Below, piece by piece: positions 1 to 64,000 of a stretch of 64,000 nt of DNA. Every line of letters begins with the position of its first letter. Positions within the stretch are counted from its first letter, which is position 1. A program made the translations under genes and the position numbers. Origin of the DNA: a bacterium (GTDB lineage: Bacteria > Hinthialibacterota > Hinthialibacteria > H5-UNCL2); assembly GCA_015075175.1 (NCBI GenBank), contig JABTUV010000004.1:248001-312000 (forward strand). Direction: 5' to 3'. The notes under the pieces are model-generated. The model did not search any database and was not told the DNA's origin. It worked only from the letters and a program-made list of their open reading frames with translations.

Positions 1-1388
1 GCGCGCAACTTGTCGTGATAGGCTTCGGGGCGGCGGGTCATGGTATTGCAGAGATTGAACTGGAGGCGCTTGTCGGAGAGTTCCAGGAGCGAGCCGCCCG
101 CGGACAGGTTGAGGACGAGCGAGAGGTCCCGACTGCGTACGCGCAACCGGGCGTCGCCCGAAGCCGAGAGAGGCTCGTGCTCGATCTCGATGCCGTCGGC
201 CGGTCCGCCCTCCGCCGCATCCAGCGCGCACTCCGCCGACAGGAGGTTGCGCCAGGTCTCCACGCGCAGATGGTTGAGATAGGTTCCCCCGAAGAGGCCG
301 TGCCAGTAGGCGCAGTTGCACTGTCCGCGCCAGATCCAGTCCAGGATGGGTTTCTGCTGCGCCGCCTTCAACTTGGCGGTGCGTTCCGAGAGCCACAGCA
401 TCTTTTTGTGCATGTCGTTGGCCTCGGGATACTTGGCCAGGAAGTTGCGCCAGAAACCGCCGCGCAGGAAGCGTTGATACTCGGCGTCGGGACATTCGTG
501 TTGGACGTTTTCCAGGGCGCGCGACGCCTCCGCCGGCAGCGCCCACGTCATCATCTCGGCGTAGCTGGCCGTCGGCAGGTACACAACGCCCAGCGGTCGC
601 AGCCGCGCCAGGGCCTCGCTGAAGGTCGTGGTATGCAACCATTCGCGTTCTTCCGTAAGCCGGGAGAGGAAGCGCCGCAGCCAGCCCTCCTCGTAAACCC
701 ACTGGTGGGTCCCCGGCCAGATGCCGAACTTCTCTCCGTCGTCCACCATCACGACCAGCCGCTCGCCGGATTCGTCCGCCAGATTGCGCAGGTAGGCGAT
801 GGTCTCGTCCGGCTCTCGAAAGGGGATGGTGTAGCGTAACTGCTTGTCGATGGGGAACGCCGCCAGCCCCAGTCCCACGTCCTCGGTGATGTAATATCCG
901 AGCAGGTCCGCGTCCGACAGGCCGGAGAGCTTGAAGTGCGTATCGTCCATCAATACGGCGCGGATGCCGGCGCGCACCAGGCTGGAGGGCAGATGCGGCT
1001 CCCAGACGCGCTCCGTCATCCACAGCGTCTCCGGCGCCCGGCCGAACAGCTCCTTCACGCGCTGCGACAGCTTCTTGATCTGTCCCAAACGATGCGTTTC
1101 GGGAATGACCGGCAGAATCGGCTCATAATATCCGCCCGCCAGAACTTCCACCTGGCCGCGCCCCGCAAGGTCGGACAGGCGCGCCAGATAGTCCGGATGG
1201 CGCTCCTCGTACCAGTCATACAGAATACCCGTGTTGTGCACGCAGAACTTGATCTCGGGAAACTCCGAAAGCACCGACAGAAACGGCGCGTATCCCTTCG
1301 GGTAGGAGCGCTCGAACACCGACTGGAAATTGCCCAGCGGTTGGTGGTTGTGCACGCCCAGAATCAGCGAGATCGATTTACTGCTCAT
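1..1388 (-). CDS. Glycoside hydrolase family 57 enzyme (4-alpha-glucanotransferase/alpha-amylase type), C-terminus outside window
   Basis: The minus-strand frame is open from an ATG at 1388 to the left edge, giving about 462 residues of a longer protein. Residues 11-17 read GVHNHQP, the first GH57 motif. TERVWEP at 125-131 carries the nucleophile Glu (E126), and VDDGEKFGIWP near 215-225 carries the acid/base Asp, as in Thermococcus litoralis glucanotransferase. The part after about residue 300 resembles the family's helical and beta-sandwich C-terminal domains. GH57 enzymes cleave or transfer alpha-1,4-glucans, here probably glycogen or maltodextrin in the cytoplasm, since no signal peptide is visible. 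It is the last visible gene of a minus-strand series after the STAS protein and LptD, separated from LptD by about 200 bases of tandem repeats. Amylase versus transferase activity cannot be decided from the visible part. Confidence 0.88.
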   Translation of the reverse strand, partial: MSSKSISLILGVHNHQPLGNFQSVFERSYPKGYAPFLSVLSEFPEIKFCVHNTGILYDWYEERHPDYLARLSDLAGRGQVEVLAGGYYEPILPVIPETHRLGQIKKLSQRVKELFGRAPETLWMTERVWEPHLPSSLVRAGIRAVLMDDTHFKLSGLSDADLLGYYITEDVGLGLAAFPIDKQLRYTIPFREPDETIAYLRNLADESGERLVVMVDDGEKFGIWPGTHQWVYEEGWLRRFLSRLTEEREWLHTTTFSEALARLRPLGVVYLPTASYAEMMTWALPAEASRALENVQHECPDAEYQRFLRGGFWRNFLAKYPEANDMHKKMLWLSERTAKLKAAQQKPILDWIWRGQCNCAYWHGLFGGTYLNHLRVETWRNLLSAECALDAAEGGPADGIEIEHEPLSASGDARLRVRSRDLSLVLNLSAGGSLLELSDKRLQFNLCNTMTRRPEAYHDKLR

Positions 1389-1400
1389 GGATGGCCCGGT

Positions 1401-1580
1401 GAAGATTTCTCCCTTCGGTCGAAATGACAGATACGGTCGAAATGACAGATAAGGTCGAAAGGACAGATACGGTCGAAAGGACAGGTACGGTCGAAAGGAC
1501 AGATACGGTCGAAAGGACGTCTGCGGTGGAATTGACAGCCGAGGTCGAAGGGACTTGGCTCGCGGTCGAAATGACAGGGT
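1401..1580. repeat. Tandem array of 18-base units (dispersed repeat family A)
   Basis: About nine units starting GGTCGAAA and usually ending GACAGATAC follow each other from 1417 at 18-base spacing (1417, 1435, 1453, 1471, 1489, 1507, 1525, 1543, then 1564). The array is preceded by the word GATTTCTCCCTTC. The same unit occurs inside the lptD start (3934-3987) and as an inverted pair at 48157-48251. Because 18 is a multiple of three, an artefact ORF of Ser-Thr-Val-rich repeats crosses the array on the minus strand. Confidence 0.9.
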
Positions 1581-1594
1581 AGTTCATCATGCGC

Positions 1595-4015
1595 TCAGTA
1601 GGGAACGGCCTGGCGCTCAGCCAGTTCGCGCAGGGAATGGTCCTCGTCGTCGGGGAACTTGAGCCGCACGCGGGTGGAAATCTCGAACTCGCTGTCGCGG
1701 TTCTCGCGGTCGTCCTGCCGCAGCAGGATGTCCCACCACCAGTCGTGCAGGTCGCGGGTCAGGCGCACGCTGGTCTTGCGGCTGGTGCCCTCGTCCAGGT
1801 CGAAGCGGTTGTCCAAAGCCAGCGTCCACTTGTCGCTGACGGGATGAAAGAGGGAGAGGTTCAGATGCTCCTGGCCCTGGCCCTCGATGGGATCGTATTC
1901 GGACCACCCGAGCGTAAGCATGGTCGCCGGCAGCGCGGGCAGGCGAAGGAAGGTGACACCGGCGTAGTTGGCGCGCGATTCGTCTCGGTTGATGTCGTAC
2001 TGGCTGTAGGAGGTGAAGGAAAGCCAGTCGTTGGGATGCACGAAGAACTCGGCCACCAGGTCCTCGTGCTCGTCGGTGCGTTCGCTGTCGGTAAAGTATC
2101 CGCTGGAGAGAGCGGCGCGCACCACGTCCTGGGTACCGCCGCCGGCGCGCTTGCCTTGCAACTTGGCGTCCAGCCGGTAGGCAAGATGGCCCTCGTCTTC
2201 ACGATACAGATCCGTTGCGTCGATAAAGGGAAAAGCGACCGGTTCCTTGGTGACGCGGGTCACGCCCAGCGCCGGATCGGGCGCGCCGTAGTCGATGTCC
2301 TGCAGCTCGTCGCTCATGGTCCAGCCCTCGATGGTGAAGCGCGGCTGGATGACGAGACGGGTCTTCTCGTACTGGTTATCCAGAAAGGAATCGAAGTGGT
2401 GGGCGAGGCGGGTCTGAAAGGCGATTCCGCCGCGACCCAAGAGGCGCGTGGCGTCGTCGAACTCGTACTCGACCAGGTTGTTCTCGGGCAGTTGCGGCAG
2501 GAGGGGCGTTGAAACGAAGGAGCGGCGGCGGACTTGGGGGTCCTGATACTCGGTTGCGCGCAGATTGACGAAGGGAATCGCCCGCAGCGCCGGCATGAGA
2601 GAGAACGGCGCGGAGAACTCCAGGTTGAGGTCGGCCCGGTCCACCTCGTCGATGAACAGCGTCTCACGGCCGTCCAGACCGGCTCCGGCCTCGCGCCGGA
2701 AGCGTCCCACGTCCGCCGTGGCATAGTAGTAGATCGGCAGCGAATCGGACAACAGGTCCCGCTTCAGCTCGAAGCGCACCTCCGGCGAGTGCTCCGTGTC
2801 CGGCAGCGTCGAAAGAAAGAAATCGTCCAGGCGGTGCTTGGCGAAGATGCGAAAATTGTAGAGGTCCTGGGTGCGAGCCAGGTTGATATACGAGTTGCGC
2901 TCCAGCTCGAGATCGTCCTGGTTCCAGCCCTTGGCTTTCTCCTCCTGCTCGAAATCCTGGTTGAAATCCCGGTCCGAAAGATGCTGATAGCGCGCCGTTA
3001 GGAGAAAATCGTAGGGCAGCTTCTGCCAGTGGTAACCCGCGATCTTGTAGCGGTCCCCGTCAAAGAGATACTGGTCGTCCTCGTCGTCCTGGTCGATGCG
3101 GTAGCCGTAAACGCGTCCCCACAGCCGGTCGTAACCGTCGTCGCCGGGGGCGTGATAGCGGTTGCTGACGCCGTATCCCACGCCCAGGTTCTCAAAGTAA
3201 TCCACGTACACGTTGGGCCGCAGGTAGGTGTTGTAGTGATAGAGAAAGCGCCCGTAGGCGGTCGCGCCCTTCTTGCTGGAATAGCCCGGATAGAGAAAGA
3301 AGGCGAAATCCCGCCGGCGCAGCGAGCGCGTGAAGTACGGCAGCCAGCCGACCGGCAGGTTGTGCACGCGATAGGTCGTGCCGTAGGTCCAGTAACGCAC
3401 GCCCGGCTTGACCACGATGCGATCGCTGACCACCAGGTAATGCGGCTCGACCAGGTCGCAGGTAGTCAGCGTGCCCCTGTGGACGACGACCGTCTTTTCC
3501 GGGGTGATCTCGATTCTCTCGCCGGTCAGGAAATAGGAGTCGGTGGAAAAGCGGGCCTCGCGCAGGGTGAAGTGCTGCCGGCTGGCGTCATAAACGACCT
3601 CCTCGGCGAAGACCAGGTTCCCCGCGTCGTACAGGATGACGGAGCCGCTGGCCTCAATGAGGGTGACCTTGGCGGCCTGGTGGCGAACGATAATCTCGCG
3701 GGCGGTGATGGAGCGGTCGCCGAAGATGACGTTGACGTCGCCGCCGTCCACGCCGGTGAGGCGGCCGATCTTCTCGGCGACCTGGTAGGTAAAGACGCCG
3801 CGCGTCACCTCCAGCATGGTGTCGCCGACCTGGTAGGCGGCGCCCTCCTGTGCAGAGGCGCTTCCCGCAGCCATCCACAATAGGGGCACGAGGACGGCCA
3901 GGAGCCGGCGGGGCGGAGAAGATTTCTCCCTGCGGTCGAAATTACAGTTGCGGTCGAAATGACAGTTGCGGTCGAAATGACAGCTGCGGCGAGCCATGGC
4001 GACCCCGCCCATCAT
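1595..4015 (-). CDS. lptD: LPS-assembly outer-membrane protein LptD (OstA/organic solvent tolerance family)
   Basis: 806 residues from ATG 4015, four bases after the stop of the STAS gene, so probably translationally coupled. After a hydrophobic signal core (about residues 40-56, ending ASA) comes an OstA/LptA-like N-terminal domain (about 60-200) with repeated beta-jellyroll patterns such as AREIIVRHQAAKVTLIEASG. A long C-terminal region rich in alternating aromatic and charged strands (YHYNTYLRPNVYVDYFENL and so on) fits a barrel that inserts LPS in the outer leaflet. The n-region of the signal peptide is abnormal: three 18-base repeat units are read in frame as CHFDRN-type hexapeptides, giving an n-region of over 30 residues with three cysteines. 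ATG 3997 is an alternative start but does not avoid the repeats. Length fits LptD proteins (about 750-900). Confidence 0.87.
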   Translation of the reverse strand: MMGGVAMARRSCHFDRNCHFDRNCNFDRREKSSPPRRLLAVLVPLLWMAAGSASAQEGAAYQVGDTMLEVTRGVFTYQVAEKIGRLTGVDGGDVNVIFGDRSITAREIIVRHQAAKVTLIEASGSVILYDAGNLVFAEEVVYDASRQHFTLREARFSTDSYFLTGERIEITPEKTVVVHRGTLTTCDLVEPHYLVVSDRIVVKPGVRYWTYGTTYRVHNLPVGWLPYFTRSLRRRDFAFFLYPGYSSKKGATAYGRFLYHYNTYLRPNVYVDYFENLGVGYGVSNRYHAPGDDGYDRLWGRVYGYRIDQDDEDDQYLFDGDRYKIAGYHWQKLPYDFLLTARYQHLSDRDFNQDFEQEEKAKGWNQDDLELERNSYINLARTQDLYNFRIFAKHRLDDFFLSTLPDTEHSPEVRFELKRDLLSDSLPIYYYATADVGRFRREAGAGLDGRETLFIDEVDRADLNLEFSAPFSLMPALRAIPFVNLRATEYQDPQVRRRSFVSTPLLPQLPENNLVEYEFDDATRLLGRGGIAFQTRLAHHFDSFLDNQYEKTRLVIQPRFTIEGWTMSDELQDIDYGAPDPALGVTRVTKEPVAFPFIDATDLYREDEGHLAYRLDAKLQGKRAGGGTQDVVRAALSSGYFTDSERTDEHEDLVAEFFVHPNDWLSFTSYSQYDINRDESRANYAGVTFLRLPALPATMLTLGWSEYDPIEGQGQEHLNLSLFHPVSDKWTLALDNRFDLDEGTSRKTSVRLTRDLHDWWWDILLRQDDRENRDSEFEISTRVRLKFPDDEDHSLRELAERQAVPY
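3917..3987. repeat. Three 18-base family A units inside the lptD signal-peptide region
   Basis: Units at 3934-3951, 3952-3969 and 3970-3987 begin GGTCGAAAT, next to GAAGATTTCTCCC (3917-3930). They are in frame with lptD and encode the repeated hexapeptide CHFDRN ahead of the hydrophobic signal core. Confidence 0.9.
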
Positions 4016-4018
4016 GGA

Positions 4019-4705
4019 TCAGGCCAGGCGGCGGATCGCGTCGATGAACTGATCCACCTCGAACGGCTCGTGAAAGAACTCGGAAACGCCCAGGCCGGCC
4101 AGCGCGGCCTGGTCATTCTGCTCTATAAGGACGACCACGGTGGGAATGCGGGCCAATTCCGCTTCGCGCTGCTTGGTTGCGAGCAAGCGGCGGATTCCCT
4201 CCCGGTTTCCCGCCACGTCGACAAGAAAGAGGTCCACGGGCCCTGCGCGCAGCATGGAGAGCGCCGTCTCGCCGTCCCCGGCCGCCTGCACCGCCAGGTG
4301 GTTGACCTTGAGCAGCTCCTCGTAGAAGGCGCGGCTCTCCCCGCGCGAAATCAGCATGACCACGCGCTTGTTCTTGAGCGCGAACAACGCCTCCGGCAGG
4401 CTCGGGCAGACCACCAGGATGCGATGCAGGTTGACCTTGTCGAACACGCGCTTGACCTGCGGCGTAAGATTGATGAGCAACATGCGCTGATTGCGCTGCG
4501 CCAGTTGCTGCTGCAGCAGAATCAGCGCCCCCAACCCCGAACTGTCGATGTACACCACGCGGGCGAAGTCCAGCACGATCGGCGCATCCAGCGGCGTCGT
4601 GACGGCCTCGATGCGGCGGCGGATGTCGGGAGAATACCGGCTGGACAATTCGCCGGACATCTCCACGACCGCCACGTCCCCGATTCTACGCACTTCGTAG
4701 TGCAA
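4019..4705 (-). CDS. STAS-domain protein fused to a degenerate response-regulator receiver domain
   Basis: 228 residues from a TTG codon at 4705. Residues 1-100 are a STAS (anti-sigma-factor antagonist) domain: FARVVYIDSSGLGALILL at about 48-64 holds the conserved serine (S55/S56) phosphorylated by RsbW/SpoIIAB-type kinases. Residues 114-228 have the fold pattern of a CheY-like receiver, with a candidate phospho-Asp at 163 (LFLVDVAG). However, the N-terminal acidic pair is missing (LISRGES instead of a DD motif) and the conserved Lys is replaced (HEPF instead of KPF). It is therefore probably a pseudo-receiver. It heads the lptD/GH57 series, with a good promoter at 4813-4839. Likely a partner-switch regulator; no anti-sigma kinase is in the window. 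Confidence 0.8.
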   Translation of the reverse strand: MHYEVRRIGDVAVVEMSGELSSRYSPDIRRRIEAVTTPLDAPIVLDFARVVYIDSSGLGALILLQQQLAQRNQRMLLINLTPQVKRVFDKVNLHRILVVCPSLPEALFALKNKRVVMLISRGESRAFYEELLKVNHLAVQAAGDGETALSMLRAGPVDLFLVDVAGNREGIRRLLATKQREAELARIPTVVVLIEQNDQAALAGLGVSEFFHEPFEVDQFIDAIRRLA

Positions 4706-4812
4706 GAGGTGCGGTCTCCCTCAGTTACTTGAGCGCTCGGAAAAAGCGGGCACGAGCCGGTCCTGTCCGGTTGCGCTGCTTGTGCATTCCCGCTGGGACG
4801 GCTCGATGATGG

Positions 4813-4839
4813 TTTATACCAAAACGACTGCCTTGTCAA
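4813..4839 (-). promoter_or_regulatory. Candidate sigma70 promoter for the STAS-lptD-GH57 series
   Basis: On the minus strand TTGACA (4839-4834) is followed after 15 bases by TATAAA (4818-4813). Both hexamers are near consensus though the spacer is short. It lies about 108 bases upstream of the TTG start at 4705. Confidence 0.5.
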
Positions 4840-4860
4840 TCGCCGGCGAGCGCGATCAAG

Positions 4861-6130
4861 CTAATCTTGACCGGACTTCCCGCCGCGATGCTGGCCGTGG
4901 AGAATCAAGAGGTCCAGGTCATCCACCACGCCGTCGCGGTTCAGGTCGGCGCTGCCCGGCGTGGGCGTCGGCGTGGGAGTGGGCGTCGGCGTGGGGTGAA
5001 GGTGGGCGTCGCATCGTGAGATGGCCGGCGGAACTGTGCGGCCCCAGGTCGTACACTTGCAGTCCGGCGACTTCGCTGCCCGCGGCGAACAGCGTGCGCC
5101 CGCGAATCGCCAGCGAGGGCAGGACCGTACCACCTCCCGGATTGGGGATGAGTCGCCGCACCACCGCCGGATTGGGAAGGCCGGGGATGTTCCCCGCCGG
5201 ATCACGCACGTCGATCAGGGACAGGCCGGACGAGAGCACGTGGGAGACCACCGCGTAGCCCTCCTCTGAAAGCGCCACGTCCAGGAGTTGCCGGCCCACG
5301 CTCACGCTGTTGACGCGCCGCAGGAGCCGCGGTTCGGTGGCCGCCATGATGTTGAGAAAACTGGACGACGCCGCAAAGAGATGATTGTTGCGCCAGGCGC
5401 AGCGCAGCGTGTAGGACGAAACGGGATTGACGCTGAAGGCGACGCTCTCCCACGCCGGCGAAGCCAGGTCGGGATAATTTGCGTCGTTGAGGGCGATGAC
5501 GGCGTAATTGCCGTCGAACCGCCGACCCGAAAGGAAGGCGCCGTTGGGCGACTGCGCGATGTCGAAGGCCAGGTTGGCGTCGAACTGGCTGAGAAGATAA
5601 ATCCTGGGCGTCGCGTTGAGGTTGGTAAGGTCATACACCTCCAGGCGCCGGTCGCCGCCGGAGACCCACAGGCGTCCGTTGCGGATGATCAAGCCGGAGT
5701 GGGGATAGACGCTGGAGCCGCGGCCCGGCCCCACCACGACGGGACGCTCGGGATCGGCCAAGCTGTAAAAGTAGAGCCGCTCGCGGACGTCGTTGCTGGC
5801 GACGAGGTATCCGTCGCCCGCGGCCAGGTCGCCGATCCAGCCGCCGCCCTGTTCGCCCGCGGGGATGGGCGCGAAACGCAGAAATCGGGGCGCGCTGGGA
5901 TCGGCGATGTCCACGACGGCGATTCCCTGCGACTGGTCGGCCAGGTAGGCGTAGTGCTGGTAGAGCACGATCTTGCGCGCGTTGGTGAACTGCGTCAACT
6001 GGGCTTGGGGGATAATCGGGGTCGGCGTCTGGGCGAGAACCGGCGTCACGTGAAGCAGGCAAAGGAGGAGCGCTCCCCAACCAGCTGAGGCGCGGCCAAG
6101 AGATTGACAGGTGCAAGGCGTCACGCGCAC
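4861..6130 (-). CDS. Exported LVIVD-type beta-propeller protein with PT linker and dockerin-like C-terminus (one frameshift)
   Basis: GTG at 6130 or 6124 gives a good signal peptide (hydrophobic WGALLLCLLHVTPVLAQ); the open frame upstream of this to 6271 looks non-coding. The body consists of repeats such as YAYLADQSQGIAVVDIADPS and LSSGLSLIDVRDPAGN, the LVIVD blade pattern of surface propellers. Near 4990-5035 the frame must change: the following frame reads a (TP)n linker and then DLNRDGVVDDLDLLIL, an EF-hand-like dockerin loop with D/N/D/D/D at positions 1, 3, 5, 9 and 12, ending at TAG 4861-4863. The slip is in a GC-rich direct repeat coding Thr-Pro, a natural site for sequencing error or replication slippage. 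Such PT-linked ends are common on exported proteins of polymer-degrading environmental bacteria. Function unknown. Confidence 0.75.
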
Positions 6131-6552
6131 GAAAGGAATGTAAGGCGACTGCAAGTCAGTGTCAACGTACCAGCGACGCAGAACCGAAACCGACAGGCCT
6201 GAGCGGCTGCGAAGCAGCGTGTCGAGCGTCGGCTTGCACGCGGAGGACCAACGTACTACTGTGGCTATCATTTGTGTGGCATCAGAACCCGGTAGTTGCG
6301 CGCGGCTGCGCCGCTGGCAACGGCTGTGCAGATCACAATGCCGGCTCGAGGCCGCACTTCGACTTCGGCCTTCGGCCTTCGCTCGAATGCTGAGGGTGGT
6401 TTATTGTAAGACTCAGGGCTGTCGGGGTGGGGTACACATTTCGTTCAGGGCTGCCAGTTCCAGATTGCGTGCCACGGCACTGCGACTTTAGTAACCGTAC
6501 TCTGGCTCAGGTGCGCGTTGACCCTGTCTTGGTTCGGCGGTATTGTACTCAC
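6131..6552. other. Non-coding stretch with a family B repeat (6188-6228)
   Basis: No convincing gene is visible in these 422 bases. At 6188-6228 lies ACCGACAGGCCTGAGC followed by a GGCTGCGAAGCAGC hairpin and GTGTCGA, the dispersed family B element seen again at 9671-9749, 16305-16340 and 63574-63652. The rest is low-complexity and may be decayed sequence. Confidence 0.6.
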
Positions 6553-6981
6553 ATGAAGTGGTTTCCCTCGAAATCCCTGTTCTTCCTAATGGCCGTGGTC
6601 CTTGCCGGTATGCTGGCATTCGACTACTACACCGAGGATTGGAGCATTTTCGCGCAGACGGTCGCCGTCGGAACGTGCCTCATGGCCGCAGTCCTGCCCT
6701 TGCTGGTGGTCTGTTATTTCGTATCCCGTCGCAGGAACGTCGCGCCGCTTTCCTTTCGGCGATACCAGTGGCTTCGTTTCCTGGACTACTTCACCCGCGG
6801 ACTGGGGTTCGCGGGAATAGCGGCAGGCGGTTGGGGTCTGTTCAGTCGCGACGCACTGGGCATGACGATCTTCGGTTTCTCACTCGTGTTCCTCATGGTC
6901 GTCTGTGGCTTTCGAGCCCTCGTGGGCGCCTATTGCGAGCCCTACCTGTGCGAGACCAACGAGTGCGATGAGGTGAGGTGA
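6553..6981 (+). CDS. Small integral membrane protein of unknown function
   Basis: 142 residues from ATG 6553. Four hydrophobic segments are visible: SLFFLMAVVLAGMLAFDYY (about 8-26), FAQTVAVGTCLMAAVLPLLV (about 33-52), a segment around GLGFAGIAAGGWGLF (about 83-98), and MTIFGFSLVFLMVVCGF (about 104-120). The tail has two cysteines (PYLCETNEC). A basic patch SRRRN sits between segments 2 and 3. No family is recognised. A longer frame from 6427 exists but runs through repeat-like DNA, so I prefer 6553. The gene stands alone between a propeller gene and leuS and ends just before a hairpin. Confidence 0.6.
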   Translation: MKWFPSKSLFFLMAVVLAGMLAFDYYTEDWSIFAQTVAVGTCLMAAVLPLLVVCYFVSRRRNVAPLSFRRYQWLRFLDYFTRGLGFAGIAAGGWGLFSRDALGMTIFGFSLVFLMVVCGFRALVGAYCEPYLCETNECDEVR

Positions 6982-7002
6982 GGCGCACGAATTGACCTGG
7001 GC

Positions 7003-7019
7003 GGTGCGCAGTGCGCACC
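7003..7019. terminator. Hairpin after the small membrane protein gene (repeat family F)
   Basis: GGTGCGCA and TGCGCACC form an 8-base-pair stem around one base, followed by CTAC. A near copy lies between the GH4 and acyl-synthetase genes (40772-40788). No T-run follows, so terminator function is only suggested by position. Confidence 0.45.
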
Positions 7020-7040
7020 CTACACTACTGCAAAATCAAG

Positions 7041-7069
7041 TAGACATCCCCGCGGCAGCCGCATAAAAT
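7041..7069 (+). promoter_or_regulatory. Candidate sigma70 promoter for leuS
   Basis: TAGACA (7041-7046), a 17-base spacer and TAAAAT (7064-7069), about 50 bases upstream of the leuS ATG at 7118. Confidence 0.5.
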
Positions 7070-7117
7070 CTCGCGTTCAAGCAAGCAAGCTAGCCTGCGA
7101 TTTCGAGGTTGTCTGCC

Positions 7118-9634
7118 ATGAATGCGCCGCGCACTCCCGAAGTGGAAGCCGTCCGCTTTCCCTTTGCCACGGCTGAACCCAGGTGGCAGGAGGTCTGGAA
7201 GGCCGAAAAGCTGTTTGTCTGCCCGGCGTAAAAGACCGCCTCGGGCATCTACGTGCTGGAGATGTTCCCCTATCCGTCCGGCCGCATCCACATGGGCCAC
7301 GTGCGCAACTATTCCATCGGCGACGTGGTGGCGCGCTATCTCATCATGCGCGGTTGCACCGTGTTGCATCCGATGGGCTGGGACGCCTTCGGGCTGCCCG
7401 CGGAAAACGCCGCGCAAAAGCACGGCGTGCATCCGCGCCAGTGGACGCTGGACAACATCGCCGACATGCGCGGCCAATTGCAGCGCCTGGGACTGGCCTA
7501 CGACTGGGACCGCGAAGTGGCGACCTGCCTGCCCGATTACTACAAGTGGGGCCAGTGGCTGTTTCTCAAAATGTACGAGAAGGGCCTCGTCTATCGCAAG
7601 AAGGCCGCCGTCAACTGGTGCCCCAAGTGCGAGTCGGTGCTCGCCAACGAGCAGGTGATCGGCGGGATGTGCTGGCGGCACGAGGACACCCCCGTCGAGA
7701 GCCGGCAACTGGAGCAGTGGTTCATCCGCATCACCGACTACGCGCAGGAGCTGCTGGACGATCTGGACAAGTTGACGGAGTGGCCGGAGCGTGTGGTGAC
7801 GATGCAGCGCAACTGGATCGGCCGCTCGGTCGGCACGCGCGTGACGTTTACCGCCATCGGCGCGGCGGACGGCTGGCAGCATCCCTTCGACGTGTTCACT
7901 ACGCGCCCGGACACGCTCTTCGGCGCGACCTACGTGGTCTTTGCGCCCGAGCATCCGCTGGTGGAAAAACTGGTCAGCCCGCAGCATCGCAAGGCGGCGC
8001 TCGACTACATCGCCGCCGCGCGCAAGGCGACCGCCCAGGATCGCATGGCGGAAAACCGCGAGAAGACGGGAGTTTTTCTGGGGGCCTACGCCATCAATCC
8101 CGTCAACGACGAGCGCATCCCCATCTACATCTCCGACTACGTGCTGGTCGAATACGGAACCGGCGTGGTGATGGCCGTTCCCACCCACGACCAGCGCGAC
8201 TTCGAGTTCGCCCGCAAGTACGATCTGCCGCTGCGCATCGTGATCCGCGCCGAGGGCGTGCCCGAAAGCGAGGCGGACATGACCGCCGCCTATGAGGGGC
8301 CCGGCATGATGGTCGAGAGCGGTCCTTTCACCGGTCTGTCCAGCGAAGAAGGCAAGATGAAGATCACTGAGTGGTTGGAGGGGCGCGGGAAAGGCAAGGC
8401 GGAGATTCAGTATCGCTTGAAGGATTGGCTGATCTCGCGCCAGCGTTATTGGGGAATGCCGATTCCCATCATCCATTGCGGGAAGTGCGGACTTGTGCCC
8501 GTGCCGGAGAAGGACCTGCCGGTCGACCTGCCGGAAAAAGTCGATCTCGCCGCCATCGGCAACTCGCCGCTCTCGCGCGTGCCCGAATGGCTCAATGTCG
8601 CGTGCCCGTCGTGCGGCGGATCGGCCCGGCGCGATCCCGACACCATCGACACGTTTTTCGACTCATCGTGGTATTTCCTGCGCTTCATCGACGCCCGCAA
8701 CGACCGCGCGCCGTGGGACAAGGCGCTGGCCGAGCAGTGGATGCCGGTCGATCTCTACATCGGCGGCATCGAGCACGCCATCCTGCATCTGCTCTACTCG
8801 CGCTTCTTCACCAAGGTCATGCGCGACCTGGGCCTGCTTGCGCGCGTGAGCGAGCCTTTCAAGAAGCTGGTCACGCAGGGCATGGTCACCAAGGACGGCG
8901 CCAAGATGTCCAAGAGCCTGGGCAACACGGTGGACCCGGGCGCGATCATCCAAGAGTATGGCGCGGATACGGCGCGGCTGTTCATCCTCTTCGCGTCCCC
9001 GCCGCAGAAGGACCTGGAGTGGAGCGAATCGGGCGTGGCCGGATGCTCGCGCTTTCTGGATCGTGTTTATCGCCTCATGGTCAAGTATGCGCCCCGGCTG
9101 GCGGCGGTTCCCGACAGCGACCCGGAGCACCCGGCCGGCGACGATCTGGCGCTGACGCAGCGGTTGCACCAGACGTTGAAGGCCGTCACCGACGACATCG
9201 AGCAGCGCTTCCAGTTCAACACCGCGATTTCCCGCATCATGGAGCTGGTCAACGAGCTGTATCGCGTGGCCTGGGACGAGCAAAAGGTAAGCGATGCCGT
9301 GTTGGCGACCGCGCTGCGGCGGCTGGCGCAAATGCTCTCGCCCTTCGCCCCGCACTTGGCGGAGGAGTGCTGGGAGATGCTCGCCGGTCCCGGGCGCGTG
9401 TGCCGGTCCAACTGGCCCCGGTATGATCCGCGTTTTGTCGTGGAAGACACCGTGGAGATCGTGGTGCAGGTCAACGGCAAGAAGCGCGCCGAGCTGCGCC
9501 TGCCCCTCAACGCGACGCAGGACGACGCCAGGACCGCGGCGCTCGCCGACGGACGCGTCCAACGGCACCTGGAAGGAAGACCGGTGCGCAAGGTCGTGTA
9601 CGTGCCGGGCCGATTGATTTCATTCGTGGTCTGA
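7118..9634 (+). CDS. leuS: Leucyl-tRNA synthetase, with an in-frame TAA at codon 38
   Basis: Charges tRNA-Leu in the cytoplasm. From ATG 7118 (GAGG at 7105-7108) the frame reads a typical LeuRS start, then TAA at 7229-7231, then continues in the same frame to 9634 (838 codons). Beyond the stop, [17 protein letters not shown] contains the HIGH-type motif, CPKC near the insert is the zinc-binding knuckle, [20 protein letters not shown] and [12 protein letters not shown] are CP1 editing-domain motifs, and KMSKS lies at about codons 596-600. A start at ATG 7253 would remove the first 45 residues, which most LeuRS need for folding of the catalytic domain. A single-base error (GAA read as TAA) is the simplest explanation; a real nonsense mutation would be harmful unless another copy exists. 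Confidence 0.93.
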
Positions 9635-9670
9635 CGAATCAGCAGGGTACGTCGCCACGATGGAAACAAG

Positions 9671-9749
9671 ACCGAGTCCCTGAGCAGCGGTCCGCCCTAA
9701 ACGCAGCGACGCGAGGCGATGTCGCATCGGGCCGCGTGTCGAAGGGCGG
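9671..9749. repeat. Family B dispersed repeat downstream of leuS
   Basis: Begins ACCGAGTCCCTGAGCAGCGG and ends GCCGCGTGTCGAAGGGC, the same ends as the elements at 6188 and 63574. It fills most of the gap between leuS and the ComEA-like gene. Confidence 0.6.
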
Positions 9750-9808
9750 CGATGCGCTGCCGGCCGCCGGCGAAAGCAGAGAGAAGGATTCTCCGGGAGA
9801 AAGGCGCG

Positions 9809-10300
9809 ATGGATCGGTTGGAGTTCACCCTCGTGGTCGCGCTGGTGCTGGCGATTGCGGGCGGAGTCGGCTATCGACACTGGCGCGACAGCCGACCGCC
9901 GCTGCAGCCGGTTGTGATCTACGGGCGCAGCCAGTTCACTGAAAGAGAATCGATGCCTCGTCCGGAAGTGGTCGCTTCGGCGGCGGCGGCGGTCATCGAC
10001 GAGACCACTCCGCCGGCGGTGGCTCCGGCGCCGGTCGCCTCGTCGCCGATGCATCTGGACGGCGCGCTCGTGCTCCTGAATCAGGCCGACTTGGCGCGGC
10101 TGCAGGACGTGCCGGGCATCGGGCCGGTCATGGCCCAGCGCATCATGGCCGCCCGTCAGGCCCGCGGCGGCTTCATCAACTGGCGCGAACTCTCCGAAGT
10201 CTCCGGCATCGGCGACAAGCGCCTTGAAGAAATACGCAATTCCTTTATGCTTGAGGCTCAGAAGGCGGGTGGGCCGGCGGCGCTGATCCAGGAGCCGTAA
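9809..10300 (+). CDS. ComEA-like membrane-anchored helix-hairpin-helix DNA-binding protein
   Basis: 163 residues from ATG 9809, chosen because GGGAGAAAGG sits 4 bases upstream; the longer frame from 9719 runs through repeat DNA. Residues about 6-24 (FTLVVALVLAIAGGVGY) are a single membrane anchor. A Pro/Ala-rich linker follows (about 50-85). Residues about 88-145 hold tandem HhH motifs, VPGIGPVMAQRIMAAR and VSGIGDKRLEEIR, as in ComEA, the dsDNA receptor for natural transformation. The domain order (anchor, linker, HhH) fits ComEA. Many bacteria carry such proteins without known competence, so the DNA-uptake role is inference; no other com gene is in the window. Confidence 0.75.
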   Translation: MDRLEFTLVVALVLAIAGGVGYRHWRDSRPPLQPVVIYGRSQFTERESMPRPEVVASAAAAVIDETTPPAVAPAPVASSPMHLDGALVLLNQADLARLQDVPGIGPVMAQRIMAARQARGGFINWRELSEVSGIGDKRLEEIRNSFMLEAQKAGGPAALIQEP

Positions 10301-10303
10301 CAC

Positions 10304-11176
10304 GTGCAAAAGGGCGGCAAATTCCTCTGCATGGGCTGCAACCACTACTTCCCCCGCAGGGAAGTCGAGCTGGTGGAAGGAGTGGCGTTTTGCGCCTCCT
10401 GCCAGGACGCCAAGGCTGAGTTCATTCAGAACCGCCTGCGCCAGAAGGCGGAGAAGGCGGCGCCCCAGGCGCTCGGTTACGCGACCGCGGAAGACGAGGC
10501 CAAGTGGGAGGCCAGCTTCGACACCTCGCAGATGATTTCGGTCTCGACCGGCCGGGCGCGGCGTCTCAAGTCCCCCATCGAGGTCAAAAAGAGCGCCGGG
10601 TTCTTTTGGCTGATGCTGGCGGCGGTCATCGATCTTGTTCCCGTGGGCGCATTTCTCTACTGGAGCTATAGCCGGAATCCGCAAAACGGCACGTGGTGGA
10701 CGCCGGACGCCCTGTTGGTGCTCTTGGGCGTTTTGGCCTATCGCATCCTGTTCACGCTTATGTTTGGCAAGAGCATCGGCATGGCGCTGGCCGGCATCCG
10801 CCCGGTGGGAGCGGACGGGCGGCCGGTGGGGTTGTTGGGATCGCTGCTGCATGGGGCGCTTTTCATACTCGGGCGGGTGGTCACCGAAGCCGATTGGAAG
10901 CGGGCGGCGGCGCGGGCGGTATACTTCGCCGAACGGCGCGCCCAAGCCAATGTGAAGGTGGAGGCGGCCCGTCCCGGACCGCTGGGCCTGGGCAGCCGCA
11001 AAGTCGAGATCAAGCCAAGCGAGCCTGCCGCGGCGCCTTCGATCCACAGCGACCCTTGGAGCGACCCCGATTGGACGCCTCCGCAGCAAAACCCGCCCAG
11101 CGATCCCTGGAACGATCCCGACTGGAAGCCGCCGCCTGACCACAGCAGCGATCCGTGGAATGACCCGTCGCGATGA
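10304..11176 (+). CDS. Zinc-ribbon/RDD-family membrane protein with C-terminal DPW repeats
   Basis: 290 residues from GTG 10304, three bases after the ComEA-like stop, with GGAG upstream; a later ATG (10331) would cut off the first cysteine of the zinc ribbon, so the GTG is preferred. C9/C12 and C30/C33 form a four-Cys knuckle. Two membrane segments follow (about 97-121 and 133-151). The sequence GKSIGMALAGIRPVGADGRP is the typical second half of the RDD fold, though the R-D-D signature itself is not intact. The tail (about 245-290) contains three repeats of DPW-[SN]-DP-[DS]. RDD proteins have mostly unknown roles, some in ion or solute transport. The gene overlaps the next by 4 bases (ATGA). 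Confidence 0.65.
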   Translation: MQKGGKFLCMGCNHYFPRREVELVEGVAFCASCQDAKAEFIQNRLRQKAEKAAPQALGYATAEDEAKWEASFDTSQMISVSTGRARRLKSPIEVKKSAGFFWLMLAAVIDLVPVGAFLYWSYSRNPQNGTWWTPDALLVLLGVLAYRILFTLMFGKSIGMALAGIRPVGADGRPVGLLGSLLHGALFILGRVVTEADWKRAAARAVYFAERRAQANVKVEAARPGPLGLGSRKVEIKPSEPAAAPSIHSDPWSDPDWTPPQQNPPSDPWNDPDWKPPPDHSSDPWNDPSR

Positions 11177-12242
11177 GCGCGTTGCGTCCTTGCATCGGCC
11201 TCCTGGCCACGGGGTTGACTGCGCCCACGGGAACGGTGCGTACGCGCCCGGCTGGCGCAGTGGCTGCCGCAGGTGGCGCCTGGCCTGCTTCGTGGTCTTC
11301 GCCCAGCCCGCATTTCTGGAATCCATCAACTGGCGCGACAGTGACAACGCGTGGGCCGTGGCGTGCGCTGCGGGAGGGAGCTTTCGCCGCATCGCCGCCG
11401 AGCGCCTAATCCTGCCGCGGATACTTCGCCGCCAGCGGCTGGACTTGCTCCACGCCTTGTCGCTGGCCGCCCCGCCTTCCCTGCCCTGCCCCATGATCGC
11501 AACCGTGCACGATCTCGGCATGATGGCGTACCCGCAGTATTACCCCCCGCTGCGGCGCGCCTATCTGTCGTGGGCGGTACAGGACTCTACGCGGCGCGCC
11601 CGGGTCGTGATCGTCGATTCGCGCTCCGTCGCCCGGCAGGTGGAGGAGCGGCTCTCGGTTCCCGCGCAGAAGATAAGCGTGATTCCTCTCGGCATCGATC
11701 CGGTGGAAGTAAGTAATAGAACGCGGCGCGGCCACGTGCTCATGCTGGGCGCAGGCGAGCCGCGCAAGCGCGCCGACCTCCTGGCCGCCGCCTATCGGCG
11801 CGCCACGCGTGAAACCGGGCTTCCCGAGCTCGTCCTGGCGGGCCGCTCCCTCCCGCAACGCGACGAGACGACCCCGCATGGCCGCATCCGCCGGCGCCCG
11901 TTTCTCTCCGACGCCGACCGGGATGAACTTCTATCGACCGCAGGGCTGCTGGTTTCGCCGTCGCTGGATGAAGGTTACGATCTGCCGCCCCACGAGGCGC
12001 TGGCGCGCGGCGTTCCGGTACTATTGAGCGACATCCCCGTGCATCGGGAAGTCTTCGGCGAGGACGCCCATTACTTTCCAGCCGGCGACGCCCAGGGACT
12101 GGCGACGCGCCTTTGCGAGCTGTATGCGCACGGGCTTCCCCCGCCTCCACCACGTGAGGTCGTGCTTAAGTGGGGGACGCGTACGTGGCGCCGGACCGCC
12201 GAAGCGACGGCCGAGCTCTATCGCCGATATTATACGCCGTAG
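11173..12242 (+). CDS. GT4-family glycosyltransferase (frameshifts near the 5' end)
   Basis: The C-terminal two thirds are clear: HVLMLGAGEPRKRADLLAAA (donor-binding Rossmann), LVLAGRSLP, and SPSLDEGYDLPPHEALARG with the EX7E-type motif of GT-B glycosyltransferases, all in the frame ending at TAG 12240-12242. The natural start is ATG 11173, which overlaps the previous stop as ATGA and reads RPCIGLLATGLTAPTGT, a typical GT4 start. Between about 11233 and 11290 at least two frame changes are needed to join it to the main frame (QPAFLESINWRDSDN). Acceptor and donor are unknown. The stop codon lies within a hairpin. Confidence 0.75.
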
Positions 12243-12265
12243 CGGCGACAGGATGTCGCCGCTAC
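12239..12265. terminator. Perfect 12-base-pair hairpin between convergent genes (repeat family E)
   Basis: Arms 12239-12250 and 12254-12265 are perfectly complementary around GGA, containing GGCGACA and TGTCGCC. It overlaps the stop of the glycosyltransferase gene and the end of the symporter gene, so it could end transcription from both sides. A related hairpin follows the stop at 34398. Confidence 0.55.
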
Positions 12266-13539
12266 GCCGCATCCAGCCGCTCGACCACGGCTGCGCCGAC
12301 CGCGTCGCCCCAAACGTTGACCGCGGTGCGAAAGCGATCCAGGATCCAATCCACGACGAAAATGAGCTCAATCCCCTCGAACGGCAGTCCCACCGCCTGC
12401 AGCACGATGGCCATGGTAAAAAGGCCCGCCTCGGGAATGCCCGCCGCGCCGATGGAGGCCAGCGTGGCCGTGATGGCCACGATCACGACGGCCGCGCCGG
12501 ACAGTTCCAGTCCATAGGCCTGTGCGATGAAAATCGCGGCGACCGCCTCGTAGAGGGCCGTGCCGTCCATGTTGATGGTCGCCCCCAGCGGCAAAACGAA
12601 CTGCGCGGCGCGCGGCGACACGCGGTTGCCCTTTTCCGTACACTCCATCGTGATCGGCAGGGTGGCCGAACTGGAGGCGGAACCGAACGCATTCAGGAGT
12701 GCAATCAGCATGTTGCCGGCGTAGCGATGCGGCGCCCTCCGCGCCACGAAGAAGAGAATCATGGGAAGAAACAGGACGGCGTGAATCGCCCGTCCCAGGA
12801 GGACCACGCTCATGTAGCGCCCCAGCGAGGCGAGAATGGCTTCGGCGCCGGCGATCCCGCCCGCCGCCAACACCTCCTTGCCGAAGCGCGCCGCGACCAG
12901 TCCGAAAATGCCGACCGGCGCAAACCATAGGACGAGCATCACGATCTGCATGATGGCGTCGTTGAGGCCGCGCGCCACGAGCAGCACATTCTCGCCGGTC
13001 TTGCCCAGGGTCGTCAGGACGCCGCCCAGGATCAATGCAAATACGATCAACGGCAGAATGTCGGCGCGCGCCATGGCGTCGAAGAGATTGTCGGCGACCA
13101 TGCGATTGAGCATGTCCAACAGGAAGCGCCAGGCCAGCAGCAGGCCGGTCGGCGGAGCCTCGCCCTCCTCGCCCGCCATGCCCATGCGCTCCAGGCCCGC
13201 GATCTCGTGCTTGGTGTCCAGCGAGATGCCCCGGCCGGGCTGCATCGCAGTGACCAGGATGATCCCCAGGCAAACCGCGATAAGGGTCGTCGAGAGATAG
13301 TAACCCAGAGTGAGGGCTCCCATGCGGCCGATGCGGCGCACGTCGCCCAACGACGAGATGCCGACCATGATCGAGGTCAGCACCAGCGGAACCACGATCA
13401 TCTTGAGCATGCGAAGGAAGAGATCGCCGAGCAGTTTGAAATGGACGGCCAGCTGGGGCAGGGCGACGCCGCACAGGAGTCCCAGCGCGACTCCCGACAC
13501 GATGGCGAACAAGAGGATGCGATGGCGCCGGGGGTTCAC
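12262..13539 (-). CDS. Sodium/proton:dicarboxylate (glutamate) symporter, DAACS family
   Basis: 425 residues from GTG 13539. About eight membrane helices plus two re-entrant loops match GltP/GltT/DctA proteins. Family signatures visible are GSASSSATLPITM (serine-rich re-entrant hairpin HP1), GATINMDGTALYE (the NMDGT sodium/substrate site), and GIPEAGLFTMAI with VDWILDRFRTAVNVWGDAVG (HP2/TM8 substrate site). The Asp and Asn in DRFRTAVNVWGD are substrate-binding positions. An acidic, proline-containing loop (EEGEAPPTG) precedes TM4. Imports dicarboxylates or acidic amino acids at the inner membrane. It lies 57 bases after the SurA-like gene, perhaps in the same transcript. Substrate not determined. 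Confidence 0.9.
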   Translation of the reverse strand: MNPRRHRILLFAIVSGVALGLLCGVALPQLAVHFKLLGDLFLRMLKMIVVPLVLTSIMVGISSLGDVRRIGRMGALTLGYYLSTTLIAVCLGIILVTAMQPGRGISLDTKHEIAGLERMGMAGEEGEAPPTGLLLAWRFLLDMLNRMVADNLFDAMARADILPLIVFALILGGVLTTLGKTGENVLLVARGLNDAIMQIVMLVLWFAPVGIFGLVAARFGKEVLAAGGIAGAEAILASLGRYMSVVLLGRAIHAVLFLPMILFFVARRAPHRYAGNMLIALLNAFGSASSSATLPITMECTEKGNRVSPRAAQFVLPLGATINMDGTALYEAVAAIFIAQAYGLELSGAAVVIVAITATLASIGAAGIPEAGLFTMAIVLQAVGLPFEGIELIFVVDWILDRFRTAVNVWGDAVGAAVVERLDAA

Positions 13540-13596
13540 GCGCTGGCGTCCCTCTCAAGTTCGGAATTGCTGCCGCCGCGAAAGCCGCGATCGGAA

Positions 13597-15408
13597 CTAC
13601 ATCCCGTAGCGTTGGCGGTAGAGGACGAGCGCCTTGTCGCCGTCCAGGTCCTTGATGACGTCGGCGGTCTCCTGGAGCGCGGCGGCGTCCCAATCGCCGG
13701 TCATGGACTCGGTGAACTTGCGGTATTCCTCGAGGCGGATTTCGTCGGTCTCCAACGTCTTCAGGCGCTCGCGGGCGCGGCGGCGGGCCTCTTCGGCGGG
13801 CAGCGGCTCCTCGGGAAAGACGCGATCCACCCAGATCAGCATGTAGCCGTCCTGCAATTCCACCGGATCGGAAATCTCCCCCTCCTGCATTCGGAAGGCG
13901 ACTTCGTCGAAGCGCCGCCCCATGGGACCCGAGTAGACCACGCCCACGTCGCCGCCGTTGCGAAACGAGGGATCGTCCGAATAGAGCTGGGCGGCGATGC
14001 GGAAATCCAACCCGCGCACGATCTTGCCCAAAACGTCCCAGGTCTGGTTCTCCGCCAGGCGCATGGCCGCGTATTTTTCCACCCGGTCGGTCAGGTCGGT
14101 GATCTCGGCCCGCTGGGTGATGATGTAAGCGCGCAGTTGCCGCAGAGTCTGGTTGAGTCCCGGAGTTTCCGCCAGGCACTGGTCGATCTTCTCCTCGGTG
14201 ATGCGGGCGGGCAGCTCGTCGTTGACGCGCTGCTGCAGGTAGGCTTCGGCCAGCAGGCGGTTGGCCCAGAGCGCAAGGTCGTATTTCACCACGTCGCTCT
14301 CACGGAAGTTCTCGTCGGCGGCGGCGCGGCGGATGAGCTCGTTTTCCGCCAGTTCGTGCAGGAACTCGACCTGGTCGCGCACGTCCGTGAACTCGGAGGC
14401 CAGGCGCGAGAAGTCCCCCAGCGTCAAAAGCAGGATCTCGTCTCCGTTGCGCTCGCGGATGGAGAGCACGATGTCGCGCGGCGAGGACTCGCGCCGCCGC
14501 ACCAGCGAGTCGTTGAGTTCGATCTTGAGCGCCTGCGCCCGTTCCATTTTCTCGCGGAAGGCCGCGCGCACGCGCGTGGCCTGGCGGCGGAAAATCTCCG
14601 AACGCACCATCGGCTCCACCTGCGCCAGCGGCGCCGTCATTCCCTGGGTGACCGACAGAAGCCTGACGATGTAATAATATTCGTCGCTCTCCGCGATCCC
14701 GCTGATTTTGCCCCGCGACAGGGCGGCCAGCGTTTCCAAAAGCACCGGAGAAACCTTGCGCTGGCCCGCGGAGACCTCGAAGTCCATCAGCTTCCGGAAG
14801 GGATTGACGTCGGAGAAGTCGTGAGCTACCGCCAGAAAGTCGCCGCCCGCCTTGATGATGCCGTAGGCCTCCTCGGCCATGCGCCGGGCCTCCAACGGCG
14901 GCCGCCGCGTCTTGCTGATGGCGATATAGTTGAACCGATAGCGGTCCGGGCGCGTGAAGTCCTCGCGGTTGTCTTCGTAGAAGCGTTTCACGTCCTGACG
15001 CGAGACGCGAATGTTGCCGTAGAGCCGGTGCGAGCGATAGTCCCGGATCAGGAGTTCGTTGGTCCTTTCTTCCAGGGCGTCGGTGAACTCGCGCGTCTGG
15101 TCCAGGCCCAGGCGCCGGGCCGACTCGGCCAGCTTTTCGTCGGCCAGAAACCTCATCGCCTCGCGCGTCATCCAGGCGGTCTCGCTGCCCGCCGCCTGGT
15201 AGAAGGCCTCACGCTTGGAGAACTCGAAGAAGCGGTCGATGAACCATCCCTGGGTGAGAGGTTTGCCTTCGACCGTGCCGATGATCTTGTTGGGGACGAT
15301 GATGCCGCCCACGTCGCCGCTGCGGGCGCATCCTCCCAGGGAAAAAACCACCGCTCCCACAAGGACGGAGAGGCCCGCCGCTGCGACCGGAAAATTGAGG
15401 CGCTTCAT
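13597..15408 (-). CDS. SurA/PrsA-like lipoprotein with two parvulin-type PPIase modules
   Basis: 603 residues from ATG 15408 with GGAG just upstream. Signal peptide and lipobox SLGGC place a lipidated Cys at residue 27. A helical SurA-N-like region follows (about 45-155). Two parvulin-like segments are visible: about 160-265 (RYRFNYIAISKTRRPP to DEYYYIVRLLSV) and about 440-530 (DDPSFRNGGDVGVVYSGPM, LQDGYMLIWVDRV). Parvulin chaperones assist folding and transport of outer-membrane proteins such as LptD through the periplasm. The first module lacks some standard catalytic patterns and may be a chaperone only. Its promoter is divergent from that of the GT2 gene. Confidence 0.82.
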   Translation of the reverse strand: MKRLNFPVAAAGLSVLVGAVVFSLGGCARSGDVGGIIVPNKIIGTVEGKPLTQGWFIDRFFEFSKREAFYQAAGSETAWMTREAMRFLADEKLAESARRLGLDQTREFTDALEERTNELLIRDYRSHRLYGNIRVSRQDVKRFYEDNREDFTRPDRYRFNYIAISKTRRPPLEARRMAEEAYGIIKAGGDFLAVAHDFSDVNPFRKLMDFEVSAGQRKVSPVLLETLAALSRGKISGIAESDEYYYIVRLLSVTQGMTAPLAQVEPMVRSEIFRRQATRVRAAFREKMERAQALKIELNDSLVRRRESSPRDIVLSIRERNGDEILLLTLGDFSRLASEFTDVRDQVEFLHELAENELIRRAAADENFRESDVVKYDLALWANRLLAEAYLQQRVNDELPARITEEKIDQCLAETPGLNQTLRQLRAYIITQRAEITDLTDRVEKYAAMRLAENQTWDVLGKIVRGLDFRIAAQLYSDDPSFRNGGDVGVVYSGPMGRRFDEVAFRMQEGEISDPVELQDGYMLIWVDRVFPEEPLPAEEARRRARERLKTLETDEIRLEEYRKFTESMTGDWDAAALQETADVIKDLDGDKALVLYRQRYGM

Positions 15409-15451
15409 GATTCTCCAGAAATCACAGGGTCAATCACGATTCACGGCCCGC

Positions 15452-15480
15452 AATCTAGCATCCGTCAGCCGCGATTTCAA
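15452..15480 (-). promoter_or_regulatory. Promoter for the SurA-like gene
   Basis: Minus strand TTGAAA (15480-15475), 17-base spacer, TAGATT (15457-15452), about 44 bases upstream of the ATG at 15408. Confidence 0.6.
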
Positions 15481-15499
15481 GGCGCGCCGACGCTGCGGC

Positions 15500-15529
15500 T
15501 TGACAGGGGCCGCAGCCCAAGGCTAAATA
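15500..15529 (+). promoter_or_regulatory. Promoter for the GT2 gene; helps choose its start codon
   Basis: TTGACA (15500-15505), 18-base spacer, TAAATA (15524-15529). Transcription should begin near 15536, downstream of the GTG at 15534, so the usable start is ATG 15567. It is back to back with the minus-strand promoter at 15452-15480. Confidence 0.55.
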
Positions 15530-15566
15530 CGCCGTGAAATCATCACCCGGATCGGCTGTCGCGTCC

Positions 15567-16313
15567 ATGCCCGTTCCCAGGAGCCTCTCGGTTTTCTTCC
15601 CCGCCCACAACGAGGTGGACAACATCGGTCCGCTCACGGAGAAGACCGTGCGGTTTCTGCGCGGCAAGCCGGGGCTGACTTTTGAAGTCATCATCGTCAA
15701 CGACGGCAGCACGGATGGAACCCGCGAGAGGGCGGACGAGCTGGCCCGCGCGTATCCCGAGGTGCGCGCCGTCCATCACGACGTGAACAAAGGCTACGGG
15801 GGCGCCGTATGGACGGGTATTCGAGAGTCGCGCCACGAGGCGGTGTTTTTCACCGACGGAGACGGCCAGTTTGACGTCACCGAACTGGACCTGCTTTTTC
15901 CCCACTACGGCCAGTACGACGCGGTTTTCGGCTATCGCATCAAGCGCGCCGACCCGCTGCACCGGCTGCTCTTCGCCAAGGCGTGGGGATTGCTGATCCG
16001 CATCCTGTTTGGATTTCGCCTGCGGGATCTGGATTGCGCCTTCAAGCTGATCCGCCGCGACCTGTTGGCCGATCTCTTCCAGGAGACGGCAGGCGCGATG
16101 GTGACGGTGGAACTCCTGGCCAAGTTGACGCGCAAGGGCCTCTCCTACACCGAGGTCGGCGTGCACCACTATCCGCGCCGCGCCGGCGTGCAGTCGGGCG
16201 GCAGTCTCAAGGTGATCCTGCGCGCCTTCCGCGAGCTCTTCAAGACCTACTGGAAACTGCGGGGGCGGCGACCGGCCCTGGGCAGAGGCAAGAACCAAAG
16301 CCCAAAGCCCTGA
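15567..16313 (+). CDS. GT2-family glycosyltransferase, dolichol-phosphate-mannose-synthase-like
   Basis: 248 residues from ATG 15567; a GTG at 15534 would add 11 residues but probably precedes the transcription start. SVFFPAHNEVDNI at the N-terminus, EVIIVNDGSTDGT (nucleotide-binding) and FFTDGDGQFD (DXD metal motif) define a GT-A fold GT2 enzyme of the DPMS/DPG-synthase group. LDCAFKLIRRDLL in the middle is typical of polyprenyl-phosphate sugar transferases. No membrane segment at the C-terminus is visible. It probably loads a sugar on undecaprenyl phosphate or modifies a surface glycan. It faces away from the SurA-like gene and is followed by repeat DNA. Confidence 0.82.
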   Translation: MPVPRSLSVFFPAHNEVDNIGPLTEKTVRFLRGKPGLTFEVIIVNDGSTDGTRERADELARAYPEVRAVHHDVNKGYGGAVWTGIRESRHEAVFFTDGDGQFDVTELDLLFPHYGQYDAVFGYRIKRADPLHRLLFAKAWGLLIRILFGFRLRDLDCAFKLIRRDLLADLFQETAGAMVTVELLAKLTRKGLSYTEVGVHHYPRRAGVQSGGSLKVILRAFRELFKTYWKLRGRRPALGRGKNQSPKP

Positions 16314-16555
16314 GCGGCGGCGAAGCCGCGCGTCGATGGGCGATTTTGATGCGGCAGACTCCCCCAATGCGGCTCTGGCTCTCCACTTCATGGGAAGGGA
16401 TGCTCTACTTTGCCCGCGCCGGCAAGCAGGCGCACTCCATACGACGCCGGCGCGGCAGCAAGCAGCCGCACTCCACGCGGCCCTTGTTCGCCTTGCAATT
16501 CCTTCGCCTTTTGCTTAACCTCAAGCCCCCAGTTACGATTGGGAGGTAAAGACTC
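16314..16555. other. Non-coding gap with repeat remnants and the trxB ribosome-binding site
   Basis: A short family B remnant (CCTGAGCGGCGGCGAAGCCGC at about 16309-16329, then GCGTCGATGGG) overlaps the end of the preceding gene. At about 16430-16480 the phrase GGCAAGCAGGCGCACTCCA is repeated as a diverged copy. GGGAGG at 16541-16546 is a strong ribosome-binding site for trxB. Confidence 0.55.
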
Positions 16556-17471
16556 ATGCGCGACGTGATCATCGTGGGCGGCGGCTCCGCCGGGCTGGCC
16601 GCCGCCGTTTATACCTGCCGCAACCAGTTGGACACCGTTCTATTTGAGCGGTCGGTGCTGGGCGGCCAGATTTCCCTGACCAACGAAGTGGAAAACTACC
16701 CCGGTTTCCCCGAGGCGGTCAGCGGACCGGAATTGACAGAGCTCTTGCGGCGGCAGGCGGTCAAGTTCGGTCTGACCATCGAAAACCGCGCCGTCACCGC
16801 CCTGTCGAAAGGCGACGGCGTCTTCCATCTGGAGACCGACGGGGGTACGGAGACGGCCAAGGTGGTCATTCTGGCGACCGGCGCCTCCCCGCGTTTTCTG
16901 GGTTGCCCCGGCGAAAAGGAGTACACCGGCCGTGGCGTCTCGTATTGCGCCACCTGTGACGGACCGTTCTTCCGCAACCAGGAACTGGTCGTGGTCGGCG
17001 GCGGCGACGCCGCGGTCGAGGAGGGGCATTTTCTCACCCGCTTCGCCTCCAAGGTCACCATCGTACACCGCCGCGACCAGGTTCCATTGCCACCCTGATC
17101 ATCTCCGGAGCGCTCCGACCCCAAGGGCGCCGTCATCTGGAACACCGTGGTCGGAAATCCTGGGCGACGAAAGAGGCGTGACCGGCGGCTGGCTGCGCGA
17201 CGTCAAGACGGGGCAGAGCGAAACTTCCCTGGCCAGGGCGTCTTCATTTCGTGGGCCATATCTTCCCAACACCGACTTGGTGGAGTTGGTCGAGGCTGGA
17301 CGAGCATGGACTCTCAGGTGGACTTGCAGATGCGCATCGAGTCTGCCAGGGCTTTTCGCCTGCGGGGACAATCGCAGCCAGGCCATGCGGCAACTGGCCT
17401 GCTCGTGCGGGGACGGCGTCACCGCCGCCCTGGCCGCGCGCAAGTATATCGAGGATACGTTCGCGGACTGA
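16556..17471 (+). pseudogene. trxB: Thioredoxin reductase, 3' half broken by several frameshifts
   Basis: The first 175 residues are intact: VIIVGGGSAGLAAAVY (FAD site), the redox pair C131-A-T-C134 in VSYCATCDGPFF, and VVVGGGDAAVEEGHFL (NADPH site). The frame closes at 17098. Downstream pieces in other frames still resemble TrxB: EILGDERGVTGGWLRDVKTG, LPNTDLV, GLFACGDNRSQ and GDGVTAALAARKYIEDTF, ending at TGA 17469-17471. At least four indels and probably short deletions are needed to restore the frame. NADPH-dependent reduction of thioredoxin would normally be essential or nearly so, and the damage has no intact counterpart in the window. Since the neighbouring genes are damaged in the same way, consensus error is more likely than a true pseudogene. 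Confidence 0.82.
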
Positions 17472-17488
17472 TTACGAGGGACGAGCGC

Positions 17489-18198
17489 TACGCGCTCATC
17501 CAGGTTTTCAAAGCCGTCTCCAGCCAAACCAGCGGCGCCGAAAGAACCAGCGCGGGCAGATAATCCGCCGTTGGACACCTGCGCAGATCGCAGTTTCAAG
17601 CCGATGGCGACGATCATAAGCCCGCCCACGGCGAAGATCTCCGTCTGGTAGACCGGGGCCATGAAGTCGCTTCAGGAACGCCGCGGCCAGCGTCTGGCCC
17701 GCCCTGGTAGACGATGATGGTGAGGACCGAAAGCAGGACGCCCCATCCGAGCGCGGAAGCCAGCGCCATGCTGGCGAAGAAGTCGAGCATGGACTTGACG
17801 GCCAGGTTTCGTAGTCTCCGGCGGCGCCGTCCTGAATGCAGCCGACGAGCGTCATGTCGTTTAGCGACACAGAACAGCAGGCTGGCGGTCACGAATCCGC
17901 GGCTGATGCGGCCCTCATCGCCGCCGAAACGGTTGACCCAGCCATTGGCCCAATCGGTCCAGTCGCGCTGACATCCCAGGAGGTGCCCCAGGATGCCAGC
18001 CGCCGGCGATGGCGACGACCAGGGCCATGATGTGCTCGGCGGCCAGGGCAAGACTGAAGCCGATCAGCAGCGTGGCCAGGCCCAGCCCCAGGAGGGCGAC
18101 GCGGCGCAGCGCATCCGTGAGCCGACGCCCAAAGAAGATGCCCAGCGCGCGTCTGCGCCGACGGCGATCACGTTGATGAGCGTGCCCACTCCGGGCAT
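17489..18198 (-). pseudogene. DUF554 family membrane protein with multiple frameshifts
   Basis: ATG 18198 reads MPGVGTLINVIAVG, the characteristic start of DUF554 proteins. Further family landmarks are found in shifting frames: LGLGLATLLIGFSLAL, RGFVTASLLFCV, KSMLDFFASMALASALGWG, LLSVLTIIVYQGG, EIFAVGGLMIVAIGLKL, and finally LPALVLSAPLVWLETALKTW before TAG at 17491-17489. At least four indels separate these segments. DUF554 proteins are predicted transporters of about 230 residues with unknown substrate. Convergent with trxB. I give pseudogene status because no open frame spans it, but the conserved order of landmarks argues for sequence errors. Confidence 0.7.
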
Positions 18199-18353
18199 GG
18201 TGGCCCTGCCTCCTCCCGCCTTGCGTCAACTTGGGCTTGCGCATCAGGCGCCGCATGCTATTGTAGGCGGGTCAGCCCCATTGGTTCCCATCCCAAATAA
18301 AGCTGAATTCCAACCCGCAAGGGTTGCAGCCGGCCCGTAAAGGAGCCATGCAC

Positions 18354-18647
18354 ATGGAGCAAGCTTACCCGCCCGCCGCACAGACCAGCAATCGCGGCAT
18401 GATCTCATTGGTCCTGGGAATCCTGGGACTTGTCTGCTGCGCCATCCTGGGGCCCTTCGCCTGGTATCTGGGCAAAGCCGAGCTGTCGGCCATCAAGCGC
18501 GGCGAGACGCCCCAGGCCGGGAGGGATCGCCATGGCATGGGCATGATCCTGGGGATCGTGAACCGCCATGATTGATCCTGGTCCATCCTCTGGGTCGTCT
18601 TCTTCGGCGGTCTGGCGGTGCTGGCTACCTGGGCCGATCCGCACTGA
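18354..18647 (+). CDS. DUF4190-type small membrane protein (one frameshift near the end)
   Basis: ATG 18354 is chosen because AGGAG lies 8 bases upstream (18341-18345). The sequence NRGMISLVLGILGLVCCAILGPFAWYL, split by the pattern G-x-L-a-W-Y-L-G-K-A-E, is the DUF4190 signature, followed by AIKRGETP. A second hydrophobic segment (WSILWVVFFGGLAVLATW) is in another frame and ends at TGA 18645-18647, so an indel lies around 18530-18590. Expected product about 95 residues with two membrane segments, function unknown. Its tail overlaps the end of the convergent cyclophilin gene. Confidence 0.6.
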
Positions 18648-19332
18648 AAACCGGCCGAGGGCGCGACCGGGACGCCGCGCCCCGCCGGTCGTGCGCTGGC
18701 CGCCTCGCATCCGCCTTCTGGTAGTCCTCTTTGGCGACGGTATAGACGCGCTTCATCTCCGCCGCCTTGCGGGATTGTCGCCCATCTTCTTGGGCAGCGT
18801 GGCGATCTTGTCGACCACGTCCAGGCCCGCGATGACCCGGCCCCACACGGTGTACTGCCCATCCAGATGGGAGAGGCGCCGTGCATGATGAAGAAACGGC
18901 AGTTGGCCGAATTGGGATCGTTGGTGCGCGCCGTCGAGCAGACGCCGCGCTCGTGCTTGACCTGGTTGAACTCGGCGCGCAGGTTGGGCAGCGTTGAGTT
19001 GCCCGTGCCGTCGTCGGCCAGGTTGTCGTCCTTGCTCTTGGGATCCCCACCCTGGATCATGAAGCCGGGGATCACACGATGGAAGGTGCAGCCGTTGTAG
19101 AAGCCCTCCTCCGCCAGCCTGACGAAGCGCTCCACGTGCTTGGGCGCCAGGTTGGGCATGGTTTCAATGACGATCTTGCCCTGGGCGGTTTTGATCACAA
19201 TCAACTTGTCTTCGAGTTTCACCGGGGGTTTCTCCTGTGTCGCGGACGTGACGGCGGTCGCCGATTCCACCGCCGCCACGGGGTGGTGCAGAGAACGCCG
19301 ATTAGAAACAAACCGAGAACGATGCGATACAC
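18625..19332 (-). CDS. Exported cyclophilin-type peptidyl-prolyl isomerase (frameshifts at both ends)
   Basis: The core is clear: FVRLAEEGFYNGCTFHRVIPGFMIQ with FHRVIPGFMIQGGD is the cyclophilin active-site block (Arg of FHR), followed by the NSANCRFFIMHG equivalent of NGSQFFI. The start is best placed at GTG 19332 with GGAGG 10 bases upstream; it gives the signal peptide MYRIVLGLFLIGVLCTT, but a one-base slip near 19280 is required to reach the core. Another slip near 18870 joins the C-terminal part (MKRVYTVAKEDYQKAD). A periplasmic proline isomerase about 220 residues long. The exact C-terminus is uncertain because the two convergent gene ends overlap. Confidence 0.78.
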
Positions 19333-19409
19333 GATGGACAATCCTCCTCAAGGTTGGGAATGGGTGTTGTCATATAGAACGCGCAAGCTAGCGCAGTTGG
19401 ACGAAGCTG

Positions 19410-19892
19410 TCACGTCTCTTTTTTGAGCAGGACGACGGCGCGGGCGGTGATGCCCTCGCCCTGGCCCTCGGGGCCCATGCCCTCGTTGGTAGTCGCCTTG
19501 ATGGAGACGCATTCGGCGGGACAACCGAGGACTGCGGACAGGCGGCGGGTCATTTCGGCGACGTGCGGCGAAAGGCGCGGCCGTTCGGCCACGACCACGC
19601 TGTCCACGTTGACAACCTGCCAACCGGCCAGTTCCGGCAGGGCCAGCACGCGCCGCAACAGGTCCAGGCTGGCGGCGTCCTTCCAACGCTCGTCGCAGGG
19701 AGGGAAATAATGCCCGATGTCGCCCAGCGCGCGCGCGCCCAGAATGGCGTCCGTAATGGCGTGCGCCAACACGTCCGCGTCCGAATGACCCAGAAGCCCG
19801 CGCTCGTGCGGAATATCCACCCCGCCCAGGACGAGCCGGCGCCCCGCCGCCAGCCGATGGGCGTCGTAGCCGATACCGACCCGCAGCTCCAT
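19410..19892 (-). CDS. ispF: 2-C-methyl-D-erythritol 2,4-cyclodiphosphate synthase
   Basis: 160 residues, the usual IspF length. It converts CDP-ME-2-phosphate to the cyclodiphosphate in the MEP isoprenoid pathway. GIGYDAHRL supplies the zinc ligands D10 and H12; GHSDADVLAHAITDAILG holds the third zinc His and the active-site Asp; DIGHYFPP and IKATTNEGMGPEGQGEGI are family blocks. The ATG at 19892 follows the PIN/TRAM stop by one base (TGAGATG), implying translational coupling. In Bacillus-like genomes radA, the PIN/TRAM gene (yacL), ispD and ispF are neighbours; here ispD is missing from the group. Confidence 0.95.
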   Translation of the reverse strand: MELRVGIGYDAHRLAAGRRLVLGGVDIPHERGLLGHSDADVLAHAITDAILGARALGDIGHYFPPCDERWKDAASLDLLRRVLALPELAGWQVVNVDSVVVAERPRLSPHVAEMTRRLSAVLGCPAECVSIKATTNEGMGPEGQGEGITARAVVLLKKET

Positions 19893-19893
19893 C

Positions 19894-20928
19894 TCAACGC
19901 GCCATCGCTTCCGCCTGGCCCTTCAACTTGGAAAAGATCATCCGTCCCGCCGCCGTCTGCAGCACGCTCGTGACCGTGACCGGCAGCTTGCGGTTCAGGA
20001 AGTGCGCTCCCCCGTCGACGACGACCATGGTCCCATCGTCCAGGTAGCCGACGCCCTGCCCCTCTTCCTTGCCCTGGTTGACCAGGTAGACTTCCAGCTC
20101 CTCGCCCGGCAGCACCACCTGCTTAAGCGAGTTGGCCAGGTCGTTGATGTTGAGTACCTTGACCTCGTGGATCTGGGCCAGCTTGTTGAGATTGTAGTCG
20201 TTGGTGAGGATGCTGCCGCCGACCTCCTTGGCCAGCATAACGAGCATCTCGTCCACGCGCGCCCCGCGCGGCAGCGCGCGCTCCACGATCTCAAGATTGT
20301 CCTCGACCACTCCCTGCAACTGTTTGACGATGTCCAGCCCGCGCCGTCCGCGCTTGCGCTTCAGGCCGTCGGACGAGTCCGCGATCGCCTGCAGCTCCAA
20401 AAGCACGAAACTGGGAATCACCATGACTCCGTCCAGAAACATGGTCCGGGCCACGTCCACGATGCGCCCATCGATCAAAACGCTCGTGTCCAGGATCTTG
20501 CAGCCCGCCAGCCGTCCAGCGGGATTGGTGAAGAACTTGGTGTTGGAAAAGTCGAAGCGGTCCACGTAGCGCAGCGCCACCACCAGGCCGACGTAGCCCA
20601 ATACCAAATAGATCGAGATGCGCGCCGCCAGCCAGGCGTTGCGCGAGTCCGAGGCGAACACCGACAGGGGCACCGCTCCGCAGATCATCTGCGCGATCAA
20701 AAGTCCGGCCAACAGGCCGCCGGCCCCGATCACCAGCTCCTTGGGATGCGCTTTGCGGGTTTGAACTTCGATGAAGACGATGAGTGCAGAAAAGAAGAAT
20801 CCCGCCGCCGCCCAATAAAGATGGTCGGCCATGGCTGGAGCCGATTCATTCACCACCACGCTGATGACGAAGCCGAACACCGCGGCGGTAATGATGAACA
20901 GAATCCGAACCGTGATTAACAGTGTCAC
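19894..20928 (-). CDS. PIN/TRAM-domain membrane protein (YacL type)
   Basis: 344 residues. Four membrane segments occupy about 1-130 (LLITVRILFIITAAVFGFVI and so on). A PIN nuclease-like domain follows (about 145-265) with conserved acids in CKILDTSVLIDGRI, LQAIADSSD, and ILTNDYNLNKLA. A TRAM RNA-binding module ends the protein (about 275-340; LPGEELEVYLVNQG, GVGYLDDGTMVVVDG). PIN/TRAM proteins are putative membrane-bound ribonucleases of unknown target. It sits between radA and ispF as in many bacteria and has its own promoter at 21071-21099. Confidence 0.9.
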   Translation of the reverse strand: MTLLITVRILFIITAAVFGFVISVVVNESAPAMADHLYWAAAGFFFSALIVFIEVQTRKAHPKELVIGAGGLLAGLLIAQMICGAVPLSVFASDSRNAWLAARISIYLVLGYVGLVVALRYVDRFDFSNTKFFTNPAGRLAGCKILDTSVLIDGRIVDVARTMFLDGVMVIPSFVLLELQAIADSSDGLKRKRGRRGLDIVKQLQGVVEDNLEIVERALPRGARVDEMLVMLAKEVGGSILTNDYNLNKLAQIHEVKVLNINDLANSLKQVVLPGEELEVYLVNQGKEEGQGVGYLDDGTMVVVDGGAHFLNRKLPVTVTSVLQTAAGRMIFSKLKGQAEAMAR

Positions 20929-21070
20929 ACGATCTCACCTCCCTTCGCAGTCCAGAATTCCACAGCAAGCCGAACCGCCGTCTCAAAGCTGGAAACGGTT
21001 CCCAAATTCGCCAGGCAGGAGAGTCGCTCTTGGGATGCAAAACAATTCAGACCCAAACCATACCACATCT

Positions 21071-21099
21071 AGGTTACCACGGATGGACGGGGACTTCAA
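21071..21099 (-). promoter_or_regulatory. Candidate promoter for the PIN/TRAM-ispF pair
   Basis: Minus strand TTGAAG (21099-21094), 17-base spacer, TAACCT (21076-21071), in the 216-base gap between radA and the PIN/TRAM gene, about 140 bases upstream of its start. The gap is also more AT-rich than its neighbours. Confidence 0.45.
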
Positions 21100-21144
21100 T
21101 CGTGATAAAGTTAACAACGGGATAAAGCCCCTGCTCGTGATTTG

Positions 21145-22497
21145 TCATAACAATCTAAGCAATTCGCCCAGCGTTCCTACAGCCTCCAACAACAGCCGAC
21201 CTGTGGCTCGACCTAACTTCGCGTCTTTCGGCAGGATAGCACGCCGAAAGCCCAGATTCTCGATTTCAATAACCCGTCGGTCGGCCTGTGCGACGGAGCG
21301 AATTTCGCCCCCCAGGCCCACCTCGCCGAAAATGACGGTGTCGCGGCCCCAGCTCCTGCTCAGGAGGCTTCCGGCCAGCGCGGCGACCCATGCCAGGTCG
21401 GCGGCCGTCTCCTCGGTGCGAAAGCCGCCTACCACATTGGCATAAACATCCTGCGTGGAAAAATGCAGTCCGCCGTGGCGCTCCAGAACGGCCAAGAGCA
21501 TGGCCAGGCGGTTGACGTCCATGCCGTTGGCGGTGCGGCGCGGTGCGCCGAAGCCGGCATTGGGGGAGGTCAACGCCTGTAACTCGAAGAAGAAGGGCCG
21601 GCTGCCCGCCATCGAGACGGTGATGACCTGCCCGGGCGCGTCGGCATGTTGGCTGTTCAGAAACAGCGACGCCGTTTCAGATACGGGGACGAGGCCCTGC
21701 TCGGCCATCTCGAAGATGGCGACCTCACTGGTGGAACCGAAGCGATGTTTGACGGCGCGCACCAGAATGTAGTGGTGGCCCGCGTCGCCCTCCATGTAAA
21801 GAACGGTGTCCACCAGGTGCTCCAAGAGCCGCGGGCCGGCCAGCTGTCCCTCCTTGGTGACGTGCCCGACCAATATCAACGCGCAGTCGCGTTCCTTGGC
21901 GGCGCGCACGAGATGGCTGGCGCACTCCCGCACCTGCACAATGCTGCCGGGGCCGCTGGGTATGGCCTCGTGATAGACGCTTTGGATGGAATCGAGCACC
22001 AGAACATCGGGTCGGACGGCTTCCAACTGGCCGAGAATCTCCTCCAGGCGGGTTTCGGCCAGAAAGAGCAGGTCGCCGGAAGAGACGCCGATGCGCGCGG
22101 CGCGCAGGCGGCACTGGGCGGCGGACTCTTCACCGGAGATGTAGAGACCCCGGGCGCCGCCGGCGATCCAACGGTCCAGCGCGGACAGAAGCAGGGTGGA
22201 CTTGCCGATGCCGGGCTCACCGCCCAAAAGCACGCTGGAGCCGGGAACCAGTCCGCCGCCCAGCACGCGGTCCAGGTCGCCCAAGCGGCCCGTCCATCGC
22301 GATCGTTCGGGTCCCGCAGATGACGAAAGGAGCGGCGCCGCGCTGCGCGAAGCTCTGCCTGCTACCCCGCGCACCGGCTCGGTCGAGAGCTCCTCCTCCG
22401 CGCTGTTCCAGGCGCCGCAGGCCGAGCAGCGCCCAAACCATCGCCCCTCGCGATGGCCGCACTGGGCGCAGACAAAGGAGATTTTAGCTTTGGCCAT
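21145..22497 (-). CDS. radA: DNA repair protein RadA (Sms)
   Basis: 450 residues, normal RadA length. It promotes branch migration in homologous recombination. A four-Cys zinc finger (C10, C13, C24, C27) starts the protein. LLGGEPGIGKSTLLL at about 90-104 is Walker A; VLVLDSIQSVY is the Walker B region. The RadA-specific motif normally KNRFG reads KHRFG here (about residue 250). The Lon-protease-like C-terminal domain is visible (FSTQDVYANVVGGFRTEETAADL, FGEVGLGGEIRSV). It lies downstream of the mla operon, separated by a 94-base inverted repeat that could limit read-through. Confidence 0.95.
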   Translation of the reverse strand: MAKAKISFVCAQCGHREGRWFGRCSACGAWNSAEEELSTEPVRGVAGRASRSAAPLLSSSAGPERSRWTGRLGDLDRVLGGGLVPGSSVLLGGEPGIGKSTLLLSALDRWIAGGARGLYISGEESAAQCRLRAARIGVSSGDLLFLAETRLEEILGQLEAVRPDVLVLDSIQSVYHEAIPSGPGSIVQVRECASHLVRAAKERDCALILVGHVTKEGQLAGPRLLEHLVDTVLYMEGDAGHHYILVRAVKHRFGSTSEVAIFEMAEQGLVPVSETASLFLNSQHADAPGQVITVSMAGSRPFFFELQALTSPNAGFGAPRRTANGMDVNRLAMLLAVLERHGGLHFSTQDVYANVVGGFRTEETAADLAWVAALAGSLLSRSWGRDTVIFGEVGLGGEIRSVAQADRRVIEIENLGFRRAILPKDAKLGRATGRLLLEAVGTLGELLRLL

Positions 22498-22521
22498 AAG
22501 CGTTGCTTTCAGTTGTTCGGG

Positions 22522-22615
22522 CTGGAAAATTAGGGTCAGCGCCTAATTTCCCAGATCATCCACTCATGTTTCCACCATCCAACTGGAAAATTAGGCGCTG
22601 ACCCTAATTTTCCAG
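22522..22615. repeat. Large inverted repeat, family C (GGGTCAGCGCC core)
   Basis: Arms 22522-22554 and 22583-22615 match at 32 of 33 positions as reverse complements, around a 28-base loop. Each arm is itself nearly palindromic (CTGGAAAATTAGG ... CCTAATTTTCCAG around GTCAGCG). A sister element with the same core lies at 29582-29671. The form resembles REP/BIME or MITE-like elements; it sits between mlaD and radA. Confidence 0.9.
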
Positions 22616-22627
22616 GCGCGTGGCCGT

Positions 22628-24118
22628 TCAGTAGCTGAGTTGCAGGCCCGCGAACCAGAAGTTCTCGTCGCCCACGTCTTCGACTCCGCCGCGCACCGCC
22701 AGAAGCGGCAACAGCCGGAACATGCCGTATACGTCGGCGCGCTCGTCGTCCTCCGTCAGGCCCACGCCCCGCACTCCGAAGAGCACCCGCTCGTGCGGGA
22801 TGATCTCCAGCCCCAGCATCGCCTCCGACTCGAACACGCCGCCGACGGGCCGCAGCCAGCCCATCCGGTAACCGTAGGTCAGCTCGAACTCGGTATCCTC
22901 GCCGATGCGGTTGCCGCCGATGCGCAGGCGATGCGGGCCGTCCATCCAGGTGGCCACCAGGTCGTTGCGAAGATGGTTGTCATCGCGATCGTAGCGGTCG
23001 CGCTCCTCGAAATAGGAGACCTCGTATTCCAGTCCCCAACTGCCGGTGAAGCGGTTGACGCGATGGACCGTCTGGCTGGCGTTTTCGACCATGCCCTTGC
23101 TGCGGCGCAAGAGATCACGCGTCTCCTCGACGGACTGGCGGACGGCATCTTCCATCTCCTGGTCGGAGAGCAGCTTGCCCAAGGCCCCCTCGCCGCGGTC
23201 CAGCCGCTCGGTGATGCCGCGCAGCTTCTCCGCGGTTGTCTTGGCGTTTTCGGAGGCCAGGCGCATGTTGGCCAGCGTCTCGTCGATGTTGCCCTGGTTC
23301 TTGTCGATGACTTCGTCGATACGGTTGGAGAGGCGCCCCAGGCTGTCGGCCATGCTCTTCATTTCGTCGCGCACGTCCACCACCGCCTCGCGCGCGCTGG
23401 TGACGGTGGTGCGCAGATCGGCGCGGTTTTCGTCCAGGATCGCCCCCACCTTCTCCTGCAATCGCAGAAGATGATCCATGTTCTCCCTGGCCTTGGCGAC
23501 GGTTGCGGAGACGTCGTGGATGATCTGCTGCCCCGCCTCCGGGCCGCCCATGACGGCGTTCAGGGTGGTGGTGATCTGCTCCAGGTTGGCCACGGTCCGC
23601 TTGAAGTTGGCTTTGGTCGTCGGATCGGCGATCAGTTCCTTGGCCTCCAGGAGCAGTTCGGAGACGTCCTTCATCACGCGGGCCAGGTCCGCCTGGGCGT
23701 CCGCCAACCCGTAGAGCTCCTCACCGAAGATTTCCGCTCCCGGCTCCAGGACATCGATGTCGGGCCGTTCGACCTGGGGCGGCTTCAGTTCAATATACTG
23801 CTCACCCATCAGGCCCTGGGTCATGATGGCGGCGCGCGTACCGACGAGGATTCTCTTTCGCTCGTCGATCTTCATACGCACGATCACGCCCTGACCGGCC
23901 TCGGCCAGGTCGACGCCGGCGATCTGGCCGATCTGCACGCCTCTCATGCGCACCGGCGCGCCCGGCGTCAACATTCCCACCGAACTGAAGCGCGCGGTCA
24001 TGTCGTACTTCGCGGTGAAGGGCTTGTAGCCTTGGATGGAAAACGTGATCAGGACGCCCAATAGGAGCATTACGCTGACGGTGACGCCGACGCGGCGCTC
24101 GGTAGTCCAGAAAGCCAT
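22628..24118 (-). CDS. mlaD: MCE/MlaD-family lipid-transport protein with long coiled coil and barrel-like C-terminus
   Basis: 496 residues, about three times longer than E. coli MlaD. An N-terminal anchor (VGVTVSVMLLLGVLITFSI, about 10-28) precedes the MCE domain (about 37-115: FSSVGMLTPGAPVRMRGVQIGQI). Residues about 140-355 are heptad-rich and charged, probably a long coiled coil. The last 135 residues alternate polar and hydrophobic positions in strand-like runs (LEYEVSYFEERD, HRLRIGGNRIGEDTEFELTYGY) and end in SY, as outer-membrane proteins often do. The protein may bridge the periplasm as part of a phospholipid transport machine with MlaE and MlaF, encoded just upstream. The C-terminal barrel is inference. 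Confidence 0.85.
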   Translation of the reverse strand: MAFWTTERRVGVTVSVMLLLGVLITFSIQGYKPFTAKYDMTARFSSVGMLTPGAPVRMRGVQIGQIAGVDLAEAGQGVIVRMKIDERKRILVGTRAAIMTQGLMGEQYIELKPPQVERPDIDVLEPGAEIFGEELYGLADAQADLARVMKDVSELLLEAKELIADPTTKANFKRTVANLEQITTTLNAVMGGPEAGQQIIHDVSATVAKARENMDHLLRLQEKVGAILDENRADLRTTVTSAREAVVDVRDEMKSMADSLGRLSNRIDEVIDKNQGNIDETLANMRLASENAKTTAEKLRGITERLDRGEGALGKLLSDQEMEDAVRQSVEETRDLLRRSKGMVENASQTVHRVNRFTGSWGLEYEVSYFEERDRYDRDDNHLRNDLVATWMDGPHRLRIGGNRIGEDTEFELTYGYRMGWLRPVGGVFESEAMLGLEIIPHERVLFGVRGVGLTEDDERADVYGMFRLLPLLAVRGGVEDVGDENFWFAGLQLSY

Positions 24119-24125
24119 CTTGGAT

Positions 24126-24920
24126 TCAACCTCCCTGCCCTTCCCGGCGCACCAAGAGGTCCGGGGTGAGGATGTCCTCGGTCATGGGGCCGCTGGCGCG
24201 ACCCTCCACGAATTGCCGCACCAGAGCGTTCTCGGTGCGCTTGGTGTTCTCGACGCTGTCGTCGAACACCACGCGCCCCTGGTGCAGCATCACGATGCGG
24301 TCTCCGATCTTGAAGGCGCTGGCCATGTCGTGAGTGACCGCCAGCGCCGTCATGCCCAACTGGTCGCGCATCTCGATGATCAGGTCGTTGATGGCGTCGG
24401 CGGTGATCGGGTCCAGGCCGGTGGTCGGCTCGTCGTAGAGAATAATCCTGGGGTTCATGGTGAGGGCGCGGGCCAGGCCGACGCGCTTTTTCATGCCTCC
24501 CGAAAGATCGGCGGGCATGACGTGCTCGATGCCGGGCAGTTTCACCCGCTCCAGGTTGAGCGCGACCGCCGCGGCGATCTCCCGCTCGCTCATGCCGCCC
24601 TGTTCGCGCAGAAAGAAGCCCACGTTTTCGCCCACCGTGAGCGAGTCGAAGAGCGCCGCTCCCTGAAAGAGAAAGCCGATCTTGCGCCGCACTCGCGCCA
24701 TGTGCCGTTCGCGCATGGCGCTGATCTCCTCCCCGTCGATCCAGATGCGCCCCCGGTCGGCGGAAAACAGCCCCGAGATGTGCTTGAGCAGCACGCTCTT
24801 GCCGGTGCCGCTGCGCCCGATCACCACGCACGTCTGTCCCTCGGGGACCTCCAGGTTCACGTCCACCAGCACGTCCTTGCCGCCCAACCGCTTGGCCACG
24901 TGTTCCAATCGAATGATCAT
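24126..24920 (-). CDS. mlaF: Lipid-transport ABC ATPase MlaF
   Basis: 264 residues. Walker A G35-RSGTGKS-42, Q-loop FLFQGAALFDSLT, signature LSGGMKKRVGLARAL, Walker B IILYDEPTTGLDP and the H-loop VTHDMAS are all intact. The sequences GALFDSLTVGENV and LSGGMKKR are characteristic of the MlaF/Ttg2A group. It powers lipid movement by the MlaE permease in the inner membrane. It starts 4 bases after the mlaE stop and ends 7 bases before the mlaD start, forming a tight operon in the order permease, ATPase, MCE protein. Confidence 0.93.
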   Translation of the reverse strand: MIIRLEHVAKRLGGKDVLVDVNLEVPEGQTCVVIGRSGTGKSVLLKHISGLFSADRGRIWIDGEEISAMRERHMARVRRKIGFLFQGAALFDSLTVGENVGFFLREQGGMSEREIAAAVALNLERVKLPGIEHVMPADLSGGMKKRVGLARALTMNPRIILYDEPTTGLDPITADAINDLIIEMRDQLGMTALAVTHDMASAFKIGDRIVMLHQGRVVFDDSVENTKRTENALVRQFVEGRASGPMTEDILTPDLLVRREGQGG

Positions 24921-24924
24921 CGGG

Positions 24925-25728
24925 TTACACCGGGAAAATCTTCAAAATCCAATCGGACATGAAGTAATTGGCGATCAGGATGCTGATGGACGCCGTCACG
25001 ACCGACTTGGTAGTGGCCTTGCCGACGCCCTCCGCGCCGCCGGCAGTGTTGAAGCCGTAGTAGCAGCCCACAAGCGCGATGATGGCGCCGAACGCGATGG
25101 TCTTGCCCACGCCCGCGTAGAAGTCGATGGGATGCACCCAGTCGTTCAGGGACGACTCGATATAGAGCCGGGCGGTCAGATTGAGGGCGGTGACGGCGAC
25201 CACGAGTCCCCCCAGAAATCCCACGAAAATGGCGCCGATGGTGATGATGGGCAGCATGAACATGGCGGCGAAGAGGCGCGGCACGACCAGGTAGTCGAAG
25301 GGATCGGTGGCGAGTGCGCGCATGGCGTCGATCTGCTCGGTGACCTTCATGGTGCCGATTTCGGCGGTCATGCCGGCGCCCACCCGCCCGGCCAGCACGA
25401 TGGCGGTCAAGGCAGGGCCGATCTCGCGTGCCAGGGCGACCGCGGCGATGCCTCCGGCGTAAAGCTTGGCTCCCCACGGCGCCAGCTGGATGCCCGTCTG
25501 AAGCACCAGCACCATGCCCGTAAACGTGCTGGTCAGAAACGCGATGGGCAGGCTGCGGACCCCGATCTCCTCCATCTGCTGGACCAGCAGCCGCCGCCGA
25601 TGCCAGAGCCGCCCCGAGCGCAGAACCGACCGGGCCGCGAAGATGCACATCGCACCCAGTTCGTCATAGAACCGTTCGATCTTTTCCATGAAATGCTCGA
25701 CTGCAGCCGTCAACTGCCCCGGGGCCAT
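24925..25728 (-). CDS. mlaE: Lipid-transport permease MlaE
   Basis: 267 residues with about five to six hydrophobic segments. Family landmarks are FLTSTFTGMVLVLQTGIQL, LAREIGPALTAIVLAGRVGAGMTAEIGTMKVTEQIDAM (the conserved MlaE core with E and K residues at the lipid path) and LATDPFDYLVVPRLFA. Works with MlaF and the MCE protein in transport of phospholipids between inner and outer membranes. First gene of the operon, with a promoter at 25781-25809. Confidence 0.93.
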   Translation of the reverse strand: MAPGQLTAAVEHFMEKIERFYDELGAMCIFAARSVLRSGRLWHRRRLLVQQMEEIGVRSLPIAFLTSTFTGMVLVLQTGIQLAPWGAKLYAGGIAAVALAREIGPALTAIVLAGRVGAGMTAEIGTMKVTEQIDAMRALATDPFDYLVVPRLFAAMFMLPIITIGAIFVGFLGGLVVAVTALNLTARLYIESSLNDWVHPIDFYAGVGKTIAFGAIIALVGCYYGFNTAGGAEGVGKATTKSVVTASISILIANYFMSDWILKIFPV

Positions 25729-25780
25729 AAGTCACCGCTCGCCGCAAGCTGTTCCACTCTATAAACGTATATGAGGCAAA

Positions 25781-25809
25781 AAGATAACTATGGTCGAAAG
25801 GAAAGACAA
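25781..25809 (-). promoter_or_regulatory. Promoter for the mlaEFD operon
   Basis: Minus strand TTGTCT (25809-25804), 17-base spacer, TATCTT (25786-25781), about 52 bases upstream of the mlaE start and downstream of the dnaB stop. The spacer contains CCTTTCGACCATA, reminiscent of repeat family A. Confidence 0.55.
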
Positions 25810-25929
25810 TCCCTTTTGGGGCGTTTGGCACGGTTTCGCAAAGAACGGCGGCGAACCGGCCCTCCTCTCGATACGCCGGAGTACCCGCTACTCGAGGACT
25901 CGGTTTTCGCCTTCTTACGACTCGCTTGT

Positions 25930-27288
25930 CTAAAAGGGGGTGTCGTCAACCTCCAGGGGCGGCACGCCGACGTCGGCCATGTCGGCGGCCTGCTCGAAGC
26001 GCGTGTACTCGCGGATGAACCACAGTTTCACCGTTCCCAGCGGGCCGTTGCGGTGTTTGGCGATGTCGACCTCGTGGTAGGGGTCCTGGCTGTCCTCCTT
26101 TTCATCCAGACGGGAGATGAACATGACCACGTCGGCGTCCTGTTCGAGGGCGCCGGACTCGCGCAGGTCGGAGAGTTTGGGCCGACCGCCTCGCTTCTCC
26201 ACGTCGCGGGAGAGCTGCGACAGGGCCAGCACGGGGATGTCCAGGTCGCGCGCCAGCCCCTTCAGCGAACGCGAGAAGTCGGCGACCTCCTGCTGGCGGC
26301 TCTCGATGCGGCGCTCGCCTGCCATCAATTGCAGATAATCGATCACCAGGAGTCCCAGGTTCTTGACTTCCGCCTTGAGTTTGCGCGAGCGGGCCAGAAT
26401 ATCTTGAGGTGACAGGTTGGGCGTGGCGTCGATGTAAACGGGCGAGCCGGAAATCTCGCCCAGGGCGCGGATCAGCTTCTGCCGGTTGGCGGCGGAAATC
26501 TGTCCCGAGCGGACCGACTTCAGGTTGACGCGCGCCTGCGCGCACAAGAGACGCTCGGTGATCTGCTCGGCGCTCATTTCCAGCGAGAAGACTCCCACCG
26601 GAACCTTCTGCGTGACCGCCAGATTCTGCACGATGGAGAGCGCCAGCGAGGTCTTGCCCACGCCCGGCCGCGCCGCCAGGATCAACAGGTCGCTCTTCTG
26701 AAACCCCGAGGTGATCTCGTTCAGGTCGGTATAGCCCGTGTCCAGGCCGGTCAGGCCCGCCCCGAACTCCTTGGCGCGGTCGATTTTCTCATAAATGGGC
26801 GCAGCCAGGTCCTTGATGGGGATGAAGCCCTCGCGCGACTTCTCCTCGGCTACGCGGAAGATGAGTTCCTCGGCCTTGCGCAGGATTTCGCGCGTGGGCT
26901 GGGCGGTGTCGTAGGCGTCGGAGAGGATGTCGGAGCAGGCCAGGATCAGCTCGCGCCGCAGCGCCCGCGCCCGCACCTCCTCGACGTGGTATTCCACGTG
27001 CGCCGTGGTGGGAATCGAGCGGTAGATGTCCAGGAGTCCCGCCTCGCCGCCGACCGATTCCAGCAGCCCGCGCTTGCGCAGCTCCTCCGCCACGCTGGAG
27101 AGATCGACCGGCAGGCTGGACACGTAAATGTCGTGGATGGCGCTGAAGACGCGGCGGTGGGGCTCGTAGTAGAAATCGACCTTCTTGAGCGCACCGACGA
27201 CCGCGTCCAGGGCGCGGGGGTCCTTCATGGCCGCGGCCAGGACCGCGCGTTCCATCTCCAAGCTGGCCGGCAAGGTCTTGCTGCTCAT
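25930..27288 (-). CDS. dnaB: Replicative DNA helicase DnaB
   Basis: 452 residues from ATG 27288. The open frame continues upstream to 27345 through repeat DNA and is not coding there. The N-terminal primase-interacting domain (about 8-130; SLEMERAVLAAAMKDP) is followed by the RecA-like motor: Walker A AARPGVGKTSLAL (about 200-212), FSLEMSAEQ (H1a), LLVIDYLQLM (H2), VLALSQLSRDVEKR (H3) and LRESGALEQDADVV (H4, arginine-finger region). The hexameric helicase unwinds DNA ahead of the replication fork. It follows rplI, the conserved rplI-dnaB neighbourhood. Confidence 0.95.
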   Translation of the reverse strand: MSSKTLPASLEMERAVLAAAMKDPRALDAVVGALKKVDFYYEPHRRVFSAIHDIYVSSLPVDLSSVAEELRKRGLLESVGGEAGLLDIYRSIPTTAHVEYHVEEVRARALRRELILACSDILSDAYDTAQPTREILRKAEELIFRVAEEKSREGFIPIKDLAAPIYEKIDRAKEFGAGLTGLDTGYTDLNEITSGFQKSDLLILAARPGVGKTSLALSIVQNLAVTQKVPVGVFSLEMSAEQITERLLCAQARVNLKSVRSGQISAANRQKLIRALGEISGSPVYIDATPNLSPQDILARSRKLKAEVKNLGLLVIDYLQLMAGERRIESRQQEVADFSRSLKGLARDLDIPVLALSQLSRDVEKRGGRPKLSDLRESGALEQDADVVMFISRLDEKEDSQDPYHEVDIAKHRNGPLGTVKLWFIREYTRFEQAADMADVGVPPLEVDDTPF

Positions 27289-27311
27289 GGGGTCCCGTGG
27301 AACGAAGGTCG

Positions 27312-27370
27312 CATAGGTCCTATAGGTCCCGTTGCCGCCCCTCACCCTGCCTTCTCGCGCGGGGAGAGGG
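27312..27370. repeat. Repeat patch between rplI and dnaB (families H and G)
   Basis: CATAGGTCCTATAGGTCCC (27312-27330, family H; also 43598-43630 and 50302-50327) is followed by CCCTCACCC ... GGGGAGAGGG (27338-27370, family G; also 38262-38350). The patch creates an artefact N-terminal extension for dnaB. Confidence 0.7.
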
Positions 27371-27373
27371 TGG

Positions 27374-27826
27374 TTACGCGGCGCTCTCCGCGACGACGTG
27401 GAGCTTGAGATGCGCCGACACCCCGTCGCCCAGGTCCACCCGCACGTCGTGCAGGCCCAGATTCTTGATCGGCTCGTCGATGTGGATCTTGCGCCGGTCG
27501 ATCTCGTGCCCCTGGTCCTTGAGAAGCGCGGCGATGTCCATGTTGGTGACGGAGCCGAACATCTTCTCGCCTTCGCCGACCTTGACGGCGATGGAGAGGG
27601 TAAGGGCTTCCAGCGCGGTCGCGACGCCGCGGGCGCTTTTCTCCCGCTTCTTCTTCTGGTCCTCGACCAACCGCTTCTGATGCGAGAGCTGCCGCGCCTT
27701 TTCCGCCGTGGCCGGCAGAGCCAGGCCGCGCGGAATCAAGTAGTTCATGGCGTAGCCGCGGTGGACTTCGACCAGGGCGCCGCCCGCGCCCACGTTGCTT
27801 ACATCCTGGGTCAGTATCACGCGCAT
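27374..27826 (-). CDS. rplI: Large ribosomal subunit protein bL9
   Basis: 150 residues, standard length. Residues 1-45 carry the rRNA-binding N-domain ([34 protein letters not shown], matching the L9 signature G-x2-G-x2-V-x-V-x2-G-[FY]-x2-N-[FY]-L-x-P). A long charged connecting helix (about 45-75) leads to the C-domain with the conserved [12 protein letters not shown]. It begins 112 bases after nadB and is followed by dnaB. The usual upstream partners rpsF, ssb and rpsR are absent here. Confidence 0.95.
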
Positions 27827-27938
27827 CGTTTCTCTGGGAGGCTCGACGCGAACCTCCGCTCTCCTTGTAACGTTGGGTATGCCATTATGAGCCGGTCAAC
27901 TTACCCCAAACCGGCACGCATTGCAACCTTTTCGCGGC

Positions 27939-29570
27939 TCAGCCTACGAAGGCGAAGGGGTTGATCCTAACCTTCGTTTCGACAGGTGGTTGCGTGTCGT
28001 CCTGACGGAGATAATCGAGGCTGTAGTGCAGCCCGCGGCTCTCCCTGCGATGGAGTGCGCTCTCCACGATGAGCCGCGCCACGGCGACCATGTTGCGCAA
28101 CTCGAAAGTCTCCACGATCCCCATGCCGCTCTCGATCAGATAGTCGACCTCCGCCTGCATGACGGCTAGGCGGCGCTGGGCGAAGCGCAGCCGTTCCGAA
28201 GAGCGGACGATCCCCACGTAGTCCCACATGAGGCGGCGCAATTCGCCCGTCATGTGGACCCAGCGGATGGCTTCCATCCCCTCCCGGCGTTGGTTAAGGG
28301 GTCGAAAGGCCAGCGCCCGCGGCATCTGCACCCCCAGGCGTTCCGACAGGCAGCTCTCCGCCGCCCGTTTGCCCCACACCAGCGCCTCCAGGAGCGAATT
28401 GCTGGCCAGCCGGTTGGCCCCGTGCACCCCCGTGTGCGCCGCTTCGCCCGCGGCATAAAGTCCGGCAATGTCGGTCCGGCCCCAGGTGTCGCACTCGATG
28501 CCCCCGCAACTGTAGTGCGCCGCCGGTACCACCGGGATGGGCGAGCGCGTCAGGTCCACGCCGTGTTCGGCGCATTGCGTGGAAATGAAGGGGAATCGGC
28601 GGCGCAAAAAGTCCGCGTCGCGGTGGGTGAGGTCCAGCAGGACGTGCTGGTCGCCGCGCTTCTTCATCTCGGCGTCAATGGCCCGCGCCACGATGTCGCG
28701 CGGGGCCAGGCAGCCGCGCGGATCGTAGTGTTCCATGAACGGCGCGCCGTCCAGCGTCTTCAGAATCCCTCCCTCGCCGCGCACCGCCTCGCTGACGAGG
28801 AAGGGCGTTCCGTTGGGCGTGTAGAACGCGGTGGGATGGAACTGCACGAACTCCATGTTGGCGAGGGTTGCACCGGCGCGGTAGGCCATGCCGATCCCGT
28901 CGCCCGTGGCGATCGCCGGGTTGGTCGTGTGCAGATAGACCTGGCCGAGGCCGCCCGTCGCCACCAGTACGGCGCGCGCGGGGTGAAAACGCAGGCAAGG
29001 CCCGCCCGGATCGTAGTACCACAGGCCGGTGCACTGCCGCCCGTCGGGAGTCTCGCCGACCTCCAGGTCGACCACGTAACAGTGCTCCAGAATGGTAACG
29101 TTGCGACGGCGGCGCAATTCGGCGAGCAGCGCCTCTTCCACCTGGCGTCCGGTCATGTCGTGGGCGTGGACGATGCGCCGGTGGGAATGGCCGCCCTCCA
29201 TGCCCAGATCGAAGCCGCCCGACTCGGGCCGCCGGCTGAACTGCACGCCCCATTGCGCCAGTTGGCGGATGAGCGGCGGGCCTTCATGGACCAAAATCTC
29301 CACCGCTTCTCGGCGGCACAGCCCCACCCCCGCGATTTCCGTATCGCGCACGTGCTCGGCTTCCGAATCGGTGGGATCCAATACGGCGGCGATGCCGCCC
29401 TGAGCGTAGTTGGTGTTGGACTCGCTCTGCTCCTTCTTGGTAAAGACGGTGACGCGCGCGCGCTCCGAAGCAAAAAGCGCGAAGATAATGCCGGCGATGC
29501 CGCTGCCGATGACGGCGAAGTCGCTGTCCTCGGGAACCCACGGAAGCGGACGCGGCATACTGACGACCAT
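27939..29570 (-). CDS. nadB: L-aspartate oxidase
   Basis: 543 residues from ATG 29570 with GAGG upstream. First step of NAD biosynthesis: flavin-dependent oxidation of L-aspartate to iminoaspartate. VIGSGIAGIIFALFA (about 20-34) is the FAD dinucleotide fold; SNTNYAQGGIAAVL is the succinate-dehydrogenase-like block; LANMEFVQFHPTAFY and GANRLASNSLLEALVWG are active-site and FAD-contact segments. The C-terminal helical domain is complete. It follows the pan genes after the family C inverted repeat, part of a cofactor group. nadA and nadC are not in the window. Confidence 0.95.
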   Translation of the reverse strand: MVVSMPRPLPWVPEDSDFAVIGSGIAGIIFALFASERARVTVFTKKEQSESNTNYAQGGIAAVLDPTDSEAEHVRDTEIAGVGLCRREAVEILVHEGPPLIRQLAQWGVQFSRRPESGGFDLGMEGGHSHRRIVHAHDMTGRQVEEALLAELRRRRNVTILEHCYVVDLEVGETPDGRQCTGLWYYDPGGPCLRFHPARAVLVATGGLGQVYLHTTNPAIATGDGIGMAYRAGATLANMEFVQFHPTAFYTPNGTPFLVSEAVRGEGGILKTLDGAPFMEHYDPRGCLAPRDIVARAIDAEMKKRGDQHVLLDLTHRDADFLRRRFPFISTQCAEHGVDLTRSPIPVVPAAHYSCGGIECDTWGRTDIAGLYAAGEAAHTGVHGANRLASNSLLEALVWGKRAAESCLSERLGVQMPRALAFRPLNQRREGMEAIRWVHMTGELRRLMWDYVGIVRSSERLRFAQRRLAVMQAEVDYLIESGMGIVETFELRNMVAVARLIVESALHRRESRGLHYSLDYLRQDDTQPPVETKVRINPFAFVG

Positions 29571-29581
29571 GGACGCACCTC

Positions 29582-29671
29582 GGAAAAATCGGGTCAGCGC
29601 CTATTTTTGCGGGAAATCCCTGCGGTTGCGTAAGTCTCGACGGCAAAAATAGGCGCTGACCCTATTTTTCC
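29582..29671. repeat. Inverted repeat, family C, overlapping the panD stop codon
   Basis: Arms 29582-29610 and 29643-29671 match at 28 of 29 positions as reverse complements (GGAAAAAT ... GGGTCAGCGCCTATTTTTGC). The core equals that of 22522-22615. The right arm supplies the last codons and the TAG stop of panD (29664-29662). Confidence 0.9.
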
Positions 29672-30015
29672 TCCACGCGGTTGCCGGCTCCCAGGCGGAT
29701 GACCTTGGGCTTGTAGTCGGCCAGGTCTTTTTCATCATACTGGGCGAACGTCAAGACCAGGACAATGTCGCCCGTAACGACCAGGCGGCCGGCGGCGCCC
29801 AGGACACGCACCCCCCGCCCGCCCGCCGGTCCCGGCACGGCGTAGGTGGTAAAGCGCGCTCCGTTGGTCACGTCGAACACGTGTACCTGCTCGCCGTAGA
29901 GGATATCCGCCGCTTGCATGAGTTCGGCGTCGATCTCCAAGCTGCCCTCGTAGTCGATGTCCACGCCGGTAATGGTCGCCCGATGCAGTTTGCTTTTGAG
30001 CAGAGTCAGAATCAT
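29662..30015 (-). CDS. panD: Aspartate 1-decarboxylase
   Basis: 117 residues from ATG 30015. Makes beta-alanine for pantothenate. The self-cleavage site G24-S25 in DYEGSLEID gives the pyruvoyl group; K9 and H11 (SKLHRATIT) are near the active site; VTNGARFTTYAVPG and VLTFAQYDEKDL are family blocks. The start lies two bases after the panC stop. The final codons and the stop are formed by a dispersed inverted repeat, so the natural C-terminus may have been altered by the insertion; PanD tails are variable, so activity should be unaffected. Confidence 0.94.
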   Translation of the reverse strand: MILTLLKSKLHRATITGVDIDYEGSLEIDAELMQAADILYGEQVHVFDVTNGARFTTYAVPGPAGGRGVRVLGAAGRLVVTGDIVLVLTFAQYDEKDLADYKPKVIRLGAGNRVEEK

Positions 30016-30017
30016 CG

Positions 30018-30869
30018 TTATCCTTCTTGCAGCTGAATATTGTCGATCAGGCGCGTGGATCCAAGAAAAGCGGCAGTCGCCAAGAGTTCGCGTCCCGAAA
30101 GGGGCGCGACCGCGGGCTGAAATGTCTCCGCGTCCACGCACTCCAGATATTGCAGCAAAAACCGTTCCTCCTCCGCCAGCCGCCGTCGTGCGGCCTCAGT
30201 CACGGCCGCCGGATCGCGTGCGCCGGAGAGAAACGCCCGGCGGCCTGCCATGAGCGCCTGGTAAAGGGCGGGCGCGGCGGCCCGTTCCTCCGGCGACAGG
30301 TACGCGTTGCGCGAGGACATCGCCAATCCGTCCGGCTCGCGCACCGTCGGGCACGCCTTGATCTCGATCGGCACGAACAGATCCTGCACCATTCGGCGCA
30401 CCACCGCCAGCTGTTGCGCGTCCTTGCGCCCGAAGTAGGCGACGTCCGCGGGCAGGATGTGAAACAGTTTCAGTACCACGGTGGCCACGCCGCGGAAGAA
30501 GTTGGGGCGATGGGCGCCTTCCAGGCCCGCGGAGAGGCCCTCGACGTGCACGTAGGTGCTGTGCCCGGGCAGGTACATGTCGCCGCGCAGCGGCTCGAAA
30601 ACCAAGTCGACGCCCTCGCGCTCGCACAGCTCCAGGTCGCGTTGGCGTGGCCGCGGATACGTCTCCAGGTCCTCGCCCGGACTGAACTGGGCGGGATTGA
30701 CGAAGATCGAGACCACCACGCGCTCGCAGTCGTTGCGCGCCGCCCGCACCAGCGAAAGGTGCCCCTCGTGCAGCGCCCCCATGGTCGGAACCAGTCCCAC
30801 CCGCTCTTTCCGATCCTGGCACGCCAACACCCAGTAACGCGCGTCTTCGGGCCGGCTGACCGTTTCCAT
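30018..30869 (-). CDS. panC: Pantothenate synthetase
   Basis: 283 residues from ATG 30869, which overlaps the panB stop by one base (TGATG). The open frame extends further upstream only as antisense to panB. Ligates pantoate and beta-alanine with ATP. VPTMGALHEGHLSLVR holds the HIGH-type motif, VVVSIFVNPAQF and YFGRKDAQQLAVVRRMV are pantoate/ATP-binding blocks, and AMSSRNAYLSPEER is the KMSKS-like loop. Central gene of panB-panC-panD. Confidence 0.95.
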   Translation of the reverse strand: METVSRPEDARYWVLACQDRKERVGLVPTMGALHEGHLSLVRAARNDCERVVVSIFVNPAQFSPGEDLETYPRPRQRDLELCEREGVDLVFEPLRGDMYLPGHSTYVHVEGLSAGLEGAHRPNFFRGVATVVLKLFHILPADVAYFGRKDAQQLAVVRRMVQDLFVPIEIKACPTVREPDGLAMSSRNAYLSPEERAAAPALYQALMAGRRAFLSGARDPAAVTEAARRRLAEEERFLLQYLECVDAETFQPAVAPLSGRELLATAAFLGSTRLIDNIQLQEG

Positions 30870-31702
30870 CACTCCAGACTTCCCCAATCCACGTCGCCGT
30901 CGCTGTAGGAGGTGGTCGCGTCGGGAAACCTCCCCTCGCGCACCTCGGCGGCGTAACGCGAGATGGCCTCCGCCATGCGCGCGCCCAGAGTCTCGTAACG
31001 GCGCACGAAGCGCGTGCTGCGGCCGGTGTCGAAGCCCAGCATGTCCTGCGTCACCAGCACCTGCCCGTCGCAGTGCGGGCCGGCGCCGATGCCGATGGTG
31101 GGAATGGAGAGGCGGCGGGTGATCACGCGGGCCAAGCCGGGTGGGACGACTTCGATGACGACGGCGAAGGCGCCCGCCGCCTCCAGCGCCAGGGCGTCCT
31201 CCAGGATGGCGCGGCCCGCCTCCAGCGTTTTGCCCTGCACGCGGTAGGCGCCGTAGCGATGAATCCAGCTGGGCAGGGTACCCACGTGGCCCATGACGGG
31301 AATGCCGCAGTCGGCGAGGCGTCGCACTTCCTCGGCGCGCAGGGCGCCGCCCTCCAGCTTGACCGCCGCCGCCCCCGCCTCCTTCACGCACAGGCCCGCG
31401 TGGCGTACCGTCGCCTCGACGGTTACCCCGTAGGAGAGAAAGGGCATGTCCGCCACGACCAGGGCGCGCCTGACGCAGCGCGCCACGATCTCGGTATGAT
31501 AGAGGGTTTCGCGCAGCCTCACCGGCAGGGTCGAGTCGTGTCCTTGCACCACTTCCCCCAGGCTGTCGCCGACCAGGATCACGTCCACGCCGGCGGCATC
31601 GACGGCGCGCGCGACCAGCGCATCGTAAGCCGTCAGCATGGTGATGCGCTCGCCTTTTGCTTTCATCTCGCGCAACGTGGCGACCGTGACTCGACTCGAC
31701 AT
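30869..31702 (-). CDS. panB: 3-methyl-2-oxobutanoate (ketopantoate) hydroxymethyltransferase
   Basis: 277 residues. First step of pantothenate synthesis, adding a hydroxymethyl group from methylene-THF to alpha-ketoisovalerate. ITMLTAYDALVAR, VGDSLGEVVQGHDSTLPV (Mg-binding Asp) and PTIGIGAGPHCDGQVLV are the standard blocks of this TIM-barrel family. Starts one base downstream of the HAD phosphatase stop and overlaps panC by one base, so the group is probably one transcript. Confidence 0.95.
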   Translation of the reverse strand: MSSRVTVATLREMKAKGERITMLTAYDALVARAVDAAGVDVILVGDSLGEVVQGHDSTLPVRLRETLYHTEIVARCVRRALVVADMPFLSYGVTVEATVRHAGLCVKEAGAAAVKLEGGALRAEEVRRLADCGIPVMGHVGTLPSWIHRYGAYRVQGKTLEAGRAILEDALALEAAGAFAVVIEVVPPGLARVITRRLSIPTIGIGAGPHCDGQVLVTQDMLGFDTGRSTRFVRRYETLGARMAEAISRYAAEVREGRFPDATTSYSDGDVDWGSLE

Positions 31703-31703
31703 C

Positions 31704-32432
31704 TCAGTCTTCCAATCCTTCCGCGACGATCACGTCGGCAAAGCGGCTGAAGGCGGTGTGGGGGACGCCGCGGGCCGCCAAAAAGTCGCGCAGGCGGTCC
31801 TTGGCATAGATCACGTCCGCGGCCTGCGCCCCGTACTGATCGGAGACGCCGTCTCCGATGTAGACCTTGCGCCCCGAGCCGTCCAAGCGCACGTGGCGGA
31901 ACTTGCAGTTGGCGCAGCCCACCTCGCAGGCCGGCTGGAAGTGGGGGAACTGCAACCGCACGCGCCCATCGCCGTTCCAAACGCCGTAATTGGAGAACAC
32001 CGGCACGCCGGCAATCCCGTACTTCTCGAACAGGATGGAGATGTAATTCCCCACGCCGTCGGAGACCACGATCACGCGGTGTCCGCGGGCGCGGACGGCG
32101 GCGAGAAAGCGCGGGAAGTCCGGGTCCAGCTCGTACTCTTCCACGAACCGCCGGTAGGCGTCCCAGTCCGCCCGGAACGACTCATACTGGCGCGTCAGGC
32201 ACTCGCGCGAGCCGATCTCGCCGCGGCGATAGCGCAGGGACCAATCGATCCAATCCGGTCCGCCGAAGCGTTCCAGGATGCGGTCGCCCACGTCCTCGGT
32301 GGCGACCGTATTGTCGAAATCGCACACGTAGAGCGTGGCGCCATTCCGCCGCGGCGGCAAGGCTGCCAAAAGCCCCGTGGCGGCATAGACCTGCTCACAG
32401 GGTTCCACGGAAATGGTCATATCCTTCGACAT
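31704..32432 (-). CDS. HAD-superfamily phosphatase (MtnX/phosphoserine-phosphatase-like)
   Basis: 242 residues. LYVCDFDNTVATEDVGDRIL is HAD motif I (DFDNT with nucleophile D), VIVVSDGVGNYI is motif II, and KVYIGDGVSDQYGAQ is motif III/IV. The helical cap and the Cys-containing stretch CEVGCANCKFRHV resemble MtnX-type phosphatases of methionine salvage, but no other mtn gene is near. In this pan/thi setting it may act on a cofactor intermediate or a small phosphate ester; substrate unknown. Its start overlaps the 3' end of thiL by 38 bases. Confidence 0.75.
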   Translation of the reverse strand: MSKDMTISVEPCEQVYAATGLLAALPPRRNGATLYVCDFDNTVATEDVGDRILERFGGPDWIDWSLRYRRGEIGSRECLTRQYESFRADWDAYRRFVEEYELDPDFPRFLAAVRARGHRVIVVSDGVGNYISILFEKYGIAGVPVFSNYGVWNGDGRVRLQFPHFQPACEVGCANCKFRHVRLDGSGRKVYIGDGVSDQYGAQAADVIYAKDRLRDFLAARGVPHTAFSRFADVIVAEGLED

Positions 32433-33394
32433 TTGGCCTCAGTTCGTTCCCTTCCCGGTCCAACCACCGGACGCGGCCCGGCGGTCCGTCTTCGATCGTG
32501 CCGATGCGGGTCAGCCGCAGGCCCAGCTCCCGCCCCGCGCGGTCGATGGCTTCCCGTTGCGCCCGGGGGGCTGCAAAGAGCACCTCAAAGTCCTCCCCGC
32601 CGGCCTTGCAAAGGGTTAATCTATCACATCCAACGGCGGCTGTTAAGTCGTTAAAACCCTCGGACAAAGGAAGGGCATCCAGAGACACGGCGGCGGCCTT
32701 CCGGGAGGCGGCCAGCAGCCGTGGCAGGTCCACGGCGAGGCCGTCGCTGACATCGGTCGCCGCAGTGATGGAAAGGCGCCCCGCCAGCTCTCGCAACTGC
32801 CGCCAGCGATGGCGTCCCTCCAGAAAAGTCTGACGAAAGGTCCTGCGGCGGCCGTCCGATGCCGGCGCGATAGAGGGCCAAACCCAGGGCCGAATCCCCC
32901 AGCGTCCCGGTGACCCACAAGTCCTCGCCGGCGGAGCCTGTATCCATGCGCAACGCCCGGCCCTTTTCCACTCTGCCCAGGAGAAACAGACTCAGGTGGA
33001 TGGCGTCGTCACGGGAGACGTCGCCGCCGGCCAGCCAGGTCTCCCCGCGTTCGCAGGCGTCGCGCAGGGCGGTGAAAACGCTCCAGCCAATCGCGCGGAG
33101 TCGTGCCGGGAGCGCCCAGCGTCAGGAGCGCAACCCGTGGGCGCGCGCCCATCGCCGCCAGGTCGGACAGGTTCGCCGCCAAGAGCCGCCGCGCCAGGGA
33201 CTGAGGCGGATGCTGGTGCGCACGCCTTCCACCATAGCGTCGGTCGGCTGCGACTGGAGCTGGAAGTCCCGCCAGACGAAAGACGGCGGCATCGTCGCCC
33301 ACCCCGATTTCCGCCCAGGACGGCGCGTGCGCGCCGCCCAGCGTCCGGCCAGCCAGGTCAACAGTCCCGCCTCCCGCCACGCGTTCAAGTCCAT
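32395..33394 (-). pseudogene. thiL: Thiamine-monophosphate kinase, frameshifted in several places
   Basis: ThiL phosphorylates thiamine monophosphate to the diphosphate cofactor. From ATG 33394 the pieces are in family order: GLLTWLAG, AEIGVGDDAAVF (ATP/Mg GDDAA motif), TDAMVEGV, LLAANLSDLAAMGARPR, then WVTGTLGDSALGLAL, TAATDVSDGLAVDLPRLL and FEVLFAA, ending at TGA 32397-32395. They occupy different frames, with breaks near 33330, 33220, 33080 and 32880. The C-terminal 133 residues (from 32796) are intact. All signature motifs survive, so consensus error is likely. First gene of the minus-strand cofactor series. A GC-rich hairpin (about 33470-33486) lies upstream. Confidence 0.8.
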
Positions 33395-33531
33395 CGCCAG
33401 GCCCTTGGTCGGCCATCGACGCCGGTATCGGCGGTGGAAAGCTGAAGCGTGGGCAGGATGACACGCAAGCCGGCGAGACGCCGGCGCTACCGCTTGACCC
33501 CGATGCAAGCCTGCTACTATGCTAGCTGATC

Positions 33532-34398
33532 ATGCGCAGCGTCCAGAGAAAAATCCCGCTCTCGTGGTTGTCCGCCTTGTTTGTAACTGGCGCCTGTTCG
33601 GCCAGGTCGCCGGCGACCTGGACGGCAATGGGGCGTGGACTACCGCGACGCGTTTCTCTTGTCGCTCCACTGGCACAGCCCGCAGGCGGACTATCCCGGC
33701 GGATCCTCCGGCGGCGGCGGGTGACCGACGCCGACCTTCTGGCCTTCCGCGGGGTTCGGACAGATCTATTCGCCCACACGGACGTACAACATTCGGATTA
33801 CGTCGCGTTCAATTGGCGACGAGTGGCGCTTCGTCAATCATGGGCTGGGCGGGAATCGTCCACGAAACGGTTCCTTCCCGGCCTGGCGCCTGCGCGATCG
33901 GAACAACGTGCTGCAGAAACCGTCAAACCCAGAGCGACCACATGGGCCTGAGCGCTCTTTCGCGGGGGCACGCTGTCGCTGTTTCGCGTCTCTGTCCTGC
34001 CCGAGGGGTTGCCGGCGATGAAGGACATCGACCTGAAGCCGGAAGTGGATTGGGGCAACGACGCCGTCCGCATCGGCGACCGCTTCCACACGTCTTCGAG
34101 CGCGATGGTTCCCCTGCCCGGACCGGGGGGGACACAGGTGCAAACGGTGTTTCTGGAAGTGGACGTGACCTATCTGGCGGCGGGAGAGCCGGTGGTCGTG
34201 CCGGCGGGGCGGTTCTTGGACACGCTCAAGGTGGAGGTGCGGGCGACGGCGCAGATTCAAGGTCAGGCGACGGAATTGTCCGCGATTTCGGGCAACTTCT
34301 GGTACGCTCGGGGCGTCGGCGAAGTCAAGCGGCTGGACCTTGACGGCAACCTGATGGAGCTTCAGTCAGCCTTCATCGGCGGCGTGACCATTCCGTAA
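33532..34398 (+). pseudogene. Lipoprotein of unknown function (DUF3108-like C-terminus), frameshifted
   Basis: ATG 33532 reads a lipoprotein signal with lipobox FVTGAC (Cys about residue 22). Downstream pieces occur in different frames, for example SRSIGDEWRFVNHGLGGN near 33800-33850. The last 129 residues (34009-34395) are open: TVFLEVDVTYLAAGEPVVVPAGRF followed by a Trp/Tyr motif NFWYARGVGEVKRLD. That ending (threshold-like PAG-F, then a WYA-GVG-VK pattern) is seen in many exported DUF3108-type proteins. At least three frame changes are needed between 33600 and 34000. Role unknown. Confidence 0.5.
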
Positions 34399-34423
34399 CG
34401 GCGACATCCTGTCGCCCCTACGG
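34393..34423. terminator. Hairpin after the lipoprotein gene (repeat family E)
   Basis: GGCGACA (34400-34406) pairs with TGTCGCC (34410-34416), and CCGTA with TACGG outside. The TAA stop of the gene lies within it. Compare 12239-12265. Confidence 0.5.
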
Positions 34424-34431
34424 CGCTGGTA

Positions 34432-34505
<74 letters not shown>

Positions 34506-34570
34506 TCGACAAGAAAGGTAGAAAATCATCCCGCCGCTGTCAACTGCCTTGGGTGCTTTGAAAATCCCGC

Positions 34571-34928
34571 TCAAATCGCCTCGCCGTCTTCTTCGTTGAT
34601 AAAACGTTCAATCTCTTCCGGCGCCGAGACGATCGTTTCCAGAAGCGCCTTCAGCGGAGCGATGTCCTGCTCAACCACGCGCCACTTCGTAATCGTGGAT
34701 CAGGATGTCGCGGAATCCCGCCACTCGCTTCCATGCAATACTCGGATGAGCTTGGCGGAAGGCGTCCGGAACACGTTTGGCAGCTTCGCCCCTGATTTCG
34801 AAGTTCCTCACCACGGCATCCTGAACCAGGCTGTTGCGCAGGAATTCCTCCCGGCCGCCACGGGTGTAATCCTGGATCTTGCGAATGCATTCGAGCATGT
34901 GGACGACGTAAACGCGCGGATCCTTCAC
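34571..34928 (-). CDS. HepT-like toxin (DUF86) of a HepT/MntA pair, frameshifted near its end
   Basis: GTG 34928 overlaps the mntA stop by four bases (GTGA). The protein reads VKDPRVYVVHMLECIRKIQ and continues to the HepT active-site motif RDILIHDY (R-X4-H-X-Y), which is intact. The open frame ends at 34671, but a shifted frame gives WRVVEQDIAPLKALLETI and ends at TGA 34573-34571, typical of the DUF86 C-terminus. A few codons around 34685 appear lost. HepT is the HEPN-fold RNase toxin or AMPylated partner of MntA. Natural length about 115-125 residues. Confidence 0.8.
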
Positions 34929-35215
34929 AGCGGCGCCGCCTCCCTGAGGATGCGCCGCCGCAAGAGCCAGTAAAGGCCCTCTTCGGTGACCACGTCCACC
35001 TTGCGTCCCAGAAGCTCCTCCAAATCCTGGATGAGTCCGACGGCAAACCACGGCGTCGTGGGGCCGGGCACATCCACAAGCAGGTCGATGTCGCTGTTCT
35101 CGCCCGCGTCGCCGCGGGCCACCGAGCCCAATACCCGCACGTTGGCCGCTCCGTGCGCATGAGCGATGCGCAGGATCTCCTCCCGTCTCTCTCTCAACAG
35201 CTCGTCGATTCCCAT
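34925..35215 (-). CDS. MntA-like nucleotidyltransferase antitoxin
   Basis: 96 residues from ATG 35215. RVLGSVARGDAGENSDIDLL is the minimal nucleotidyltransferase signature G-S-X10-D-X-D, and the third acidic strand is present in RKVDVVTEE. MntA proteins neutralise HepT by transferring AMP to a tyrosine of the toxin; HepT follows directly with a 4-base overlap. It lies between the NtrC-type regulator and a tRNA gene, a usual location for mobile toxin-antitoxin cassettes. Confidence 0.85.
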   Translation of the reverse strand: MGIDELLRERREEILRIAHAHGAANVRVLGSVARGDAGENSDIDLLVDVPGPTTPWFAVGLIQDLEELLGRKVDVVTEEGLYWLLRRRILREAAPL

Positions 35216-35253
35216 ATTGGCACCTGGCCGGCGGTAGTGCGAAACGCGACCGC

Positions 35254-36744
35254 CTACGGCTCGTTCAATACCACCGGCTTGTTCTTCAGGTCGTACTTGG
35301 CGATTCTGCGGCGCAGCGAGCCTGTGGCGCTGATGCCGAGTACCTTGGCGGCCTCGCGCTGGTTCCACTTGGTTTCCAGCAGCGCCGCCATGATGGTGCG
35401 CATCTCGCTTTCGATCAGCCGGGCCGACTTGTTGTTGTGCTCGGCGGGCGCGGGACCGGGGGCGGCCACCGGAGGGGGGGAAGGCGGCTCGCTTTCCACC
35501 GGTACGGCCCCCGCCTGGCGCAGGCTCTCCCGGATCGAGTCCTCGCGGCCCGTGAAGGCGTAGAACTTGATCACGGCCCGCAGCTCGCGCACGTTGCCCG
35601 GCCAAGGATACCGAACCAGCATCGCCATCGTCTCCGGCGAAACCCGCAGATCCTCGCGCGTGTACTTCTCCCCGTACTCGCGCAGAAAATGATTGACCAG
35701 GATGGGAATATCTTCCGTGCGCTGGCGCAGCGGAGGCAGGAAGATGGAATACTCGTTGAGGCGATAGAAGAGATCCGAGCGGAACTGTCCGCGCCCGATC
35801 ATGCGCTCCAGCGGGGCGTTGGTGGCCGCCAAGATGCGGGCGTCCACGCTGATGTTCTCCTTGCCTCCCAAGCGGGTGAACTGCTTGTGCTCGATGACCT
35901 GCAAGAGCTTGACCTGCAAGCTTGGGGGTATCTCGCCGATCTCGTCCAGAAAGAGAGTTCCTCCCACGGCCAGCTCGAAGCGTCCCGGCTTGCGCCGCTC
36001 CGCCCCGGTAAACGCTCCCGCCTCATGGCCGAACAGTTCGGATTCCAGGAGCGTCTCGGGTATTGCCGGGCAGTTGATTTTGACGAAGGCCCCCGTCCCC
36101 TCGCGGCCGGAAGACTCATGGATCAAATTGGCGACCACGTCCTTGCCGGTCCCGCTCTCGCCCCGGTTAAGAACCGTCATGTCGGAAGGGGCCACTTCGG
36201 CGATGAAACGTCGCACCTGCCCAATGGCCTCGCTTTCGCCGACGAACATGGGCGACTGGGAAAGGCGGCGTTCCAAGGCGCGTTTGGCGGCGGAGAACTC
36301 ACGTTGCAGGCGGCCCCGCTCGACTTGCAACTGATGCACCAGTTCACGGTTCTGGAGAATCAGCCGCCGGCGCTCCACGGCACGTGAAACGGAGTTGACC
36401 AAGGTAAACATGTCCACAGGTTTGCATAAGTAGTCGGACACGTGCTCTCGCACCGCCTGGATGGTCGATTCCAGCGTCGGTTGTCCCGTCAGGATGATGA
36501 CCTCCAGGTCGGGGCTGAGCTCCTTCAGCCGCCGCAGGGTGTCCATGCCCGAAAGGCCCGGCATCACCAGGTCGACCAGCGCCGCCTCGAACTGGCCATG
36601 CCGCACCATGTCCGCCGCACCCTCCCCGTCCGTCGCGGAAGAGGCGTTAAACCCATGCGAACGAAGGATTTCCACCAGCGCGTCGCGCACGCTGACTTCA
36701 TCATCGACTACCAGGACGGATGCGTCTCGAACGATCATGGTCAT
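35254..36744 (-). CDS. NtrC-family sigma54-dependent response regulator
   Basis: 496 residues. Receiver domain (about 8-125) with acidic pair D14/D15, phospho-acceptor D58 (ALVDLVMPG), T86 and K108. AAA+ domain (about 165-395) with Walker A GESGTGKD, the GAFTGA loop that contacts sigma54 (EAGAFTGAERR), Walker B GTLFLDEIGEI and the arginine region LFYRLNEYSIFLPPLRQR. A Pro-rich linker leads to a Fis-type HTH (about 455-485: WNQREAAKVLGISATGSLRRRI). It activates sigma54 promoters upon phosphorylation. No sensor kinase is adjacent. Its upstream gap carries several short palindromes; it is divergent from the first URO-D/sugar operon. Confidence 0.93.
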   Translation of the reverse strand: MTMIVRDASVLVVDDEVSVRDALVEILRSHGFNASSATDGEGAADMVRHGQFEAALVDLVMPGLSGMDTLRRLKELSPDLEVIILTGQPTLESTIQAVREHVSDYLCKPVDMFTLVNSVSRAVERRRLILQNRELVHQLQVERGRLQREFSAAKRALERRLSQSPMFVGESEAIGQVRRFIAEVAPSDMTVLNRGESGTGKDVVANLIHESSGREGTGAFVKINCPAIPETLLESELFGHEAGAFTGAERRKPGRFELAVGGTLFLDEIGEIPPSLQVKLLQVIEHKQFTRLGGKENISVDARILAATNAPLERMIGRGQFRSDLFYRLNEYSIFLPPLRQRTEDIPILVNHFLREYGEKYTREDLRVSPETMAMLVRYPWPGNVRELRAVIKFYAFTGREDSIRESLRQAGAVPVESEPPSPPPVAAPGPAPAEHNNKSARLIESEMRTIMAALLETKWNQREAAKVLGISATGSLRRRIAKYDLKNKPVVLNEP

Positions 36745-37091
36745 TTAACTTCGGGTATTCTGCTCGCCCCGTTTGCCTTGGCCGGCAGGCCAGCCGGTCG
36801 GGAAGCTAAGCGCTTGGATTCCTATCCAAGATTATGACTCAAAACGGCAATACGTAAAGTCCCGCTTATTCATTTTCGGCAAATCTTGGTCTTTCATGAA
36901 CAACTGAGGGCCATTCCGAATGGAATAAGGCGCCTCGGTATTGAGATTCGATCTCATTTTCCGATTCATTGGGAGGCTCAGAGAGACCTGAAGTCGAGCG
37001 CTTGAGTCTCACTCAACAATCCGGTTGAAATTTTCCGCCCTACCCCACACCATGCCGCATATCCCATGATTACAGGAGTTGGAGGACGGCC
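36745..37091. promoter_or_regulatory. Divergent control region with four perfect short palindromes
   Basis: Between the NtrC-type gene (minus) and the URO-D gene (plus). Perfect inverted repeats: 36813-36830 (CTTGGAT-TCCT-ATCCAAG), 36913-36926 (ATTCC-GAAT-GGAAT), 36942-36956 (TGAGAT-TCG-ATCTCA) and 37002-37016 (TTGAGT-CTC-ACTCAA). GGAGG at 37081-37085 serves the GTG at 37092. No clear sigma70 or sigma54 promoter was found by eye. The last two palindromes share words with the operator-like site at 58913-58932. Confidence 0.5.
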
Positions 37092-38246
37092 GTGGTTGCG
37101 GAAACGCCCAGAGAGCTCATGCGGCAGGCCATGGCCCTCGGCCAGCCCGCGCGGGTTCCCACCATGTGCCAGCTGGCCATCGGCCACACCTTGCAACAGA
37201 CCGGAGTCGATCCTGTCGAGTTCTTTCTCTCCAACGACGCGTATGCCGACGCCCTGTTAAAGGTTCGTGAAATCTACGACTTCGACGGCATCCTGATCCA
37301 TAAGCCGGGGCGGGTGTCGTTTGAGGACCTCATCGAGTACGTCGACCGGAGCGGCACGCATCCGGTCGTCTACCTCTCGGACGGCGCCCGGATCGAATGT
37401 CGGTGCGACGACGATCCATACTACCGCGCCGAGGGAAACATCTCATGGCCGGAATTTACGGAAATCGACCCGGACGACCCGTGGGCGTGGGCGCCGGAGT
37501 CGTTCCGGCGCTGGGCCATCCACAAGGGATCGCCGCCGGGTTGGCGCAAACCGGAGGACTTCCCCGAGTACTACTTTGGCTGCATCGACCGGATTCTGTC
37601 TGTCGCGGGCGGAACCTACTCCATTCACGGCGAGGTGCGCGCCCCGCTGGACCACATGATCATGTTCGGCGGAATCGAAAACGCCATGATCGCCCTCTTA
37701 ATGTATCCAGAGCACGCCCATCGGCTGCTGTCCGCCTTCGCCGAGATGTCCGCCGCCTGGGCGGTCGCCCAGGTGCGAAGGGGCTGCGACGCGATCAAGA
37801 TCTCCTCGCCCTTCGCCGGCGGCGGCTTTCTCTCGCCGGAGATGTACCGCGAGTGGATCGTGCCCTACGAGCGGCGCGTGGCGGAGGCGGTGCGCGCCGA
37901 AGGGGCGTTCGTGTATACTCACACCTGCGGGGCCATCGGCGACCGGCTGGACCTCATGGCCGAATGCGGCATTCACGGCATCGAGACGCTGGACCCGCCG
38001 CCGCTGGGCACGGTCGAATTGCCTGAGGCCAAGCGCCTGCTACGCGACCGGCTGTTCATCAAGGGCAACATCGATCCGGTCAACGGGTTGTGGCGCAACG
38101 ACCGCGAGAAGGCGCGCGAGGTCGTGCGGCGGGTTTATGCAATCGGACGCGAGGGCGGCCAATACATTCTCTCGACCGCGTGCAGCGTGGCGCCGCCCAC
38201 GCCGCGGGAAAATGTGCAACTGCTGGCGGAGACGGTGAGGCAGTGA
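37092..38246 (+). CDS. URO-D/MtaA-family protein, first of three
   Basis: 384 residues from GTG 37092 with GGAGG 6 bases upstream. Similar to uroporphyrinogen decarboxylase-fold methyltransferases (MtaA/CmuA group): DGILIHKPGR, the long TIM-barrel pattern CDAIKISSPFAGGGFLSPEMYREWIVPYERRV, and VYTHTCGAIGDRLDLM. H277 and C279 in HTCG correspond to the zinc ligands that activate a thiol in MtaA-type proteins. It leads an operon with a GHMP sugar kinase and a GH4 glycosidase; no corrinoid protein is nearby. True heme URO-D is unlikely in this context. The reaction is unknown; C1 transfer or decarboxylation of a sugar derivative is conceivable. Confidence 0.75.
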   Translation: MVAETPRELMRQAMALGQPARVPTMCQLAIGHTLQQTGVDPVEFFLSNDAYADALLKVREIYDFDGILIHKPGRVSFEDLIEYVDRSGTHPVVYLSDGARIECRCDDDPYYRAEGNISWPEFTEIDPDDPWAWAPESFRRWAIHKGSPPGWRKPEDFPEYYFGCIDRILSVAGGTYSIHGEVRAPLDHMIMFGGIENAMIALLMYPEHAHRLLSAFAEMSAAWAVAQVRRGCDAIKISSPFAGGGFLSPEMYREWIVPYERRVAEAVRAEGAFVYTHTCGAIGDRLDLMAECGIHGIETLDPPPLGTVELPEAKRLLRDRLFIKGNIDPVNGLWRNDREKAREVVRRVYAIGREGGQYILSTACSVAPPTPRENVQLLAETVRQ

Positions 38247-38261
38247 AGATGGCAACAAAGG

Positions 38262-38350
38262 CACTCTCTCCCCAGGGAGAGCGAGTTTCCCCCTCACCCC
38301 GACCCTCTCCCTCGGGGAGAGGGAGTCGGGCCCTCTCCCCAGCGGAGAGG
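38262..38350. repeat. Family G repeat between the URO-D and GHMP-kinase genes
   Basis: Three CTCTCCC ... GGGAGAG hairpins in a row: CTCTCCCCAGGGAGAG, then CCCTCTCCCTCGGGGAGAGGG split as stem and loop at about 38303-38323, then CCCTCTCCCCAGCGGAGAGGG at about 38331-38351. The array is widely dispersed in bacterial genomes. Its last GGAGAGGG also serves as a ribosome-binding site for GTG 38357. Confidence 0.8.
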
Positions 38351-38356
38351 GAATAT

Positions 38357-39367
38357 GTGGCGCGGGCGCCGGTACGCGTGGACTTGGCCGGCGGCGGCAG
38401 CGACGTGCCCTTCTTCTGCGCCGAACACGACGGCGCGGTCCTCTCCGTCTGTATCGCGCGCTATGTGTATGCGCGGTTGCGCTTTCACGCCGGCCCGAAG
38501 ATCATCGTCCAGAGCGAGGACTTGAACGAGCAGGTCAGCGCGGACCGGCTGGAGGGTTTGCCGTTGACCGGCCGGCTGGCGCTTCTGTGCGGGATCGCCC
38601 GGCGACTGGGGCCGGAGGATGCGAGCTTTCACTTCAGCGTTTACTCCGACGTGCCGGAAGGGAGCGGCCTCGGCGCCTCGGGCGCACTGGGCGTGGCGGG
38701 CGTCGGCGTGTTCGACGCCGCGCTGGGAGGAGGACGCTCGCGCGAGCAAGTGGCCGCGCTGGGCAACGAAATCGAGCGCGTCGACCTCGGCCTGGCCGGC
38801 GGCAGCCAGGACAGCTACGGCCCCGCCTTCGGCGGCGTCAACTTCATCGAGTATCCCGCCGGCCGGCTTGTTCGAGTGGAACCCTTGCCCCTTCCCGAGT
38901 CCCTGCTGCGCGAACTGGAGCGGCGCTGCGTGCTGGTCCATACCGGACAGGGGCACGTCTCCGGCAGCATCCACGACGACATCGCCGCCGACTATCGCCG
39001 GCCCCACAGCCCGACAAAACGCGCCATGCTCGAGCTGGCGGCAATCGCCCGTGAAAGCAGAGAGGCGCTGCTGTCGGGAGAACTGGAGCGTTGGGGCGAA
39101 CTCTTGTCGGAGAATTGGCGCCATCATCAGCGCCTGCACGCCAGTTGCAGCAGCCGGCGTCTCCAGGCCTTCTATCAGGCGGCGGCGCCGCACGTGGTGG
39201 GCGGCAAGACCTGCGGCGCGGGCGGAGGCGGCTGCATCGTCTTTCTCGCCCGCGAGGGCAGGCGCCGCGCCCTCGAACGGGCGCTGGACGCGCTGGGCGG
39301 ACTGAGGTTACCGTTCGTCATCGACCAGGTCGGTCTTTCCACCTGGACCCTGCCCACAAAGGAGTAA
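38357..39367 (+). CDS. GHMP-family sugar kinase (HddA/fucokinase-like)
   Basis: 336 residues from GTG 38357, right after GGAGAGGG; the ATG at 38249 would add 36 residues encoded by repeat DNA (SPSPRPSPSGRG-type artefact peptide). RAPVRVDLAGGGSDVPFF is the HddA-like N-terminal motif, PEGSGLGASGALGVAG is the GHMP ATP-binding glycine loop, DLGLAGGSQDSYGPAFGGVNFIEY and GGKTCGAGGGGCIVFL are the other conserved blocks. HddA phosphorylates heptose 7-phosphate at C1; relatives act on fucose or other sugars. Here, between URO-D and GH4 genes, a catabolic sugar-1-kinase role is likely but the substrate is open. Confidence 0.85.
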   Translation: MARAPVRVDLAGGGSDVPFFCAEHDGAVLSVCIARYVYARLRFHAGPKIIVQSEDLNEQVSADRLEGLPLTGRLALLCGIARRLGPEDASFHFSVYSDVPEGSGLGASGALGVAGVGVFDAALGGGRSREQVAALGNEIERVDLGLAGGSQDSYGPAFGGVNFIEYPAGRLVRVEPLPLPESLLRELERRCVLVHTGQGHVSGSIHDDIAADYRRPHSPTKRAMLELAAIARESREALLSGELERWGELLSENWRHHQRLHASCSSRRLQAFYQAAAPHVVGGKTCGAGGGGCIVFLAREGRRRALERALDALGGLRLPFVIDQVGLSTWTLPTKE

Positions 39368-39371
39368 ACGC

Positions 39372-40760
39372 TTGAGCCGGATGATTCTCACCGTAATTGG
39401 AGGCGGCAGCGTCAACTGGATGCGCGGCCTCATGCGGGACGTCTATCTTATGGATGAAGTCGAGGGCGGGGAAATCCGCCTGTTCGATCCCAACCGCGAG
39501 CACACCGAAGCCGTCGCCGCCATGCTGGCGGCGGTCAACCGCAGGCGCGACAAGAATTACAAAATCTCCATCGTTGAAGATCGCAAAGCCGCCCTTACGG
39601 GCGCGGACTTCGTGATGACGACCTTCAGTCCGGGCCGCATGGACGCCTATTTCAACGATCTGGAGATTCCCGTCAAGTACGGCATCCGCCTGCCGGTCTC
39701 CATGACGGTCGGTGTGTCGGGCATCTCCGCCGCGCTGCGGACCGCGCCGGTCGCCTATGAAATCGTCCAGGACATGGAAGAGGTCTGTCCCGGCGCGTGG
39801 CTCCTGAACGTGACCAACCCCATGACGGTCGTCACGCGCGCCATGAACCTGGCGGCCCGGCGCGTGCACGTGCTTGGTTTCTGCCACGGACTGCACGACA
39901 TCACGCGCCTGCTTGGTCCCATCCTGGGACTGTCGCGCCCCGAGGGCGTTTCCGTGCTCGATTACATCTTTCGCTGGCTGCCGGAGCAGGGGTTTCAGTT
40001 TACCACCGCGGGTTTGAACCATTTCATCTGGCTGGTGCGGGCGACTTGGAAGGGAGAGGACATGCTGCCGCGCATCCGCCAGTTCGCCCGCGACCACGAG
40101 CGGATTGCTCCTCCAGAAAGCCAGGAGCGCGCGCCCACCCCGTGGGAAAATGACTTTCAAGCCACGCTCGCGCTGTGCCGGCGCTTCGGCTTTCTGCCCA
40201 TCGGCGGCGATCGCCACCACCTCGAATTCATCCCAAGTCTCTGCAACGTGCGCAACGGCTGGGGCATGAAGTACGGCGTATTCAAGACCACCGTGGACCA
40301 TCGCCGGCACCTGATCGATCAGTATCTGGCGCGCATTCGTCGCATTACCACCGGCGAAGAGAAAATGGAGTGGATTCCCAGCGATGAAGAGCTGACGGGG
40401 GTGATGCGCGCGATCCTGACGCGGGGAAGCATGGTGACGAACGTCAACCTGCCCAATCGCGGGCAGATCGACGACCTGCCGCGGGACGTGGTGGTCGAGA
40501 CGTTTGCGACGGTGACCGCGGAAGGGGTGACGCCGCACGCGGCGGGCGCGCTGCCGGGCGGGATCGGAACCCTCTGCCGGCTCCACGCCGAAGTGCAGGA
40601 GTTGACGCTGCGCGCGGCCCTCGAAGGGAGTCGGGAGCTGCTGCTGGAGGCGCTGTCGCTGGACCCGCACAGCGCGGCGGCGGACTTCGAGGAACTTTCG
40701 GCGATGGCGGACGAACTGCTGCTCGCCAATCGCCCGTGGTTGCCGCGCTTCTTCTCGTAG
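39372..40760 (+). CDS. Glycoside hydrolase family 4 enzyme (NAD- and Mn-dependent)
   Basis: 462 residues from TTG 39372, supported by GGAG at 39361-39364, 7 bases upstream; ATG 39381 would be 16 bases away. Rossmann start LTVIGGGSVNWMRGL binds NAD; LLNVTNPMTVVTRAM and LGFCHGLHDITRLL supply the Asn and Cys/His ligands of substrate and Mn; GLNHFIWLV provides the second His. GH4 enzymes open glycosidic bonds by a redox-elimination mechanism and act on alpha-galactosides, alpha-glucuronides or 6-phospho sugars. It starts four bases after the GHMP kinase stop. No signal peptide, so it works in the cytoplasm on an imported disaccharide. Confidence 0.88.
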   Translation: MSRMILTVIGGGSVNWMRGLMRDVYLMDEVEGGEIRLFDPNREHTEAVAAMLAAVNRRRDKNYKISIVEDRKAALTGADFVMTTFSPGRMDAYFNDLEIPVKYGIRLPVSMTVGVSGISAALRTAPVAYEIVQDMEEVCPGAWLLNVTNPMTVVTRAMNLAARRVHVLGFCHGLHDITRLLGPILGLSRPEGVSVLDYIFRWLPEQGFQFTTAGLNHFIWLVRATWKGEDMLPRIRQFARDHERIAPPESQERAPTPWENDFQATLALCRRFGFLPIGGDRHHLEFIPSLCNVRNGWGMKYGVFKTTVDHRRHLIDQYLARIRRITTGEEKMEWIPSDEELTGVMRAILTRGSMVTNVNLPNRGQIDDLPRDVVVETFATVTAEGVTPHAAGALPGGIGTLCRLHAEVQELTLRAALEGSRELLLEALSLDPHSAAADFEELSAMADELLLANRPWLPRFFS

Positions 40761-40771
40761 TTGCGCAGCGC

Positions 40772-40788
40772 GGTGCGCCGTGCGCACC
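40772..40788. terminator. Hairpin between convergent GH4 and acyl-synthetase genes (repeat family F)
   Basis: GGTGCGC and GCGCACC pair around CGT, followed by CTAC, as at 7003-7019. It lies in the 28-base gap between the two convergent stops. Confidence 0.45.
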
Positions 40789-43518
40789 CTACATCGCTTC
40801 CATGCGCTTTCGCAACGCGGACATGATGCGCTCGTGCGGCGTTCTTCCCTCCCCTTCCCTTTCCAATTGCCGGGAATCGATGGGACCGCCGAATGTGACG
40901 GTGATGCGACCCGTTCGCGGCCAACGGCGCGTCGGCGGCCAGGCTTCATACGCTCCCGCGATTCGCACGGGAATTACTCGAGCCGGATGGGCGGCAAGCA
41001 CCATCCCCAGACCAGGCTTGAAATCCGTCAGTCGGCCCGAAACGGATCGATGCCCTTCCGGAAACCAAATCAACGTCTTTCTTTCCTTCAGCACATAAGC
41101 GCCGAATGCCAAACTGCTCCCGGCGCCGCGTTCCGGCTCGATGGGAAGCACCTGCGCCAATCGGCTGATGCCGCGCAGAAATGCGTTGCTCAAGACGATC
41201 CCGGTCCACGCGGCCCAGTAGACACCGCGCAACCGCTTGAAGGGAATGCTCGCGCCGACCACGGGCGCATCCAGAAAACTCACGTGATTGGGCGCCAGGA
41301 CCATGGGGCCTGCGTCGCCCAAATTCTCCATGCCCTCGACTTTGAGTCTGTAACAAATGCGAAATATGACGCGATTGACGCAATAAACGATCCACGCCAC
41401 TATGACAAGATACCAGGGAAGCGGACGCAGCCAACGTTTCTGGGCATCACTGATGAGACTTTCCGGATTCTCCAGTGAAAACACTTCGCCTCCGACCAAC
41501 GCGCCTTCCGCCGCCTCCAGCGTCTCCGCAAGGAGGTCACGCACCGTCTCGACGCGGGCGATGGCGTCCTCCATCAGTTCAACGCCGGCGCGCTGGCTGA
41601 TCTCCATCGTCAGGTCGAGCCAGGTGAGCGAATCAACCCCCAGCTCCAGTTGCGGACTGGTATCGGGCGTCAGTCTCTTCTCCGAGTATCGCTCCACCAG
41701 GATGTCCCACACGACGCGAGCCGCGCGATGCTCCAGCAGCGCCTGGTCCTGGTCGGACATTTCGTCAATCGAGATCGGACCGGCGGCGACCGCCTGCTCC
41801 CGTCCGGCGCGGGCGGCGTCGTACTGCCGGGGCAGGACGTGTCGCTGGATTTTCCCCAGGCGCGTGCGCGCGATGGCCTGTCTCGACAGGACAAAGTCAT
41901 AAACGCGCTGATACGACGGCAGTTTGCGCCCAATCTCCGTCATTGCCTGGCGCACTTCTTCGTACCCGCGCGCCTCGTCGCGTATCTGCTCCGATTCAGG
42001 TACCACCACCGCCACCAGCTTGCCCTCGCGTTGCAGCACGCCGATCTCGCCGATGATCGGCGACGCCTCATACGCCCGCTCGACTTCCTCGGGTTGTACG
42101 TTTTCACCACCCTCCATGATGATCAACGTCGAAGCGCGGCCGCTCACATAAAGGTAGCCCACTTCGTCGAACCGTCCAAGATCTCCCGTCCGAAACCAAC
42201 CGTCGCGTGTAAATGCCCGCGCCGTGTCGCCGGGAAGATTCAGGTAACCAGCGAAGACGTTCGGTCCGCGCGCCTGGACTTCACCCAAAAGCGGCGCTCC
42301 ATCGGGCGCGGGCGTCCCACTACCGGCGTCCTCCGGCTCGATTGGCGCGAGGCGAAGTTCCACCCCGGGAACCGGCAGACCCACGCTCTCCAGCGGTCCG
42401 ACGCCGGGCGCCTTGAGCGTGAGCAGCGGCGAAGTCTCCGTTAGGCCGTAGCCGATTGCGATCGGCCACCCAAGTCCCTCCAAATTGCGCGCGACTTCGA
42501 TGTCGAGCGGCGATCCTCCCGAAGCCAGCACCCGCAAACTCGGTCCGAGTTGCCGGTGCAACGGAGCCAGAATGCGCCTGCCCCAGAGAAACCCGAACCG
42601 CTGACGCACTGCAGTGCAAAGCCGCCATAATATGAGCATAATGCGACCAGCCATTCCAGTCGCCCTTAGTTTAGCCTCAATGCCGGCGACCATGGCGGAG
42701 TACAGGCGCGGCACGCCGATGATGGCTGTACTTTCCGCTTCCCGAATCGCCCGCAGGATCTGCGGCCCAGTCAGAGCATAGGGCAGCACGACGGGAACGC
42801 CCAACGACAACGGCGCCAGAAGCCCCACCACGAAGGGGTACACGTGGTGCAAGGGTAAGGGGAGGAGCAGTCGGTCGTCGGGCCGAATCAGGCCGGACTC
42901 CTTCAAAACGGTCAGTTCGGCCCCGAGATTGCGATGCGAGAGCGGTACGCCCTTGGGAGGCCCGGTCGTGCCCGAAGTATAAAAGAGCGCGGCGCGATCA
43001 TCCGGATTCACACGTGCGGGAGAGACCGGTTGTTGAGCCGGCGCAGCATCCCTCGATACGGCCTGCGGCCTACTCGAAACGAGGCGCTGCGCAAGTACGA
43101 AATGGGCGTCATCCAGGTCCAGGAGGATTTGTTCAGGGGGGTGTGGAAGCTCAAGGCGTTGGAGGCGCGCGGCATGGTCGGAAGTGGTCGCGACCAGGCG
43201 CGCGCCGCTGTCGGAGAGCACGTGCGCAAGCGCGGGATCGGCCAGTTGCACGTCAACGAGCAGAAGCACGGCGCCGGCGCTGAAGGTTCCGAGCGCGGCG
43301 GCGACGGCCTCGGGTCGCGGCTCGCAAAAGAGCGCGATTACGTCTCCGCGCGCCACTCCGCGCGCCGCAAGGCCCCCCGCAAAGCGCAGCGCGGCGTCAC
43401 AAAGGCGCGCGCGCGTCCAGACCTCCACGCCGTCCTTCCGCACGCAGAAGATCGCCGGCGCCTCCCCATCCGCGCCAAGTACGTCAAAAATCGACAGAAC
43501 CGTCAGCCCCTCGCCCAT
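40789..43518 (-). CDS. Three-domain protein: AMP-dependent acyl ligase, acyl-carrier domain, PlsC acyltransferase
   Basis: 909 residues from ATG 43518; the open frame reaches 44034 only through repeat DNA and antisense of the next gene. Residues about 1-560 are an acyl-adenylating enzyme: FYTSGTTGPPKGVPLSHRNL (about 180), GYGLTETSPLL, DGWFRTGDLGR and GRASTLIIMEGGENVQPEEVE. Residues about 590-665 form an ACP with the phosphopantetheine Ser in LGVDSLTWLDL (about 627). After a hydrophobic segment (WYLVIVAWIVYCVNRVIF), residues about 690-909 are an AGPAT/PlsC domain with NHVSFLDA (HX4D, about 743) and FPEGHRS. It could activate a fatty acid, hold it on its own ACP and transfer it to a lysophospholipid or similar acceptor. 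E. coli Aas has PlsC first and no ACP. Confidence 0.88.
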   Translation of the reverse strand: MGEGLTVLSIFDVLGADGEAPAIFCVRKDGVEVWTRARLCDAALRFAGGLAARGVARGDVIALFCEPRPEAVAAALGTFSAGAVLLLVDVQLADPALAHVLSDSGARLVATTSDHAARLQRLELPHPPEQILLDLDDAHFVLAQRLVSSRPQAVSRDAAPAQQPVSPARVNPDDRAALFYTSGTTGPPKGVPLSHRNLGAELTVLKESGLIRPDDRLLLPLPLHHVYPFVVGLLAPLSLGVPVVLPYALTGPQILRAIREAESTAIIGVPRLYSAMVAGIEAKLRATGMAGRIMLILWRLCTAVRQRFGFLWGRRILAPLHRQLGPSLRVLASGGSPLDIEVARNLEGLGWPIAIGYGLTETSPLLTLKAPGVGPLESVGLPVPGVELRLAPIEPEDAGSGTPAPDGAPLLGEVQARGPNVFAGYLNLPGDTARAFTRDGWFRTGDLGRFDEVGYLYVSGRASTLIIMEGGENVQPEEVERAYEASPIIGEIGVLQREGKLVAVVVPESEQIRDEARGYEEVRQAMTEIGRKLPSYQRVYDFVLSRQAIARTRLGKIQRHVLPRQYDAARAGREQAVAAGPISIDEMSDQDQALLEHRAARVVWDILVERYSEKRLTPDTSPQLELGVDSLTWLDLTMEISQRAGVELMEDAIARVETVRDLLAETLEAAEGALVGGEVFSLENPESLISDAQKRWLRPLPWYLVIVAWIVYCVNRVIFRICYRLKVEGMENLGDAGPMVLAPNHVSFLDAPVVGASIPFKRLRGVYWAAWTGIVLSNAFLRGISRLAQVLPIEPERGAGSSLAFGAYVLKERKTLIWFPEGHRSVSGRLTDFKPGLGMVLAAHPARVIPVRIAGAYEAWPPTRRWPRTGRITVTFGGPIDSRQLEREGEGRTPHERIMSALRKRMEAM

Positions 43519-43597
43519 GCGCGCCGGCTCCCCACAAGTCTGGACCCTACTATAGCGCAGAGGGGTTGCCCATGCGAGAGCAGTCGCTCGACGGACT

Positions 43598-43630
43598 CCT
43601 ATAGGTCCCATAGGTCCTATAGGTCCTATC
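43598..43630. repeat. Family H repeat (TATAGGTCC units)
   Basis: Four imperfect 9-10-base units CTATAGGTCC/CATAGGTCC in tandem. Translated in the artefact extension of the acyl-synthetase frame as a Gly-Pro-Ile pattern. Also at 27312-27330 and 50302-50327. Confidence 0.75.
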
Positions 43631-43648
43631 CTCCCGCCGAGGACGCCC

Positions 43649-44990
43649 TCAAAAATACGTGCGCATGTTATAGAGTTCGGGCGAGTGCTGGTAGGGCTTT
43701 TCGCGCGCGCCTGCATCCTGCGTGAAAATATAGATGGCCTCGCCCGCGTAAGGTTGATAGAGCACCAGTTCCTCGCGCTCGTCACCGCACAGATCCGCGG
43801 CGAACGCCTGCACGGGAAGCTGGCTCTTGGCCGAACCCCCGCGCAGCCTGTCGTCCACCTCGCGGTCGTAAGGCCCAAGCGTCTGCGCAACCTTGCCCCG
43901 GCCGTCGACCAGCGCGCGATCCACAGGAATCCAGAGCAAGTCAGATCCATCGGCAAGCCACCGTACGCGCGCGGGCATGTCCGGATAGGCGCGGTACGTG
44001 CTGCGATGCTGGAAGCGCGCCAGCGTCGCCCCATCGCTTCCCCGGCAGGTGATAAAGTCCCCGACGTGTCCGCTGCACAGGATCACAACTTCATTTCCCG
44101 GCTCATCGACGATGAAATCTCCCGCCCAAATGGCCTGCCCGTGCGAGACCTCTTCCTTCGATTTCTGCCAGAGGACGTCCCCTTGGGCCGACAGGCAATA
44201 CGCGGGCCCGGTGCTGCACACGCTGACGAGAATCTCCGGTCTACCGCCGGCGATCACGTCGGCGACCGTGACCATGTCCGCGTGGCGGCCGAAATCGTTT
44301 TCAAACACAGTCTGACCGTTTCCATCCAGAACCAGCTCGCCCAGCACGAACTCGTCCCGGCCGTCGCCGTTGACATCGGCCACGCTGCTGATGTGCCCGA
44401 TGGCGGTCGAGCCTTCAGCGGACGTGCCAGAGTGTGCCTAGCGACGCATCCATCATCACCGCGTGCGGCGGAATGGTGTTGGAGGCGTCATACTTCAACA
44501 TCAGGCGCGGCGGCTGGCTCTTTCCGTCGGGAAAGGCCACGAACGCCTTGGGGACAGAACGCGAGGAACGAAAGCCCTCGGGCGCGCGCACCGACATGTC
44601 GAACGGCGACGGGACGGAGTGTTTCAGCCTGCCGGTTGCGTTAGTCGAATGCGACCAGCATGGGCGTCCCGTTCTGCCATAGTTCACTCACAACTTCGCT
44701 TCTCCCATCCTGGTCGATGTCATAAACGAGGCAAAGTCCACGACACGGCGTTTCGCGCCCATGCCTCTCATGGCCCGTCGCCGACTTGACGCCAGCCTGC
44801 CAGAGCAGCTTTCCGTCATGATTGAGGGCGACCAGTCGCGCGGGAGTCGTGTGCGGCCCCATCGCATGCAGGACAAAATCCACCCTGCCGTCGTTGTTGA
44901 GGTCTCCCAGCGTCGGGTACATGCCCTTGTTCTCGCCCAGCCTCGATACGCTTCCAAAGATGGATGCCGGAGCCTGGACGGCGCCGCCTT
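43649..44990 (-). pseudogene. FG-GAP/VCBS-repeat protein (integrin-like propeller), frameshifted
   Basis: Calcium-binding FG-GAP blocks are obvious: YPTLGDLNNDGRVDFVL, VYDIDQDGRSEVVSELW, and VADVNGDGRDEFVLGELV. The last 244 residues (43649-44383) are open and continue the pattern (AAVAGGRPEILV-like blades). Frame changes are needed near 44640 and 44410. The 5' limit is unclear: the blades may start a separate gene or follow directly from the GH2-like protein upstream (45010-47879), which is also frameshifted at its end. Proteins of this kind are found among rhamnogalacturonan lyase-like and other exported polysaccharide-active proteins. The boundary with the glycosidase is unresolved. Confidence 0.6.
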
Positions 44991-45009
44991 CTCCTCGCGC
45001 ACGGTGGTC

Positions 45010-47879
45010 GTGTATTCAATCGCATAGTAGCCGTCGCCGGGGAACTTGGGCCGCCACGAGGCCAGCGTCGTGACCGTGCGTCCCCCGGCCAGGCGCACGT
45101 TGCGATATAGGTCTTCTCATCCACGCGCCGGCCCTTGTTCGTCTTCACTCCACTTTCAGATCCACGGTTTTTTCCTCGCCCAGATTGAGAATCATGGGCG
45201 TAATCTGATCCTGGGCCTCGTAAACCACGTCCACGTTGTTGCTTCCCGACAGCAGTCGCTGAAACACCATGCCATTGGCGTAGAACGATAGCCTGGCGCG
45301 ATAAAAGTAATCCAAGAGCGGCTTGTGGTAGTTGACCGTAAAAGTCCGCCGTCCAGACAGCACCAGTTGAAACCATCGTAGTCCAACATGCGCTGCTTTT
45401 TCATCGACTCATAGAGGCTGAAGGCCTGCCAGCCCTGGCTCTCGCGCCATTCGGCGATCTCCAGGTTGCGCCCGATGCTGGACTCGTCATAGCCCCACTC
45501 ATAGCTATGGAGGCCGTGCCACGGCTTGCCCTTGACCAGGTCCCAGTTGGGCTGGCCGATGGATTCCTCCTGCTCGAAGTTGAAAAAGGCGCGCTCGGCG
45601 CTGTTGAGGAATTCGCTGCGGTCCCAGGTGCGCAGTTTGCTCCATTGCGCGCCGTAACCGGTGACCGCGTCGTGGTTGCCCCGCGTCACCATGGGCGCCG
45701 TCCAGCCCGGCTTCATGGGATTGCCGTCCGCGTCCCTTTCCGGCTTATCCTTCTGGAAGGCCAGGTGCGTATAACCGGAAATCAACCGGCTTGGATCGAC
45801 GGGAGAGATCGTCTCGTAAACCTTCTGATACCAGTCGTTCCACGCCTTGGTTGTCGCTTCGTTGTTGACCTCCCACATGACGATGCTGGGATGGTTGTAA
45901 ACCTGGCGAATGTACTTCTGATAGCCCTCCCAATCCACGCCCCAGGCGTCGCCCCACCAGATGCCCGCGGTCGTTTCCCAGATGAACATCATGCCCAGTT
46001 GATCGCCCATCTCCGCCAGCCGAGGATCGTTGACGTCGGGCCAGGTGTTGCGCGAAAGACCGGGCGAAGCGATGGCCATGCGCACCGCGTTGCCGTTCAT
46101 GCGCTGAATCACCATGAGGTCCTTGAGCAGAAGATGGGCGGGAGCGCAGCGGCTCCAGGCGGCGATCTTGTCCAGCGGCGGTCGCAGTCCCAGAATCAGC
46201 GGGCCGTTGAGCATCTCCGGTTTGCCGTTGATCCTGAACGTGCCGCCTTCCTGGCTCACGGTGCGAATGCCGGTCGTGAACACGTAGTCATCGACCTCGG
46301 TTCCGTTGGCGTCAACCAGAAGAACCTGCACGCGATACAGGTTGGGATGCTGGAAGCTCCAGAGCCGCGGGCGCAGCACTTCGACTTCACGTTCCACGGT
46401 TTCCCGCGAGTACGGATAGAGCGAGAGCGGCGACTCGTGCGTTGCGACAGGCTCGGCGCATTCCTCGGGATGCCAGGGATAAAAGCGCACGACCAGCCTG
46501 CCCGAAAAGGCCGGGCGTTGCTCATTCTCCACGTCGATGCGAAACTTGACGCGCGCGGGGTCGCCCACGTCCACGGCGTGCGCCAGCACTTCCCGGATGT
46601 GCGTGTTGCGCACCAGGTCCAGATGCATCCGGCCCGCGAACCAACCGACGTAAGGATCAACCACCCAGCCGCCGCGCCGGCAGCTGTTGACCTTCACGGC
46701 TAGATGGTTTTCTCGATTCTTTTCCAGGAACGACGTCACGTCCACGCGCACCGGGTGCAAGTTGGAAATGACGGCGACCACGCGACCGTTGACCCAGATT
46801 TCGCCGCCCGGGTCCAGCGTCTCCGCTTCCAGGATGGCGCGCTGAAAGTCCTTCACGGCGACCGTGCAGCGGAGGTAAAGGTCCTGTGTCGCGTTGCGCT
46901 CGCCGCCATGGGCGTGCGGCAGGCGCGTCGTCTCCCAACCCGAATCGTCGTAGGACGGTTCCTGCCATCCCGCCGGTTCGGGCTTGAGTTGAAAGTCCTC
47001 GTCAATAAAGGTCTTGATGGTGTAGAGCTCGCGCGGATGCTTGTTGGGCGCAAAACCTACGCCCCACAGGTTGTCGAGCGACACGCCCGCGCCGGCCTCG
47101 ATCACGAGACTGTCCAGGCGGGCGGCGGGATTCTCCAGCGGCACGAAATCCGCCGCCAGAGCGCCGTCCACATAGAAATTATAGCGATCGGCGGTGAAGT
47201 CGATTTTGCTTGAAACTATGCCAGCGATCCGGCTGCCACGCCGGACCGTCATATCCTTTCCCTCGGAACTATGATACACCCGACCCCGGGCGTCCAATCC
47301 GACGGTTGTGACTGTATCGTCGCCGTCGCAAAGGCGAAATGCCGCCCCAACGCCGCGGGGCGCGCGCACGTCCCACTGGATGGCCATGCGCCAGGACTGC
47401 GGCTCCAATTCCCGCCGGACGCGCGCATTCTTCTCGAAGCGCAGCACTCCCCCCTGCACGGTCACGCCCTCCATGCGGCTCCAGCCGTCCAGGGCGGCCC
47501 GGTGCTCGGCGTTTTCGCCCGGACGGTATCCCAACCACCTCCATTCCGACAGGGGGATGCGCTTGCGCACGGCCGGCAGCGGCTGCGGCTTGATCTTCGC
47601 CAACGCCGCGGTCGCTTCATCATCCTTGACCACCTCCTGGTCCAGCTTGGGCACGCCGAACCACTCGGCGGCGTAGTCGGCGTACTGGCGCAGAAACGCG
47701 ACACGCTCCTCGGTCGTAAACACGGCGGTTTCGCCCTTGAAGTCAGTCTCGCCGTTGGCGTTGCTGGCGGAAGAGACGTAGCGGAACTCGAACGCCCGCG
47801 AGACGTTGGCCTCCTCGGCGCGAGCCGGGAGGCAGACGATGACATAGAGACAGGAGAGAAGTGCGAGAAGCCTGAACAT
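45010..47879 (-). CDS. Exported GH2-like glycoside hydrolase, frameshifted in its last part
   Basis: ATG 47879 gives the signal peptide MFRLLALLSCLYVIVCLPARA; the open frame upstream to 48005 is non-coding. A LamG-like region (about 130-290) precedes a GH2 sugar-binding domain (DDSGWETTRLPHAHG, DLYLRCTVAVKDFQ), an immunoglobulin-like domain, and a TIM barrel with MMFIWETTAGIWWGDAWGVD and YNHPSIVMWEVNNEAT (acid/base Glu about residue 674). Candidate nucleophile segment: LHSYEWGYDES. The frame breaks near 45360; shifted frames continue GRRTFTVNYHKPLLDYFYRA, NNVDVVYEAQDQITPMI, VDEKTY and VRLAGGRTVTTLASWRPKFP to about 45010. Probably a beta-galactosidase- or glucuronidase-like enzyme on plant or algal polysaccharides; substrate unknown. 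Confidence 0.78.
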
Positions 47880-48005
47880 GGTGTTACTCCGAGCGGACGA
47901 GATGGCGCCCGGCGACGCCAGGGGACAAGCGTCCCATGTCCCGCAAATACCACCAAAAACCGGCCATGTCAACGTTAACATACGCGCGCCGAGGGACGCC
48001 CGCAA

Positions 48006-48081
48006 GGGAAAGTCACCGATTCTTCCCGGAATTCATACCAATCATCCGAGCCCCTTGCTTGGAAAATCGGCGCCTGTTTCC
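48006..48081. repeat. Family D imperfect inverted repeat
   Basis: Left GGGAAAGTCACCGATTCTTCC (48006-48026) against right GGAAAATCGGCGCCTGTTTCC (48061-48081) as an imperfect inverted repeat. The same border words (AGTCACCGATTT and GGCGCCTGTTT) occur at 60951-61025 and, damaged, at 61867-61927. Confidence 0.65.
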
Positions 48082-48156
48082 TCCTGGCGTTACCGCCTGA
48101 AGCAGGTAAACGTTGAAAGATCCGGCGCGGTTGCAGTCTGTCGCACTTCGCGGCGT

Positions 48157-48251
48157 AGCTGTCATTTCGACCGAAGGGAGAAATCTTCTGCCTCCCACTC
48201 GAGCCGCGGTAACGGCGGGTGAGATTTCTCCCTTCGGTCGAAATGGCAGCT
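48157..48251. repeat. Family A repeat as a near-perfect inverted pair
   Basis: Arms 48157-48186 and 48222-48251 are reverse complements at 29 of 30 positions (AGCTGTCATTTCGACCGAAG ... AGATTTCTCCC), around a 35-base loop. The same word forms the direct tandem arrays at 1417-1580 and 3934-3987. Confidence 0.88.
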
Positions 48252-48344
48252 CAACTCCACCGGAACCGCGACGACTACTTGGAGCAGGTTCGCGCGGTTT
48301 GCGACCGCAAGTGCCTGCCGCCCCACTCTGAAAGATCGGTGGCG

Positions 48345-48373
48345 TTGCGTCTTCGCGGCGTCTACTCTATATC
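48345..48373 (+). promoter_or_regulatory. Candidate promoter for the C25-like gene
   Basis: TTGCGT (48345-48350), 17-base spacer, TATATC (48368-48373), 15 bases before ATG 48389, leaving a very short leader. Confidence 0.4.
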
Positions 48374-48388
48374 GGACGAGGGTTTACC

Positions 48389-50255
48389 ATGCGCTCTCGG
48401 ACTGGCAGCCTCATCGCAATACTGGCCGTAATGTTGTCCGCGCCCGTCGCGGCGGACAGGTTGGAGGAGCTCTGCCGCCAATACTCCAACTTCGACCTGG
48501 ACGTCGACGGCTGCGCGGAGATCGAGCGCCTGGCTGTGCTGGACTCGTCGAGCGCGACGGCCGATCCGCTGCTCCTGGTCGTCGTCGAGTCGCGCCTGCT
48601 GGCGTCTCTGCCGGTGCCGCGCCGCGTCGAAAGAGGGTGACCTCCCCGCCTTGCGGCGCTACTGCGACGACCTGGCCGCCGACGGCTGGCGCCCTCGCCT
48701 CATGGCCGCTCAAGTATACGCGGGAACCGCCCACCAGGATGGCTGCACCCTCTTGGCCATGCGCCGATTTCTGCAAGCCGTCTCCAAGGCCGATGCGAGT
48801 CTGGCTGGCGCGGTCCTCGTGGGATCGTTTCCCGAGGCCATGCTGGTGCGCTCGTGCAACTGGCGGCGCAATGACGAGGCGGTCCTTTTCGCCGGCACGC
48901 CGCGCCAGCAACGCTTCCCCTGGCCCGCGCCGCAACTGCGTACGCAGGCCGAACTGGTGGCAGTGCGCTGCGAACTCGTCCTCTGCGACCTTGACGGGAA
49001 TTGGGAGGAGCGCTACCTGCAGCCCCGCACGCCTCTGCCCTCGCTCCTCGCCCTCTTTCCCGGCGGAGTGCCCGCCCATGGCGGACTTTCCGCCGCCTTT
49101 GAAATCGCCAGCACCACCTTCGAGGACTTCTTTTACGTCAACGACGGGCAGTACATGGCGCGCGTGATCCAAACTCCCACGGGCGAGCTCTTGGACGTGA
49201 AGACCCTGGACGACCGACGCGACGAGGAATGCGCGCCGCATGATTTGGCGGCGCCGAATCCGCTGGCGCAGCCTGATATCGTGGTTTCGCGCATCAATGC
49301 GCGCGGCGTGGCCCTCTCCCCCCGCAGCGACATCCGCGGCGCGTCCGGCGAGGGGCTGCTGGACGCAGACGGAACGCCGCAACGCGTCTCCTTCGCGCGA
49401 CGTGAGGACCTTCCGCGCGAAACCTTCGTCTTTGACTCGGCCCTGGAGCGCCGCCTCCTGCTGGAGTACTTCGATCGCAACCATCGCTACCGCAAGGGCG
49501 CCATGACCGGCCAGCACCGGCCCGCCGGCATCAGTTACGCCCTGCGCGACGGCTTCCAGGAGGTGCTGGGCGCGGCGCAGAACTGGTCGGATGCCTCTCC
49601 GGACGATCTTTACATTCGCCAGGCCAACCTCGCCGATTACACCGAGTGGCTCACCTACCCGGCGGTCCTGCGCGACATCCGCGCGCACAGCTATGAGTGG
49701 GGCAGCGATTTCGGACGCTGCCGCACCGAGGACCTGGAGAAGGCGACCGGCCCCGCGTGGTACTGGCTGCCGCGCGGAACCGAGCTCATCCCCACGCTGT
49801 CGCGTTTCGCGCGTTCGGGTCGCGCCAACTTTTATCTCTACCGCTCGCTCTGGGCCAACGGCCGCCTGCCCGACGGCGCATCCGTCTATTATCATACCGG
49901 CTGCGACAGTATCTCGCCCGGCAATGCGGAAACGCATCCCTACAACCATCCCGCCTACAGTTGGATGCAGGGCGCGGAATCGCTGCTTTTCTACTGCAAT
50001 GGACTGGCGCTGGTGGGACGCTCGAAAGTGTTCTATGACGCGCCCCGCGGCTTCTATGACGCCCTCGCCCAGGGCAAGACTATCGGCGAGGCCTGGCGCG
50101 AGTACTTCCGCATTGAAAGCCAGGCTGCCGGCTGGCGCGAAGTCGGCGGCGACATCGGTCGCAAGCGCAGCTACTTCTGGAGCATTCTCGGCGACTGGAC
50201 CCTCACGCTCCGTCCCAGCAACAACCGACCTCTATCCGCGCCGAGCTCCGGATGA
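48389..50255 (+). CDS. Exported caspase-like (peptidase C25/gingipain-like) protein, one frameshift
   Basis: ATG 48389 gives a signal peptide (SLIAILAVMLSAPVAADRL). A one-base slip near 48630 joins residue about 80 to the frame running to 50255; the combined protein is about 620 residues. Blocks like LLLVVVESRLL, LRRYCDDLAADGWRPRLM, AGAVLVGSFPEAML, DIVVSRINARGV, LLEYFDRNHRYRKG, YYHTGCDSISPG and LFYCNGLALVG followed by GFYDALAQGKTIGEAWREYF resemble the fold of clan CD C25 peptidases. H in YYHTG and C in HTGC or LFYCNG are candidate catalytic residues, but their spacing is unusual, so activity is uncertain. No PorSS sorting domain is evident at the C-terminus. Confidence 0.55.
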
Positions 50256-50301
50256 TCGTCCCCCCCTCGACCGAATCCCTGCGCGTATGTCCTGTCAGCC
50301 T

Positions 50302-50327
50302 CATAGGTCCCATACGTCCCATGCGTC
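50302..50327. repeat. Family H repeat, third copy
   Basis: CATAGGTCCCATACGTCCCATGCGTC, three 9-base units (first 20 bases CATAGGTCCCATACGTCCCA) in the gap between the convergent C25-like and URO-D genes. Confidence 0.6.
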
Positions 50328-50342
50328 TTGCTGCACGTCAGC

Positions 50343-51311
50343 CTACACCCGCAGCGGATACGTACAATACTCCTCCGCCGCCTCAAGGTACGCCTGGTAA
50401 TTCCGATCCGGGAACGGGATATTCTGGTCCGGACCCAACATGAAGCCGCCGCCGTCTCCCAATTGGCGCAATCGCAGTTTCACTTCTTCTCTTACTTCCT
50501 CCGGCGTGCCCCGAGACAACACGCGGTGCGTATCCACTCCACCCATGAAACTGATCCGGTCGCCGTACTTGCGCTTCCACTGGTCCAGCTCGTTGCCCGC
50601 CGAGGGGTTCAGCGAGTCGATCATGTCGATGCCGATTTCAACAAGATCATCCATCAGCCAGGAGATATATCCGCAGGAATGCATGAAAAAGAACTTGCCG
50701 GCGTCCTTGTAAACCTTGATCCAGCGCGCCAGGCCGGGCTTGATATACTGCCGCCATTGCTCGGGCGAAACCAAGAGCGACTTCTGCGTGCCGTAATCGT
50801 CGGCGAGACGAAAGGCATCAATGCCCATCGACAAATGCAACTTGGCGATCTCGATGTAATAGTCCGCCAAGCGATCATAGAAAACTGTGAGTTCCTCGGG
50901 ATAGTCGATCCAAGCTGTGAGCAGCCGCTCCATGCCCAGGAGCAGATGGCTGCGCTCAAAAAGCCCCCGGGGTTGGTAGACGACGACCAGCGACTCATCG
51001 CGGTTGACTTTCCCAATCGCCTCGGGCAGGCCCGCGACCATGGCGCGCGGATCGGGGAATGGATGCTCGACCAGCTCCTCGATGCTGTGACACGCGGGGA
51101 AGCTGGGATATGCTTCCCACTCGTGCCCGTGATTCTGCCAGCCCACGCCCCAGATGTCGCGGCCCTCTCGTGGGGCGAGCGCATCCGGCGAAGACACAAG
51201 CGTCATGCCGGGTATATAACGCGGGCGCTGCCGGTAAGGAACGTACTCGGGATCGTTGCGCGACAGCACGCGCAGCATGTTCTCTTTGGGGCCCAGTCGG
51301 CGCGCGGCCAT
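50343..51311 (-). CDS. URO-D/MtaA-family protein, second of three
   Basis: 322 residues from ATG 51311; GAGGAA precedes it by about 9 bases inside the end of the kinase gene, and the longer open frame upstream is antisense-like. Starts with LGPKENMLRVLSRNDPEYVP, the common N-terminus of MtaA-like proteins. FRLADDYGTQKSLLVSPEQW and FFFMHSCGYISWLMDDL follow; H211 and C213 (HSCG) match the zinc motif of corrinoid:CoM methyltransferases. It is the last gene of the aldolase-isomerase-ABC-kinase operon, four bases after the FGGY kinase. Presumed to act on the same sugar or on a by-product of its catabolism. Confidence 0.75.
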   Translation of the reverse strand: MAARRLGPKENMLRVLSRNDPEYVPYRQRPRYIPGMTLVSSPDALAPREGRDIWGVGWQNHGHEWEAYPSFPACHSIEELVEHPFPDPRAMVAGLPEAIGKVNRDESLVVVYQPRGLFERSHLLLGMERLLTAWIDYPEELTVFYDRLADYYIEIAKLHLSMGIDAFRLADDYGTQKSLLVSPEQWRQYIKPGLARWIKVYKDAGKFFFMHSCGYISWLMDDLVEIGIDMIDSLNPSAGNELDQWKRKYGDRISFMGGVDTHRVLSRGTPEEVREEVKLRLRQLGDGGGFMLGPDQNIPFPDRNYQAYLEAAEEYCTYPLRV

Positions 51312-51315
51312 CGCA

Positions 51316-52854
51316 TCATTCCTCACTCTCAAATTGTACGCGGCGACCGAGACGCCCCGCCTCGCCGCGAAGGCGCAGAAAGCGGGCGAATATCGGCTCG
51401 TAACGCGCGTGTGCCGCCGCGTCCGGCGCCTCCGCCTCACTTTCACGATAGACCTGCCTGACCGCGTCGTCGGCGTCCCGATAAAGCCCCACGCCAAGCC
51501 CGGCCAGCATCGCCGAACCCAGGCAGCCCGCCTCCACGAGCTCCGGCAAGGAGACGGCGCAGCCGGTAATGTCGGCCTTCAGCCGCCGCCACAGCGCGTT
51601 GCGGGAAGCGCCCCCGATCAGCCTCAATGACGTGATCGAGCTGTTGGCAAGGCGTTCCAGGTCTTGCAACATGATCCTTACTTCGCAGGTCAGCGCCTCC
51701 AGTACGGCCCGCGCTACGTCGCCGGCCCGGTGCTGCAATGTGAGTCCCAGAATCGCGCCGCGGATCTCCGGTTCCGGATGCGCCAAGCCCGGTCCGGCGA
51801 AATAGGGCAGCACGACCAAACCGCGCGCTCCCTCTCCGCTGGCGGCGGCGCGCGGCCCAGCTCGGCGTAAGCAGCCGCGTCGCGCCTCGATGCCGGCCCA
51901 AAACGTCCGCCGCAGCCAGGCGTGCAGTCCACCCGCGCCCACGATGCCGTTGATGGCATAGTAACGATCCGGCGCGACGTGGCAGCCCAGGCTGTAACCG
52001 AGGCGCCGCGCCTCCTCACCAAGCGGCGGAGCTTCCAGCGTGGTAAAAATCGCCTCCGTGGTCCCCATCGAGTCAAGTACCACCCCTGCCACGTGCGCCC
52101 CCGCGGCCAACGCGCCGCAGATGTGGTCGTGGCCGCCCGCGACCACCGGCGTGCCCGGCGCCAGTCCCGTCGCATCCGCCGCCGCGCGCGTCACTCCACC
52201 CAATCGCGTCCCCGCCGTCACGACTTCCGGCCATTGGCCCTGGTCAAGCCCAAACGTTTCCATCAAATCCCTCGACCATTCACGCCGCGACAGGTCCAGT
52301 AGGAGAGTGCGTGAGGCGAGGCTGCTGCAAACCGCGACATTACCGCACAGGCGAAAGTTAAGATAATCGCCTACCGGCATCCAGTGTCGTGTCCGCGCGT
52401 ACAAGTCCGAATGTTCCCGCTTGAACCACAAGACCTTGAAAGCGGAATAAATGCCGTCCACCTGCACTCCGCTGATACGAAAAACAGGTCCAGCCATTTC
52501 AGGCGAACTCCAATCGGCGGTCAGGGCCTGCGTGCGATCGTCATACCAGGCCAGCGCCGGCGCGAGCGCCTCGCCGTCCCGATCGATGGGAAATACCGAT
52601 TCGCCCACGCTGGTCGTCGCCACCGCGGCAATGCGCGTAGTTTGCTTTAACTGTGACACTGCGTCGCGGACCACGCCGGCGACCGTTTGCCAGACGCGAT
52701 CGGCGGGATAAACCGCCCGCCCCGGCCCCTCGTTGACGACGGGCGTCCCCGCAAGAGCCAACGACACGACCCGGCCTGACGGCTCGTACACGGCCGCCTT
52801 CACGTTGCTCGTCCCGAAGTCGATGCCCAACAAGGCGTCAACCACGCGCTTCAC
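51316..52854 (-). CDS. FGGY-family carbohydrate kinase (xylulokinase-like)
   Basis: 512 residues from GTG 52854, one base after the permease stop. LLGIDFGTSNVKAAVYEPSG is the N-terminal ATP-binding block, and VVAGGHDHICGALAAG and LRLIGGASRNALWRRLKADITG are FGGY signature regions; LDSMGTTEAIF is also typical. These kinases phosphorylate pentuloses, hexuloses or polyols. In the operon it would phosphorylate the ketose made by the isomerase, ready for the aldolase. Similarity suggests xylulokinase or L-fuculokinase, but the specific substrate cannot be assigned. Confidence 0.88.
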   Translation of the reverse strand: MKRVVDALLGIDFGTSNVKAAVYEPSGRVVSLALAGTPVVNEGPGRAVYPADRVWQTVAGVVRDAVSQLKQTTRIAAVATTSVGESVFPIDRDGEALAPALAWYDDRTQALTADWSSPEMAGPVFRISGVQVDGIYSAFKVLWFKREHSDLYARTRHWMPVGDYLNFRLCGNVAVCSSLASRTLLLDLSRREWSRDLMETFGLDQGQWPEVVTAGTRLGGVTRAAADATGLAPGTPVVAGGHDHICGALAAGAHVAGVVLDSMGTTEAIFTTLEAPPLGEEARRLGYSLGCHVAPDRYYAINGIVGAGGLHAWLRRTFWAGIEARRGCLRRAGPRAAASGEGARGLVVLPYFAGPGLAHPEPEIRGAILGLTLQHRAGDVARAVLEALTCEVRIMLQDLERLANSSITSLRLIGGASRNALWRRLKADITGCAVSLPELVEAGCLGSAMLAGLGVGLYRDADDAVRQVYRESEAEAPDAAAHARYEPIFARFLRLRGEAGRLGRRVQFESEE

Positions 52855-52855
52855 T

Positions 52856-53878
52856 CTACTTGCCCGCCTTCAATCGCTTGCTGAAAACGTCCAAAAGCAC
52901 GGCGCAAAGAAGCGTCGCGCCCACCACCACGTTGTTCCAGTTCGGATTGACGCCCAAGAGCGTGAGGGCGTTCAGGACCAGCGCCATCAAAAGCGAGCCC
53001 AGGAACGCGCCCAGGATGGTCCCCTCTCCGCCGGAAAGGCTGGCGCCGCCGATCACGACCGCGGTAATCACGCGCAGTTCCAGGCCGGTACCGGCGGTCA
53101 CCGACGCCCCTCCCATGCGCGCCGTCAACACGATCCCCGCTACGGCTGCCAGTGTTCCGGTAAGCGCATAGTTGAACAACTTGACCCAGGGCACGGGAAT
53201 GCCGCACAGAATCGCGGCCTTCTCATTGCCGCCGATATAGTAACTCTGTCTTAGAAAGCGTGAGTACCGCAGCAGCAGATCAAACGAGATGACAAGTATG
53301 AGACAGATAAGGATGGGGCACTGCACGCCCATCACGTATCCCTGGCCGATGACGGTAAACGACTTCGGCAGGCCGGCGACGCTGGCGCCGTCGGTAACCA
53401 CCATCAGCGTGCCCCGCAAAAGGCTCATCATGCCCAGCGTGGTGATAAACGGATTGATGCCGATCCACGCCACGAAGAATCCATTGACGCAACCGATCAG
53501 CATTCCCACGGATAGGCCGCAGAGAATGGCCACGGGCACGGGAAGCCCGGCCACCAGCGCCATGGCCGTCGTCGTGCCTGAGAGCGCGACCGCCGCGCCC
53601 ACGGACAAGTCGAAGCCGCCCGACACCAAAAGTATGGTCATGCCGATGGCGACAATGCTTTCCACCGAGAGGCCGAGCAGCGTGGCGGAAAGGTTGGCAT
53701 AGGTAAGAAACGTCTCGGAAACCAGCGACAGAACGGCGGCGACCATGAAAATGACCAAGAGAAGCATGAACTCGCGGAAGTCGGTCAGCCGCAAAAGGCG
53801 CTGCCGCAATGTGCGCCGGCCGGCCTCGGTTCCCGTCGACCAGTCAAAGCGACCCTGCGCCAGTCGATCAACCTGCAT
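52856..53878 (-). CDS. Sugar ABC transporter permease (RbsC family)
   Basis: 340 residues with 9-10 hydrophobic segments. The sequence SVESIVAIGMTILLVSGGFDLSVGA and the Ala-Gly-rich GGNEKAAILCGIPVPWVK block (coupling helix region) define BPD_transp_2/RbsC permeases; GGASLSGGEGTILGAFLGSLLM completes the pattern. It overlaps the ATPase gene by 11 bases and precedes the kinase by one base. It forms the inner-membrane channel of a CUT2-class importer of monosaccharides. Confidence 0.92.
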   Translation of the reverse strand: MQVDRLAQGRFDWSTGTEAGRRTLRQRLLRLTDFREFMLLLVIFMVAAVLSLVSETFLTYANLSATLLGLSVESIVAIGMTILLVSGGFDLSVGAAVALSGTTTAMALVAGLPVPVAILCGLSVGMLIGCVNGFFVAWIGINPFITTLGMMSLLRGTLMVVTDGASVAGLPKSFTVIGQGYVMGVQCPILICLILVISFDLLLRYSRFLRQSYYIGGNEKAAILCGIPVPWVKLFNYALTGTLAAVAGIVLTARMGGASVTAGTGLELRVITAVVIGGASLSGGEGTILGAFLGSLLMALVLNALTLLGVNPNWNNVVVGATLLCAVLLDVFSKRLKAGK

Positions 53879-55379
53879 GGGCTCGCACTCCCGTCGCCGC
53901 CGCCATGATGTTCTCTTCAGTCGCGCCCTTGCCGCTAAACTCGCCCGCGATCCGGCCTGCGCACATGACCAGCACCCGGTCAGACATTCCGATGACTTCG
54001 AGAAGATCGGACGAGATCAGAATGACACCGACGCCCTGGGCCGCCAGTTCGCGCAAGAGGCGGTAGATTTCCGTCTTGGCGCCCACGTCGACGCCGCGCG
54101 TCGGCTCGTCCGCAATCAGAACCTTCGGACGCACGCCCATCCACATCGACAACAGCACCTTTTGCTGGTTGCCGCCGGAGAGTGTCTGCACTACCTTGCG
54201 GACGCTCGGAGCAGCGATGTTATAGCGGCGCCGGCATTGCTCGGCGAATTCGGCGATGGCGCGGCTGTGCAGAAAACCCAGAGGACGGGAAAACTCCGCC
54301 AGATTGGGCGCGATACAGTTTTCTGCGATGCTCTTGGAGAGAAAGAGACCCTGCTCCTTGCGATCCTCGGTAAGGTACGCCAGTCCGTGACGAATCGCCT
54401 GCCTGGCGCTGCCAATGGTCACGGCCGCGCCGGCAAGATACAATTCCCCCGACTGCAGCGGCTCGATGCCGCAGAGCGCGCGCCCAAGTTCCGTGCGCCC
54501 CGAACCGACCAGCCCCGCCAGGCCGACGATTTCCCCCGCGCGCACCGACAGCGACACGTCACGAAAGGCGCGTCCCCGGCTTCCCTTCTCCAGGCGAAGC
54601 GCTTCCGGACCGATGGGCGTCGTCCGCGCGCCGTAAGTGCGGTCCAGCTCGCGTCCCACCATCAGCTTCACAATGTCATCCTCATCGACCGTTTCGATGT
54701 TCCTCGTCGCCACGTGCCTTCCGTCCCGCAAGACCGTGACGCGGTCGGCGACCTGGAAAATGTCCGGCAAGTGATGAGAGATAAACAAGACGGCAATGCC
54801 GCACAGTTTCAGCTCGATCACATTGCGAAACAGAAGCTGCGTCTCCGCGGCGGAAAGCGAGGAGGTTGGTTCGTCCAAAATGAGGACGCTGGGTTCAAGC
54901 GACAGCGCCTTGAGTATCTCGACCACCTGGCGCATGGCGAGCGGCAGATCCTTGACCAGCGCATTGGGTGAGAGGTCCAGATTAAACAGCCGCAGGATGT
55001 TCCGCGTCTGGGCGCGCAGCCTTGCCCCGTCGATGATGCCGCCGCGGCGCGTCGGCTGCCGGTTGAAGAAAATATTCTCCGCCACGGACAAATTGGGAAC
55101 CAGCGATAGTTCCTGAAAGACGACGCCGATGCCGGCGCGCGCGGCGCGCCGTGGATTCTCGAAGCGCACGGGCCGACCGTGCATGAGAATCTCCCCCGAA
55201 TCGGGCTGGTAAATTCCGGCCAGAACGTGGATGAGGGTGCTCTTGCCGGCGCCGTTTTCGCCGACCAGCGCGTGCACCTCGGCGCGATTCACGCACAGGT
55301 CCACGCCGTCCAGCGCCCGCACGCCGGGAAAAGTCTTCACGATGTGCCGGGCCTCCAGAACCGGCGGACTCTCTGTCAC
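53868..55379 (-). CDS. Sugar ABC transporter double ATPase (RbsA/XylG family)
   Basis: 503 residues with two ABC modules. Module 1: Walker A LVGENGAGKSTLIHVL, Walker B VLILDEPTSSL; its signature is degenerate (LPLAMRQVVEILKAL). Module 2: GLVGSGRTELGRAL replaces a standard Walker A, with LSGGNQQKVLLSMW and VLIADEPTRGVDVGAK. This asymmetry is normal in RbsA-type proteins of CUT2 sugar importers, where one site is mostly structural. It powers the permease downstream. A gap of 157 bases separates it from the binding-protein gene. Confidence 0.93.
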   Translation of the reverse strand: MTESPPVLEARHIVKTFPGVRALDGVDLCVNRAEVHALVGENGAGKSTLIHVLAGIYQPDSGEILMHGRPVRFENPRRAARAGIGVVFQELSLVPNLSVAENIFFNRQPTRRGGIIDGARLRAQTRNILRLFNLDLSPNALVKDLPLAMRQVVEILKALSLEPSVLILDEPTSSLSAAETQLLFRNVIELKLCGIAVLFISHHLPDIFQVADRVTVLRDGRHVATRNIETVDEDDIVKLMVGRELDRTYGARTTPIGPEALRLEKGSRGRAFRDVSLSVRAGEIVGLAGLVGSGRTELGRALCGIEPLQSGELYLAGAAVTIGSARQAIRHGLAYLTEDRKEQGLFLSKSIAENCIAPNLAEFSRPLGFLHSRAIAEFAEQCRRRYNIAAPSVRKVVQTLSGGNQQKVLLSMWMGVRPKVLIADEPTRGVDVGAKTEIYRLLRELAAQGVGVILISSDLLEVIGMSDRVLVMCAGRIAGEFSGKGATEENIMAAATGVRAHAG

Positions 55380-55536
55380 GACCGCGACCTCGCACGCAAG
55401 ATTAGAAGATGTCGCCGGAAAAAGATTCCGCTTCTTGTTGACATGGCCGGGGCGCTACCCCTTTGTACTCAATGGGGTGCTCTAACGCTTGTCGCACCCT
55501 TCCAACTAACAAAGCGTGGGACCTCCACAAAACGTC

Positions 55537-56547
55537 TCAGCGCATGAACAGTTCGCAATTCTCCCTTGTCACTATGATGACGCCCGTGTCGATAAACGTG
55601 GGCGCGCCCGTGACTCCGGCTGACTTGTCGTCCCTGCTGATGGGTACGGACAGATGCTTCAGGTTGTGCAACAGCTGAACGGCATAAACGGGCATAAGCG
55701 CCGTCTGCTGGACAACCGTAGCCTCGATGACGCCCTCCCTGATGTTGTTGAGCACGTCGTTGCCGCGGTCCATGGCGACGATTTTGACTTGACCGACCTT
55801 GCGCGCTTCCCGGACCGCCGTCGCCGCACCGGCGCCGCCGACGGCCTCCACGGATGCGATGCCGGCCAGATCGGGATACTTCTGCAGGAGCGTCACGCAC
55901 GCCTGCGTGGCGGCGATCGAGTCGCCCTGCGTGTCCGCCTCAAACACCAACTCAATCTCGGAATAGGGCGCAATCGCCGCGCGCAGGCCGCGCACGCGCT
56001 CGCGCAGATTGTCCGCGCTCGGCATGGTCGTCACCGCGATCCTGCCCTTGCCTCCAATGCTCTTCGCCATAAGCTTGCCCACTTCAAAACCGGCCTGGTA
56101 ATTGCCCGTGCCCACGAACGCGATGCGCCGCGAATCCGGAAGGTCCGCGTCCACCGTGACGACCGGAATCCCCGCATCCATGGCCTTGGCGACGACCGAG
56201 TTCAGGACCGGCTCGAATCCAACTACGAGAATCCCATCCGGACGCTTGGCGATGGATTGCTCAAACGCCGTCACCATGGCATCCATGTCATAGTTGGCGG
56301 GCCCCACGTATTCCGTGCGCACGCCCAACGCCTCGCCGATCAGCCTCAAGCCCAGCTTGTGGTCGTACCAATAGTCGCTGCTGCCCGCCGCGCTGACCTC
56401 GATGTACAGTTCCTGCCTTTTCGGCGCGGACCCGGAAGAATCCGGCAAGGTCCCCGTCTGCGGCGTGAAGCCCCGCCTGTCACAGCTGAAACCCAGAAAA
56501 ATCAACGCTGCAAGCAGTACACCGATGCTCGGGCGTGTCGCCGACAT
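55537..56547 (-). CDS. Sugar-binding lipoprotein of the ABC transporter (RbsB-like)
   Basis: 336 residues. A signal peptide ends in FLGFSC, so Cys 22 is probably lipidated and the protein is membrane-anchored in the periplasm. Type 1 periplasmic-binding fold: YDMDAMVTAFEQSIAKRPDGILV, VLNSVVAKAMDAGIPVVTVDAD, RIAFVGTGNYQAGFEVGKLM and the later VKIVAMDRGNDVLNNIREG are typical of ribose/galactose-type binding proteins. The ligand is unknown. It starts 12 bases after the isomerase stop. Confidence 0.9.
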   Translation of the reverse strand: MSATRPSIGVLLAALIFLGFSCDRRGFTPQTGTLPDSSGSAPKRQELYIEVSAAGSSDYWYDHKLGLRLIGEALGVRTEYVGPANYDMDAMVTAFEQSIAKRPDGILVVGFEPVLNSVVAKAMDAGIPVVTVDADLPDSRRIAFVGTGNYQAGFEVGKLMAKSIGGKGRIAVTTMPSADNLRERVRGLRAAIAPYSEIELVFEADTQGDSIAATQACVTLLQKYPDLAGIASVEAVGGAGAATAVREARKVGQVKIVAMDRGNDVLNNIREGVIEATVVQQTALMPVYAVQLLHNLKHLSVPISRDDKSAGVTGAPTFIDTGVIIVTRENCELFMR

Positions 56548-56559
56548 TGCGGCCTCCCT

Positions 56560-57921
56560 CTATGATTTCGGAACCACCAGCGGCTCGATGCCGCGCAGCC
56601 GGCACATCTCGACAAGATCGTCCACCAAGTCGCCGTAGGCGAGCGAGAAGTGGTGCTCGACGTGGTTGGCCACAATGTACTCGATGGTGCGGCGCGCGTC
56701 CGCGTCCAGTCGTACCCAGCTGCAGTTTCCGCGCATGTCCTGGCCGATGTCCAGCGCCCCTCCCGCGGCCAGAAAGAGCCGATACTTGCCGCCCAACTCA
56801 CAGAAACGCGCGATGGTCACGCGCCCGGGGCGCAAGGGAAACTCGATGATGGGGCACGACAGTTTCCACTCCTCGCGGCGGCTGGGTTGATTGCCCAGAC
56901 TGGCGGCGCCGGAGCCTTTGGACATCTGCGACGGGCAGGCGCCGCAATGCCACATGAAGACGGCGTTGCGGCGCTCGTCCACGTCCACCAGGTCGCAGAA
57001 AAAAGTGGGCCGGCCGGTCAGGCTGGCCTGCATGAGTTGCGTAACCAGGCCGTGCACGTCGCCTTCGCAGGCAACCGGGATGCCCTCGTCGCCCAAGCGC
57101 GAATTGGCGACGCATGGCAGGAGGTCCTTGGCGAAAAGCTCCGGCCAGCATTTCAGCGCCAGGGCGCCCAGGCGTCTTTCCTCGATGCAATGCTTGACGG
57201 CAAGATACATGCGCGAGGAATTGGCCAGTCCCTCCTCCTTCGCATCGCCGCGACGATGGCCCGCCGCGGCCATCGCAGCCTGGTCCGCGGTCACGGCGCT
57301 CTCCGCGACGGCGTGATAAGCGTCCATGATGTCGGTAAGACCGATGTGCTCCATCTCAATGCCGAGTATCTTACGAATGCCTAATTCATTAAAAGTGGAT
57401 CCGTAGAAGCCGATGGGACGATAGCCCGCCAAACCCATGCGGGTGTGGGCCAGCGTCTTGAGTGCGCCCATCACACGCACCATCCGACGGATGGGTTCAG
57501 AAACGCGCGCATCCTCGGGCGTGCCGTAAACGAAGCGAAAGCGGTGGCCCAGCTTGCCCAGCGCCGCGCCGTTCATCATCACGCTGCACAGCGAGTTGAC
57601 GTTGAGCATTCCGCCGTCCATGGGCGGCTCGGGCACGGCCCACAACATGAGCTCGGCGCCGGGCAGGTGCTGCGCAACATACGACGGAATGTTGTCCCAG
57701 GTGAATGAACCCGGCAGCATGATAAGGAGGTCCAGGTCTTCGCGCTTGAGCTTTTCCACCTCGACGGCGACTTCTTCCATGCCGGTCACGACGCCGTCGA
57801 CGGGTACGAGACGGACGGGCAGCGTGGATAGAAATCCGAGCGCCGCCGCCCGCGTCGCCTGGGCGTAGCGCGGATCAAAATGCTCGGAACCCGTGACCAT
57901 GAATCCCAGGTTGATTTTCAC
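56560..57921 (-). CDS. L-fucose/L-arabinose isomerase-family protein
   Basis: 453 residues from GTG 57921, with GGGAG 7 bases upstream; the open frame to 57990 overlaps the aldolase gene and is rejected. VKINLGFMVTGSEHFDP starts a Rossmann-like N-domain; DLLIMLPGSFTWDNIPSY, AVPEPPMDGGMLNVNSLC, and GIPVACEGDVHGLVTQLM (a metal-ligand Glu/Asp) and NHVEHHFSLAYGDLVDDL (His) fit the FucI/AraA C-terminal-like fold. Such enzymes interconvert aldoses and ketoses with a divalent metal. Together with kinase and aldolase genes it suggests the classical isomerase-kinase-aldolase route. The substrate sugar is not known. Confidence 0.78.
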   Translation of the reverse strand: MKINLGFMVTGSEHFDPRYAQATRAAALGFLSTLPVRLVPVDGVVTGMEEVAVEVEKLKREDLDLLIMLPGSFTWDNIPSYVAQHLPGAELMLWAVPEPPMDGGMLNVNSLCSVMMNGAALGKLGHRFRFVYGTPEDARVSEPIRRMVRVMGALKTLAHTRMGLAGYRPIGFYGSTFNELGIRKILGIEMEHIGLTDIMDAYHAVAESAVTADQAAMAAAGHRRGDAKEEGLANSSRMYLAVKHCIEERRLGALALKCWPELFAKDLLPCVANSRLGDEGIPVACEGDVHGLVTQLMQASLTGRPTFFCDLVDVDERRNAVFMWHCGACPSQMSKGSGAASLGNQPSRREEWKLSCPIIEFPLRPGRVTIARFCELGGKYRLFLAAGGALDIGQDMRGNCSWVRLDADARRTIEYIVANHVEHHFSLAYGDLVDDLVEMCRLRGIEPLVVPKS

Positions 57922-57934
57922 GCGGATGCTCCCT

Positions 57935-58741
57935 TCAATGCACGACGGCGTGACGGGACTGGTCGTGCACGATAGCCGACAGGGCGCCAATCATGGCGGA
58001 CACGTCGGGCCGCTGCCAGACGTTGCGACCGATGCAGACGCCCGCCGCACCCGCCCGCATGGCCTCGCGCACGCTCTGCAGGAACTCCTGGTCGTCTCCG
58101 CTCTTGATGCCGCCCGCGACCAGAATGGGACGCGTCGCCTTGCGGACGATGGACGCGAAGCTGTCGCGGCTCCCGGAGTAGTTGAGCTTGAGCACGTCCG
58201 CGCCGATCTCCGCTCCCACCCGGGCCGCCAGCGCGATGTACTCGGTCTTCGTCTCGTCGGTCAGCTCGGCGCGTTCTCTGCCGTAATGAGCTGCAAGCAA
58301 CGGCGCGGGGATCATCTCGCCTACCAACAGTAGGCCGTACTGCCGGCAATCCTGCGCGACCCGCGCCAGCTTGGCCAGCAGCGCATCCTCGTTGTCCGCG
58401 CCCACGTAGATGTTGAGCGCGACCGCCTCCACGCCCATCCGGGCCGCCTCCTCGACGCTGCTGATCAGGTCGATCCGTTCCAGGTGCTGGCCGAGTCGAG
58501 TATGCGTACCGTCGATGCGCAGAAGGACCGCCATATCGCCGAGCACGTCGGCGACCAACTCCAGCGTACCGGGACTGACCAGTACGGCGTCCGCGCCCGC
58601 TTCCGCCGCCGTCCGCACCAACGCGACCGGATCCTCAACGCCCGGCAGAGGCCCGAAATACAGCGGATGGTCCAGCGGCACGACCACCGTCCGACCATTT
58701 TTCCACAACCGTCGCCCACGCAGCTTCTTTCCGAGACTCAT
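57935..58741 (-). CDS. Class I aldolase, DeoC/FbaB/LsrF-like
   Basis: 268 residues. VVVPLDHPLYFGPLPGVEDP and AGADAVLVSPGTLELVADVL match the N-terminal half of FbaB/LsrF-type (beta/alpha)8 aldolases; GADVLKLNYSGSRDSF holds the Schiff-base Lys (DVLKLNY), and PILVAGGIKSGDDQEFL with GAAGVCIGRNVWQRPDV is the phosphate-binding end. It would split a ketose phosphate to a triose phosphate and a C2 or C3 aldehyde, or act in thiolysis like LsrF. First gene of the seven-gene operon; promoter at 58809-58837. Confidence 0.87.
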   Translation of the reverse strand: MSLGKKLRGRRLWKNGRTVVVPLDHPLYFGPLPGVEDPVALVRTAAEAGADAVLVSPGTLELVADVLGDMAVLLRIDGTHTRLGQHLERIDLISSVEEAARMGVEAVALNIYVGADNEDALLAKLARVAQDCRQYGLLLVGEMIPAPLLAAHYGRERAELTDETKTEYIALAARVGAEIGADVLKLNYSGSRDSFASIVRKATRPILVAGGIKSGDDQEFLQSVREAMRAGAAGVCIGRNVWQRPDVSAMIGALSAIVHDQSRHAVVH

Positions 58742-58808
58742 GTATTTTGTCCTTGATGTTCAGGGTGGCATGGGCATTCCTGCCCGTGTCCTCGCGCGCT
58801 TTGCGGCA

Positions 58809-58837
58809 AGGCTAGCAGCTCAATACTTAAGCGTCAA
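58809..58837 (-). promoter_or_regulatory. Promoter for the aldolase-to-URO-D sugar operon
   Basis: Minus strand TTGACG (58837-58832), 17-base spacer, TAGCCT (58814-58809), about 67 bases upstream of the aldolase ATG at 58741. Confidence 0.6.
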
Positions 58838-58871
58838 TAACAAGCAGGATAACTTAAATCATAAACGGACG

Positions 58872-58900
58872 TTGACCGGATCAAATTTCCCGTGATAAAG
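58872..58900 (+). promoter_or_regulatory. Divergent promoter for the third URO-D gene
   Basis: TTGACC (58872-58877), 16-17 bases, GATAAA/ATAAAG (58894-58900). The expected start of transcription (about 58906) is just before the operator-like palindrome 58913-58932. Confidence 0.55.
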
Positions 58901-58912
58901 TCTCAGTGGCCT

Positions 58913-58932
58913 GGAGTCTCACATGAGATTCC
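58913..58932. promoter_or_regulatory. Operator-like palindrome shared with the 37-kb control region
   Basis: GGAGTCTCACATGAGATTCC, a 20-base palindrome with one mismatched pair (TCTCA/TGAGA exact). It contains GAGTCTCAC and TGAGATTC, which occur in two separate palindromes at 37004-37012 and 36942-36949 before the first URO-D gene. Position downstream of the promoter fits repression. Confidence 0.55.
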
Positions 58933-58965
58933 GTACCACGGTATATTGCCCATCGGGAGAGTCTC

Positions 58966-60048
58966 ATGACCCCTCGTGATCGTGTTCAAGCCGTCCTTCA
59001 CCGCCGCATGCCCGACCGCTTGCCCCGTGAGATCAAGTTGACCCCGCCGCTGGAGGAGTCCTTTCAGGCGCGCACGGGCAAGCCTGCGTCTCAGATGCCC
59101 GACTATTACCAGTTGGACGTGCGCGATGTCTTTTTCCGCCCTCCCAAACAGAACAACGACTTCAGCACCTATTATCCCGAGGGGCTGCCGCCCATGCCCA
59201 ACCCGGCCGGCTGGGAGGTCGGCGAGTGGGGCGTGGGTCAGGTCCCCGGCTCGATGTTTCATTTCATCCATATCCAGCACCCCATGAAGGCTCTGGAGAG
59301 CCTCGACGAACTGAGGCGTTATCCCTTCCCCGACTTGACTCCTTCCTGTCGCCACGAGCACCTGGAGGCGGAGGTCGCCGCCCTGCACGGGCGGGGCCTC
59401 TTCGTCATCGGTTTCATGGAGTGGACCATCTTCGAAATCGCCTGGCACATGCGCGGCATGGAGAATCTCTTTTTCGACGTCATGCTGAACCCGCCGTTCG
59501 CCGAGTACCTCTTGCGGCGGATCGCGGAGATACGCTGCTTCCAGGCCAGGCGATACGCCGAAGCCGGCGTGGACATGATCAAGATCGGCGACGATCTGGG
59601 ATGCCAGAAAAACATGCTGATGGACCCCGAGATGTATCGCCAGTGGTTCAAGCCGTACCATGCCCAGGTGATCGCCGCGGCGCGCGCCGTACGCAGCGAC
59701 ATTCCCGTGTGCTATCATAGCGACGGCAACTGCTACGACGTGATTCGTGACTTGATCGAAATCGGCGTGACCACGCTCAATCCCGTGCAACCCGAGTGCC
59801 TGGACCTGGCGCAGATCAAGCGCGAGTTCGGCCGGGACCTGACCTTCTGGGGCGGCATCGGCACGCAGACGACGATGCCGTTCGCCAAGCCCGACGAGGT
59901 TTACGAGACGGTGCAACGCACCATCGACACGCTCGGCCCGGAGGGCTACCTGCCCTGCCCCACGCACGTCCTGGAGCCGGAAGTGCCGTGGGAGAACATC
60001 GAGGCGTACCTGCGCGCGGTAGAAGAGTACGGCACGGTGAGGGTGTAG
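58966..60048 (+). CDS. URO-D-family protein, third of three (altered metal motif)
   Basis: 360 residues from ATG 58966 with GGGAG about 8 bases upstream. TPRDRVQAVLHRRMPDRLPRE is the usual start of MtaA-like URO-D proteins; AGVDMIKIGDDLGCQKNMLMDPEMYRQWFKPYH and CYHSDGNCYDVIRDLIEIG follow. The zinc-type Cys is replaced: H251-S-D253-G where the other two copies have HTCG and HSCG, so it is unlikely to be a zinc methyltransferase of the MtaA kind. Expressed divergently from the aldolase operon with an operator between. Substrate unknown, probably linked to the same sugar. Confidence 0.75.
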   Translation: MTPRDRVQAVLHRRMPDRLPREIKLTPPLEESFQARTGKPASQMPDYYQLDVRDVFFRPPKQNNDFSTYYPEGLPPMPNPAGWEVGEWGVGQVPGSMFHFIHIQHPMKALESLDELRRYPFPDLTPSCRHEHLEAEVAALHGRGLFVIGFMEWTIFEIAWHMRGMENLFFDVMLNPPFAEYLLRRIAEIRCFQARRYAEAGVDMIKIGDDLGCQKNMLMDPEMYRQWFKPYHAQVIAAARAVRSDIPVCYHSDGNCYDVIRDLIEIGVTTLNPVQPECLDLAQIKREFGRDLTFWGGIGTQTTMPFAKPDEVYETVQRTIDTLGPEGYLPCPTHVLEPEVPWENIEAYLRAVEEYGTVRV

Positions 60049-60079
60049 GTTGCCCGATTGCCGCCCGCGCGCCAACGCC

Positions 60080-60823
60080 CTATGAGCTGCCCCGTTTCCT
60101 CAGCGAGACGCTGATTCCCCCGGCCTGGAGGTGCACGAGCAGCGAATCCAGGCGCGAGTCCGTGGTGATGGTCTTGACGAACGCTGGATCGGCCATGCGC
60201 GGATCGATGTTGTGCGCGACGACCAGTCCGCCGGGCCGCAGTTTGGGAAAGAGCTTCTCCAGGTAGTCGCGGTAGCCGGGTTTGTCGGCGTCCAGAAAGA
60301 GCAGATCGACGGACTCGGTGATTTCGAGCACCTTCTCATGCGCATCTCCCAGGACGAGCGAGACCAGCTCCTCCACGCCCGCGCGCTTGAAGTTGGCGCG
60401 CGCCAGCTCGGCGCGGTCGGGGTTGATTTCGAAAGTCGTGAGCTTGCCGCCGGTGTTTCTCAGGGCTAGGCAGAACCAGATGGCCGAGACGCCCTGGGAG
60501 GTGCCGATCTCGACCACGTGCTGAGCGCCGGCGAACTCGGCCAATAGCCGCAGGAAGCGGCCGTCGTCCATGGGCACGCTCTGCATGCGACCGCGATTCC
60601 GGTCCATCTCGGCCAACACGTCCAGAACCCTCTTTTCCGCATCATCTTTGGCCAGCGGGGGACTGACGAAGAACGCTTCCGCGGCTCCCCCCCGCGCGCG
60701 CTCCGCCGGCCGCCGGCCCGTCGCATCGCGCGGCGGCTGCGCCTCCTGTCCCTGCGCGCCGACTCCCGCCGCGCCCGCCAACAGCGCCGCAATCGCCAGG
60801 GTCGCTTCTCTCCGATTGAGCAT
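60080..60823 (-). CDS. Exported SAM-dependent O-methyltransferase
   Basis: 247 residues from ATG 60823, preceded by GGAG. The start NRREATLAIAALLAGAAGVGA looks like a Tat-type signal (RRE followed by a weakly hydrophobic stretch ending GAQG). The rest is a class I methyltransferase of the COMT-like O-MT family: HVVEIGTSQGVSAIWFCLAL (motif I), LTTFEINPDRAELA, SVDLLFLDADKPGYRDYLE and LRPGGLVVAHNI. An exported methyltransferase is odd because SAM is cytoplasmic, so the signal may be a false prediction or the substrate may be exported with it. The start region is partly duplicated at 61759. Confidence 0.75.
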   Translation of the reverse strand: MLNRREATLAIAALLAGAAGVGAQGQEAQPPRDATGRRPAERARGGAAEAFFVSPPLAKDDAEKRVLDVLAEMDRNRGRMQSVPMDDGRFLRLLAEFAGAQHVVEIGTSQGVSAIWFCLALRNTGGKLTTFEINPDRAELARANFKRAGVEELVSLVLGDAHEKVLEITESVDLLFLDADKPGYRDYLEKLFPKLRPGGLVVAHNIDPRMADPAFVKTITTDSRLDSLLVHLQAGGISVSLRKRGSS

Positions 60824-60950
60824 GATGGTCGCTCCTTCCACTTTCGTCATGGGATGCGCGAGGGACTGGGGTGGATGTTAGCACGAAGGGAGGCGGACTC
60901 CAAGCATAAGAGAGAAGCAACAGAGCACCGAAACGAGCAGGGGCGCAGCA

Positions 60951-61025
60951 ACAGGACAGTCACCGATTTCCGCCGCGATCTACCGATTGAACCGACGATC
61001 CACCCCTAGAAATTGGCGCCTGTTT
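60951..61025. repeat. Family D imperfect inverted repeat upstream of the IS110 remnant
   Basis: ACAGGACAGTCACCGATTTC (60951-60970) and CTAGAAATTGGCGCCTGTTT (61006-61025) as imperfect inverted arms, the same borders as 48006-48081. A damaged copy lies at 61867-61927. Confidence 0.65.
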
Positions 61026-61142
61026 GAGATGTATAGGTGCGAGGGGTTGACAGCAAGCCCTCCTGCGTAATAAGGTTGGTTCCAGTTCGGTCGAACTGAC
61101 CTCGCAAAATCACTCAGGAGGCATCCCCGCTGTCGACCAGAG

Positions 61143-61757
61143 GATACTACTACCATTGGGTTGGATGTCCACAAGAAGAGCGTGAGTTTTGCGTGATGGA
61201 GCCGGATGGGACGGTGGTGAAGGAGGGCCGGGTCGTGGCGACGCGAGGGGCGTTGACCGCCTGGGCGTGAAAGCCTGCCGGGGCGGTGGTATGGAGGGAT
61301 GGAAGCCACCCCTTCAGCGGCTGGGTGTACGACCACTTTGCAGGGTATGCGCTGCGGCTGGCGGTGGGCGATCCGGGGCGGTTGAAGGCGATCACGGCGG
61401 CCAAGAAGAAGAGCGACGCGCTGGATGCGCGGATGCTGGCGAATCTGCTGCGCTGCCATCTGTTCCCAGAGAGTGTTTCATGGCGCCCAGCACCGTGCGG
61501 GAAGCTGCGCCGCGTGTTTGCGCTACCGCAACAAGATGGTGCGTGAGATACACACGCATGAAGAACCACATTCCGGGCTGCTCATGGAGACGGGTATGGA
61601 GTACAACAAGAAGCAACTGCACGGCGGCGCTTATTTCGCCCGGTTGCTGGAGCAACTGGAGTTTCGCCGCCGGTCCTGCCGCTTACGCATCGACGGGCCG
61701 GATCTGGATTCCAGTCGCGCCAGGGGTAACATTCCAGTGGGCCGCTGGACACTCCGG
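61143..61757 (+). pseudogene. IS110-family transposase remnant, copy 1 (N-terminal part)
   Basis: GLDVHKKSVSF begins a DEDD-type RuvC-like IS110 transposase; EPDGTVVKEGRVVATRGAL, SGWVYDHFAGYALRLAVGDP, LKAITAAKKKSDALDARMLA and later MVREIHTHEEPHSGLLMETGMEYN follow in changing frames (a one-base loss near 61190, others near 61480 and 61560). The C-terminal Ser-containing Transposase_20 domain is not recognisable. Copy 1 stops at a duplication of the sequence 60822 onwards (at 61759). Not functional as written. Confidence 0.72.
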
Positions 61758-61758
61758 C

Positions 61759-62030
61759 ATGATGGTCGCTCCGCCCGTCATGGGATGCGCGAGGGACTGG
61801 GGTGGATGTTAGCACGAAGGGGCTCAAGCGCAGGGAAGCAACAGAAACCTGGAAACGCATGCAGCAACAGGACGGTCTGAGGCGACCGATTGAACCGACG
61901 ATCCACCCCTAGAAATTGGCGCCTGTGTAGATGTATACGTGCGTTGACAGCCTGGATGCGAAGTAATAAGGATCTGGGATCCGACCGCAAAATACTCAGC
62001 AGGAGGCATCTCATCGACCAGGCTACCATG
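61759..62030. repeat. Start of a 937-base-offset duplication of 60822-61140
   Basis: 61759 onwards repeats 60822 onwards (ATGATGGTCGCTCC, then GTCATGGGATGCGCGAGGGA, then GACGATCCACCCCTAGAAAT, and the IS110 upstream region) with many short deletions. It continues into IS110 copy 2. Confidence 0.8.
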
Positions 62031-62880
62031 GGTTGGATATGCACAAGAAGAGCGTGAGTTTTTGCGTGATGGAGCCGGATGGGACGGAGGGTGAAGGAGG
62101 GCCGGGCAGCGACGCGAGGGCATTCGGCCTGGGTGAAGCCTGCCGGGGCGGTGGTATGAAGGGATGAAGCCACCCTCTTCGCTGGCTGCCAGCCGCGGGG
62201 TATGCGCTGCACGGCCTGGCGGTGGGCGATCCAGGGCGGTTGAGGCGATCACGGCGGCCAAGAAGAAGAGCGACGCGCTGGCCGCGCGGATGCTGGCCAA
62301 TCTGCTGCGCTGCCATCTGATCCCAGAGGCATGGCGCCCAGCGCACCGTGCGGGAAGCTGCGCCGCGGTTGATCAGAATGGTGCGTGACGCACGCGAAGA
62401 ACCGGCCGGGGAATGGGCTGGATCCATGGATCGGCTAAACAGAACGCGGTGGCGCTTCTTGGCCAGTTGCTGGGAACGCAACTGGAATGCCGCCGCGGTG
62501 GCGATCTTTGGATCAGGGCGGACTGGATTTCATTTGATCGCGCTGGAAATAGAAGAGCGGCGCTGGCGGGGCCTGCAGGAACGCTGGAACGGCTGGGGAA
62601 CGCGGCCAGGTGACAGCGTTGAGATGCTGGGATCTGGGATCCGAACCGCTACCAATCAGGCCAGGCGGTCCGCACTGGGACTGTGCATGGCGCGCAGCGC
62701 TCCATGTCGCCGGGCAGGGTGTCGGCAGGCCGCTCACCGAAGCGCGAGGGCATCTGCAGACCATTTTGATCAGGCGGGCAACTGTTGGCGCGCAGAATGT
62801 TGCACGCTGGCGCGTGTAACATGGGCCACTTGCGTCCTCCGGCGGCAGAATCTGGCGACGCTGGCGGTCGGCGCGCAACG
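62030..62880 (+). pseudogene. IS110-family transposase remnant, copy 2
   Basis: Same start as copy 1 (GGTTGGATATGCACAAGAAG at 62031-62050), then degraded homologues of its blocks. AKKKSDALAARMLANLLRCH is readable with one Asp changed to Ala. Around 62690-62780 a frame reads GRPLTEARGHLQTILI, resembling the Transposase_20 end of IS110 (GPISKQRNKHLQTILI in intact members). Numerous short deletions and frame changes. Probably one IS110 duplicated and decayed, or two copies merged badly in assembly. Confidence 0.65.
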
Positions 62881-62884
62881 GTAA

Positions 62885-63891
62885 GGGACCCATCTGCTGG
62901 CGTGGATCGGCGCGCGGATTGAAGGAAACTGGCATGATTAAGGCCAACGCCGACCCAGGAACGCGGGGGCCCTCAGGCCGGATCCCGTGTTGGGGACTGC
63001 CAAGCGGCCCCTGCGCTCGTAAGGCGACATCGGCACCTTTCGAAGAACTGGCTGGTGGACCACACTCATAATTTGGCAGGTATCTCAGGGGCCATGACCC
63101 AGGCCATCCATGGATGTCTGGTCGTGGCAACGCCGGCCAAACAAGGAACTCTATCCCTGAGAAGGTTCGTGGTGGTGGCTCGCGCTTTTCAGGTTGCCGG
63201 AGGAGTACGCCATAAAGAAGGCGGAAAGAATCATCTCTCCGCCCTCCTCCGTATAACCACCGGTCGCGGCGCTCAGGTCGCTCGCCAGCGTTGCCCTATC
63301 TCCTCGGACCGGCACGCAAAGCGTATCAAACGAGGCATTCGGACAAGTGCCGAAAGCTCGTGGGAGACTCTTCTCCCCTTGACAGGTACCTATCATGGAT
63401 GCCCCTATCCTCCGGACCGGCACGCAAAGCGTATCAGAAACAGGATTCGGACAAGTGCCGAAAGCTCGTGGGAGACTCTTTCTCCCCTTGACAGGTACCT
63501 ATCATGGATGTCCCTGCGTGCGTCGCATGGAACGCCGCCGCTTCGCCAGGCTCGAGCAGCGACAGTAACCAATACCGACAGGCCTGAGCAGCGGCCCGAT
63601 TGCATCCCGCCATCCTGCGGCAACCTGCGTCTTCGGGCCGCGTGTCGAAGGCCAACCGGATGCTTCAGGGTGGCTTCATGCGCCCATCCGCCCCCTAACA
63701 AGGGGGCCGAGAGGATAATCCAAGCAGTACAGCGCGCCGATTTTCCGCGTGGGTCCTCGCCTTATTGTGGGATTCACATGGAAAACCGGCGACCGTCCCA
63801 AGGCCGTCCCGAGACTGCCGCTTGCCTTGCGGGAGGCGCCGCACGTATAGTGGCGCGCATCGCCCCAGATGCCGCGTCCCTCGAGGTTCTC
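62885..63891. other. About 1 kb without a recognisable gene
   Basis: Contains a tandem duplication (63294-63512), a family B element (63574-63652), and a promoter-like pair TTGCCT (63822-63827), 18 bases, TATAGT (63846-63851). Open frames here give Arg/Ser-rich sequences without recognisable domains and are probably non-coding. Confidence 0.55.
63294..63512. repeat. Tandem duplication of about 108 bases
   Basis: CGGACCGGCACGCAAAGCGT ... GTGCCGAAAGCTCGTGGGAG ... CTTGACAGGTACCTATCATG occurs twice at 108-base spacing (for example GGACAAGTG at 63341 and 63449). The copies differ by small substitutions and one or two indels. Confidence 0.85.
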
Positions 63892-64000
63892 ATGTCATCG
63901 CACCAACGCAGCCACGGCTCAAGGCCGCATTCCCACCCTGCACATCGTCGCCGGGCTCCATTCCCCTGGCCTACTATCGCGCCATGAAGGCGGTCTGGCA
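63892..64000 (+). CDS. Possible start of a gene running off the right edge
   Basis: ATG 63892 after a promoter-like TATAGT. In shifted frames the text reads AQGRIPTLHIVAG and then PLAYYRAMKAVW, which looks like coding sequence, but at least one frame change is needed. Too short to assign. Confidence 0.2.

Follow-up and report, generated by a model that had tools for sequence, protein, structure and literature searches.

The lptD gene of this bacterium opens with three nearly identical 18-bp units placed before the signal core of its product, and this raises the question of whether the repeat belongs to LptD, as a device for altering its N-terminus, or came in from elsewhere in the genome. The window analysed is the whole stretch of DNA of 64,000 nucleotides, and the features which bear on the question are as follows.

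1595-4015, minus strand: lptD open reading frame, 806 aa from ATG 4015 and 800 aa from ATG 3997
3863-3904, minus strand: hydrophobic core of the signal peptide (LLAVLVPLLWMAAG), with the Kyte-Doolittle maximum at residues 32-43 from ATG 3997
3921-3947, minus strand: whole arm of the dispersed element, its head carrying one substitution (TGTAATTTCGACCGCAGGGAGAAATC), encoding CNFDRREKS
3952-3965, minus strand: second head (duplicated tip), encoding CHFDR
3970-3983, minus strand: third and outermost head (duplicated tip), encoding CHFDR
1404-1577, minus strand: a further array of this element, made up of one arm and about 7 additional heads, and separated from the lptD stop end (1595) by 17 bases
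48159-48249, no strand assigned: complete 91-bp element, intergenic, two inverted arms 77 bp apart, fold z -8.7

The frame at 1595-4015 is assigned to LptD by its Pfam domain (E=1.5e-9; 38.1 bits against a cut-off of 22.4). An earlier note on this DNA had described three 18-bp units in frame between the start codon and the hydrophobic core, and this was confirmed for both candidate ATGs (4015 and 3997); the hexapeptides were also read correctly there, the minus strand giving CHFDRN-CHFDRN-CNFDRREKSS within the frame. The three cysteines which it reported are at residues 6, 12 and 18 from ATG 3997, all within the units, and Cys 180 is the only other cysteine of LptD. The repeat was located by TRF at 3931-3989 with a period of 18, 3.3 copies and 95% matches, and by repeat search as unit copies at 3931, 3949 and 3967 which are 91-96% alike. 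The gene upstream of lptD ends at 4019, 3 bases before ATG 4015, and we infer that ATG 3997, which has GGGCGGGG shortly upstream, is the likelier start. From this ATG the protein reads MARRS-CHFDRN-CHFDRN-CNFDRREKSSPPRR-LLAVLVPLLWMAAG-SASA-QEG, with an n-region of 31 residues and a net charge of +5, the signal peptide being placed by Kyte-Doolittle hydropathy in place of a dedicated predictor.

The innermost unit, left unseparated in the earlier note, continues into a complete 26-nt arm (3921-3946), and the lptD copy reads as one arm with two extra tips. The array at 1404-1577 keeps a period of 18 and then decays, so that copies of the element stand at either end of lptD. Within the window GGTCGAAANGACAG (up to 2 mismatches) occurs 15 times against 1.46 expected, and none of 100 shuffles reached 15. 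Elsewhere in the window, an ORF for an LVIVD-repeat protein (4919-6271, minus strand) seems to continue in another frame, in the ORF at 4861-5205 (PTPTPTPTPGSADLNRDGVVDDLDLLI), with a PT-rich linker and an end which we take to be dockerin-like; this suggests a putative frameshift near 5000-5030 or a sequencing error in the LVIVD-repeat ORF.

The units are dispersed, as had been proposed: the core 14-mer GGTCGAAATGACAG (up to 2 mismatches) occurs 473 + 456 = 929 times in the 4.98-Mb genome, whose assembly is 84% complete, and the reversed pattern 5 + 3 times. The repeat does lie in the LptD signal peptide, but it is not peculiar to LptD, the same element being scattered through the genome. Contig C1 has 118 matches in its first 800 kb, and these fall into 35 clusters, typically of two inverted heads 74-79 bp apart and often with extra heads of the same direction outside the inverted pair. 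The element, about 91 bp long, has two inverted arms of 26-28 nt; each arm is a small REP-like hairpin in which a G·A/A·G mismatch is conserved. The consensus of 47 cores of 83-103 nt, for which 20 of the source stretches were picked by match to the lptD N-terminus or to the first pattern list, is CTGTCATTTCGACCGAAGGGAGAAATC followed by about 35 variable central bases and then by the reverse complement. TGTCA lies outside the arm stem (consensus CTGTCA beside the stem), and the three reading frames of the arm give CHFDRREKS, VISTEGRNL and LSFRPKGEI.

As DNA, the whole element at 48159-48249 folds as one hairpin (-34.7 kcal/mol, z -8.7), while a lone arm is weak and not below its shuffles (-2.6 kcal/mol, z -0.3). 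Covariation in the arm was counted over 51 distinct arms from 80 named loci, and the arm pairs 7-23, 8-22, 12-18 and 13-17 changed on both sides 6, 11, 26 and 3 times (shuffle maxima 3, 7, 20 and 2), in loci which were recruited by a pattern fixing most arm positions and leaving position 18 free, the varied arms being further copies at these loci. Positions 10-20 stay G-A in 47 of the 51 arms, and 11-19 stay A-G in 50. In the source genome 12-18 is the only pair to rise above its shuffles (5, with a shuffle maximum of 4), and the pairs 5-25 to 9-21 have no covariation beyond chance there. Matched changes between the two arms number 17 in the source genome against a shuffle maximum of 13, and 14 in 29 foreign elements, which is within shuffles (mean 9.3, maximum 21). 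The stem of each arm is supported by this covariation as a putative REP-type hairpin. Rfam at gathering threshold found only tRNA in the window, and the element has no curated RNA family match there.

The placement of the copies was sampled in 2.05 Mb (contigs C1, C34 and C45), where 111 clusters were reduced to 102 by excluding 9 single heads without an arm-like neighbour, and genes were called by a simple codon-usage script. On this basis 17 of the 102 overlap a called CDS and 29 have one arm only. By the separate criterion of bearing an arm, 85 of 100 clusters lie outside called genes and 15 overlap them, although called coding sequence makes up 76-79% of the sample. The 17 overlaps fall mostly at ORF ends, either as N-terminal extensions with a plausible later start or as a C-terminal stop supplied by the element (DFSLRSK*), and at least two (C1 502670 and 1180199) resemble chance matches. 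Five ORFs (C1 1229067, C34 182219, C34 323762, C34 339367 and C45 25256) apparently end in or a few residues from a copy, and four of them terminate in (D)FSLRSK or a similar sequence, the stop codon that comes next being that of the element itself.

Tandem growth of the heads follows a common pattern. In 72 tandem runs from 61 clusters, the arm-bearing head is innermost in 64, with 2 ambiguous and 6 unassigned, and the runs hold 2 to 8 units across the loci of the genome. Among the 61 intergenic runs the commonest modal period is 22 (25 runs), followed by 17 (13), 18 (10), 20 (5), 23 (4), 19 (2) and 21 (2); 12 of the 61 have a period of 18 or 21, and most periods are not multiples of three. 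The spacers are locus-specific, with an identity of 0.83 within runs against 0.43 between them, and 9 of 40 arrays have an exact repeat of the spacer in their outer flank, against 1.25% in the control. Since spacers are alike within and not between runs and the flank can repeat the spacer, the tips appear to duplicate locally and outward, and to take in bases of the landing site. Half an arm with a fixed flank was also tried as a strict definition of the tandem unit, and it holds at best partly: in only 22 of 65 arrays does the first spacer match the arm's inner three bases exactly. In G068, a genome which belongs to the same domain but not to the window's class, a tandem series of diverged TGTCATTTCGACC tips (locus L119, 2100-2340) adjoins an arm that an unrelated inverted repeat interrupts.

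A second envelope gene was found to contain the units. In MreC (L075:434-1441, Pfam 5.6e-24) the 18-bp units are read in another frame and end in SVISTEGRNL. Against a solved MreC, query residues 128-201 and 240-319 correspond to chain residues 7-75 and 76-158, leaving 202-239 extra, the second of the two stretches being weak (i-Evalue 11). In a same-class genome (G002) the stretches that match query 93-204 and 237-329 adjoin each other in the DNA, and three other genomes match no further than query 201-203. These alignments show that the element has also inserted in frame into a second envelope gene. Further candidates were set aside. An ORF of 882 aa (L073:2787-5435) with a whole element in its middle was dropped as insertion evidence, having no match in 13 same-class genomes and no Pfam family; a cytochrome-like ORF (L081:5826-7040), whose lipoprotein-like signal is preceded by five units, has a TTG start after the repeat; and a short ORF at C45 200803, in which a signal-like stretch follows one arm, was put aside over its start. 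For annotation there is a warning here, as CHFDRREKS, VISTEGRNL or LSFRPKGEI in a predicted protein can be translated element.

The lptD starts of relatives, whose comparison the earlier note had proposed, did not bring out a series of unit numbers: none of 13 same-class lptD genes has the repeat or the motif at its locus, their N-termini are ordinary where the start is readable, and the nearest relatives, among which no genome of the source's own genus or family turned up, are only about 30% identical, a distance at which the empty site itself is unseen. Outside the class the element is widespread, and in nine named carriers of it LptD is either missing or far more distant than in the same-class genomes. 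TGTCATTTCGASCGNAGNGAGAAATC is present in 15 of 386 genomes including the source genome, with a reversed control at 0 in all, and the named GTDB records contain at least 114 stretches with the arm. The 80 listed loci belong to Bacteroidota (Flavobacterium, Mucilaginibacter, Thermonema), Ignavibacteria, Calditrichota, deltaproteobacterial MAGs, Gammaproteobacteria (Luteimonas), Omnitrophota, Riflebacteria, Hydrogenedentota, Chloroflexota, Planctomycetota, Troglogloeales, Actinomycetota and Clostridia, the phyla being assigned from the record titles. Nearly the same arm thus occurs in about a dozen phyla among the matches listed. The isolates among the listed carriers are mainly Bacteroidota and Luteimonas, several phyla being represented by MAGs only, and because these isolates carry the element, contamination of MAGs cannot explain all carriers. 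Inverted pairs 49-114 bp apart were seen in 38 of the 80 listed loci, and same-direction heads 17-24 bp apart in 7.

At one orthologous intergene the Flavobacterium species differ: some have the element, others a diverged or partial form of it, and one lacks it altogether; in one of the copies the two arms have undergone matching changes. Two species have, at this intergene (L298 and L296), the centre of the element in opposite orientations, as after inversion or independent insertion. Plasmid and phage collections gave no match to the 91-bp element. The sequence of the element, its peptides and the topic were searched in the open-access literature, most subscription journals lying outside that search, and no description was found.

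A mobiliser was sought among Y1 transposases, and no RAYT linked to the element was found in the loci examined, apart from neighbours at chance level. Neither of the two Y1_Tnp loci of the source genome has the motif, and the nearest copy is 6 kb off; nine other carriers gave 29 Y1_Tnp loci, 2 of them with the motif. In nine Flavobacterium genomes 30 Y1_Tnp loci were scanned (at least 40 matches being listed) and 2 have the motif, which by our estimate is roughly what copy density would give. Two carriers (G013 and G386) have many copies and no Y1_Tnp match, and a Y1 profile of 13 sequences found nothing on the 80 listed element loci. A Y1 gene at L096 has a diverged copy about 0.2 kb upstream, yet another palindrome stands on either side of this gene, and a Y1 match at L354 has a whole element about 0.8 kb away; neither was accepted as cognate. 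Other repeats surround the Y1 genes of the source genome: one (L001 1130-1980, contig C46) lies between inverted copies of a different, AAAATTAGGGTCAGCGCCTAATTTT-like palindrome, which looks like its own REP, and the second (L002, about 1160-2150, contig C5) lies amid another tandem, dispersed-looking repeat with EFKLQFGPTQAKACTPNRS in open frames. No target-site duplication or other insertion scar rises above shuffles in the 47 cores, whose flanks are often altered by tandem tips.

Known repeat families offer close parallels. REPINs, in the excerpts of PMC3116915, likewise pair two inverted REPs across a short spacer into a long hairpin and are present in hundreds of mostly extragenic copies, with solo REPs as remnants and with tandem clusters that include flanking sequence; unlike them, the present element has no adjacent RAYT in the loci examined, has its arm in about a dozen phyla and mostly duplicates the arm tip. 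The REP superfamilies GTAG and CGTC, from the excerpts of PMC3733652, share the short imperfect palindromes, the dimers mostly with tags outward, the tandem groups with flanking DNA, the occasional copies within ORFs and the ends supplying stop codons, but the tag beside the stem is TGTCA here, neither GTAG nor CGTC. The E. coli REP recognised by TnpA-REP (PMC8266576, in part) also has two conserved mismatches in the stem beside a conserved tag, though these are AA-GC there and G.A/A.G here, and the tag differs. Rickettsia palindromic elements (PMC10969869, in part), likened by description only, are translated palindromic repeats in frame in protein genes, as is found here in MreC and, through the start-codon argument, in LptD; in the present genome, however, copies overlapping a CDS are a minority (15/100) and mostly at ORF ends. 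What was found here is inverted arms in one hairpin, an arm which is itself a hairpin and a high, mostly extragenic copy number, and a RAYT flanked by the same REP was absent from the loci examined. The element behaves like a REPIN and is therefore called REPIN-like; it is not called a REPIN because its tag falls outside the GTAG/CGTC superfamilies and the RAYT association is missing in these loci.

Whether the lptD repeat is translated turns on the start codon. If the start lay downstream at a non-canonical codon such as CTG, the repeat would be 5′ untranslated; several other N-terminally overlapping ORFs do have a plausible later start, and the excerpts of PMC3733652 warn that N-terminal intragenic REPs may be misannotation. 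In lptD, however, the check for a downstream start which the earlier note had suggested found no ATG, GTG or TTG between the repeat and the core; the first is a GTG within the core, and a start there would strip the basic n-region. Because the first canonical start lies in the core, the repeat is translated unless an unusual start is used, probably as three short repeated peptides, and we regard the untranslated reading as highly improbable. The earlier note itself had seen a contingency repeat, in which gain or loss of 18 bp shifts the n-region in six-residue steps and tunes export. The step is arithmetically right and causes no frameshift, the period being 18, and the likeness of the units and the range of unit numbers across the genome also speak for it. 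Against it, the same arrays are mostly extragenic with periods mostly indivisible by three, because of which a tolerated insertion fits better than a device built into LptD; same-class lptD genes also do without the repeat, and the insertion looks tolerated and lineage-specific because all 13 lack it. Tuning of this kind seems very unlikely to us, and the repeat is probably a tolerated, lineage-specific insertion, likely neutral.

The nature of the inserted element is a separate matter. The long matched terminal arms, the short variable centre, the high copy number and the presence or absence at one Flavobacterium intergene would all suit a MITE of a classical DDE transposon, but no target-site duplication was found above shuffles (many of the cores having tandem tips adjoining), each arm is a covarying hairpin with conserved mismatches, which is a REP feature, and the one-armed clusters (29/102) also count against it, so that a MITE is unlikely. 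The lptD repeat very probably stems from a REPIN-like element that is high-copy and non-autonomous; it would be a solo copy, now partly decayed, which inserted after the start codon and ahead of the signal core. The most likely route would be a REPIN-like element mobilised in trans, followed by local duplication of the tip: after landing, the arm's outer tip would be duplicated in tandem with a few neighbouring bases, and in lptD two duplications of period 18 would have kept the frame. The 31-residue n-region bearing the repeat should then be cleaved off with the signal peptide. We infer this transposition route, the local source of the duplications, and the cleavage and tolerance by the export pathway.

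The lptD event alone is a curiosity, since intragenic REPs and Rickettsia palindromic elements are known; an intragenic REP is a known kind of event, and it is the REPIN-like family that is apparently undescribed. REPs are usually treated as families co-evolving with a RAYT in related hosts (in part after PMC3116915). The specialist interest lies in the same 26-nt arm occurring in Bacteroidota, Gammaproteobacteria, Chloroflexota, Omnitrophota and others without a linked RAYT in the loci examined. Tentatively, and with slightly less than even confidence, we suggest that there may be a single TGTCA-tagged REPIN-like family outside the GTAG/CGTC superfamilies, kept near letter-for-letter in about a dozen phyla, which would spread horizontally or be held by a broadly conserved factor, and which would duplicate its hairpin tips outward in tandem where it lands and sometimes insert itself in frame into envelope proteins such as LptD and MreC.
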